The notes below the pieces were generated by a model, which did not search any database, was not told where the DNA came from, and saw nothing but the letters and a program-made list of their open reading frames with translations. A DNA stretch of 37,873 nt, taken from Mariniphaga sp. GTDB taxonomy: Bacteria > Bacteroidota > Bacteroidia > Bacteroidales > Prolixibacteraceae. The DNA lies in assembly GCA_025355585.1 (NCBI GenBank), contig JANXZJ010000028.1, positions 1-37,873 of the forward strand, in the 5' to 3' direction. Made by a program: the position numbers and the translations under genes. This document shows, piece by piece, positions 1 to 37,873 of this stretch (the stretch's first letter is position 1; the number at the start of each line of letters is the position of its first letter).

Positions 1-872
1 GCCGAAATATTTGGTTCTGCATCAACGGTAATTGTCCCCTTAGCAGTAGCATTCACACATGGACTTACTGTCGATATCGTATAATTGTGATTTCCAGGTA
101 TTGTTGGCGTTCCACTGATTGTATAAATCCCGGAATTGTAAATGCCATTTAAGCCAGCTGGTAACCCTGTTGTTGTCACTGAGGTTGCGCCTCCACCAAC
201 CAAATAGCAGATATTTGTTATTGGAGAGTTGTCGCAGACTGTTGGGTTATTGGTGCCAGCACCTGACGTCAATACAAGGGAAGGATTTCCTCCATTGGTC
301 AGTAAATCATCAAACGTACCGCACTCGTCACCTCCACCCTGGCAAGCATAAAATTGTTCAGGTCCGAAATAGATGGTTTGCTGATTACTACAGTTTCCGT
401 CCAGCCCCTTATCTGTAAGATCATTCCCAACATAAATGGTTGCATTTGGCGGAAGAATTAAATTGGCTTTATTCTTAAACCAAATCTTAGCTTTTGTGAC
501 TAAATTTGGAGTTATGATAACTGTTTGAGTGTCAAAATTAAAGTTGATACCATTCACAGAGTTGTCCCCGGACAAATATAAAATTCCATTTACTGTCAGG
601 GTCCCCATTGGCAATGTCGTAATTCCTGTGTTGGATATTGTGACAGTATGACCAACCTGAAGATTAACGGCTCCCGTACCCGTAAACTGTCCTGGCCACC
701 CTTCTGTCGTTGGGGTAACCCAACCTGATCCACTAAAACGTTCCCATGTTGCCAATGCATCCCAGTTGCCGCTACCGGCTGACCTGTAATCACCCGCTAC
801 CTGTGAATAGGAGGCTGTGATACCAAAAATCAGCATGAGGATAAGAAGAGACAGGCGGATTAGTTGTTTCAT
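1..872 (-). CDS. N-terminal part of a large secreted adhesin-like protein (partial, runs off the window)
   Basis: An open frame runs leftwards from ATG at 872-870 (a second ATG lies three codons upstream at 881-879) to the window edge without a stop, about 290 residues. It starts MKQLIRLSLLILMLIFGITA..SYSQ, a typical signal peptide, so the product is exported. The mature N-terminus (YRSAGSGNWDALATWE, then GWVTPTTEGWPG) matches the opening seen in many Bacteroidota surface proteins with a 'non-structural G8/cell-surface' type first domain. After it come Gly/Thr/Asn-rich beta-type sequence, a Cys-containing stretch near residues 165-180, and an Ig-like/putative adhesion segment around residues 200-285 (TTTGLPAGLNG, ISGTPTIPGNHNYTIS). 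The C-terminus, where a type IX secretion signal would lie, is outside the window. The sprA gene in this window would supply the secretion route. The exact role is unknown; exported adhesin-like character is well supported. Confidence 0.8.
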   Translation of the reverse strand, partial: MKQLIRLSLLILMLIFGITASYSQVAGDYRSAGSGNWDALATWERFSGSGWVTPTTEGWPGQFTGTGAVNLQVGHTVTISNTGITTLPMGTLTVNGILYLSGDNSVNGINFNFDTQTVIITPNLVTKAKIWFKNKANLILPPNATIYVGNDLTDKGLDGNCSNQQTIYFGPEQFYACQGGGDECGTFDDLLTNGGNPSLVLTSGAGTNNPTVCDNSPITNICYLVGGGATSVTTTGLPAGLNGIYNSGIYTISGTPTIPGNHNYTISTVSPCVNATAKGTITVDAEPNIS

Positions 873-1429
873 ATGCTGCATGGTTTTACAACCGCTTCTT
901 CCGGTTGATGATGATACCATGAGATATCTACTTGTTGGATTTGATAACTGTTCTTAGGGTATACAGGCGAGTATTGATATAGGAATAATAGCTGATGGAT
1001 TGAACCAATAAAATCAAATTTGTGGGATACATTTAGGCATGTTTTTACACCGCCAGACGATCCGAATAAATGGTTCTTGTGGCAGATTCTTCTTGCTACA
1101 TGTATGACAAATATAATTTGCAAGCTTAAAATGTTCCTGATTAACGAAATGTCGTTTTCAAATTAACCAAAATCATTCACAATAGTCAGTTAAGTCTGAT
1201 TTATTTTGAAATTTTGATTTGTTAAATCTACATAAAAATTAATTTTAAATTGTGTTTATTTGAACAAATTATTTATCATTATTAATTAATTTTTATTAGG
1301 GCTATAATATTGATTATCAAAATTTAAATAAAGAACTGAGACTTTGTAAAAATGAGTATTTCGATATAGTGTAAAATTATTATACTAATTACATTGTCGC
1401 AGGACGTCAGATATGTTTACTAAAATAGG
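873..1429. other. AT-rich intergenic region without a supported gene
   Basis: I see no convincing gene here. Short open frames occur on the minus strand (869-1123) but have no recognisable product. The stretch 1140-1400 is very AT-rich. A TATATTTG sequence on the minus strand (1108-1115) fits the Bacteroidota -7 element and could serve the adhesin gene, but no matching -33 element is visible and the leader would be about 230 bases. Confidence 0.5.
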
Positions 1430-1463
1430 TGAGTGCACCTGCGTCCCCGGCAATTAACCGTTC

Positions 1464-1800
1464 ATTTTATAAAGCACAATAAAAATCCGTTTGTACTGCC
1501 CAAAAGTCAATATGCGAATGGTGAAATACACCATGTGCGTCCTCAACATTCGCATGTGCTGCAATCAGTATTCTATGTGCGACCTCAACATTCGTATGTT
1601 CTGCAATCAGTATTCTATGTGCGACCATCACATAACTATGTGCGACCTTCACCTGACTTTGTGTCACAATCAGATCGTTTTGCACGACCGTTCGCTGACT
1701 TTGTGTCGCAATTCGCTGACTTTGTGTCGCAATCAAATCGTTTTGCGCGACTGTTAGCTGACTTTGTGTCACAATTCGTCCGTTTTGCACGACTTTCAGG
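1464..1800. repeat. Degenerate tandem array with 21-bp period (42-bp higher-order units)
   Basis: About 15 contiguous degenerate units of 21 bp. Because 21 is a multiple of three and stops are absent, the array is open in at least three frames over 1433-1810. The minus-strand reading gives heptads such as QSQLTVA, QNDLIAT, QSQRIAT, QSQRTVV, QNDLIVT; the plus reading gives heptads such as YVRPQHS, YVLQSVF, FVSQSDR, FARPFAD. A 42-bp dimer is clear at 1533-1574 and 1575-1616, with only a few differences. There are no spacers of unique sequence, so it is not CRISPR. I regard the array as a DNA-level repeat and its ORFs as a consequence of period and composition, though a heptad-repeat peptide cannot be excluded. 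Confidence 0.8.
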
Positions 1801-1978
1801 TGATTTGTAGTATTCTTCCTGTGTTTTGTCTGGCCGTCAGTGCTTTATGTGATCGTTCAGCGGACGAATGTTTCGTTGATGTTGTGTCCTCAGGCACTAA
1901 AACGTCGGAGGAAAACAATACGACTGTGGCCGGTCGTCCCGTGCGGGCACTGTCATTAAGTTAGGCAAATAATGAAAA

Positions 1979-2069
1979 TGGAACGCGGATAAAACAGATT
2001 TTATAACGCGGATAAAAACGGATTACTAAAAAAATCTGCGTTGTTTTCATCAGCGTCATCCGCGTTCCA
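1979..2069. repeat. Inverted repeat with AACGCGGAT core
   Basis: The arms TGGAACGCGGAT (1979-1990) and ATCCGCGTTCCA (2058-2069) are perfect 12-bp inverted copies. Between them lie a further direct AACGCGGAT copy (about 2004-2012) and related pieces (ACGGATT, ATCTGCG). From memory, sequences of this type recur between genes in Bacteroidota genomes. It looks like a small non-coding palindromic element. Confidence 0.7.
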
Positions 2070-2091
2070 ATCTTTAACTTAATGAAACGAA

Positions 2092-2134
2092 GTGACCGGG
2101 TGACTGTTCAAATCATGAATAGTCACCCGGTCAC
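2092..2134. repeat. Long hairpin, 18-bp arms
   Basis: Arms at 2092-2109 (beginning GTGACCGGGTGACT) and 2117-2134 (ending AGTCACCCGGTCAC) are inverted copies with one mismatch, around a 7-base loop. There is no T-run on either side, so it is not a standard terminator. It sits directly before the 42-bp array at 2149-2330. Confidence 0.75.
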
Positions 2135-2148
2135 GCCACTCCGGTCGC

Positions 2149-2330
2149 TTTTGACACAAACCATTTCCTGTAACATGAATCTTACTTCTGGTCATGTTAA
2201 AACCATATCCGGGCACTTGAAACTGACTCCTTGGCACATCGAATCCATATCTGGAAACATATAACTGACTCCTTGACATATCGAAACCATATCTGGAGAC
2301 GTGCAGCTGACTCCTGGCAGGATGCATTCA
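2149..2330. repeat. Second tandem array, 42-bp units (two 21-bp half-units)
   Basis: Three clear 42-bp units occupy 2185-2226, 2227-2268 and 2269-2310, with decayed partial units on both sides. Each carries the landmarks 'CC(A)TATCTGG' and 'AACTGACTCCT' or close variants. Read on the minus strand the units give alternating heptads RSQLHVS-RYGFDMS, RSQLYVS-RYGFDVP, RSQFQVP-GYGFNMT. The period is the same as in the array at 1464-1800 but the sequence is unrelated, which suggests a shared generating mechanism. I do not call the minus ORF 2079-2327 a gene. Confidence 0.75.
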
Positions 2331-2365
2331 TTGCCGGGAACCTTAAAACCATTTCCGCAAAATAA

Positions 2366-2404
2366 ATAGAGGTCATCTCAATGAATGGGACAACCTCTTT
2401 TTTA
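2366..2404 (-). terminator. Probable (bidirectional-looking) terminator after speA
   Basis: Read in the speA direction, AGAGGTTGTC (2398-2389) pairs with GATGACCTCT (2377-2368) with two G-T pairs, followed by a T-rich tail (ATTTATTTT). On the plus strand the same hairpin is followed by a run of T as well. Confidence 0.6.
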
Positions 2405-2417
2405 TATTTTGGGACAC

Positions 2418-4310
2418 CTATTCTAAATACGTATAACCATACAATCCTGAACGGTAATTCGAGAGGAACTCTTTTCCTTCTTCAGCTGTTATGATTCCCG
2501 ATTTTACGGAGGAAGTTACCCATGTTTCAACGGTCCGCACTAATTTCTTGGGATTGTACTGCACATATTCAAGCACTTCGGCGACCGTTTCGCCATCGAT
2601 AATCTGGTCGATACTATAACCTTTATCATCAACCGAGACATGCACGGCATTGGTATCTCCGAAGAGGTTATGCAAATCGCCCAGGATCTCCTGGTAGGCG
2701 CCTACGAGAAATACACCTATATAATAAGGCTCCTTCGGTTTCAGTGAATGGACCGGAAGGTAATAGGAGAGGTTCCGGGTCGAGATGAAATTATCAATCT
2801 TGCCGTCCGAATCGCATGTGATGTCCTGAAGGGTAGCCGAACGGTCGGGTTTCTCGTCGAGACGCTGAATCGGGATAATCGGGAATATCTGGTCGATGGC
2901 CCATGAATCGGGCAACGACTGAAAGAGCGAGAAATTGCAAAAATATTTATCAGACAGTAATTTAGGAAGCGTAGTCAGCTCTTCCGAGATGTGCTTCATC
3001 CCGTTGGTCATTTGCTGAACCTCCTTGGCAATCGACCAGAACAGTTTTTCGATTTTGGCCCTCGTCTGAAGGTCAAGCAATCCAAGGCTGAAACGGTCGA
3101 GCGCTTCTTCGCGTATCTGCTGGGCATCGTGCCAGGTTTCGTGCATACGGGTCTGGTTCAGTGTACTCCACAACGTATAAAGCTCTTTGAGCAATTCGTG
3201 ACCGTCTTCTTCGATTTCCTCGTCTTCTTCCCAGATGGGCAGCGAGGTAGCTTCGAGCACCTCAAATATCAACACCGAATGATGAGCAGTGAGTGAACGC
3301 CCCGACTCTGTAATCACATTAGGGTGAGGGAGGTTGTTTTTATCACTTACATCAACCATTGTAGAAATCACATCGTTGACATATTCCTGTATGCTGTAGT
3401 TTACACTGCTTTCGCTGTTCGACGAACGTGTTCCATCGTAGTCGACACCTAAACCGCCACCAATATCAACGAAACTGATGTTATAACCGTTCAGGTGCAG
3501 CTGGACATAGAACTGTGATGCTTCGCGGATGGCAATCTTAATGCGCCTTATTTTATTGACCTGGCTTCCAATGTGAAAATGAACCAGGTGCAGGCAATCT
3601 TTCATCTTGTGTTTCTCCAGAATGTCAAGCGCTTCGAGTAATTCGCTGGAGGTGAGTCCGAATTTACTGACGTCGCCGCCCGAGTCTTCCCATTTTCCGC
3701 TTCCTGAACTGGCCAGTTTGATCCTTATTCCAAGCTTGGGTTTTATTTTGAACTGTTTGGCTATCTTGATAATCAGCTTAAGTTCGCTCAGTTTTTCAAC
3801 GACCAGATAGATGCGACGTCCCATCTTCTGCGCCAGAAGCGCCAGCTCGATATAGTCCTCGTCTTTATAGCCATTACAAATGATCAGTGAGTCATTATCC
3901 GTGTTAATGGCAATAACAGCATGTAGTTCAGGTTTTGAACCTGCCTCAAGCCCGATGTTGAATTTCTTGCCATGTCCAACAATCTCCTCCACAACAGGTC
4001 GCATTTGATTGACCTTGATGGGATAGATGATGAAATTCTGGGCTTTATAGGCGTATTCTTCGGAAGCTATTTTGAAACAACTGGCCATTTTCTCGATCCT
4101 GCTGTCCAGAATGTCGGGAAAACGGATCAGCATCGGAGCAGAAACATCCCGCAGTTGAAGTTCTTCCACTAATTCCTTTAAATCAACTTCAACGCCATCT
4201 TTACGGGGGGTAACCACCACATGTCCTTTTTCATTGATCGAAAAGTAATTTATTCCCCATCCGTTGATGTTATAAAGCTCAGCTGAGTCATCGGTGCGCC
4301 ACTTTCTCAT
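2418..4310 (-). CDS. speA: Biosynthetic arginine decarboxylase
   Basis: Converts arginine to agmatine, the entry to polyamine synthesis (putrescine, spermidine), using PLP in the cytoplasm. The product has 630 residues, the usual length of the SpeA family. The N-terminal alanine-racemase-type barrel contains YPIKVNQ, whose Lys-99 is the expected PLP Schiff-base lysine. Family landmarks follow in order: GLEAGSKPEL, LGIRIKL, KFGLTSSEL, LVHFHIGSQV, FVDIGGGLGVDYDG and TESGRSLTAHHSVLIFEV. The C-terminal beta domain ends in LSNYRSGLYGYTYLE. The start at 4310 is the first ATG and gives a full-length N-terminus. It lies 72 bp downstream of mqnC on the same strand, so read-through is possible, but no common pathway is implied. 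Confidence 0.95.
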   Translation of the reverse strand: MRKWRTDDSAELYNINGWGINYFSINEKGHVVVTPRKDGVEVDLKELVEELQLRDVSAPMLIRFPDILDSRIEKMASCFKIASEEYAYKAQNFIIYPIKVNQMRPVVEEIVGHGKKFNIGLEAGSKPELHAVIAINTDNDSLIICNGYKDEDYIELALLAQKMGRRIYLVVEKLSELKLIIKIAKQFKIKPKLGIRIKLASSGSGKWEDSGGDVSKFGLTSSELLEALDILEKHKMKDCLHLVHFHIGSQVNKIRRIKIAIREASQFYVQLHLNGYNISFVDIGGGLGVDYDGTRSSNSESSVNYSIQEYVNDVISTMVDVSDKNNLPHPNVITESGRSLTAHHSVLIFEVLEATSLPIWEEDEEIEEDGHELLKELYTLWSTLNQTRMHETWHDAQQIREEALDRFSLGLLDLQTRAKIEKLFWSIAKEVQQMTNGMKHISEELTTLPKLLSDKYFCNFSLFQSLPDSWAIDQIFPIIPIQRLDEKPDRSATLQDITCDSDGKIDNFISTRNLSYYLPVHSLKPKEPYYIGVFLVGAYQEILGDLHNLFGDTNAVHVSVDDKGYSIDQIIDGETVAEVLEYVQYNPKKLVRTVETWVTSSVKSGIITAEEGKEFLSNYRSGLYGYTYLE

Positions 4311-4382
4311 TAATAATTCTTGTATTTATAATAAATTAAACTTGCCGGAGCAAAATAACTAATTTTTCAACTGTTATTAGAG

Positions 4383-5498
4383 CTATGTTATATATTTTTC
4401 AACTACATCCGGCAAATCAATGAATTTGTAATCCTGCGAACGTAACTGCGGCTGAAAACCGGCTTCCGTAATTGTGCGTTGCATCTCAAGTGCTGATAGT
4501 TTAACGGATGCTCCGGCTGCGGAGACGACATTTTCCTCAATCATGATTGAACCCAAATCATTGGCTCCGCCATGAAGAGAAACCTGTGCGGTCTCTTTGC
4601 CAATCGTCAGCCACGATGCCTGAATGTTTGGAATATTATTCAAAACAATCCGGCTGATGGCAATCGTGCGGATGTACTCAATCGGGAGCACTGGCGTTAA
4701 TTTGATCAGTTTTCCCAATTCGGTCCCTTCCGACATAATCGGCCATGGAATAAACGCCATAAATCCGGGCGCTGATACTGGTTTTAGTGATTGCAAATCA
4801 CGCAGGTAAATCAGGTGCGAAACCCTTTCACCAAGGGTTTCGATATGTCCGAACATCATCGTTGCGGAAGTCACCATGCCCAGTTTGTGGGCTTCGGCCA
4901 TCACGTCGAGCCACTCGGCAGTGCGTGCTTTCGCAGGCGAGATCTCTTTCCGGACGCGGTCGCACAAAATTTCCGCACCAGCTCCGGGTAAACTGTCAAG
5001 ACCCGATTCGATCAGTTTTTCAAGCACTTCGCGGTACGACATGCGTTCTTTCCGGGCAATGTGCACAATTTCAGGCGGCCCCAGCGCATGTAACCTGACT
5101 CCGGGAAACTCACTTTTCAAACGCGAAAACAGGTCGGTATAAAAGGCCAATCCATACCCGGGATGCATTCCTCCCTGAATCAGCAATTGGTTTCCTCCCA
5201 ATTGCAGCATCTCTTCTATCTTGATTTTGTACTCAGCGAAAGTGGTGGTATAAGTTCCTTCCCCGTTGATCTTTCGGTGGAAATTACAGAATTTGCATCC
5301 TGATATACAAATATTTGTAATATTTATATTCCTGTCGATCATCCACGTGACGGTATTGCCCGGATGAAACTTTTGTCGCAACTGATTGGCAATAAATACT
5401 AACTCGGAAGTTGGTGCCTGCTCGTAAAGCAATACACCCTCCTCTAATGAAAGTGGCTCAAGACTTAATGCACGGTTAAAAATCCGATCGAAATTCAT
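4383..5498 (-). CDS. mqnC: Cyclic dehypoxanthinyl futalosine synthase (radical SAM)
   Basis: Radical-SAM enzyme of the futalosine route to menaquinone; MqnC closes dehypoxanthine futalosine to the cyclic form. The radical SAM cluster motif is CISGCKFC (C-x3-C-x2-C), preceded by the MqnC-type string WMIDRNINITNICISG. Further landmarks are LLIQGGMHPGYGLAFY, LHALGPPEI, LPGAGAEILCDRVRKEISP, SATMMFGHIET and FMAFIPWPIMSEGT. The frame stays open upstream to 5720, but ATG at 5498 gives the family-like 371-residue protein, has a TACCTTTG -7 element just upstream, and avoids overlap with the divergent aminopeptidase gene. MqnE is the alternative, but the RNIN.TN.C..GCKFC pattern favours MqnC. The other mqn genes are not in this window. 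Confidence 0.85.
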   Translation of the reverse strand: MNFDRIFNRALSLEPLSLEEGVLLYEQAPTSELVFIANQLRQKFHPGNTVTWMIDRNINITNICISGCKFCNFHRKINGEGTYTTTFAEYKIKIEEMLQLGGNQLLIQGGMHPGYGLAFYTDLFSRLKSEFPGVRLHALGPPEIVHIARKERMSYREVLEKLIESGLDSLPGAGAEILCDRVRKEISPAKARTAEWLDVMAEAHKLGMVTSATMMFGHIETLGERVSHLIYLRDLQSLKPVSAPGFMAFIPWPIMSEGTELGKLIKLTPVLPIEYIRTIAISRIVLNNIPNIQASWLTIGKETAQVSLHGGANDLGSIMIEENVVSAAGASVKLSALEMQRTITEAGFQPQLRSQDYKFIDLPDVVEKYIT

Positions 5499-5517
5499 AG
5501 CGTAAAAAAATTTGCGA

Positions 5518-5525
5518 CAAAGGTA
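5518..5525 (-). promoter_or_regulatory. Putative -7 element for mqnC (TACCTTTG)
   Basis: TACCTTTG on the minus strand matches the Bacteroidota TAnnTTTG element and lies 20 bases before the chosen start, giving a very short leader. No good -33 TTTG was found at the usual spacing. Confidence 0.4.
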
Positions 5526-5526
5526 G

Positions 5527-5534
5527 TATTTTTG
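5527..5534 (+). promoter_or_regulatory. Putative -7 element for the leucyl aminopeptidase gene (TATTTTTG)
   Basis: TATTTTTG matches TAnnTTTG and lies about 60 bases before the ATG at 5595. It stands back to back with the mqnC element, so the two divergent promoters would overlap. The -33 element is not clear. Confidence 0.35.
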
Positions 5535-5594
5535 AACCATCGACATTTGAAATTGTTGGTTACAATATGATAACAAAATCAATAGCGCAATACG

Positions 5595-7025
5595 ATGAAG
5601 ATTCAATTTAGCAGATCCACCCAGGTCCGGTTTGAAGCGAAGGCATATCTGATATTCGACAGGGCCGTCCTGACCGGAATTCCATTGACTGATAACGAAG
5701 CGACTTATGCCCTTAAACAATTTGAGGAGAATGAATTGGTTATAGTGAACAGGTACAGCGAATTAATTTTTATTGCCTTTGCCGACCCTTTAAAAAGCGA
5801 AGGAGTTTTCCTGGAGCAATGCCGGAAAAGAGGCAATGAAATTTCGGGAATATTGCGAAAGGAGAAAATCAGCGACATCGATATCATTATCCCATCAGCC
5901 AATCCGAAGACGGGACTTGCTCTTGCGGAGGGTTTGGCATTGGGAAGTTACCAATTTTTGAAATATCGGTCAGCAACTGATAAAAAGCGGTGGAATCTTG
6001 AAAAGATCAATCTTGCAGGAAGTGATGTTTCGAAAACCGAGATTGACTTATTGGCTATTTTGATTGAAGCTGTTTTTATGGCGCGCGATCTTGTGAATGA
6101 ACCGGCATCGCATCTGAATGCCCTGAAACTGGCTGAGAACTTCGAATCGATGGGGAAGGTGGCTGGCTTTACGACTGAGATTTTTCATAAAGATCGGATT
6201 GAAGCTTTAAAGATGGGTGGATTGCTGGCTGTAAACCTTGGAAGTATTGATCCGCCAACTTTTTCGGTGATGGAATGGAAACCTGCCGATGCAAAGAACA
6301 CGAAACCAATTGTTTTGGTAGGAAAGGGTGTTGTATTCGATACCGGAGGGCTGAGCCTGAAACCGACAAAAGATTCGATGGATTCTATGAAATGCGATAT
6401 GGCCGGAAGCGCTGTAGTGGCTTCGGTCATGTATTTTGCTGCCAAATCACGGTTGCCACTTCACCTGGTGGCTTTGGTTCCGTCCACTGATAATCGTCCT
6501 GATGGAAATGCCTATGCCCCGGGAGATGTGATCTATATGCACAGCGGTCAAACGGTCGAGGTCTTGAATACCGATGCTGAAGGACGTTTAATATTGGCAG
6601 ATGCACTTAGTTTTGCCAAGGATTACCATCCCGAATTGGTGATTGATGTTGCCACCCTTACAGGTTCGGCTGCGATGGCTATCGGTCAGCATGGCATTGT
6701 GGGAATGGGAAATGCCGGAGCGCAAACCTTTCAAGCCTTAAAGCAATCCGGAGAGAATGTTTATGAGCGTGTTGTTGAGTTTCCACTATGGGAAGAGTAT
6801 GGCGAATCGATCAAATCGGATATCGCCGACATGAAGAATATTGGTGCACGTGAAGGCGGAGCTATTTCTGCCGGCATGTTTTTGGAAAAATTTGTGGATT
6901 ATCCATGGATTCATCTTGACATTGCCGGTCCTGCATTCTTAACCACATCAGATCATTACCGGACTAAAGGGGGAACGGCTTCCGGCGTCCGATTGCTGAT
7001 AGATTTTCTAAAGAATATGGCATGA
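5595..7025 (+). CDS. Leucyl aminopeptidase family protein (M17)
   Basis: Cytosolic metallo-aminopeptidase of family M17, which removes N-terminal amino acids from peptides with two metal ions, usually as a hexamer. Of 476 residues, the first ~160 form the variable N-terminal domain and the rest the catalytic domain. Metal and active-site residues are in place: VGKGVVFDTGG with Lys-244 and Asp-249, LSLKP with Lys-256, CDMAG with Asp-268, and the signature NTDAEGRL with Asp-327, Glu-329 and Arg-331. There is no signal peptide. The gene is divergent from mqnC. The family is certain; naming it pepA is not justified because Bacteroidota often carry several M17 paralogues. Confidence 0.93.
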   Translation: MKIQFSRSTQVRFEAKAYLIFDRAVLTGIPLTDNEATYALKQFEENELVIVNRYSELIFIAFADPLKSEGVFLEQCRKRGNEISGILRKEKISDIDIIIPSANPKTGLALAEGLALGSYQFLKYRSATDKKRWNLEKINLAGSDVSKTEIDLLAILIEAVFMARDLVNEPASHLNALKLAENFESMGKVAGFTTEIFHKDRIEALKMGGLLAVNLGSIDPPTFSVMEWKPADAKNTKPIVLVGKGVVFDTGGLSLKPTKDSMDSMKCDMAGSAVVASVMYFAAKSRLPLHLVALVPSTDNRPDGNAYAPGDVIYMHSGQTVEVLNTDAEGRLILADALSFAKDYHPELVIDVATLTGSAAMAIGQHGIVGMGNAGAQTFQALKQSGENVYERVVEFPLWEEYGESIKSDIADMKNIGAREGGAISAGMFLEKFVDYPWIHLDIAGPAFLTTSDHYRTKGGTASGVRLLIDFLKNMA

Positions 7026-7069
7026 ACCCGACAGAAATATTCTGAATGAATAAAATGCTGCAAAATTAG

Positions 7070-7092
7070 CTGCGAAGTGGTTACTTCGGCAG
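7070..7092 (+). terminator. Weak hairpin after the aminopeptidase gene
   Basis: CTGCGAAGT / ACTTCGGCAG can pair with one bulged base around a GGTT loop. No T-run follows, so it may be an RNA stability element or nothing; low confidence as a terminator. Confidence 0.25.
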
Positions 7093-7129
7093 AGCATTAA
7101 AACCCGCTGTGAAATACCGAATAAAAGGT

Positions 7130-7137
7130 TAAATTTG
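7130..7137 (+). promoter_or_regulatory. Putative -7 element for pdxA (TAAATTTG)
   Basis: TAAATTTG fits TAnnTTTG and lies 54 bases before the pdxA ATG. There is no clear -33 TTTG at 19-21 bp. Confidence 0.4.
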
Positions 7138-7190
7138 GCAAATGAACCGTTTAAAAATCCGGTTTATGATTATCTATAAAAGATTTTGGA

Positions 7191-8252
7191 ATGGAGCAAC
7201 ATAAGATTAAGGTGGGAATCACCCACGGTGATATTAATGGCATAGGTTACGAAGTAATTATTAAAGCTTTAGCTGACAGCAGAATTTTAGAAATGTGTAC
7301 CCCGATTGTCTACGGATCGCCAAAAGTGGCTGCCTACTACCGGAAGGCGATGGACAGCGAAATTTTCACTTTCAATCAGGTTAATACTGCAAAAGATGCA
7401 AACCCCAAGCGGGTGAATATCATCAATTGTGTGAGTGAGGAAGTGCGGGTAGAAATTGGAAAATCGACAAAACAGGCGGGTGAAGCATCGTTAGCCGCAC
7501 TTGAGGCTGCTGTACGTGATCTTAAATCGGGTGACATCGACGTAGTTGTGACAGCTCCTATTAACAAAGAAAACATACAATCCGAAAGTTTTAGCTTTCC
7601 TGGTCATACGGAGTTTTTTGCCAAAGAATTTGGCATGAAGAACTTCCTGATGTTAATGGTCAGTGATATTATAAAGGTTGGCGTTGTAACTGGTCACATT
7701 CCTTTAAATCAGGTAACTGCGCTGGTTACCAAAGAAAAAATTCTGAGTAACCTGAGGGTCCTCCACAAAACAATGCTCGAAGACTTCTCAATCAGGAAAC
7801 CACGTATTGCTGTTCTGGGGCTTAATCCGCATGCCGGTGATGGTGGTTTGATTGGTGACGAGGAACAACGAATCATTCTGCCCGCCATCAAACAGGCGAA
7901 TGAAGAGGGAATCATCGCTTTGGGACCTTATCCCGCCGATGGATTTTTTGGCGCCGGCGAATTTAAGAAATTTGATGCCACACTTGCAATGTTCCACGAC
8001 CAGGGATTGATCCCTTTCAAGTCGTTTGCATTCGAATCGGGCGTAAACTATACCGCGGGCTTACCAATTGTCCGTACCTCACCGGGTCACGGCACCGCTT
8101 ACAGTCTCGCCGGAACAGGAACTGCCTCCGAGGAATCGTTTCGTAATGCATTATACCTGGCTATTGACGTATATGAAAATCGCAAAAGATACAGTGCGCT
8201 GTCGAAAAACCCACTGCAGCGTCATGAGATTGACAGAACTGGCGGTGAATAG
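7191..8252 (+). CDS. pdxA: 4-hydroxythreonine-4-phosphate dehydrogenase
   Basis: NAD-dependent enzyme of the DXP-dependent pyridoxal-phosphate pathway. It oxidises 4-phosphohydroxy-L-threonine, and the decarboxylated product is used by PdxJ. The 353-residue length is close to the family's. Landmarks in order: GITHGDINGIGYEVI near the start, VVTAPINKE, SFPGHTEFFA with the conserved His, VTGHIPL, LGLNPHAGDGGLIGDEE, DGFFGAGEFKKFDATLAMFHDQGLIP and VRTSPGHGTAY. These carry the metal-binding histidines and the phosphate-binding loop. It lies 165 bp after the aminopeptidase with its own candidate promoter. Several PLP enzymes lie nearby (speA, trpB), but this may be chance. Confidence 0.95.
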   Translation: MEQHKIKVGITHGDINGIGYEVIIKALADSRILEMCTPIVYGSPKVAAYYRKAMDSEIFTFNQVNTAKDANPKRVNIINCVSEEVRVEIGKSTKQAGEASLAALEAAVRDLKSGDIDVVVTAPINKENIQSESFSFPGHTEFFAKEFGMKNFLMLMVSDIIKVGVVTGHIPLNQVTALVTKEKILSNLRVLHKTMLEDFSIRKPRIAVLGLNPHAGDGGLIGDEEQRIILPAIKQANEEGIIALGPYPADGFFGAGEFKKFDATLAMFHDQGLIPFKSFAFESGVNYTAGLPIVRTSPGHGTAYSLAGTGTASEESFRNALYLAIDVYENRKRYSALSKNPLQRHEIDRTGGE

Positions 8253-8340
8253 TATTTTCGGCTGTTTGATGTTTAGGTATGGAGAATAAATAGGGTCATA
8301 TTTTCATATTTAAGGGCTCGGCAAAATAGCAATAAAGAAT

Positions 8341-8431
8341 GCCACCAAATCACTAAAACGCCAAATTCCACCAAAGTTAAAGTATTAATTATGAGCTTTG
8401 GTGGATTTTGGTGACTTGGAGTATTGGTGGC
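8341..8431. repeat. Intergenic inverted repeat, 36-base arms
   Basis: Arms 8341-8376 (starting GCCACCAAATCAC) and 8396-8431 (ending GTATTGGTGGC) are imperfect inverted copies around a 19-base AT-rich centre. It is non-coding. The composition (CACCAAA / TTTGGTG) resembles intergenic repeats I have seen in other Bacteroidota genomes. It may fold in the pdxA 3' transcript. Confidence 0.7.
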
Positions 8432-8523
8432 AAAAAACTTTTAACATGCTCAAATTTGAAATCTTGAAATACGGCATCTTACCTTTACTCTTTTCAAATT
8501 TCTGATAATCATTACCATTATTT

Positions 8524-8630
8524 CAAACCCAGCGGGTTTGTATGTTTATAGAATTAAAATGTGAAAGAGCAACATACGACTCCGGCCGGAGTCGAACATC
8601 ATTATTTTGATCTCATTTTCTATAAACATA
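8524..8630. repeat. Nested palindromic element (REP/MITE-like)
   Basis: Three nested or adjacent inverted repeats: CAAACCC/GGGTTTG (8524-8540); TATGTTTATAGAA (8541-8553) pairing with TTCTATAAACATA (8618-8630); and in the centre the perfect 18-bp palindrome CGACTCCGGCCGGAGTCG (8577-8594). No transposase is present. The arrangement resembles mobile non-autonomous intergenic repeats of Bacteroidota. It lies just beyond the 3' end of the broken GH130 gene. Confidence 0.7.
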
Positions 8631-8657
8631 TGATCTCTCTGAGGTCGAAAACTAAAG

Positions 8658-9199
8658 CTAAATTAAAGTAGAAAGTATTTCAGAAATGGAGAACCTTGCT
8701 CCGCAGATCACTTCATCGCTTGCCCCATAATACATAAAGATATCATCGCCTTTCACATAGTGGCTGTTGGTAAATATTACATTGCCACAAAATCCGGTTT
8801 GTTCGTAGGTTTTGATGGGTTCAATGATAGGATCAATACTTCGCGCCAGAACTTTTGACGGATCATTAATATCAAGAAGCAATGCACCAAGGCAGTAGCG
8901 ATTGTCGCTGTCGGCACCGTGGTAAATCTCAAGTCATCCATCTTCAGTTCTGATGGGTGCTCCGCCTGCTCCAACCCGATTCGAATTCCATAATCCGTGC
9001 CGCGTAGTTGCGATGCACTTGTGTTTACCCCAGTGGACCAGGTCAGGCGATTCGGCCAGCCAGATATAGCCATATTTTACCTTCAAATTGAAAAACACCC
9101 GGGTTAAGAAGGCAAAACAGTTCCATTCCTTCAATACCAGGTTTCAGATCGGACGGACGAAGAAGCGGATTTTTGGGGAAAGCGGTTTGCTATATCCAT
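8658..9199 (-). pseudogene. Decayed GH130-type glycosidase/phosphorylase gene
   Basis: Three pieces of a GH130 protein (beta-mannoside phosphorylase/hydrolase family) lie in order but in broken frames. ATG at 9199 reads MDIANRFP, then a one-base shift within CCCCAAAAA (about 9172-9177) leads into NPLLRPSDLKPGIEGMELF and LLNPGVFQFEGKIW. Near 9063-9075 the reading jumps frame into WLAESPDLVHWGKHK, which in intact enzymes lies far downstream. By usual family length some 130-200 central residues are missing. Next, a TGA at 8936-8934 stands where the conserved Trp of EDGWLEIYHG is expected. The same frame then continues LEIYHGADSDNRYCLGALLLDINDPSKV to a stop at 8658. The central catalytic region is absent, so the gene is dead. 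Confidence 0.85.
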
Positions 9200-9518
9200 T
9201 AATTCTTTGTTTTAGAAGATGATGAATTTACAATAAATCAACGACATAGAAAAAATATAACAAAATAGTGAATTGTGCGTATCAGTAGTTAATCCTTATA
9301 TTGATTAAAATCGATTTTTAATTCACGATCACCGGGTTCATAAACGGGCAAAGGTTATCAATTGGATTCTATGCAAAAATTCATTTTGCACGACTATATA
9401 TATTGAAGATATTAAAGAAATATATTTTGGCAATTAATTAGTTATGAGCAGATCATGTCACATTGCAACCAAATCGTTATGCTTTGAATCTTAATGGTGT
9501 AATGGCAATAACAATGAT
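9200..9518. other. AT-rich intergenic stretch
   Basis: I see no gene. There is a small palindrome TGCAAAA/TTTTGCA at 9372-9390. The region separates the GH130 remnant from the ruvA promoter. Confidence 0.5.
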
Positions 9519-9548
9519 TTTGAGTAACCATTTTTATTTGTACTTTTG
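9519..9548 (+). promoter_or_regulatory. Candidate Bacteroidota promoter for ruvA-sprA
   Basis: TTTG at 9519-9522 and TACTTTTG at 9541-9548 match the -33 TTTG / -7 TAnnTTTG promoter with an 18-base spacer. A start near 9555 would give a leader of roughly 125 bases. It is the best-matching promoter in the window. Confidence 0.5.
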
Positions 9549-9682
9549 AAGGGTTACGCACCAACAGTGCCCGCTTTATAATTTATTGAAATAGAACAAA
9601 AAAGTTTTTCGATTTGTTTGTTGTATGTCATAAATATTAGTCTGTTTCATTTTTTAATTAATCAGGAGCTTTTTAACATTCT

Positions 9683-10264
9683 ATGTACGAATTTATTAAA
9701 GGAACAATTTCAGGATTGACCCCGGCAGGGGTTGTTATCGAGACCGGAGGAATAGGCTACTTTTTACATATTTCAGTCAATACTTATTCACGCATAAACG
9801 GAAACGAACACAGCAAGTTATTCCTTCATGAGGTGGTACGGGAGGATGCTCATTTACTATATGGTTTTGCCGATAAAGATGAACGCGATTTTTTCAGGAT
9901 GCTGATCGCGGTAAATGGAATCGGTGCGGCCATAGCAATTATGATGCTTTCGTCGTATCTTCCTGATGATTTGCGTAATGCAATTTTAACAGAAAACGTA
10001 AATCTCCTTAAAAGTATAAAGGGAATTGGCGCAAAAACAGCTCAGCGGGTCATCATTGAACTCAAAGATAAAGTGGGAAAAGGGGTCGCCTCTGATAAAA
10101 TTTTCAAAACGGGCGATTCTGTGGTAAGAAACGAAGCCTTAAGCGCACTTGAAATGTTGGGATTCAATAAAAAAGCGGTTGAAAATTCGTTGGATCAGAT
10201 CATCGCGGCGCAACCGGGACTAACAGTAGAACAACTTTTGAAAATAGCATTAAAAAGCTTTTAA
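9683..10264 (+). CDS. ruvA: Holliday junction branch migration protein RuvA
   Basis: Binds four-way DNA junctions as a tetramer and positions the RuvB motor during recombination and repair. The 193 residues show the family architecture: an N-terminal OB-fold (MYEFIKGTISGLTPAGVVIETGGIGY, residues 1-60), a central double helix-hairpin-helix (INGIGAAIAIMML and IKGIGAKTAQRVIIELKDK), and a C-terminal RuvB-binding three-helix domain (ALSALEMLGFNKKAVE). ruvB is not in this window. sprA follows after 9 bases, so the two are probably co-transcribed. Confidence 0.96.
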   Translation: MYEFIKGTISGLTPAGVVIETGGIGYFLHISVNTYSRINGNEHSKLFLHEVVREDAHLLYGFADKDERDFFRMLIAVNGIGAAIAIMMLSSYLPDDLRNAILTENVNLLKSIKGIGAKTAQRVIIELKDKVGKGVASDKIFKTGDSVVRNEALSALEMLGFNKKAVENSLDQIIAAQPGLTVEQLLKIALKSF

Positions 10265-10273
10265 TAAAATAAA

Positions 10274-13200
10274 TTGCGACGGGTTTTATCAAATACGGCG
10301 GCAGTTCTTATTCTCTTGATCATAACCACTCTAACCTGCAATAGTATTGCTATGGTTGGTTTGGAAAGATCGACAGGAGAAGCTTTGCTTATCAACCAGA
10401 TCGCGGCTCAGGATACAATACGTCAGGATACAATTGGTCCGCTGCCATTTCCATTTAAGGATCAGAGTGCTTTTGTGAACTCCGGATCGCAGGATACATC
10501 GGCTCTTTACCTTAAAAAACCCTCTAATATCCACAAGATAGTTGATTACGACCCGGTTACAGGCGATTACCTGATCTCTGAAAAAATCGGGACGACAGAT
10601 TATCGTTTACCGCTCTCTCTCAGCCGCGAAGATTACATGAGAACAGACCTTCGTGAATCGATTGATAAGTATTGGCGTGACAGAATGTCTCAAAACACAA
10701 TGAATCAGCGCTCACAACTTCTGCCTCAGTTTCGTATAAGCGGACAGGCATTCAACAAGGTTTTTGGATCGAATCTGGTAAATATCAAACCTCAGGGGTA
10801 TGTCGAAATGAGCCTGGGCGTTCGAAGCAACAGGATTGAAAATCCTTCGATCCCGGTTAAGATGCAGCGGAATACGACTTTCGATTTCAGTCAGAAAATT
10901 AATGTAAACCTTGATGGTCAAGTAGGTGACCGGTTAAAAATGAGGTTTAATTATAACACTGACGCTACCTTCGATTTTGAGAATAAAATCAAGCTCGATT
11001 ATTCGGGTAATGATGACGATATTGTAAAAAAAGTGGAAGCAGGTAATGTATCGATGCCACTTTCGGGTACACTTATCAGGGGAGGAACTAATCTTTTTGG
11101 GGTAAAAACCGATTTGCAATTCGGAAAATTGTCGGTTTCAACCGTTTTTTCGCAACAAAAAGGGGAAACAAAAGTAATCAATACGGAAGGTGGAGCCGAG
11201 AAATCGAAGTTTGAAATTAATGCAACCGACTATGATGCGAACAGGCATTTTTTATTGGGCCATTATTTTTACGAAACCTATGATCAGGCGCTTGCAGCGT
11301 TGCCTGTTATAAAATCATCGGTTACCATCAATAAGATCGAAGTGTGGGTAACCAATAAATCGAGTCGTTTCCAGGAATCGCGGAATATTTTGGCGTTGAT
11401 GGACCTTGGCGAAAGAGGCACCAATAAACAGAATCAGACAATTCCTGCTTTCGGCGATAGCCCCGGACTTTCTTTCCCTTTTAATGTCTTCCCGGGTAAC
11501 GACATCAACGGACTTTATAAGGCGATGAATACCACTTATTCCGGTATCCGCGATATCGCACGGCTTACTGAGGTACTGGGTCCGTTATCGGCTCAGGATT
11601 TTGTAGGAGGACGCGATTACGAAAAAATCGAAAATGCCCGTCTATTGGATTCCACTGAATATACATTGAATCGCCAGCTTGGATATTTATCGCTAAATCA
11701 ATCTGTTAATAATGACGAAGTACTTGCTGTTGCCTACCAGTATACATCAAATGGTGTAACTTTTCAGGTTGGGGAATTTTCGACAGACGGAATTGCTGCT
11801 CCCGGTACATTAATTCTGAAAATGCTCAAAGGGACAAACTTGAATCCTGTTTTCAAAAACTGGCAGTTAATGATGAAAAACATCTACAACATTAATGGTC
11901 AGCGAATTTCAAGTGAAGGTTTTAAGATGGATGTGCTTTTTAAAAATGATGCTGCAGGATCGAATCTGAATTATCTGCCCGATGGGCCTCTTAAGGAAAA
12001 GATTTTGCTTGGGGTCATGAACCTTGATCATTTGAACAAGCAACTGGATCCTTATCCGGATGGGATTTTCGATTTTCTGGAGCGTATTACGATCAATTCA
12101 CAGCGGGGGCGAATTATTTTTCCGGTGATCGAACCTTTTGGATCGAACCTGGAACGCCAGTTGAACGGGGATGCCACCGCAATTAAAAAATACGTTTTCC
12201 GGAGTTTATACGACAAGACAAAAACTGTGGCTGAACAGGATGCCGAAAAAAACAAATTCCGGTTAATCGGCAGTTATAAAGGATCTTCTAATACTGAAAT
12301 ATCGCTTGATGCCCTTAATATTGCGCGTGGTTCCGTGAAAGTGCTCGCAGGTGGACGACAACTTCAGGAAGACGTTGATTTCATCGTCGATTACACACAA
12401 GGGAAAGTTAAAATCATTAACCAGGGTTTGCTCGAATCTGGAACTCCGATTTCTATCTCTACTGAAAGTCAGGATCTTTTCAGCATGCAGCAAAAAACCA
12501 TGCTGGGGACACACTTTAACTACGAATTTAATAAAAATTTCAACCTGGGAGCGACGGTGATGTATCTCCATGAAAAACCGCTTTACCAGAAGGTAAATTA
12601 CGGAGAAGATCCCATTTCGAACCTTATGCTTGGTTTGAATGCCTCCTACAATTCAACATCAGGTATGATCACCCGGATGGTAAATGCGTTGCCATTTTTA
12701 AAAACCAAAGAGGAGTCGAAAATTGCAATCGAAGCCGAATGGGCAAGGTTATATCCGGGACACTCAAAAGTAATTTCAAAAGAGGGAGCTGCCTATATCG
12801 ATGATTTCGAGGGAGCTAAAACACCTATTAACCTTAAATCATTTGTTGGTTGGTATACCGCAAGTACGCCACAGTTAAACGAACTGTTTCCCGAAGGCGA
12901 CCTGATCAATAATCTTTCAACCGGATATAACCGGGCTTTGCTATCCTGGTACATTATCGATCCTTTCATGCAACGCCGTACAGCCCCGTCGTACCTTTCA
13001 GCAGAAAAAAAACTTGACGATCAACGGGTCAGGGAAGTATTTCAGAATGAAATTTACCCGTTGCGTCAAACGCCCGCTGGTCAGCCGACGAATATCCCAA
13101 CGCTCGACCTTGCCTATTATCCCTCAGAAAGAGGATCATACAATTATGACGCTGCACCCACCGGTTATTCCTCGGGTGTCGACCAGAACGGATTGCTCAA

Positions 13201-16200
13201 ATCGCCAGAAACAAGATGGGGTGGCATCATGCGAAAAATTGAAACAAGCGATTTCGAAGCAGCTAATGTGGAGTACATCGAATTCTGGCTGATGGACCCG
13301 TTTGCGATGGATTCGCCCAATAACGTGAATCCGGGTGGTGACCTCTATTTCAACCTCGGAAATGTTTCGGAAGATGTTCTGCGCGATGGACGGAAGTCGT
13401 TCGAACAAGGATTGCCTGCCGACGGGACTACTGCAAATACAGATGTCACAAACTGGGGAAGGGTTTCGAAACAGCAGTCACTTGTGAAAGCATTCGACAA
13501 TTCTCCCGCGGCCCGAGTAAATCAGGATGTTGGACTCGATGGGCTTAGCTCAAAGGAAGAAGGTACATTCTTTAGCAATTATATCAACAATCTTTCAAAC
13601 GTTGTATCAAATACTGTTGCTTTGGGGATCGCAAAAGCGGATCCGTCAAGCGACGATTATCACTATTTTAGAGGTTCCGATTACGATGCCGAAAAGAAAG
13701 ATTTATTGGAAAGGTATAAATACTATGCCCGCACTGAAGGAAATTCACCTACCACTGAGCTTTCGAAAGAGAGCTATCCGACTGCCGCCACTTCCATTCC
13801 TGATGTGGAGGATATTAATGACGACAATACGTTGAACGAAAACGAGGCCTATTATCAGTATCATCTCCGGATCGACCGGGCAAACATGGTAATGGGCAAG
13901 AACTATATAACGGATATAAAGATAGCACCTGTACAGCTGAAGAGTGGCACAGATACAACAATCACCTGGTATCAATTCAAAATACCTGTAGGCTCACCCG
14001 ATAAAGTTTATGGTACTATTAACGATTTCAGATCCATCCGCTTTATGCGGATGTTTTTGAGAGGGTGGCAAAAGCCTGTTGTAATGCGATTTGCAACACT
14101 CGATCTCGTGCGTACCAATTGGAGACGTTACGATAAAGACCTGACGGAAGACCAGAGCATTCCGTCGCCGGGAACTCAATTCGAAATATCAGCGGTGAAT
14201 ATAGAGGAGAACAGCACCAAGAAACCTGTAAACTATGTTCTTCCTCCGGGCGTAAGTCGGGTTATTGATCCGTCTAATGCCCAGCTAACTCAATTGAACG
14301 AGCAATCGATGGTGTTACGTGCGGTCGATTTGCAACCAGGTGATGCCCGCGCCGCTTATAAGACGATGCAGATTGACATGCGCAGGTATAAAACACTGAA
14401 GCTGGAAGTACATGCTGAGCAGATGGAGAATACGTCACTGAAAGATGAAGACCTTTACCTCTTCGTGCGTTTAGGGGCTGATTTTCAATATAATTACTAC
14501 GAATATGAGATCCCGCTAAAGCTTACACCTCAGGGCGTTTACTTAAACGAAAATGATAGCGACCGCATTAAAGTATGGCCAACCGCTAACCACGTTTACA
14601 TTCCGCTTGATATACTGCCACAATTGAAATTAGACAGAAACAGCAAAATGCGAACAGCCGGATCAACTATTACGCTTGGAGATATTTACGAACAGATTCA
14701 TACAGGCGTAAATAACAATAAAAACAGGATTAAAGTCAAAGGAAACCCTGACCTGTCGCAAGTAGAGGTTGGGATGATTGGCATCCGGAATAAAAAGGGG
14801 AAAACGCTTGGTTCAAAATCGATTGAAGTGTGGGTGAATGAGCTGCGGCTGACCGATTTTGAAGAAAAAGGAGGTTGGGCAGCCATAGGTCGTATTTCGG
14901 GAAACCTGGCCGATTTGGGAACCTATTCGTTTGCGGGAAGGATGACTACGACTGGTTTTGGAAGCATTGACTCAAAAATGGGCCAAAGGACCTTTGACGA
15001 TAGTCATGAATATGATATCTCGACCAACCTGGAGCTTGGGAAATTTTTTAAACCAGAATCCGGTGTTAAAATACCGCTTTACGTAGGTTTTTCAAAATCG
15101 GTTGCTACACCGGAGTATTCGCCGCTTGATAATGATGTGAAACTTAAAGATGCCCTTAACAATGCAGGAAGTTCGCATGAACGCGATTCGATCAGGCGGA
15201 TTTCACAGAATTTTACTTCCCGAAAAAGTATCAATTTAACGAATGTTCAAATTGATAAACCCAATAAAACGGGTAATCCTAAAATTTACGATATTTCGAA
15301 TTTTGCACTCACCTATTCACATAACCTGTACGAACACGGCGATATTAATACAATCCTTGAACAGACAGTGAATACACGCACATTGCTGAATTATAATTTT
15401 ATAAGCAGACCCTCACCCATTGATCCTTTCAAAAATATAAAGTTTCTAAAAGCACCGGCGTTAACAATCGTTCGTGATTTTAACCTCAATTTTATGCCAA
15501 GCCAGCTGTCCTTCCGTTCCGATCTCAATCGAACAAGCAGTACTGTACAATACCGGAATATCACCAACCCTGCATTCATTTTACCAAAATCTTATCTCAA
15601 GGACTATATCTGGAACCGTTATTATGATTTTCGTTTCGACCTGACCCGCGGATTGAAAATTGACTTTTCGGCTGTCAATTCATCACGAATTGATGAACCG
15701 CTTGGCGCTTTAGATAAAAATCTTCCTGGTTATCAGGCCAGGCGCGATACCATCTGGCAAAGTATATTGGACGGAGGACGAAATACGCATTATCATCATA
15801 CCTGGAACATTTCGTATACAATCCCGATCAATAAACTGCCATTGCTCGACTGGACATCGTCATCGGTGATTTACCAGGCCGGGTATGACTGGGATGTGGC
15901 TCCAATTACGAAGTCAAATTATGTTATTGGCAACAGTATCAGTAATTCACGTGCAATTCAGTTAAACGGACAAGCTGATTTTATCCGGCTGTATAACCGG
16001 GTTCCGTACCTGAAAAGGGTGAATCAGAAATATGGCGAATTCAGTCGCGGGAGGCGTGATGCCCAGACGCAGCGGCAGAATGCACCAATTACAGCAAATG
16101 CACCTACAAAGTTCAGAGATGGAAATGCCGTATTGAAAAAGAACACACCGCAGTCGATCTTTCATAAACTTGGAACAGCAAATGTAACCGTTAGGGTAAC

Positions 16201-17770
16201 TGACGAAAAGGGTAAGGTGATTAATGGGCAAACAAAAATAGTTAACGAGAATCGTGTCATGTTCACGCCCGAAGTCGATTGTGCCAAAGCTATTGTAGAA
16301 GTCACGGGAGGGAAAGATAAAGATGTGAAGGAAAGTTTGCACCTCGATGAATACCTGGCTCGTTTTCTGATGATGCTTTTCAATATAAATGTCTCATATA
16401 CTGAAAATAGCGGAACAGGTCTTTATGGCTATCTGCCGGGAACAAATTTCTTGGGATCCTCAAATTTCCAAAGTACAGATGGAAATACGACGCTTGCACC
16501 CGGCTTGCCTTTTATTTTCGGTCACCAGGATGCTGGTTTTGGACAGAAAGCTGCAGAAAGAGGATGGGTATCAACTGACACAATTCTCAATAAGCCTTTC
16601 ATGCTAAGCACAAATACCCGGTTGAATATCAGGGCGACACTGGTTCCAATTCCCGATTTGAAGATTGTTGTCAATGCGAACCGAAGTTATTCAAGCAACT
16701 CCTCCGAATTTCTGATCCATGATAGTCAAAATGGCTGGGGAAGCTTTAATAAATCGTTCAACGGGAATTTCACGATGTCGATAATTTCGATCGGTTCCTC
16801 GTTCGAAAAGCTTGGAAAATCGGCTGTACAAGATTCAAAAGTATGGAATCAGTTCAGTCAGAATCGTGAAATTATTGCCCGCCGGCTTGATCAGTCGCGG
16901 GTTGCAAATCCAGACGTAGGATATGTGCCTGGTTCAATTGATCCTGCGACGGGTTTTCCGACCGGCTATGGTCCTTCGGCACAGGAAGTATTGATTCCGG
17001 CATTTCTGGCAGCCTATTCGGGTACCAGCGCTGAAAAGGTTTCGCTGACCCCATTCCCCTCTGCCAAATTTATGATGCCCAATTGGCGGATTCAGTACTC
17101 AGGAGTGGTTAATAAAATTAAGGGACTTAAAGATGTGATGAAATCAATGAGTATTACCCACGACTACCGATCGACTTACAGTGTTGGTTCCTATATCTCT
17201 AATCTTAATTATAAGACAGAAAATGACGGTTTTAGTTATGTTTTAAATGCGCAGAATAATTTTCTGCCGAAGTATGATATTGCTACCATTAACATTAACG
17301 AAACTTTTAATCCGCTTTTTGACATCGACATCACCTGGCTCAATAATGTCACCTCGCGTTTCGAGTACCGGAAAACAAGAAATGTGATGCTTAGCCTGAC
17401 GAACAACCAGGCAATGGAACTCTATAATAATGAGGCAAGTCTCGGTTTGGGTTACCGGTTCGAGAATATGAAATTGTTTATCAAGACGAAAAGCTCGCAG
17501 AAGACACTGAACAATGACTTGAATGTCAGGGCAGATGTAACTTACGGAAAGAATAAAACCGTGCTTCGAAAGCTGATTGAAGAGAATAACCAGACCACGG
17601 CGGGACAGGAATCGTTTTCCGTGAAATTCTCTGCCGATTACAACCTGAGTGAAGTGTTTATCGTCCGGTTGTTTTACGACCGTATTCTGAATAGTCCGTT
17701 TATTTCGAATGCTTACCGTACAACCAATGCGAATTTCGGCGTTAGTTTCAGGTTTACGCTTACCCAGTAA
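10274..17770 (+). CDS. sprA: SprA, outer-membrane translocon of the type IX secretion system
   Basis: Giant beta-barrel that forms the type IX secretion pore in the outer membrane (called Sov in Porphyromonas). It exports adhesins, enzymes and, in gliders, motility proteins. At 2498 residues it has the expected size for the family. A signal peptide (RRVLSNTAAVLILLIITTLTC) opens the product. SprA landmarks include the early VDYDPVTGDYLI segment, repeated beta-strand regions, YIDDFEGAKTPINL near residue 840, and a C-terminal beta-strand ending (NANFGVSFRFTLTQ). The start is unusual: the only plausible codon is TTG at 10274, since the in-frame TAA at 10265 blocks extension and the first in-frame ATG would delete the signal peptide. 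The adhesin-like protein at 1-872 could be one of its substrates. Its presence implies T9SS but not gliding. Confidence 0.93.
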   Translation: MRRVLSNTAAVLILLIITTLTCNSIAMVGLERSTGEALLINQIAAQDTIRQDTIGPLPFPFKDQSAFVNSGSQDTSALYLKKPSNIHKIVDYDPVTGDYLISEKIGTTDYRLPLSLSREDYMRTDLRESIDKYWRDRMSQNTMNQRSQLLPQFRISGQAFNKVFGSNLVNIKPQGYVEMSLGVRSNRIENPSIPVKMQRNTTFDFSQKINVNLDGQVGDRLKMRFNYNTDATFDFENKIKLDYSGNDDDIVKKVEAGNVSMPLSGTLIRGGTNLFGVKTDLQFGKLSVSTVFSQQKGETKVINTEGGAEKSKFEINATDYDANRHFLLGHYFYETYDQALAALPVIKSSVTINKIEVWVTNKSSRFQESRNILALMDLGERGTNKQNQTIPAFGDSPGLSFPFNVFPGNDINGLYKAMNTTYSGIRDIARLTEVLGPLSAQDFVGGRDYEKIENARLLDSTEYTLNRQLGYLSLNQSVNNDEVLAVAYQYTSNGVTFQVGEFSTDGIAAPGTLILKMLKGTNLNPVFKNWQLMMKNIYNINGQRISSEGFKMDVLFKNDAAGSNLNYLPDGPLKEKILLGVMNLDHLNKQLDPYPDGIFDFLERITINSQRGRIIFPVIEPFGSNLERQLNGDATAIKKYVFRSLYDKTKTVAEQDAEKNKFRLIGSYKGSSNTEISLDALNIARGSVKVLAGGRQLQEDVDFIVDYTQGKVKIINQGLLESGTPISISTESQDLFSMQQKTMLGTHFNYEFNKNFNLGATVMYLHEKPLYQKVNYGEDPISNLMLGLNASYNSTSGMITRMVNALPFLKTKEESKIAIEAEWARLYPGHSKVISKEGAAYIDDFEGAKTPINLKSFVGWYTASTPQLNELFPEGDLINNLSTGYNRALLSWYIIDPFMQRRTAPSYLSAEKKLDDQRVREVFQNEIYPLRQTPAGQPTNIPTLDLAYYPSERGSYNYDAAPTGYSSGVDQNGLLKSPETRWGGIMRKIETSDFEAANVEYIEFWLMDPFAMDSPNNVNPGGDLYFNLGNVSEDVLRDGRKSFEQGLPADGTTANTDVTNWGRVSKQQSLVKAFDNSPAARVNQDVGLDGLSSKEEGTFFSNYINNLSNVVSNTVALGIAKADPSSDDYHYFRGSDYDAEKKDLLERYKYYARTEGNSPTTELSKESYPTAATSIPDVEDINDDNTLNENEAYYQYHLRIDRANMVMGKNYITDIKIAPVQLKSGTDTTITWYQFKIPVGSPDKVYGTINDFRSIRFMRMFLRGWQKPVVMRFATLDLVRTNWRRYDKDLTEDQSIPSPGTQFEISAVNIEENSTKKPVNYVLPPGVSRVIDPSNAQLTQLNEQSMVLRAVDLQPGDARAAYKTMQIDMRRYKTLKLEVHAEQMENTSLKDEDLYLFVRLGADFQYNYYEYEIPLKLTPQGVYLNENDSDRIKVWPTANHVYIPLDILPQLKLDRNSKMRTAGSTITLGDIYEQIHTGVNNNKNRIKVKGNPDLSQVEVGMIGIRNKKGKTLGSKSIEVWVNELRLTDFEEKGGWAAIGRISGNLADLGTYSFAGRMTTTGFGSIDSKMGQRTFDDSHEYDISTNLELGKFFKPESGVKIPLYVGFSKSVATPEYSPLDNDVKLKDALNNAGSSHERDSIRRISQNFTSRKSINLTNVQIDKPNKTGNPKIYDISNFALTYSHNLYEHGDINTILEQTVNTRTLLNYNFISRPSPIDPFKNIKFLKAPALTIVRDFNLNFMPSQLSFRSDLNRTSSTVQYRNITNPAFILPKSYLKDYIWNRYYDFRFDLTRGLKIDFSAVNSSRIDEPLGALDKNLPGYQARRDTIWQSILDGGRNTHYHHTWNISYTIPINKLPLLDWTSSSVIYQAGYDWDVAPITKSNYVIGNSISNSRAIQLNGQADFIRLYNRVPYLKRVNQKYGEFSRGRRDAQTQRQNAPITANAPTKFRDGNAVLKKNTPQSIFHKLGTANVTVRVTDEKGKVINGQTKIVNENRVMFTPEVDCAKAIVEVTGGKDKDVKESLHLDEYLARFLMMLFNINVSYTENSGTGLYGYLPGTNFLGSSNFQSTDGNTTLAPGLPFIFGHQDAGFGQKAAERGWVSTDTILNKPFMLSTNTRLNIRATLVPIPDLKIVVNANRSYSSNSSEFLIHDSQNGWGSFNKSFNGNFTMSIISIGSSFEKLGKSAVQDSKVWNQFSQNREIIARRLDQSRVANPDVGYVPGSIDPATGFPTGYGPSAQEVLIPAFLAAYSGTSAEKVSLTPFPSAKFMMPNWRIQYSGVVNKIKGLKDVMKSMSITHDYRSTYSVGSYISNLNYKTENDGFSYVLNAQNNFLPKYDIATININETFNPLFDIDITWLNNVTSRFEYRKTRNVMLSLTNNQAMELYNNEASLGLGYRFENMKLFIKTKSSQKTLNNDLNVRADVTYGKNKTVLRKLIEENNQTTAGQESFSVKFSADYNLSEVFIVRLFYDRILNSPFISNAYRTTNANFGVSFRFTLTQ

Positions 17771-17873
17771 TGACTGTCGCTTAGTGGTTGCGGCTGGTTA
17801 CTAGCATAATCCATTGTTTCGATAGTGTTCAGATTATCATTTTGTAGTTAAGAGGCATTGGAAAGTGATTTAG

Positions 17874-17903
17874 GCCAGCTGCCAGTTGCCAAATGCCAGC
17901 TGC
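17874..17903. repeat. 7-bp mini tandem repeat (GCCAGCT-type)
   Basis: GCCAGCT, GCCAGTT, GCCAAAT and GCCAGCT run head to tail, followed by GC, in the sprA-rnhB gap. It is non-coding. The rest of this 193-bp gap shows nothing else apart from an ATAATATTTG stretch that may be part of an rnhB promoter. Confidence 0.6.
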
Positions 17904-17963
17904 TAATTCGCTGGAAGAAATAATATTTGCCTATAAATCGCTAACAACGATAGAGATAAAAAA

Positions 17964-18575
17964 ATGCTGCTGCATAATCTAAAAAGAGGTGTTATCGAGG
18001 CCGGTTGCGATGAGGCCGGTCGGGGGTGTCTTGCCGGCCCCGTGTTCGCCGCAGCTGTAATTTTGCCTGTAGATTTTTATTCCGAATTGCTGAACGATTC
18101 AAAGAAACTGACCGAGCGGCAACGTTACGAATTGCGGCCAATCATCGAAGAAGCAGCAATTGCCTGGGCTGTTGGTTCATGTGATCATCTTGAAATAGAC
18201 AAGGTGAACATCCTGAATGCCTCCATTTTTTCGATGCATCGCGCGTTAGATCAGCTTTCGGTACGGCCGGAACATATTATTGTCGATGGAAACAGGTTCA
18301 AACCTTATAAAAATATTCCCTACACAACAGTTGTAAAGGGAGATGGCAAATACCTTTCGATTGCAGCCGCTTCTGTTCTTGCCAAAACCTACCGTGATGA
18401 TTTTATGCTTGCATTGCATGAAGAATATCCGGAATATGGATGGAACCAGAATAAAGGATACCCAACCGCTTTTCACCGCAAAGCATTATCAGAGTTTGGA
18501 ATTACCTCTTTTCACCGTAAGACATTCAAACTTTTCGAGGCACAACTCTCGCTGGATTTTGGGGAAGAATCTTGA
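17964..18575 (+). CDS. rnhB: Ribonuclease HII
   Basis: Cleaves RNA in RNA-DNA hybrids and at single ribonucleotides embedded in DNA. The 203 residues hold the acidic catalytic set: Asp-16 and Glu-17 in GCDEAGRG, Asp-108 in IIVDGNRF, and the Asp of VVKGDGKY near 127. Also visible are DSKKLTERQR, SIAAASVLAKTYRD and the C-terminal HRKTF motif. ATG at 17964 gives the usual short N-terminus before the DEAGRG motif. It converges on nrdJ, with a shared hairpin between them. An RNase HI gene lies 4.3 kb away, so the window encodes both cellular RNase H types. Confidence 0.96.
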   Translation: MLLHNLKRGVIEAGCDEAGRGCLAGPVFAAAVILPVDFYSELLNDSKKLTERQRYELRPIIEEAAIAWAVGSCDHLEIDKVNILNASIFSMHRALDQLSVRPEHIIVDGNRFKPYKNIPYTTVVKGDGKYLSIAAASVLAKTYRDDFMLALHEEYPEYGWNQNKGYPTAFHRKALSEFGITSFHRKTFKLFEAQLSLDFGEES

Positions 18576-18621
18576 AGTTAAACCCTTAAGGTTTTTGAAA
18601 ATCGCCGGGGTCTGTTAAATG

Positions 18622-18646
18622 AAAAGAGGCCCGAAATTCGGGCCTC
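18622..18646 (-). terminator. Intrinsic terminator of nrdJ
   Basis: GAGGCCCGA and TCGGGCCTC (18626-18646) form a perfect 9-bp GC-rich stem with a 3-base loop. On the minus strand it is followed by TTTTCATTT. It lies about 30 bases after the nrdJ stop and may also stop rnhB transcripts less efficiently. Confidence 0.8.
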
Positions 18647-18674
18647 CCTGATTATATATAGAGTCTGTGAAAAA

Positions 18675-21221
18675 TCATCCACATTTGGAAGAGCCACAAT
18701 CCTGACAGATAAGGCATCCTTCCTGGTAAATGACATTCGATGAGCCACAACCTTCGCATTTGGAGTCTTCTGCAGCCGTTCCATTCGGAATGTATTTCTT
18801 TAAAGCACGTGCAACACCATTTTTCCAGGTATTGATTGACTCAACATCAAACTGAAGGCTGGTAACCAGTTCAACAACTTTCTGTATTGTCATGCTGTGA
18901 CGCAATACACTGGAAATCAGTTTTGCATAGTTCCAAAAAATTGGATTGAACTTATACGATAGACCTTCAATCGTAGTCTTGTAACCTCTTGAATTACAAT
19001 ACTGGAAATCGTAGCGTGTGGCACCTGATTCGTCGTGGCTCTTGATTATCCAACCCGATGTAACTGAACGGGGAAGAAGAATTCCATCCTCGTCATCAGC
19101 CAATCCTGTGAAAATTTCATAAGGCTTGCCATCGATCAGTCCGATAAAGGCGATCCATTTTTCCTTGTTATTCTGAAGTCTGACAATATCCGCTTCGAGT
19201 ATTTCGGGACGTTTTGTCGGGAAAATACCGTCTTTCTTTTTGTCTTTCGTTGAAATCAAAACTCCCGATCGTGATCCTTCGCGGTATACAGTAACTCCTT
19301 TACAACCACTTTCCCAGGCGGCAAAATAGAGCCTGTTGACAAGATCTTCAGTGGCTTCTTCCGGCAGGTTGATGGTGACGGAGATCGAATGGTCAACCCA
19401 TTTCTGAATCTGTCCCTGCATTTTAATCTTAGCCATCCAGTCGATATCGTTCGAAGAGGCTTTATGATAGGGTGATTTGGCCACCATCGCATCCAACTCT
19501 TCGTTTGAATAATTTCTTTTAAGCTCAAAGCCATTGACTTCCATCCAGGTTTTAAACTTATGGTGGAATACAATGTACTCTTCCCAGCTGTCACCCATTT
19601 CGTCGACAAAGTCGATGCGTGCATCTTTATCGTTGGGATTTACTTTCCGGCGACGTTTGTACACAGGCATAAAAACAGGTTCTATTCCCGAGGTTGTCTG
19701 CGTCATTAGACTTGTCGTTCCTGTCGGGGCAATCGTAAGCAGTGCAATATTTCTGCGGCCAAACCGGGTCATGTCCTTGTATAATTCGGGATCGGCTTGT
19801 GCAAGTCGTTGGATAAAAGGATTGTTCTTTTCACGTTTGGAATCGTAGATTGGAAATGCTCCACGTTCTTTAGCGAGAATGACCGATCCGCGATAGGCCT
19901 CAAGTGCCACAATTTTGTGAACTTCAACCGAAAATTCAACGGCAGTTTCGGAACCATAACGCAATCCAAGTGCGGCAAGCATATCGCCTTCAGCGGTGAT
20001 GCCAATACCCGTGCGCCTTCCGTTGATCGCCATCTTCTTTATTTTTTCCCAAAGATTAATTTCAACACGCTTGATCTCAGCAATTTCCGGATCGGCTTTG
20101 ATTTTATTGTAAATCGCATCAATTTTTTCAAGTTCCAAATCTATGATATCATCCATGATTTGCTGGGTCTGGCGGATATGTTTCCGAAACAGATCGAAAT
20201 TAAATTTTGCCTTAGAAGTAAATGGCTCATCTACATAGGAGTATAGATTCAACGCTATCAGCCGGCAACTATCGTAAGGACACAGCGGGATTTCTCCGCA
20301 AGGATTTGTTGAAACCGTTTTATAACCAAGATCGGCATAACAATCGGGAACCGATTCGCGGATAATTGTATCCCAGAATAGTATTCCGGGTTCTGCTGAT
20401 TTCCATGCGTTGAAAACAATTTTTTCCCACAACTTGGCCGCATCTGTTTCTTTCGAATAGATGGGATGATTGCTATCGATCGGATATTTCTGATTGTAAG
20501 TAGTTTTATTGCGAACTGCCTGCATGAATTCATCATCGATTTTTACCGAAACGTTGGCACCGGTCACTTTGCCTTCATCCATTTTGGCATCAATAAACTC
20601 TTCAGAGTCAGGATGCCGGATAGATACTGATAGCATTAAGGCTCCGCGTCTTCCGTCCTGGGCAACCTCGCGTGTCGAATTCGAGAATCGCTCCATAAAA
20701 GGGACTATTCCTGTTGAAGTTAAGGCCGAATTTTTGACCGGCGACCCTTTGGGGCGGATGTGTGATAAATCGTGCCCAACTCCGCCACGTCGTTTCATCA
20801 GCTGAACCTGCTCCTGATCGATCATGATGATTCCACCATACGAATCGGCACCATTGCCTACAACAAAGCAATTTGACAGGGAACCAACCTGAAATTCATT
20901 TCCGATGCCCGTCATTGGGCCACCTTGAGGTACAATATATTTGAAATCTCTGAAAAGTTCAAATAATTCATCTTCAGACATTGGGTTTGGATAATTTTTT
21001 TCGATTCTTGCTATCTCGGACGATAACCGATGATGAAGGTCATCAGGCGTTAGTTCGAAAATATTCCCGTAAGAATCTTTTAACGCATATTTGTTGACCC
21101 AAACACGGGCCGCCAGATCGTCACCCTTGAAATACTTAACCGATGCGACAAATGCTTCGTCAGGAGAATAAGTTGTCGGAACATCATCTTTTTGCTGGGG
21201 GGTGATCTCTTTTAATTCCAT
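18675..21221 (-). CDS. nrdJ: Adenosylcobalamin-dependent (class II) ribonucleoside-diphosphate reductase
   Basis: Makes deoxyribonucleotides using a radical from coenzyme B12, with or without oxygen. The 848-residue protein shows the reductase barrel: GSLSNCFV with Cys-118 as a redox cysteine, MKRRGGVGHDLSHIRPKGS, NPCGEIPL (Cys-308 as the radical-site cysteine, Glu-310), GRRTGIGITAEGDML and APTGTTSLMTQTTSGIEPVF. The C-terminus has a distinct tail: a domain with KYIPNGTAAEDSKCEGC, then cysteine pairs CEGCGSS, CLICQDCGSSKCG. This is the zinc-ribbon-like end of the long NrdJ form, which likely helps re-reduce the active site. There is no nrdB-type small subunit nearby, as expected. Cobalamin or its synthesis is therefore needed. 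Confidence 0.95.
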   Translation of the reverse strand: MELKEITPQQKDDVPTTYSPDEAFVASVKYFKGDDLAARVWVNKYALKDSYGNIFELTPDDLHHRLSSEIARIEKNYPNPMSEDELFELFRDFKYIVPQGGPMTGIGNEFQVGSLSNCFVVGNGADSYGGIIMIDQEQVQLMKRRGGVGHDLSHIRPKGSPVKNSALTSTGIVPFMERFSNSTREVAQDGRRGALMLSVSIRHPDSEEFIDAKMDEGKVTGANVSVKIDDEFMQAVRNKTTYNQKYPIDSNHPIYSKETDAAKLWEKIVFNAWKSAEPGILFWDTIIRESVPDCYADLGYKTVSTNPCGEIPLCPYDSCRLIALNLYSYVDEPFTSKAKFNFDLFRKHIRQTQQIMDDIIDLELEKIDAIYNKIKADPEIAEIKRVEINLWEKIKKMAINGRRTGIGITAEGDMLAALGLRYGSETAVEFSVEVHKIVALEAYRGSVILAKERGAFPIYDSKREKNNPFIQRLAQADPELYKDMTRFGRRNIALLTIAPTGTTSLMTQTTSGIEPVFMPVYKRRRKVNPNDKDARIDFVDEMGDSWEEYIVFHHKFKTWMEVNGFELKRNYSNEELDAMVAKSPYHKASSNDIDWMAKIKMQGQIQKWVDHSISVTINLPEEATEDLVNRLYFAAWESGCKGVTVYREGSRSGVLISTKDKKKDGIFPTKRPEILEADIVRLQNNKEKWIAFIGLIDGKPYEIFTGLADDEDGILLPRSVTSGWIIKSHDESGATRYDFQYCNSRGYKTTIEGLSYKFNPIFWNYAKLISSVLRHSMTIQKVVELVTSLQFDVESINTWKNGVARALKKYIPNGTAAEDSKCEGCGSSNVIYQEGCLICQDCGSSKCG

Positions 21222-21553
21222 AGCTTTTAATATTAGGTTGATTTAATTGCGATTATTGTCACTTATAACGCCCTTTTTTTGTTGATGCAATATAACTGCG
21301 CAAAGATGTTTTTGGTTACATTTTTGTTACAACTTTTAAAAAGTTATCAACTTAAATGTGTTAGTTAATTGATATACAAAAGTATAATGTTTTAATAATT
21401 ACGAAAAGTTTACAAAAATAAATATTCCGGAATAATAATGGAGTGATGGAAGGCACAGTCTATAAGTCGATAGGGCCATTGGAATTGGTACCGTTGAACC
21501 AGTAATTGTGTTCGGAACAGTATGAAAGGATTAGGTGTGGAAATGACCTGAGA
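21222..21553 (-). promoter_or_regulatory. Upstream region of nrdJ with a candidate -7 element
   Basis: A 332-bp gene-free stretch. On the minus strand TACTTTTG (21377-21384) fits the Bacteroidota -7 element and would give a leader of about 150 bases. A short palindromic AACTTTT/AAAAGTT sequence lies near 21330-21345. I looked for a cobalamin riboswitch and for NrdR-box pairs and recognised neither. Confidence 0.35.
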
Positions 21554-22783
21554 TTACAGAAAAAGATACTTTACAATCTCCTTTGATGCACCGCGATTTT
21601 TATTGACGTACCCGCGAGCTATGGCCGAGTCATAAAGGAGCTTTTCGGGGTTTGCCCGGTAACTGTCAATTTGTGTTTCGAGTTCTTCGTAATTATTAAT
21701 ACAGGTTGCAGCGCCGAGGCTCAGCATATCGTGGGCTTCCTGAAATTTTTGATAATCGGGACCGAAAATCACCGGAAGTCCAAATGCTGCAGGTTCCAAT
21801 GTACTATGGATTCCGGAAGTAAACCCCCCGCCAACATAAGCCAGCATACCATACCTGTAAACAGAAACAAGGTATCCGTAGCCATCGACGATCAACACTT
21901 CAGCATTGATCAGTTCTTCGGGCGATGCCGTCGAGTAAAAGGCGTAAGGTTTCTCAAGTGCGCTACAAACACGCTCGAGTGACTGAGGAGTGACCTCGTG
22001 GGGTGCAATCACAAACTTCTGACCCGATTGGCTCTTATTCAGATATGGAATAAAGAGGTCTTCGTCTTCTTTCCACGTGCTTCCTGCTATAATGGCTTTT
22101 TGACCTCCGCAGAATATCTCAAGTTTATCAAGCCTTGGTGCTGCGTCTGCAATTTCTCCTACACGGTCAAGCCTGGTATCGCCAGATAATGATACATTTA
22201 TAAACCCAAACTTGTGAAGAATATCAAATGATTCCTGGTTTTGAACAAAAATGTGCTCATAGGTACCGATTGCTTTTAAATACCACTTTCCCCAGGGTTT
22301 AAAAAAGATTTGCGATGGCCGGAACAGGGCAGAAAAAATATAGGTGGGTATATTCTCTTCCTTTAATTGCGTCAGAAAGTTATACCAAAATTCGTATTTA
22401 ATAAAAAAGACTTTCTCTGGTCGTACAATATCGATAAACCGGGCGGCGTTTCTTTTTGTATCTAGAGGCAGATAAAATATGTAATCGGCAAATTTGTAGT
22501 CCTTTCTTAATTCATAACCAGATGGAGAGAAAAATGTGAGAAGGATTTTGTAGTCAGGTTTTAGTTTCCGAATTGACTCGATAACAGGTCTTCCTTGTTC
22601 GAACTCGCCAAGCGAAGAGGCGTGAAACCAAAGTATTCGTTCACCTGGCGTGATCGTTTCCTGCAATCGTTTGAAGATATCTTTGCGACCCTCGATCCAT
22701 TTGCGTGCTTTTTCGTTTCTTATTGAAACGATTTTAAGCAGCAAGTAATAGCCGAGTATTCCTAAGTTGTAAAGCCACCTCAT
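21554..22783 (-). CDS. waaA: 3-deoxy-D-manno-octulosonic acid (Kdo) transferase
   Basis: Transfers Kdo from CMP-Kdo to the lipid A precursor at the inner face of the inner membrane. The 409 residues start with a hydrophobic anchor (LYNLGILGYYLLLKIVSI). A GT-B N-terminal domain follows, with FHASSLGEFEQGRPVIE (WaaA active-site glutamate region), LLTFFSPSGYE, YLPLDTKRNAARFIDIVRPEKVFFIKYEFWYN, SGDTRLDRV and the C-terminal donor domain AGSTWKEDE, IAPHE and YVGGGFTSGIHSTLEPAAFGLPVIFGP. This indicates a Gram-negative cell with Kdo-containing lipopolysaccharide or lipooligosaccharide. How many Kdo residues it adds cannot be told. It lies 64 bp downstream of rnhA, with a candidate promoter in the gap. 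Confidence 0.94.
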   Translation of the reverse strand: MRWLYNLGILGYYLLLKIVSIRNEKARKWIEGRKDIFKRLQETITPGERILWFHASSLGEFEQGRPVIESIRKLKPDYKILLTFFSPSGYELRKDYKFADYIFYLPLDTKRNAARFIDIVRPEKVFFIKYEFWYNFLTQLKEENIPTYIFSALFRPSQIFFKPWGKWYLKAIGTYEHIFVQNQESFDILHKFGFINVSLSGDTRLDRVGEIADAAPRLDKLEIFCGGQKAIIAGSTWKEDEDLFIPYLNKSQSGQKFVIAPHEVTPQSLERVCSALEKPYAFYSTASPEELINAEVLIVDGYGYLVSVYRYGMLAYVGGGFTSGIHSTLEPAAFGLPVIFGPDYQKFQEAHDMLSLGAATCINNYEELETQIDSYRANPEKLLYDSAIARGYVNKNRGASKEIVKYLFL

Positions 22784-22803
22784 TTTATAACGATTTTGCC
22801 TGA

Positions 22804-22811
22804 CAAATGTA
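22804..22811 (-). promoter_or_regulatory. Putative -7 element for waaA (TACATTTG)
   Basis: TACATTTG on the minus strand lies 20 bases before the waaA ATG. It matches TAnnTTTG at the same distance as in the mqnC gap; the -33 element is not evident. Confidence 0.4.
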
Positions 22812-22847
22812 TTTCATTTCATTAAATAAATGAAACCGAATTTTGTT

Positions 22848-23321
22848 TTAGTTATCAATTTGATATCCTGTGTCTTGAGGTAAGTTTGGGAGAAATGATG
22901 CTGCAACCGCCAGTTCATCGCAACGTTCATTTTCCGGAATACTGGCATGTCCTTTCACCCAAACAAATTTTACGTGATGACGTGCCGACACTTCCAGGAA
23001 CCTTTTCCAAAGTTCGCTGTTTTTCTTTCCCTTGAAATTAGTTTTCACCCAGTTATAAACCCATCGTTTCTCTACCGAATCCGCCACATATTTCGAATCG
23101 GTATAAATCGTCACTTTGCATGGTCCGACTTTAAGTGTTTCAAGACCAACCACAGCGGCCATTAACTCCATCCGGTTATTTGTCGTGAGTTTGTAGCCCT
23201 GCGAAAGTTCTTTCCGGTGTGGTCCTGACATCATAACAACGCCGTATCCGCCGGGACCTGGATTGCCACGAGCCGCACCATCGGTGTAAATAGTAATTTC
23301 AGGATTTTCGCGCTGCGTCAT
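22848..23321 (-). CDS. rnhA: Ribonuclease HI
   Basis: Degrades the RNA strand of RNA-DNA hybrids such as R-loops and lagging-strand primers. The 157-residue protein has the complete DEDD active site: Asp-14 in IYTDGAARGNPGPGGYG, Glu-52 in TTNNRMELMA, Asp-75 in IYTDSKYV and Asp-135 in NERCDELAV. The basic handle region (KRWVYNWVKTNFKGKKNSELWKRF) and the WVKGHA motif are present, so it is an E. coli-like RNase HI. It stands between the terminator of the S46 peptidase gene and waaA. Confidence 0.96.
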   Translation of the reverse strand: MTQRENPEITIYTDGAARGNPGPGGYGVVMMSGPHRKELSQGYKLTTNNRMELMAAVVGLETLKVGPCKVTIYTDSKYVADSVEKRWVYNWVKTNFKGKKNSELWKRFLEVSARHHVKFVWVKGHASIPENERCDELAVAASFLPNLPQDTGYQIDN

Positions 23322-23330
23322 GCTATTGGG

Positions 23331-23372
23331 TTAAAATGTTGAAAGACCGGTGTATTGGCCGGTCTTTCAACA
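23331..23372 (-). terminator. Intrinsic terminator after the S46 peptidase gene
   Basis: TGTTGAAAGACCGG (23337-23350) and CCGGTCTTTCAACA (23359-23372) form a perfect 14-bp stem with an 8-base loop, followed on the minus strand by a short T-run (TTTTAA). It isolates rnhA from the peptidase gene. Confidence 0.8.
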
Positions 23373-23427
23373 TCATTGGTTATATTTTTGCCGGATCTGT
23401 TCCCGATAATTGTTAATAGGCCCGGAG

Positions 23428-25578
23428 CTATCTGATCAATTTCATTTCGTCAATTAAATGGCTGGCACCTGCGAATTTATCGATGGTCCAAAGTACAAAA
23501 CGGATATCTACATTGATACATTTCTGTAAATCGGGTTCGAAGGCTACATCGCCGCTCATTGCTTCCCAGTTGCCATCGAATGCTATACCAATGAGTTCAC
23601 CGTCGCCGTTGATAACCGGGCTTCCTGAATTTCCGCCAGTAATATCGTTATTCGAAGTGAAGCAAGTATGCAAAGTCCCGTCTTTGTCAGCGTATTGTCC
23701 GAAATCTTTCGCATTGTACATGTCAATCAGTTTCTGCGGAAAATCAAAATCGACATCGCCTTTAATTCCCTTTTCTGAATAACCTTTAAGAGTGGTGAAA
23801 TAGTCATAATAGGCAGCATCGTGAGGCACATAGCCATCTACGATACCATAAGTGAGGCGCATGGTCGAATTGGCATCCGGATAAACCGATTTGTCTTTGT
23901 TCATTTCGTTCAAACCAGCGACAAACAGTCTGCGGGCCCTGTCCAGTCCGGCAGTCGTTTTGCTGACATCATGCTGAATCGTACTAAGCGTTTGAAAAAT
24001 TGAGCGCATCGCAATGAATGCCATATCTTTATCGAGCACTTTTTGGGATGGTTTTTTCAGAAACGATTCCATCTTACCTTGATCTGCAAATATGGTTTTT
24101 TCAAACAATTTTTTTGCATATGCATCGAAATTGCCTTTATACTTTCGATCTATTTCCTGAAAAAAGCCCGGAATATACCTTGGATTAACTTTAGCGGCAT
24201 AAAGTCTTAGCAGAGCACCGGCCACCTTTTGATCGGTATTGGCGTCATAATCTTTAAAATACTCACCAATAGAACGTCGCAGTTCTTCCGCATCACCTTC
24301 AATTTTGACTTTGTCATTGCCTTTTAACGACTCATAAAGGGAAGAGGATTCAGATGCAAAAGCAAAGATTTCCGCTCCACTCAGTAAGGCTTCCCTTGCA
24401 TACTGAAAAGCAATTTTTTCATCGCTGGTTTTATATGCAGCTTGAATCGAATCGAGTGCACTGCCATATTTTGCTTTTCTTTCAGGCGTTTCGTTCGCCC
24501 ATTTCAGAAATTCTTTTTCAATATCCTGTTTTTTGCCGATCACATTGAGTGCGGTCAAGCCTTTGTTCTGCCCAATCGAGTATTTATAATAGTTTGAACT
24601 TCTGGCAAATTTTGATGCGTATTGTATCCTTGATTTTTGACTTGTCGCCATGAAATCCTTGATAATATTTAGCTTAGCTTCTCTGGCAGTAATTCTGACT
24701 TCATTAACAATATCCATCATATATTTCACCTCAGTGGATGTCCGGTACCGTGTTGTTGTACCAGGATATCCCATCACCATTGCGAAGCTGTTTTTTTCAA
24801 CTCCTTTTAATGAAATTGGAAGAAAATTTTTGGGGTGATATGGAACATTGTCTTTCGAATAGGTTGCAGGCTTACCATCGGGAGCGCAATAAACCCTGAA
24901 CATTGAGAAATCACCTGTATGACGCGGCCACATCCAGTTATCGGTTTCACCTCCGAACTTGCCAATTGACTGTGGCGGAGCTCCGACCAGACGAATATCA
25001 TTAAAAGTTTCAGTAACAAAAAGGTAGAATTTATTTGATTCGAAAAGGCTTCTGACCCGGGTTTCGTAACCAGTTTCACCCTTTGCTTCTTTCTCTATTT
25101 TTGCACCAGCCTCGCGCACCTTGGCGAACCGGGTTTTTTCATCCATAGCTTCAGTAACATTCTTGAGCACCTGATCAGTAACGTCTTCCATTCGTATTAG
25201 AAAGGTAACCGTCTTTCCGGGATTTGAAAGTTCATCTTCACGTTTCATCGCCCAAAAACCATCAGTCAGGTAATCGTGTGCGACTGAGCTGTGCTCCTGA
25301 ATTTCGCCAAAACCACAGTGGTGATTGGTCAATAGTAAACCATCGGCTGAAATCATTTCTGCAGTACACGATCCGCGGTCGAGTGCAACCACGGCATCTT
25401 TTAAACTCGAATGGTTGATGCTGTAAATCTGCTCTGCTGTCAATTTGCATCCTAACGAATTCATTTTCTGGATGTTCAATTTGCCAACGAGCGAAGGAAG
25501 CCACATTCCTTCATCGGCTTTAGCGTTCAGGTTCAAAAGGAACACGATCACAAGAAGAACTACAAAACTGTTTTTCAT
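23428..25578 (-). CDS. S46 family dipeptidyl-peptidase (DPP7-like)
   Basis: Serine exopeptidase that releases dipeptides from peptide N-termini. In Bacteroidota it acts in the periplasm on peptides used as food. The 716-residue protein starts with a signal peptide (MKNSFVVLLVIVFLLNLNAKA). The catalytic His lies in LLTNHHCGFG (His-86/87) and the nucleophile in DITGGNSGSPVINGDGELIG (Ser-651). Eighteen residues after it stands Gly-669 in IAFDGNWEAMSGD. In the Porphyromonas enzymes the matching position is Gly in DPP7 (hydrophobic residue before the cut) and Arg in DPP11 (acidic). This points to DPP7-like specificity, an inference from one residue. A helical insert lies around residues 280-560. 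It forms a single-gene unit with its own terminator. Confidence 0.93.
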   Translation of the reverse strand: MKNSFVVLLVIVFLLNLNAKADEGMWLPSLVGKLNIQKMNSLGCKLTAEQIYSINHSSLKDAVVALDRGSCTAEMISADGLLLTNHHCGFGEIQEHSSVAHDYLTDGFWAMKREDELSNPGKTVTFLIRMEDVTDQVLKNVTEAMDEKTRFAKVREAGAKIEKEAKGETGYETRVRSLFESNKFYLFVTETFNDIRLVGAPPQSIGKFGGETDNWMWPRHTGDFSMFRVYCAPDGKPATYSKDNVPYHPKNFLPISLKGVEKNSFAMVMGYPGTTTRYRTSTEVKYMMDIVNEVRITAREAKLNIIKDFMATSQKSRIQYASKFARSSNYYKYSIGQNKGLTALNVIGKKQDIEKEFLKWANETPERKAKYGSALDSIQAAYKTSDEKIAFQYAREALLSGAEIFAFASESSSLYESLKGNDKVKIEGDAEELRRSIGEYFKDYDANTDQKVAGALLRLYAAKVNPRYIPGFFQEIDRKYKGNFDAYAKKLFEKTIFADQGKMESFLKKPSQKVLDKDMAFIAMRSIFQTLSTIQHDVSKTTAGLDRARRLFVAGLNEMNKDKSVYPDANSTMRLTYGIVDGYVPHDAAYYDYFTTLKGYSEKGIKGDVDFDFPQKLIDMYNAKDFGQYADKDGTLHTCFTSNNDITGGNSGSPVINGDGELIGIAFDGNWEAMSGDVAFEPDLQKCINVDIRFVLWTIDKFAGASHLIDEMKLIR

Positions 25579-25694
25579 TAATTGAATATTTGTCTTTAAG
25601 TGTTTGCAGGTGAAGGTAAACCATAATCATTGACGAAATTACAATGATATAAACGGTTATCGCATTGCCTGTATAACTGAATTGATTTTTGGCG

Positions 25695-25702
25695 CAAATT
25701 TA
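25695..25702 (-). promoter_or_regulatory. Putative -7 element for the S46 peptidase gene (TAAATTTG)
   Basis: TAAATTTG on the minus strand fits TAnnTTTG and would give a leader of about 110 bases. It lies downstream of trpA in a gap without a clear trp terminator hairpin. Confidence 0.35.
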
Positions 25703-25757
25703 ACTTTATTTATAAAATTACGTCATAGATGTTTAAATTCCTTGCAATTCTTTGTTT

Positions 25758-26534
25758 TTAATAAAATTTTTGAACGAAATTTTTCACTCTGGTTTCGGTC
25801 TCAGTTCCTTCATCTTCGAGCGCCTTAACAAATGCACTGCCAATGATGGCCCCATTAGCATAGCCGGATGCTTTTTCAAAAGAAGCTTTGTCATAAATCC
25901 CAAATCCAATCAATCGCTTCGAGCGAAGATTCATCTTCCGGATTCTTTCGAAATAGGATATTTGTTCCTCATTGACAGCTCCTTTCACGCCAGTAGTAGA
26001 CGAAGAGGAAACCATGTAAATAAATCCGGTAGAGAGTGAATCAATTTGTTTGATTCTTTCATCCGAAGTTTGGGGAGTTACCAGGAAAATATTACTCAGT
26101 GTATTCTTTTCAAAGATCTCCTTGTATTCCGTTTCATAAATCTCAAGTGGAAGATCCGGGATGATGGTGCCGTCAATGCCAATTTCTTTGCATTTTTCAC
26201 AAAACGCTTCGATCCCGTATTGCATCACAGGATTCAGATATCCCATTAATATTAAAGGGATTGATACACTTTTACGAATCTCCTTGAGTTGTTCGAACAA
26301 CAAATGAATCGTCATTCCATTTCTAAGGGCGATTTCGGAGCTTTGCTGAATCACCGGGCCATCGGCAACAGGATCGGAGAACGGCATTCCGATCTCAACA
26401 AGGTCAGTCCCGCTTTTTTCGAGTTGGCTGATAATTTTCACTGTGTCATTCAATTCCGGGTAACCTGCTGTAAAATATATCGAAAGAATGTTTTCGTCTT
26501 TTCTTTTGAAAAGTGATGTGATTCGGTTTTCCAT
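25758..26534 (-). CDS. trpA: Tryptophan synthase alpha subunit
   Basis: Cleaves indole-3-glycerol phosphate to indole and glyceraldehyde-3-phosphate; indole passes through a tunnel to TrpB. The 258-residue TIM barrel has catalytic Glu-48 and Asp-58 in LVEIGMPFSDPVADGPVIQ, the LILMGYLNPVMQYG strand, GTIIPDLPLEI, IFLVTPQTSDERI, YMVSSSSTTGVKG and the phosphate-binding GFGIYDKASFEKA and GAIIGSAFVKALE. It is the last gene of the trp operon, 10 bp after trpB. Confidence 0.97.
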   Translation of the reverse strand: MENRITSLFKRKDENILSIYFTAGYPELNDTVKIISQLEKSGTDLVEIGMPFSDPVADGPVIQQSSEIALRNGMTIHLLFEQLKEIRKSVSIPLILMGYLNPVMQYGIEAFCEKCKEIGIDGTIIPDLPLEIYETEYKEIFEKNTLSNIFLVTPQTSDERIKQIDSLSTGFIYMVSSSSTTGVKGAVNEEQISYFERIRKMNLRSKRLIGFGIYDKASFEKASGYANGAIIGSAFVKALEDEGTETETRVKNFVQKFY

Positions 26535-26544
26535 GAGTATCTGA

Positions 26545-27732
26545 TTATTTAGTGGATTGATAATAACTTAAGTAGGCCTCCATATCCTTATCTCCGCGAC
26601 CCGAAACATTTACAACTACCACATCATCAGGCTTAAATTCAATCATTTCGAGTGCTGCCAAGGCATGGGCTGATTCGAGCGCAGGTATGATTCCCTCTTT
26701 TTGAGTAAGGTATAAAGCTGCCCGAAGCGCCTCGTCGTCGGTAGCGCTTAGAAATTGTGCTCTTTTGGTAACAAACAGGTTGGCATGCATCGGCCCGATA
26801 CCAGGATAATCCAATCCTGCCGAAAGAGAGTATGGTTCTACGATCTGTCCATCTGGTGTTTGCATCAACAAACTTTTACTTCCATGAAGAACACCTGTAC
26901 GTCCAAGTTGGGTTGTGGCAGCTGATTCACCTGAATCAACACCTTTTCCCGCAGCCTCAACCGCAATCAATTTTACTGTTGGATCGTCCAGAAAATGATA
27001 GAAAGCGCCTGCGGCGTTGCTTCCGCCTCCTACACAAGCAATTACATAATCAGGTGTTTCTTTGCCGGTTTTCTCTAAAAGCTGCATCCTGATTTCTTCA
27101 CTGATGACCGACTGAAACCTGGCGACCATATCAGGGTAGGGGTGCGGTCCGACAACTGATCCTAAAATATAGTGTGTATCAACCGGGTTGTTGATCCAGT
27201 CGCGGATGGCCTCATTTGTGGCATCTTTCAGGGTTTTATTCCCACTAAAAACCGGCCTCACTTCAGCACCTAACATTTTCATTTTCTCGACATTGGGCGA
27301 TTGTCGTGCAACATCCAATGCTCCCATATAAACGATGCAATCAAGTCCTGCTCTGGCACAAACGGTCGCTGTGGCAACACCATGCTGACCAGCTCCGGTT
27401 TCTGCAATAATGCGTGTTTTGCCCAACTGTTTGGCGAGCAATATCTGCCCAATCGTATTGTTGATCTTGTGAGATCCGGTATGATTCAGATCTTCACGCT
27501 TCAGGTAGATCTTTGCATAGTAATGATCCGAAAGACGGTCGGAGTAATATAGCGGCGATGGTCTTCCCGCATAGTCGCGAAGTAATTGCTTAAACTCTTG
27601 CCTGAAATCATCGCTTTCGATGATTTCGAGATAGCAGTTCTGTAATTGATGAACGTTTGGATACATCATTTCGGGAATAAATGCACCACCGAATTCACCA
27701 TAGTATCCTTTATCGTCTGATTGATAGCTCAT
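26545..27732 (-). CDS. trpB: Tryptophan synthase beta subunit
   Basis: PLP enzyme that joins indole and serine to make tryptophan. The 395 residues carry Lys-89 in the HTGSHKINN PLP motif, catalytic Glu-111 in AETGAGQHGVATA, the COMM-type region YMGALDVARQSPNVEKMKMLGA, the phosphate loop CVGGGSNAAGAFY and the C-terminal VNVSGRGDKDM. It is the TrpB1 type that pairs with TrpA. It lies between trpF and trpA; Bacteroides species in my memory place trpB at the front of the operon, so this order argues against Bacteroides itself. Confidence 0.97.
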   Translation of the reverse strand: MSYQSDDKGYYGEFGGAFIPEMMYPNVHQLQNCYLEIIESDDFRQEFKQLLRDYAGRPSPLYYSDRLSDHYYAKIYLKREDLNHTGSHKINNTIGQILLAKQLGKTRIIAETGAGQHGVATATVCARAGLDCIVYMGALDVARQSPNVEKMKMLGAEVRPVFSGNKTLKDATNEAIRDWINNPVDTHYILGSVVGPHPYPDMVARFQSVISEEIRMQLLEKTGKETPDYVIACVGGGSNAAGAFYHFLDDPTVKLIAVEAAGKGVDSGESAATTQLGRTGVLHGSKSLLMQTPDGQIVEPYSLSAGLDYPGIGPMHANLFVTKRAQFLSATDDEALRAALYLTQKEGIIPALESAHALAALEMIEFKPDDVVVVNVSGRGDKDMEAYLSYYQSTK

Positions 27733-27760
27733 TTTATAATGATTTTAATGTTTTTGTTTT

Positions 27761-28384
27761 TCACTTTCTTAATTCCTCAATGAACGATTTCAGTTTTGGA
27801 ATATCTTTTATTGCTGGTTCAATTTCAAATCCACTATTAACATCAATCGCATACAATTCATTGTGAGTAATTTGTTTGATCTCTTCTATATCAGTTGACT
27901 GAATTCCCCCACTTAAAAAATAGGGCTTGTCATCCTTATATTGATTTAATTTCTTCCAGTCAAATTTCAACCCCGATCCGCCCCGAAGTTCGCTCGCTGT
28001 GTCGAACAGGTAATAATCGCAAAAAAGATCAAACGGCTTGACGGTCTCAAAATCGAAGGTGGCATCGATGCTAAATACTTTTATGACCGGAATATCAAGT
28101 TTCTTAAGTCTTTCGCAATATCCTGGCAGTTCACTTCCGTGCAGTTGAATCATATCCAGTTTGTTGCTTTTAAATTTTTCAAGCAGGTTATCGAATGGCT
28201 CATCGACAAAAACGCCAACTTTCTGAATATAAACCGGAATCAATGACTGAATTTCATCCGGGATTTGCTCCCCGATAAAGCGCTTCGATTTCGGATAAAA
28301 GATAAAGCCAATGTAGTCTGGCTTAATTTTAACCAGATCTTCAATATTTGAGGGATTGCGCATTCCACAAACTTTTATTTTCAT
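27761..28384 (-). CDS. trpF: Phosphoribosylanthranilate isomerase
   Basis: Isomerises phosphoribosylanthranilate to the CdRP substrate of TrpC. The 207-residue TIM barrel has the general base Cys-6 in KVCGMRN and general acid Asp-128 in LFDTASELRGGSGLKFDW. It also shows IGFIFYPKSKR, VGVFVDEP, IQLHGSE, FLSGGI and the C-terminal AIDVNSGFE. A free-standing protein, not fused to TrpC as in enterobacteria. Spaced 21 bp after trpC and 28 bp before trpB. Confidence 0.96.
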   Translation of the reverse strand: MKIKVCGMRNPSNIEDLVKIKPDYIGFIFYPKSKRFIGEQIPDEIQSLIPVYIQKVGVFVDEPFDNLLEKFKSNKLDMIQLHGSELPGYCERLKKLDIPVIKVFSIDATFDFETVKPFDLFCDYYLFDTASELRGGSGLKFDWKKLNQYKDDKPYFLSGGIQSTDIEEIKQITHNELYAIDVNSGFEIEPAIKDIPKLKSFIEELRK

Positions 28385-28405
28385 ATCAACTTAATCTTGA
28401 GTTGT

Positions 28406-29197
28406 TTAATATTTTAGTCTTGAAATAAAATCATGACAAGCAGTTGCCGGATTTTCTGATTTCATAAAATTCTCTCCCATCAAAAAGCCGTTAAAGCCAC
28501 GTTTACGCAGAAAATTCACTGTCTCCGGATCGCTTAATCCGCTTTCTGATATTTTTACTGACTTGGTTGGAAGCCGGTCAAGCAATTTCAGCGAACGATC
28601 CATGTCAACTTTAAAATCTTTGAGATTACGGTTGTTAATGCCGATCAGGTCAATTTGCATGTCAATCTTATCAATTTCGCCTTCATCGTGTAGTTCAAGC
28701 AGTACCTCCATTCCCAATTCGTGGGCGATAGCGGTAAAGCGAGCGATTTCTGATTTCTCTAAAACAGCCGCAATCAGTAAAATAACATCAGCATTCAAAA
28801 GCCGGGATTCAAAAAGCTGGTATTCGTCGACCATGAAATCTTTTCGAAGTAGCGGAGTAAGCGGATTTGCGTTCCTTGCGGCCGTAAAATCGGCGGTGCT
28901 GCCACCAAAATACTTCCCGTCAGTCAGAACCGACAATCCTGATGCACCGGCATCTGAATATCCTTTTGTAACTATTTTGGGCTGAACACGATCGTTAATA
29001 ACGCCCTTAGATGGTGATCGTCTTTTAAATTCCGCAATAATACCACTTGCTCCGAAAGATTGTAATTGCTCTGAAAGTGAATTCCGGGCAATGCTCAAAT
29101 CAAGTTTAGATTGTAGTTCTGACAAAGGGATTTTCAGTTTCTGCTCCAAAACCTCTTTCTTACGGTTTGCTACAATCTCATCCAATATTGTGCTCAT
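28406..29197 (-). CDS. trpC: Indole-3-glycerol phosphate synthase
   Basis: Closes the indole ring from CdRP. It has 263 residues from ATG at 29197 (MSTILDEIVANRKKEV). The open frame extends 25 codons further upstream, but those codons lie inside trpD, and the ATG at 29197 overlaps the trpD stop as ATGA, a translational-coupling arrangement. Active-site landmarks: Glu-56/Lys-58 in IIAEFKRRSPSKG, VLTDGKYFGGS, LLRKDFMVDEYQ, ADVILLIAAVL, IGINNRNLKDFKVD and SESGLSDPE, with C-terminal GFLMGENFMKS. Confidence 0.96.
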   Translation of the reverse strand: MSTILDEIVANRKKEVLEQKLKIPLSELQSKLDLSIARNSLSEQLQSFGASGIIAEFKRRSPSKGVINDRVQPKIVTKGYSDAGASGLSVLTDGKYFGGSTADFTAARNANPLTPLLRKDFMVDEYQLFESRLLNADVILLIAAVLEKSEIARFTAIAHELGMEVLLELHDEGEIDKIDMQIDLIGINNRNLKDFKVDMDRSLKLLDRLPTKSVKISESGLSDPETVNFLRKRGFNGFLMGENFMKSENPATACHDFISRLKY

Positions 29198-30186
29198 TGC
29201 AAAGAAATTAGTTTTGTAAAAACTTTCAATGCTTTTCCTCCAAGCAGTGAGGATTTGGCTGCTTCGATGCATTCCTCAATTCCTTTCTCCGGGAAGTAAG
29301 TTGCGAGGGCCATGGCGGCATTTGAGATAACCACCGAATTCTGTGCAATTGTCCCTTTTCCGTTAAGTACATTCACAAAAATAGCAGCTGTTCCGGGCAC
29401 ATCACCCGAACCGGCCAATTCTTCCGCTTTAACAAGCGACATCCCAAGGCTGGAAGGTGAAAGTATCCGATCTGATTTGTTGGTAAGCACTTTAAAGTCA
29501 CCAGTAAGAGAAATTTCGTCGTAGCCATCGAGGCTGTGAATGATGCAATAATTGATTGCGCTCTTTTGATAGAGATAGTTATACAAGCGGGCAAGTTCAA
29601 GGCTGAAAACACCGACAATCTGATTCTGCGGTCTTCCGGGATTTACCATTGGACCGAGCATATTGAAAAAGGTTTTTAGTCGTAATGCACGACGAACCGG
29701 TCCCACGTTTTTCATTGCAGGATTGAAAAGTGGTGCGTGAAGAAACGTGATTCCGCAATCGGCCAGCTCATTTCGTAACCGGTCGTGATCATTTGAAAAT
29801 TTATACCCCAGATGTTCCATTACATTCGACGATCCACATCCCGATGAAGCGGCGTAATTACCATGCTTGGCAACAGTAGCGCCTGCTCCGGCAACTACGA
29901 ATGCGGATAAGGTGGAAATGTTGAAAGTGTCTTTTCCGTCGCCACCTGTTCCGCACAGGTCGATCGTATTAAATGCTGATAAATCAATTGGAATACAGGT
30001 TTTTAACAGTGCATTGCGAAATCCGGCAAGTTCATCAATGCTAATTGTGCGCATGTTGAAGACAGTAATAAAGGCTGCAATTTCCGCATCGGAGTGTTTT
30101 CCACTTGCTATTTCGAGCAGGATTTCTTCTGCTTCTTTTATCGTTAACCTTTTGTATTCGAAAAGGTAATTTAGAATATCTCTCAT
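29194..30186 (-). CDS. trpD: Anthranilate phosphoribosyltransferase
   Basis: Joins anthranilate and PRPP. The 330-residue protein has an N-terminal helical domain and the PRPP site GTGGDGKDTFNIST (residues 79-92), KHGNYAASSGCGSSNVMEHLG beginning at Lys-107, and the LRLKTFFNMLGPMVNPGRPQNQIVGVF strand region with anthranilate-site residues. It is separate from TrpG here, unlike the fused GD protein of some enterobacteria. Its stop overlaps the trpC start by 4 bases. Confidence 0.97.
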   Translation of the reverse strand: MRDILNYLFEYKRLTIKEAEEILLEIASGKHSDAEIAAFITVFNMRTISIDELAGFRNALLKTCIPIDLSAFNTIDLCGTGGDGKDTFNISTLSAFVVAGAGATVAKHGNYAASSGCGSSNVMEHLGYKFSNDHDRLRNELADCGITFLHAPLFNPAMKNVGPVRRALRLKTFFNMLGPMVNPGRPQNQIVGVFSLELARLYNYLYQKSAINYCIIHSLDGYDEISLTGDFKVLTNKSDRILSPSSLGMSLVKAEELAGSGDVPGTAAIFVNVLNGKGTIAQNSVVISNAAMALATYFPEKGIEECIEAAKSSLLGGKALKVFTKLISLQ

Positions 30187-30235
30187 TTTTTAAATTATTT
30201 GACTCGTTCTAAAATTTGATTTCTTAATTCTTTCA

Positions 30236-30802
30236 TTAATGTCTGACCCAGTTCTCAAGGATCTTTTCACCCATGGGCGTTAAAATCGATTCCGGATGAA
30301 ACTGAACTCCTTGAATGTCAAATTCCCGGTGCTGAAACGACATGATCCGACCTTCTTTGTCGATACTTGTAATTTCAAGAACTGAGGGCAGCGATTCTTT
30401 TTCAACAATCCACGAATGATAACGGCCAGCATCAAAAGTTTCAGGAATGCCATTGAAAAGATAAGATTTGGAAACGACCGTTATCGGGGTAGCAATACCA
30501 TGAAGAACATTGTTCATGTTTTGTAAGGTTCCTCCAAAGGATTCGCCTATTGCCTGATGTCCCAGGCAAACGCCCAACATCGGTTTTTTGCCTGCATAGT
30601 TTTTGATGATTGAGAGCATCGAACCGGCTTCTTCCGGCAGTCCGGGTCCGGGTGAGAAAACGATTTTGTCGTATAAATCTGGTTCTCCTTCAGCAACTTC
30701 ATCATTTCGTTTGACTTCAACGGTAACTCCCTCAAACTTTTTCAAAGCATGAACAAGATTATAGGTGAAAGAGTCATAATTGTCGATTACTAATATTTTC
30801 AT
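30236..30802 (-). CDS. trpG: Anthranilate synthase glutamine amidotransferase subunit
   Basis: Class I amidotransferase that supplies ammonia to TrpE. The 188 residues contain the triad Cys-79 (LGVCLGHQAIGE), His-169 and Glu-171 (VQFHPESIL), the oxyanion FSPGPGLPEEAG loop, and NYDSFTYNL at the N-terminus. It could also serve para-aminobenzoate synthesis, as TrpG/PabA do in some bacteria. It follows trpE after 29 bp. Confidence 0.96.
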   Translation of the reverse strand: MKILVIDNYDSFTYNLVHALKKFEGVTVEVKRNDEVAEGEPDLYDKIVFSPGPGLPEEAGSMLSIIKNYAGKKPMLGVCLGHQAIGESFGGTLQNMNNVLHGIATPITVVSKSYLFNGIPETFDAGRYHSWIVEKESLPSVLEITSIDKEGRIMSFQHREFDIQGVQFHPESILTPMGEKILENWVRH

Positions 30803-30831
30803 TTGGATATTTTTTATGTCTTAATGGATGT

Positions 30832-32241
30832 TTATTTGATTTCTTTGGCCATGATAATCGCCTTTTTCAAAGCAGCCAGTTTATTTCCAACCTCTTGCAA
30901 TTCACTTTCTTCGTCAGATGCTGCAACAATACCAGCTCCCGCCTGGTAGAAGAGTGTATTGTTTTTGCTCAGGAACGAACGAATCATAATGGCGTGGTTG
31001 AAGCGGTTGTCGAAACCAATAAAACCGATACATCCGCCGTAATAGCCTCGATTCTGGTTTTCGTATTGATCAATGAGTTCCATTGCTTTAAATTTTGGTG
31101 CTCCCGAAAGTGTTCCGGCCGGAAAGGAATCACCCATCACACGGACAGGATTTGATCCCTCGGGAAGTATTCCTGTAACTTTCGAAACCAGATGAATCAC
31201 ATGGGAATAGAATTGTACCTCGCGAAAAAGTTCAACTTCCACGTTTGTAGCATTGCGGCTTAGATCATTACGGGCAAGGTCGACCAACATCACATGCTCT
31301 GCATTCTCTTTGGGGTCATTCGAAAGTTTTTCAGCCTGCAAACGATCCTGTTCATCATTTCCGGTTCTTCGGACAGTTCCTGCAATAGGATTGATTGATA
31401 CTTTGCGTTGATTTATCTGTAGCTGTGCTTCAGGTGATGATCCGAAAATCTTGTAATTTCCGTAATCGAAGTAAAACAGGTAAGGTGACGGGTTGATTGA
31501 ACGCAGTGCGCGGTAAACATTGAAATCGTCGCCTGAAAATTGCTGCGCGTATTGCCTCGAAAGAACGATCTGAAATACATCACCTCTGAAGCAATGTTTT
31601 TTCCCTTGGGTAACCATCGTTTTATATTCCACATCTGTAATATTTGAGCTTTCACCATCAACGGTATCAAATGAAAAGGTAGCGAAATTGCGGCTGGTCA
31701 GTAAATCCTCAATTGCATTAAGCGAAGATGTTTCTCCTTCGAAAAGATTTTCAATCAACTGGATACGATTCTGAAAATGATTGATTGCGATGATGTAATG
31801 ATAAAAAGCGTAGTGAACCTCAGGAATAGCATATGCCGGATTTACCGGATTTTTAAATTTGATCGTCTCGAAATACTGTACCCCATCATAACTGACATAG
31901 CCGAAAAACCCGTTGGCAGGAAGTTGGGGTAAGTGACTTTCTGCCTTGAAGCATTCAAAAAACGATTCCATTTCATCGGCAAGTTGTCTGTTTTTCGTGA
32001 TCTGCCCAATTTCGGTTTGACCGTCAGGATATTTTTTGGTGGTTTTGAATTGCTCTACCTCGATAGATGCCTCTGGTTTAAGGCATATAAAGGAATAACT
32101 GTTCTCGAGACTGTGATGATCGGAACTTTCGAGTAGCAGTGCATTCGGAAAAATATCGCGCATTTTAAGGTAAACACTTACTGGCGTGACTGTATCGGCT
32201 AAGATCTCTCGTACGCTGGTTTTAAAGTTGTATTGTTTCAT
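30832..32241 (-). CDS. trpE: Anthranilate synthase component I
   Basis: Commits chorismate to tryptophan. The 469-residue protein has the feedback site motif LLLESSD (Leu-35 to Ser-40), which binds tryptophan in the family, so enzyme-level inhibition is expected on top of attenuation. Catalytic landmarks are VFQIVLSRQY, FGSSPEAQL, INPIAGTVRRT, HVMLVDLARNDLSR, FPAGTLSGAPKFKAMELI, GYYGGCIGFIGF and FYQAGAGIVAASDEESE. Its ATG at 32241 stands 27 bases after the U-run of the second attenuator terminator. There is no Shine-Dalgarno; the bases before the ATG are A/T-rich. Confidence 0.97.
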   Translation of the reverse strand: MKQYNFKTSVREILADTVTPVSVYLKMRDIFPNALLLESSDHHSLENSYSFICLKPEASIEVEQFKTTKKYPDGQTEIGQITKNRQLADEMESFFECFKAESHLPQLPANGFFGYVSYDGVQYFETIKFKNPVNPAYAIPEVHYAFYHYIIAINHFQNRIQLIENLFEGETSSLNAIEDLLTSRNFATFSFDTVDGESSNITDVEYKTMVTQGKKHCFRGDVFQIVLSRQYAQQFSGDDFNVYRALRSINPSPYLFYFDYGNYKIFGSSPEAQLQINQRKVSINPIAGTVRRTGNDEQDRLQAEKLSNDPKENAEHVMLVDLARNDLSRNATNVEVELFREVQFYSHVIHLVSKVTGILPEGSNPVRVMGDSFPAGTLSGAPKFKAMELIDQYENQNRGYYGGCIGFIGFDNRFNHAIMIRSFLSKNNTLFYQAGAGIVAASDEESELQEVGNKLAALKKAIIMAKEIK

Positions 32242-32268
32242 ATTTGAGTTTTATTTAAAATTATTCAT

Positions 32269-32304
32269 AAAAAAAACGGCTTACCGTGGTCCGATAAGCC
32301 GTTT
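32269..32304 (-). terminator. trp attenuator 2 terminator (T2)
   Basis: On the minus strand AAACGGCTTATCG (32304-32292) pairs with CGGTAAGCCGTTT (32286-32274) in a 13-bp stem with one G-U pair and a 5-base loop, followed by eight U (part of the run also pairs with the A-rich base of the stem). It is a strong intrinsic terminator directly before trpE, so it must be bypassed for operon expression. Confidence 0.92.
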
Positions 32305-32337
32305 CATCCCTAAAATAGGGAGACACGAAGGTTATCC
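32293..32337 (-). promoter_or_regulatory. Candidate antiterminator of trp attenuator 2
   Basis: On the minus strand GGATAACC (32337-32330) can pair with GGCTTATC (32300-32293) with one bulged base, and encloses a small TCCCTA/TAGGGA hairpin (32321-32307). This pairing uses the 5' arm of T2 and so excludes it. Segment GGATAACC starts 3 bases after the leader-2 stop codon, where a ribosome finishing the peptide would cover it. Confidence 0.65.
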
Positions 32338-32339
32338 TT

Positions 32340-32402
32340 TCACGTTTGTAAAAAGTAATCCTGCCACCGCCATGCCCGGTTATTTTGAGTTAAATTATTC
32401 AT
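32340..32402 (-). CDS. trp leader peptide 2
   Basis: A 20-codon reading frame starting MNNLTQNNRAWRWQ and ending at TGA (32342-32340). Trp codons occupy 32372-32370 and 32366-32364, separated by one Arg codon. It lies after terminator T1 and before T2, so a ribosome stalled on these codons would leave the downstream GGATAACC free to form the T2 antiterminator. The upstream context AACA before the ATG is A-rich, as usual in Bacteroidota. An alternative out-of-frame ATG (32373) gives a 13-codon peptide without Trp and is less meaningful. Two Trp in 20 codons is well above chance, but fewer than in leader 1. Confidence 0.72.
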   Translation of the reverse strand: MNNLTQNNRAWRWQDYFLQT

Positions 32403-32450
32403 TGTTAGCGAATTTTGAATCTTTAGTATTAAATGCAATATGTGAAAAAT

Positions 32451-32484
32451 AAAAAAACCGGCTTACCTGTGAAAGGTAAGCCGG
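32451..32484 (-). terminator. trp attenuator 1 terminator (T1)
   Basis: On the minus strand CCGGCTTACCT (32484-32474) and AGGTAAGCCGG (32468-32458) form a perfect 11-bp stem with a 5-base loop, followed by seven U and then AUUUUU. It lies 35 bases beyond the leader-1 stop codon. Confidence 0.93.
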
Positions 32485-32556
32485 CTGGTATTTTAAAAAA
32501 TACAATATGGCTTCACCTCTAACAGAGGAAAGTGTTGCCCCACCAAAGCCATATTG
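32474..32556 (-). promoter_or_regulatory. Antiterminator and pause-hairpin segments of trp attenuator 1
   Basis: Segment 1, CAATATGGCTT (32556-32546), covers the first Trp codon and is perfectly complementary over 11 bases to AAGCCATATTG in segment 2 (32513-32503). Segment 2 also begins with AGGTGAAGCC (32518-32509), which pairs with segment 3, GGCTTACCT (32482-32474), with one bulge. Segment 2 thus imitates segment 4 (AGGTAAGCC). This is the complete 1:2 / 2:3 / 3:4 logic of ribosome-mediated attenuation: stalling at Trp codons frees segment 2 to sequester segment 3 and prevent T1. Confidence 0.82.
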
Positions 32557-32572
32557 ATTTAAATGTTTTCAT
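32519..32572 (-). CDS. trpL: trp leader peptide 1
   Basis: A 17-codon frame MKTFKSIWLWWGNTFLC ending in TAG. Three Trp codons stand at 32551-32549, 32545-32543 and 32542-32540, that is W-L-W-W. It lies just before terminator T1 and some 330 bases upstream of trpE. The start is preceded by an A/T-rich stretch (TTTTAAAA), normal for this phylum. The Trp cluster coincides with the RNA segment that pairs with segment 2, as in classical trp attenuators. Confidence 0.9.
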   Translation of the reverse strand: MKTFKSIWLWWGNTFLC

Positions 32573-32601
32573 TTTTAAAATTTTATTGATGCAAAGAAAA
32601 G

Positions 32602-32633
32602 CAAATTTTATTAATACAACAATATTTTGCCAA
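32602..32633 (-). promoter_or_regulatory. Candidate promoter of the trp operon
   Basis: On the minus strand TTG (32633-32631), a 20-base spacer, then TAAAATTTG (32610-32602). This resembles the -33/-7 pair, but the -7 element carries three bases instead of two between TA and TTTG. Transcription would begin about 20-25 bases before the leader-1 ATG, as expected for an attenuator leader. Confidence 0.4.
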
Positions 32634-32639
32634 TTTTGT

Positions 32640-33216
32640 TTTGCGCTTTTGAGGCAACAGGTTTTGTCGTTTTCCGAATCCGAATGCATTGCCAACATTG
32701 GCATTTCTGTAAGTTCAGGAGATCACTTATCAGTGATTTTGAATGTCGGGAATCATTTAGCTATTGTTTCAACATTACATATTAAGTGAAAAGAATGGGT
32801 TTGTGACCTTGAGAAGTATGTCAAAACAATTTGTTTAACGTACTAACATGTTGATTCTATTTTGCTTCGTCAGATGTTGATTTTTTTTTGAAAAATAATT
32901 GTCGAAAATGGGTAACAATTTCATTCCTATTCCAATTAAGTAGTATAAATGTTTAAACTGAACGATAAATTATTGCTTTTTTAGATTGATGGAAATATTT
33001 CTTACGGAAGCTATGTCGTTTAGGGTTTAAACTTTGTGTAATCGTTCTTTGATAAATAGGTTGAAGATCAGATTCTGTCGGTTGCTTAACTTTTTATTCA
33101 ACGCAGTCTTGATTACTCTAATTTGAGTTAGTCTGATCGGTAATTTTAAAAAACAAATTTTATTGGTTTGCATATTTATGTGCAATGTTAGTGCATTATA
33201 TCTGTTTAAAATTATA
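32640..33216. other. Gene-free AT-rich region between trp leader and sigma gene
   Basis: Divergent intergenic stretch. No credible gene, RNA gene or strong hairpin was recognised; the short open frames have no family features. It should hold the 5' control of the sigma operon. Confidence 0.5.
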
Positions 33217-33224
33217 TATATTTG
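33217..33224 (+). promoter_or_regulatory. Putative -7 element of the ECF sigma operon (TATATTTG)
   Basis: TATATTTG fits the housekeeping TAnnTTTG element and lies 79 bases before the sigma ATG. A -33 TTTG is not apparent at 19-21 bp, so an alternative sigma factor, including self-activation, may control the operon instead. Confidence 0.35.
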
Positions 33225-33302
33225 TTGCAAAGAGATGTCTGCACTAAATGCTTATTTTGCACTATTGAAGAGTAAGCAAAAACACCGATTATTTTGTTTC
33301 AA

Positions 33303-33881
33303 ATGAAAAATTACACCGATCAGGAAATTATTCAAGGCTTAAAATCTGGCGAATCATATGCTGTGAAATACCTGGCTAAGGAGAATCTTCCGGTAATCAG
33401 ATATTTTATATCAAAAAATAATGGCAATGATGAGGATGCGAAAGATATTTTTCAAGACGCATTGTTTATCATTATTGAAAAGATTTACAATGACGACTTT
33501 GTTCTTCAGGGTATGTTATCAACCTATTTATTTGCCATTTGCAAAAATTTGTGGTTGATGGCACTCGACAAACTAAAAGCTGCTAAGAACTACGAACTTC
33601 GTCGTTCAATTGAGCACAATGAAAACGATTTTACGGAATATGGGGACAGTGCATTCTATGAAAATGTTTTCAGGCAGTGTTTCGATTCAATGGACGAGGT
33701 TTCGCAGAAAATTCTCAAAATGTACTGGATGGAGATTCCTCCGGTTGAGATTGCTGAAAAACTTGGATACAGTTATGGATATGTTCGGAAAAAGAAGAGT
33801 GAATGTATGAAAGAGTTGAAAAGCAAAATAATGGAGCATCCCGATTATAAGGAATTGGAGAAAAACCTAAATATAAAATAA
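33303..33881 (+). CDS. ECF-type RNA polymerase sigma factor
   Basis: Alternative sigma factor of the sigma-70 ECF class. From ATG at 33303 it has 192 residues (a TTG three codons upstream is possible but unneeded). Region 2 spans about residues 10-85, with NDEDAKDIFQDALFIIIEKI and the -10 binding helix STYLFAICKNLWL. Region 4 spans about 128-178, with a helix-turn-helix EIPPVEIAEKLGYSYGYVRKKKSECMKEL. Region 3 and a sigma-1.1 domain are missing, as in ECF factors. The next gene starts 16 bp downstream and looks like the anti-sigma factor. The regulon cannot be read from this window; the CHAT protease gene opposite is a candidate by context. Confidence 0.9.
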   Translation: MKNYTDQEIIQGLKSGESYAVKYLAKENLPVIRYFISKNNGNDEDAKDIFQDALFIIIEKIYNDDFVLQGMLSTYLFAICKNLWLMALDKLKAAKNYELRRSIEHNENDFTEYGDSAFYENVFRQCFDSMDEVSQKILKMYWMEIPPVEIAEKLGYSYGYVRKKKSECMKELKSKIMEHPDYKELEKNLNIK

Positions 33882-33897
33882 ACAATCAGAAATAATT

Positions 33898-34908
33898 ATG
33901 AACAATTTTACAGAAATCATTCTCAACTATCATTCAGGCGAAATGAATAAAACTGAAAGGGAGGAGTTTAAGCGTAATCTTAATATTAATGAAAACCTGA
34001 GAAAAGAATACGTTTTTCAGTGTAAAATCGATAAAATTATGAAACAAAGCTTATTACTTGAAGCAATTGAAAACGATCCGGAACTTATTAAAGCTGAAAT
34101 CCTTGCACTTAAAGATATTGATAATTACCGCCGTTCAAAAGTAGAGAATAGCATCAAAAGAGAATTTAGCATTGTTGAAGTAGATACGGAGGTCGAATTA
34201 CGGAAAAAGATCGCTAAGGCAGAAGTGGAAATGATTCTTTCAGGTATTGATGATGTTTCGGAGGAATGGGTAAAGACCTTTGAACAAAAGAAACCTTCGC
34301 AAGATGATGTTGCTGCTCAGCGAATTATCGAGTTTGTAAAACAATCGGATCCTTTCAATGAAAAGGTTATTCAAATGCCGGTTATGCGCCGAAGGATAAC
34401 CAGGAAAATTGGTTATCAGGCTGCTGCTGCAGTATTGATACTTTCGCTCTTGCTGATAAGGCCATTAACTCCGTCGTTTATGAGTGGTTCTGTTTACGAT
34501 CAGTATTATGAGCCCTTGGAGGCTAATTCATATCGTCTGAGAGGAAATTCAAACGAAATTACCGGAAAATTACAGGACGGTGTTGATTATTATTTATCAA
34601 AAGATTATACTCATGCTGAACTGGCATTTAAAGAATTGCGAAAAATGAACGATAACTTACCAGAGGTTCTTCTATTTTCAGGACTAAATCAGATGGGCCA
34701 AGGCAAATTCCCTGAAGCCATTACTATTTTCACCGATCTTCTTAATGCTGAAGAACAGTTTGTTCCCGAAGCACAATGGTATCTTGGATTGTGTTATATC
34801 AAAACGGGTGAAAATGTTAAAGCACTTTCCATAATGGAAACACTGTCGGAAACCGAGGGAATCTACAAGAAAAAGGCTCAGCTTATTCTCGAAAATCTTA
34901 AGCGGTAG
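33898..34908 (+). CDS. Membrane-anchored TPR protein, probable anti-sigma factor
   Basis: A 336-residue protein with three parts. Residues 1-165 are hydrophilic and helical (NYHSGEMNKTEREEFKRNL resembles the start of anti-sigma domains that hold an ECF sigma). One membrane helix follows at about 171-189 (IGYQAAAAVLILSLLLI), after basic residues RRRITRK, so the N-terminus is cytoplasmic. The periplasmic remainder has TPR-like repeats: GVDYYLSKDYTHAELAFKEL, LFSGLNQMGQGKFPEAITIFTDLL and WYLGLCYIKTGENVKALSIMETL. No zinc HxxxCxxC motif is seen. Gene order (sigma, then this, 16 bp apart) and topology support anti-sigma function; direct family recognition is weak. Its last 31 bases overlap the 3' end of the convergent CHAT gene. 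Confidence 0.75.
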   Translation: MNNFTEIILNYHSGEMNKTEREEFKRNLNINENLRKEYVFQCKIDKIMKQSLLLEAIENDPELIKAEILALKDIDNYRRSKVENSIKREFSIVEVDTEVELRKKIAKAEVEMILSGIDDVSEEWVKTFEQKKPSQDDVAAQRIIEFVKQSDPFNEKVIQMPVMRRRITRKIGYQAAAAVLILSLLLIRPLTPSFMSGSVYDQYYEPLEANSYRLRGNSNEITGKLQDGVDYYLSKDYTHAELAFKELRKMNDNLPEVLLFSGLNQMGQGKFPEAITIFTDLLNAEEQFVPEAQWYLGLCYIKTGENVKALSIMETLSETEGIYKKKAQLILENLKR

Positions 34909-37667
34909 ACTAAAAACAGCGCGATTGCCAAAATGAAAAAGAACCCTGGAATAATTATCCTGGGTTCTTTCCACCATATCCATTTAATGGGTGAAACATC
35001 ACCGATGAGGGTGTAAGCTGCCCAGAATCTGGGATCTACAAACGATGGAGATGTAGTATTAATATAATCTAACTTGGCTTGTCTCAGTGCAACATTCTTT
35101 GGTATACCTTGCGAGAGATATTTATAAAAGCTCCCCATTATCTTTGAACCGGCAATATCTTCGATTGGCCAAAGGGTTTCGATAACGGATGGAACTCCAG
35201 CCAAAACAAAATTACGTGCAAGGCTCATCAATCCTTCTCCACTGTAAAGTTTTCCACTTCCTGTGTTACAGGCACTCAGCACCACCATTGGGGAGTTAAT
35301 ATTCATTTGTCCGATTTCGTAATTGTAGAGCCGGTAATTCCCGGCATTTTTTTTATCGGGTGTGAATATTAAACTCGACGAACCTGAATGCAACGTGTCT
35401 AACTCTGCATGCATGGCAAGATGAAGTATCGCACCACTGTTCAGATTCAATTTAAAGTTGTTAATTGTTGCCTCTCCAGCCTTTAAAACAGTGCCATCAA
35501 AATTATTGAGAATGCTTTCGATTTCCCTGGTATTCGATTTAAGAGCACTATATTTTTTACCATCGGCCAAAACTAAATCTGAATAATCCGGAGCAAGACC
35601 AACAACTCTTGGTCGAATCTGTGATTTTAATTGATTGTTCCACAAAGTATTGGTTGAGTAAGCATACGAAATGGAATAGTCTTTGATTAAATATGATAAT
35701 TCTGCGTAATTAATACGCTTCTTTTTCAAGTTCCATGAGGTTAAAAATGCATCGAACGGCAAATAGGAGATATCATCGTCAGGAATGATAATGAGCTGTT
35801 TGCCAGCAAAATGTTTTTCGAGAGGTTGAATCAAAATGCGATAAGCGTCAAAAAGAAGCTGATTCAACTGGTTATAATTTGCAAGGCCATTACCTTTTGT
35901 TGCCTGGTTAAGTAACCGGTCTTTGAGGAGAGAAAAATTTGCCGACATTGTGCTGTCAATTAATTCAGTGTGGCATATTAGATCTTTCGGAGTAATCAGA
36001 AATTCGTATAATTTCCGCCCACCTTTTTCATCCTTTTCAGAGAATAAATATTCAATCAAGCTGTCATCCGGTTTTAAATTGGCCTGTATTGTTTCTAAAC
36101 CAATGATATTTCCCTTTTTTATTTTATCAATAAACCGGGGGTACTTTTTTTCTGTCTGTTCAATTGATCTCTCGAGATCTCTGTTTAAATCAAACTGTTG
36201 GTCCTTCCAAAAAGCGATTTTGGCAGTGTCAGGCTTTGCTAATGCCTGCTCATTTCGAACAAGATTGGCGTAGGCGGCTATATCCTGTTGTAGTTTGTTT
36301 TCTATGTTTCGCAGCGAATCAGGTATTTCGTTGTCGGAATACGATTTATTTTTGGCAATTTCGTATTTAAGTTCGTTTGCTTTGCATTGTTGTGTAGTCT
36401 GGTAGGCAAAGTGTAAATAGCTTCTTTCGCCCGATAGATCATATAGTTTCAACGCAGTTTCCAGAGCTGCGACAAATACATTCTTTTGCTTCTCATTAAA
36501 TACCAACCGGGTTTCTACATCCTGGTAATCAACTCGGATGGAATTGGTCATTTCAATTGCCAGGTTGATTGTATTCAGACTCAAAGAAAGGTAATTGATT
36601 TTTTTACTTTTGACTTTTTCCTCGCTGGCAAGATTCACTAAAGCTTCAGCTTTATTTTGTAGTACTCTTAACTGCCATAAGTTGAGGGAAATATCATTCA
36701 TCGTGGGATTTACCTGGATTTTCGATTCATTGAAAGTTTTTGAACCGGATACCAATGCTTTTTGATAATAAGTTAATGCTTTTTGATCATCTTTGATGGT
36801 TCGATAATAGTCGCCCATTATTTGATAGCAGTTCGCAGTAAGCTGATTCTTCTCGCCAAAGTTTTGAAGCGTTATTTTTAGGGCTTTTTGAATAATTATT
36901 AAAGCTTTGGTATTTTCATTGATTGACATAAGAAAATCTCCGTACTCTAAATAAATAAGAGAAAGATTTGTAGAGAAACTTTTGTCTACGGCTTCTGATT
37001 GCTTGATGCCGAGGTTGAAATATTTATCAGCTAAAAGATTGTTCCCAATTTTTGCATAGGTTTTTGCAAAATTCAGATAAACGTTGTCTTTGCTTGATAA
37101 ATTGTATTTGTTTTTTATACTGAGACTCTTGCTTAGCGATAATAAAGCCTTGTTAAAATCACCAAGCTGTAAATGGACTATTCCAGCATTAAGATATAGA
37201 GAAGAGGTTGATTGCTGTTTAAATAGTTCTGTTCCATTGCTTTCCCGTATTACACGGATCGCTTTTTCGACATATTCCAGTGCTTTATTAAATTCTCCTT
37301 TTATAGAGTAAATATTTACTTTGTTGCCATAAATACTAACCAGAAAGGAGTTATCTGTAAAATTATTTTTAATGTAGATGGATTCGGCAGCATCGTAATA
37401 TCCAAGGGCGATATCAAACTGGCCTAATTTTTTGTGGATTATACCTAGGTTATTGTAAATTGCTAGCTTTTCTTTTTCAGTTAATTGAAAATATGGTTTC
37501 AGAAGACCTGACAAGCTTGTAACTGCTTCCATAAGGTGTCCGGACTTTACCAAGTTACCGTAATCGGCATAAACAGACTTGACGGAATCTTTCATTGAAG
37601 CCTGAGCAAAAGATGCAAAGCTTAATGTACTTAAAAATAAGAAATAAAAAAATGATAAAACCTTCAT
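34878..37667 (-). CDS. Secreted, membrane-anchored TPR-CHAT protease
   Basis: A CHAT (caspase-like) peptidase fused to TPRs. ATG at 37667 is chosen because it opens a signal peptide (MKVLSFFYFLFLSTLSFASFAQ); an upstream ATG at 37703 would add 12 residues before it. Numbering from 37667, length 929. Residues 60-300 hold about six to seven TPRs (NNLGIIHKKLGQFDIALGYYDAAESIY, AGIVHLQLGDFNKALLSLSKSL, GDYYRTIKDDQKALTYYQKAL). A helical linker is followed by the CHAT domain, about 530-890, with His-753 in LHLAMHAELD and Cys-800 in VVLSACNTGSG, both intact. RNFVLAGVPSVIETLWPI is typical. A membrane helix follows (IIIPGFFFILAIALFLVYRL) with a short basic tail. Topology is therefore periplasmic TPR and protease with an inner-membrane anchor. 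The substrate is unknown; the convergent TPR anti-sigma protein is a candidate. Confidence 0.9.
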   Translation of the reverse strand: MKVLSFFYFLFLSTLSFASFAQASMKDSVKSVYADYGNLVKSGHLMEAVTSLSGLLKPYFQLTEKEKLAIYNNLGIIHKKLGQFDIALGYYDAAESIYIKNNFTDNSFLVSIYGNKVNIYSIKGEFNKALEYVEKAIRVIRESNGTELFKQQSTSSLYLNAGIVHLQLGDFNKALLSLSKSLSIKNKYNLSSKDNVYLNFAKTYAKIGNNLLADKYFNLGIKQSEAVDKSFSTNLSLIYLEYGDFLMSINENTKALIIIQKALKITLQNFGEKNQLTANCYQIMGDYYRTIKDDQKALTYYQKALVSGSKTFNESKIQVNPTMNDISLNLWQLRVLQNKAEALVNLASEEKVKSKKINYLSLSLNTINLAIEMTNSIRVDYQDVETRLVFNEKQKNVFVAALETALKLYDLSGERSYLHFAYQTTQQCKANELKYEIAKNKSYSDNEIPDSLRNIENKLQQDIAAYANLVRNEQALAKPDTAKIAFWKDQQFDLNRDLERSIEQTEKKYPRFIDKIKKGNIIGLETIQANLKPDDSLIEYLFSEKDEKGGRKLYEFLITPKDLICHTELIDSTMSANFSLLKDRLLNQATKGNGLANYNQLNQLLFDAYRILIQPLEKHFAGKQLIIIPDDDISYLPFDAFLTSWNLKKKRINYAELSYLIKDYSISYAYSTNTLWNNQLKSQIRPRVVGLAPDYSDLVLADGKKYSALKSNTREIESILNNFDGTVLKAGEATINNFKLNLNSGAILHLAMHAELDTLHSGSSSLIFTPDKKNAGNYRLYNYEIGQMNINSPMVVLSACNTGSGKLYSGEGLMSLARNFVLAGVPSVIETLWPIEDIAGSKIMGSFYKYLSQGIPKNVALRQAKLDYINTTSPSFVDPRFWAAYTLIGDVSPIKWIWWKEPRIIIPGFFFILAIALFLVYRLRFSRIS

Positions 37668-37716
37668 TCCCAGAGTTAAATTTGCAACCTGATTCTCCGG
37701 CAAGATAGGAATTTGT

Positions 37717-37741
37717 TAAAAGATTTTAGGATAATCTTTTA
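37717..37741. promoter_or_regulatory. AT-rich palindrome upstream of the CHAT gene
   Basis: TAAAAGATT (37717-37725) and AATCTTTTA (37733-37741) are perfect 9-base inverted copies around TTAGGAT, about 50-75 bases before the CHAT start. It could be a regulator site or the end of an upstream transcript. No TAnnTTTG element was found between it and the gene. Confidence 0.4.
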
Positions 37742-37873
37742 ATTAGCTTAAAAAATACTCGTTATAAGGGGAATGACAATATAATTGGTTTACCTGAATG
37801 CTTGTTATGAATATTCTAAAGTCGGAGGTTCACATTTTAGAATAGATGAATCTTTATGATGAGATTATCGGGG

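Follow-up and report, generated by a model that had tools for sequence, protein, structure and literature searches.

The window, which is the whole 37,873-nucleotide stretch of contig JANXZJ010000028.1 that was analysed, belongs to a draft genome of 4.09 Mb that is 84.3% complete. The host is placed in the Prolixibacteraceae because the named relatives whose TrpE is 75-97% identical to its own include MAGs labelled Mariniphaga or Prolixibacteraceae, plus Prolixibacter. The trp operon runs on the minus strand from 32241 down to 25758 in the order trpE, G, D, C, F, B and A. Its first gene, trpE (30832..32241, minus strand), was identified by Pfam (PF00425 and PF04715), as were TrpG, TrpD and TrpC, and the remaining ORFs of the operon presumably encode TrpF, TrpB and TrpA, named from their translations. 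The trpC ORF as listed (28406-29272) overlaps trpD (29194-30186) by 79 nt, both being on the minus strand, and an internal ATG (MSTILDEIV) is a likelier start for trpC than the listed one. The 331 nt upstream of trpE contain two units, each of which runs from a leader peptide through an antiterminator strand to a terminator. A preliminary description of this DNA had claimed two leader ORFs and two terminators in series before trpE, and all of the attenuator parts that it named are indeed present at 32269-32572 on the minus strand.

Anatomy and predicted switching of the two units

Unit 1, whose leader reads WLWW, lies downstream of a promoter-like motif at 32591..32622 on the minus strand (TTG at 32622-32620 and TTTTCTTTGC at 32600-32591, the boxes having been placed by eye). 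Its leader peptide ORF, MKTFKSIWLWWGNTFLC (32572-32519, minus strand), has 17 codons with Trp at codons 8, 10 and 11 and is present in all 14 of the genus members for which upstream sequence was taken, from 18 genus genomes searched. Region 2, the antiterminator strand AGGTGAAGCC (32509..32518, minus strand), resembles the terminator 3' arm AGGTAAGCC, and the antiterminator amounts to 10-11 bp. Terminator 1 (32451..32484, minus strand) consists of a stem at 32484-32458 and a T7 tract at 32457-32451, with a predicted energy of -20.7 kcal/mol. In folding predicted for successive ribosome positions, an A site placed on any of the Trp codons allows 11 region 2:3 pairs to form before region 4 is made, and a ribosome at the stop codon allows no antiterminator pairs at all; with no ribosome, the 1:2 hairpin is predicted to fold alongside the terminator. 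The predicted folds of unit 1 thus hold an antiterminator that is mutually exclusive with an intrinsic terminator followed by a U tract. Across 75 genomes the 2:3 duplex has an energy of -14.5 with its own region 3, which weakens to -11.8 when region 3 is exchanged between genera; in all nine genera compared, the own pairing is the stronger. Once the whole transcript has been made, the terminator is the stabler fold wherever the ribosome stands, and the switch therefore rests on the order of folding.

Unit 2 begins with the leader peptide ORF MNNLTQNNRAWRWQDYFLQT (32402-32340, minus strand), which has 20 codons with Trp at codons 11 and 13, and continues with region 2, the candidate antiterminator strand ACGTGAAAGGATAACC (32330..32345, minus strand), which is weak in this genus. 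Terminator 2 (32269..32303, minus strand; stem 32303-32275, T8 tract 32276-32269; -17.2 kcal/mol) follows, and its T run ends 27 nt from the start codon of trpE. The frame of leader 2 and its Trp codons, on which the claim of a second attenuator depends, are conserved: W-R-W is found in 13 of the 14 genus members with upstream sequence, the exception being G015 (L016), in which unit 2 is broken, and terminator 2 is intact along with leader 2 in 13 of the 14. Ribosome-position folding predicts 9 antiterminator pairs before region 4 with the A site on the Trp codons and none with the ribosome at the stop codon. Measured against shuffled sequences, however, the longest uninterrupted pairing of unit 2 fails to exceed chance in all 13 genus members that possess the unit (p 0.12-1.0), and the window's own antiterminator, taken as a bipartite duplex, is equalled by 63 of 200 shuffles, which is not above chance. 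The bipartite duplex is stronger in G013, G014 and G009, where it is matched by 4, 3 and 6 of 200 shuffles respectively, and the antiterminator is unrecognisable in G004, G007 and G016. The last three (L013, L012 and L015 respectively) are genomes of 2.8-2.9 Mb.

Outside the window's genus the pairing of unit 2 beats shuffles at p 0.05 in 67 of 98 cases. It sits at a fixed place, a median of 19 nt past the last Trp codon, and between lineages it changes on both sides (CCGUG:CACGG, GGAAGUU:AACUUCC, GAGAGGU:ACCUCUC). With 6 rows bearing a unit-1-like ORF removed, the comparison covers 111 upstream regions, of which 8 come from outside the family, and its duplex means are -16.7 for the own pairing, -14.4 for swapped and -11.8 for shuffled strands. 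As for the window itself, where two complete attenuators had been described, unit 1 stands, as do the layout and the terminator of unit 2, whereas the unit 2 antiterminator does no better than chance. As a type of attenuator unit 2 is well supported; in the window it is weak, and its Trp response in this genus is uncertain because the antiterminator is weak there.

In some members of the window's genus unit 2 appears to be in decay. On one alternative reading, only unit 1 still works in this genus, and unit 2 is a decaying ancestral attenuator, at most a leaky terminator. This reading would fit the W-R-W of leader 2, where most other family members carry WWW, the failure of the window's 2:3 pairing against shuffles together with its unrecognisable form in three relatives, and the broken unit of G015. 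It is nevertheless considered rather unlikely, given that leader 2 and terminator 2 are intact in all but one of the genus members surveyed, that a bipartite antiterminator of 9 pairs is predicted when the ribosome stands on the Trp codons, and that in G013, G014 and G009 this duplex exceeds most shuffles.

Distribution and history of the tandem arrangement

Of the 140 genomes of the family, 127 have a recognised TrpE, and 123 upstream regions were classed, G006, G010, G105 and G150 being without usable upstream sequence. Both leader ORFs are also present in the cultured relatives Prolixibacter bellariivorans and P. denitrificans (L044 and L045). The tandem arrangement is present in 77 of these regions, with a toxin-antitoxin insertion between the units in 2 more and with a damaged first terminator in 1. 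The conserved RNA core of unit 1, to which the next section is devoted, occurs without attenuator 1 in 17 regions, attenuator 1 occurs without the core in 4, 17 have neither and 5 are too short to class; L016, L113, L021, L126 and L153, as well as the four genomes with attenuator 1 and no core, were classed by hand. Nine of the 17 regions with neither belong to g8 and g14, in which no leader was found, and in the three of these whose upstream sequence was inspected trpE comes after an apparent end of trpB. Also classed as having neither is G018 (L029), which has a single WFWW unit with a terminator resembling that of unit 1 rather than that of unit 2, so that the unit missing from it may be unit 2.

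In the two genomes with an insertion, where terminator 1 was read by eye, a pair of toxin-antitoxin genes, a nucleotidyltransferase and a HepT-like partner, lies between terminator 1 and unit 2 (L230 544-1168 in G026; L231 788-1114 in G099). Both genes were identified by Pfam in L230, as was the first in L231, the second in L231 being recognised by eye; the nucleotidyltransferase is presumably of the MNT type. The same type of pair stands at the upstream end of L125 (G112), where the gene end was read by eye, and apparent hepT remnants, again judged by eye, occur in the longer g9 spacers (L122, L022).

That the two units lie on the same RNA, as had been proposed, appears likely from the spacer between them. 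Measured from the T tract of terminator 1 to the start of leader 2, it has a median of 21 nt and is at most 40 nt in 62 of 75 cases, the window's own being 48 nt, and there is therefore no room for a second promoter in most of them. Upstream of the core, the motif TTG-N18-23-T[AT]N2-4TTT[GA] is found in 67 of 90 genomes, against a shuffled mean of 19.9; this count is to be taken as supportive only, because the pattern was modelled on Bacteroidetes promoters and then loosened after the sequences had been seen. Spacer and motif together make a transcription start between the units unlikely.

Outside the family, 62 loci with at least 400 nt upstream were surveyed, one of which, L074, is actually a family member; at least one trp unit was found in 55 of the 62, and 2 loci were flagged as having two units. 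The tandem flagged at L077 was judged a false call, its first ORF resembling the end of a coding frame. At L096, outside the family, two WWW-type trp units stand in series and look real, and G042 (L027), from another family, also has two WWW units in series; these two tandems look to have arisen independently. Unit 2 shares its place and its WWW codons with the single trp leader that is usual outside the family. Judged by sequence, unit 2 is best read as corresponding to the phylum's usual single trp leader and unit 1 as an addition within the Prolixibacteraceae. A tree of TrpE and TrpG (77 rows, built by a quick method with no bootstrap, rooted at the midpoint and with several long branches) unites all 44 tandem, 14 core-only and 4 attenuator-1-only rows together with G018 in one group of 63 rows (SH-aLRT 96).

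The conserved core of unit 1

The 1:2 hairpin region of unit 1 contains a conserved RNA core of about 50 nt. In the window it is matched by the covariance model R1 at 32487..32570 on the minus strand with 77.1 bits (E 4.5e-13), the window sequence (L002) being itself among the 53 rows used to build the model. Alignment A1, which holds 53 of 78 distinct cores, gives a branched hairpin in which the letters of the inner stem hardly vary across the 53 genomes, and the predicted parts are P1 with a bulge, a mini-hairpin with the loop GUGGUG or GUGGGG, and P2. By the pair counts of this alignment, the 5' strand of P1, CAATATGGCTT (32546..32556, minus strand), overlaps the first Trp codon, and its 3' strand is AAGCCATATTG (32503..32513, minus strand). 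In the proposed structure 94.4% of cells pair, compared with at most 53.4% when it is slid, and the covariation score exceeds that of all 500 shuffles. Changes on both sides are found in 6 of the 19 pairs, and the covariation is moderate because 52 of 500 shuffles reach that number. Six of the 15 P1 pairs are invariant, and these inner pairs therefore give no covariation support either way. Taken singly, eight core sequences fold 1.5 to 4.7 standard deviations below their shuffles.

Matches to R1 occur in 101 of the 140 family genomes, at one place in each, and 53 sequences had built the model; wherever a second match was listed among the 140 genomes, it fell on the opposite strand of the same place. 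Core and trpE share a contig in 97 of the 101 (93 plus G015, G143, G026 and G099), and in G082, G105, G112 and G132 the core lies near a contig end without trpE. In a search of 393 genomes of the order, 11 gave a match at E up to 0.1, of which 3 are convincing, all of them Prolixibacteraceae. The next-best match, in G399 (38.9 bits, about 1501-1587 of L228), falls within an apparent glycosidase coding sequence and was set aside as chance; the other 7 are weaker. Over the core, no Rfam 15 model reaches its cut-off either in the window or in the 15 related loci searched, some of which lack a core. Considered purely as sequence, the core itself is plainly conserved.

The core also occurs apart from its attenuator. 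No terminator lies within 110 nt downstream of it in the core-only genomes of g12 (4/4), g15 (4/4), g46 (1/1) and g47 (6/6), nor in G076 and G035, and in 15 of the 17 core-only genomes there is no ATG, GTG or TTG in the Trp frame back to the upstream stop. One core from a core-only genome lies at L183 746-830. The exceptions with an in-frame start are G154 (ATG 90 nt upstream) and G131 (TTG 30 nt upstream), and in g15 the upstream stop begins 15-18 nt ahead of the first TGG. In G028 (L031) and G035 (L196), the TGGTGG of the core can be read in frame from an AUG that the core itself contains (MAWWG... and MANSWW... respectively), and because of this neither genome counts as having a core devoid of Trp codons; in G035 that frame continues into leader 2 and includes a total of six Trp codons. 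In g15, g46 and g47, one block of 36 nt and one of 16 nt are identical in 11 of 11 core-only genomes, eight of which are 26-47% identical at the fourfold sites of trpE, a level that is saturated. A 34-mer is exact in the same 11 of 11; among tandem genomes that share this sequence type, 43 of 59 have it exact, and the core-only G076 is without it. The reverse separation is found in four g2 species, which have attenuator 1 without a detectable core, and their relative G162 has the core. Given that 10 of the 14 core-only rows group with tandem rows in the tree, these have probably lost the attenuator and retained the core; for the 4 g12 rows, attenuator loss or some other history could each be the case. 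With the core found without the attenuator and the attenuator without the core, attenuation alone does not easily explain the core, which probably has a second function beyond the Trp leader peptide and terminator 1.

Among the readings of this second function, most weight is given to an RNA-level sensor or a protein site, followed about equally by an internal ribosome start and by pausing or weak termination. It is tentatively suggested that the core represents a regulatory RNA of a new class, in the form of a small branched hairpin that would directly recognise a Trp-pathway metabolite, tRNA-Trp or a protein and would control the trp operon without ribosome stalling, a leader peptide and terminator having joined it in most core-bearing genera and having been lost again in others. 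It is unlikely that the core is only the pause hairpin and 1:2 stem of unit 1, or a weak terminator, conserved for transcription control of that sort, with the core-only genomes being recent losses. The core is the 1:2 stem in tandem genomes, pausing at a hairpin of the 1:2 type is part of the known attenuation mechanism according to an excerpt of PMC1183508, and a T-rich stretch follows the core, with six T directly after it in G035, where the terminator-like hairpin scores -18.3. This reading is nevertheless difficult to reconcile with core-only genomes that are spread over g12, g15, g46 and g47, with one in g18 and one in g19, and whose blocks are identical in 11 of 11 despite saturated fourfold sites. 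The 34-mer is likewise kept more strictly in these 11 than in tandem genomes, though the core-only G076 lacks it, and four g2 species have attenuator 1 without a detectable core.

Similarly improbable is that translation of another short ORF (MASVVGSS or similar) begins at the AUG inside P1 (AAUAUGGCU), in which case the core would be a leader translated in another frame. All 53 aligned cores have this AUG, and in G028 and G035 TGGTGG lies in its frame; however, the frame stops after 8 to 21 codons in 12 of the 17 core-only genomes and enters leader 2 in 5, its codon 3 is variable, and the AUG is located in a stem. Least likely is that the inverted repeat is a DNA repressor site beside the promoter and not an RNA structure: the P1 arms, just downstream of the promoter-like motif, are near-invariant as a protein site would be, but the distance from arm to arm is not constant (47 to 57 nt), and P2 and outer P1 change on both sides, in a structure whose pairing falls away when it is slid, all of which makes a DNA operator less probable.

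Two further candidates were rejected. One was that in core-only genomes the 3' strand of the core acts at long range as the antiterminator of terminator 2; it was dropped because in g12 the arm of terminator 2 has changed and the core has not (by eye). A nascent-peptide sensor of the TnaC kind is not favoured for leader 1, because its third codon positions vary little more than the other two (by eye) and its frame is lost in core-only genomes.

Proposed mechanism and comparison with known systems

It is considered probable, on the predicted folds and the comparison of relatives, that one leader RNA carries two ribosome-mediated attenuators that both read Trp, and that the core of unit 1 is an added conserved element with a separate function. 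When Trp is scarce, a ribosome stalled on the Trp codons would expose region 2, which would pair with region 3 and block the terminator; when Trp is plentiful, region 2 would be covered by the ribosome and the terminator would form; in the absence of translation, region 2 of unit 1 would be locked in the 1:2 hairpin. RNA polymerase would have to pass both gates to reach trpE; here the anatomy is observed and suggests the gating, and the response of unit 2 is the least sure in the window's genus. In addition, the 1:2 hairpin of unit 1 would act without need of the Trp leader peptide or terminator 1. Multiplied repression and different Trp thresholds, which had been attributed to the two units, could both result from such an arrangement. 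What goes beyond the preliminary description is that unit 2 is the usual leader of the phylum and unit 1 is lineage-specific, with a core that outlives its attenuator.

Serial attenuators for the same amino acid would provide a direct test of sensitivity theory, with two gates on one RNA, and natural relatives with a single unit, with a double unit or with one half lost are available for comparison. The core, for its part, is an RNA element whose conservation reaches further than that of the attenuator around it and which, if it acts alone, would regulate tryptophan synthesis across much of the Prolixibacteraceae.

The E. coli trpL attenuator comprises a short Trp-rich ORF, exclusive 1:2, 2:3 and 3:4 pairings and a U-run terminator. 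The present leader has a Trp-rich ORF, predicted exclusive pairings and a U-run terminator in common with it, and differs in having two units in series and a 1:2 stem that is nearly fixed in sequence. Searched against Rfam, unit 1 gave nothing relevant at the cut-off; below it, Phe_leader reached 22.4 of 55 bits and, in L118, Thr_leader 29.7 of 55. Unit 2 matches in place and anatomy the Bacteroid-trp leader RNA, a Trp-codon leader before trpE in Bacteroidetes (Rfam RF01692, listed in the excerpted text of Weinberg et al. 2010, PMC2864571). The window lies below the gathering score of RF01692 and is absent from the listing at E up to 1; among 15 related loci searched, one, the family member L191, scores 49.8 bits against the cut-off of 49. 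In excerpts of open-licence PMC literature on tandem trp attenuators, the Bacteroidetes trp leader and paired leader peptides, the arrangement was not recognised among the matches listed.

Of the described systems with a double leader, the Salmonella mgtCBR leader resembles the present one in having two leader ORFs before the same operon on one RNA, which is probable for the present leader, as presented in an excerpt of Lee and Groisman 2012 (PMC3641672). According to that excerpt, the mgtCBR leader ORFs read ATP and proline, and the metE leader, unlike that of mgtCBR, has two terminator sites; in the present leader a separate terminator belongs to each unit and both units would read Trp, which sets the arrangement apart from mgtCBR as the excerpt describes it. 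The tandem riboswitches of B. clausii metE resemble the present leader in their two terminators in series, which are said in the same excerpt to act independently (PMC3641672). As portrayed there, those riboswitches sense two different ligands by RNA directly, whereas the two gates upstream of trpE would be governed by translated leaders.
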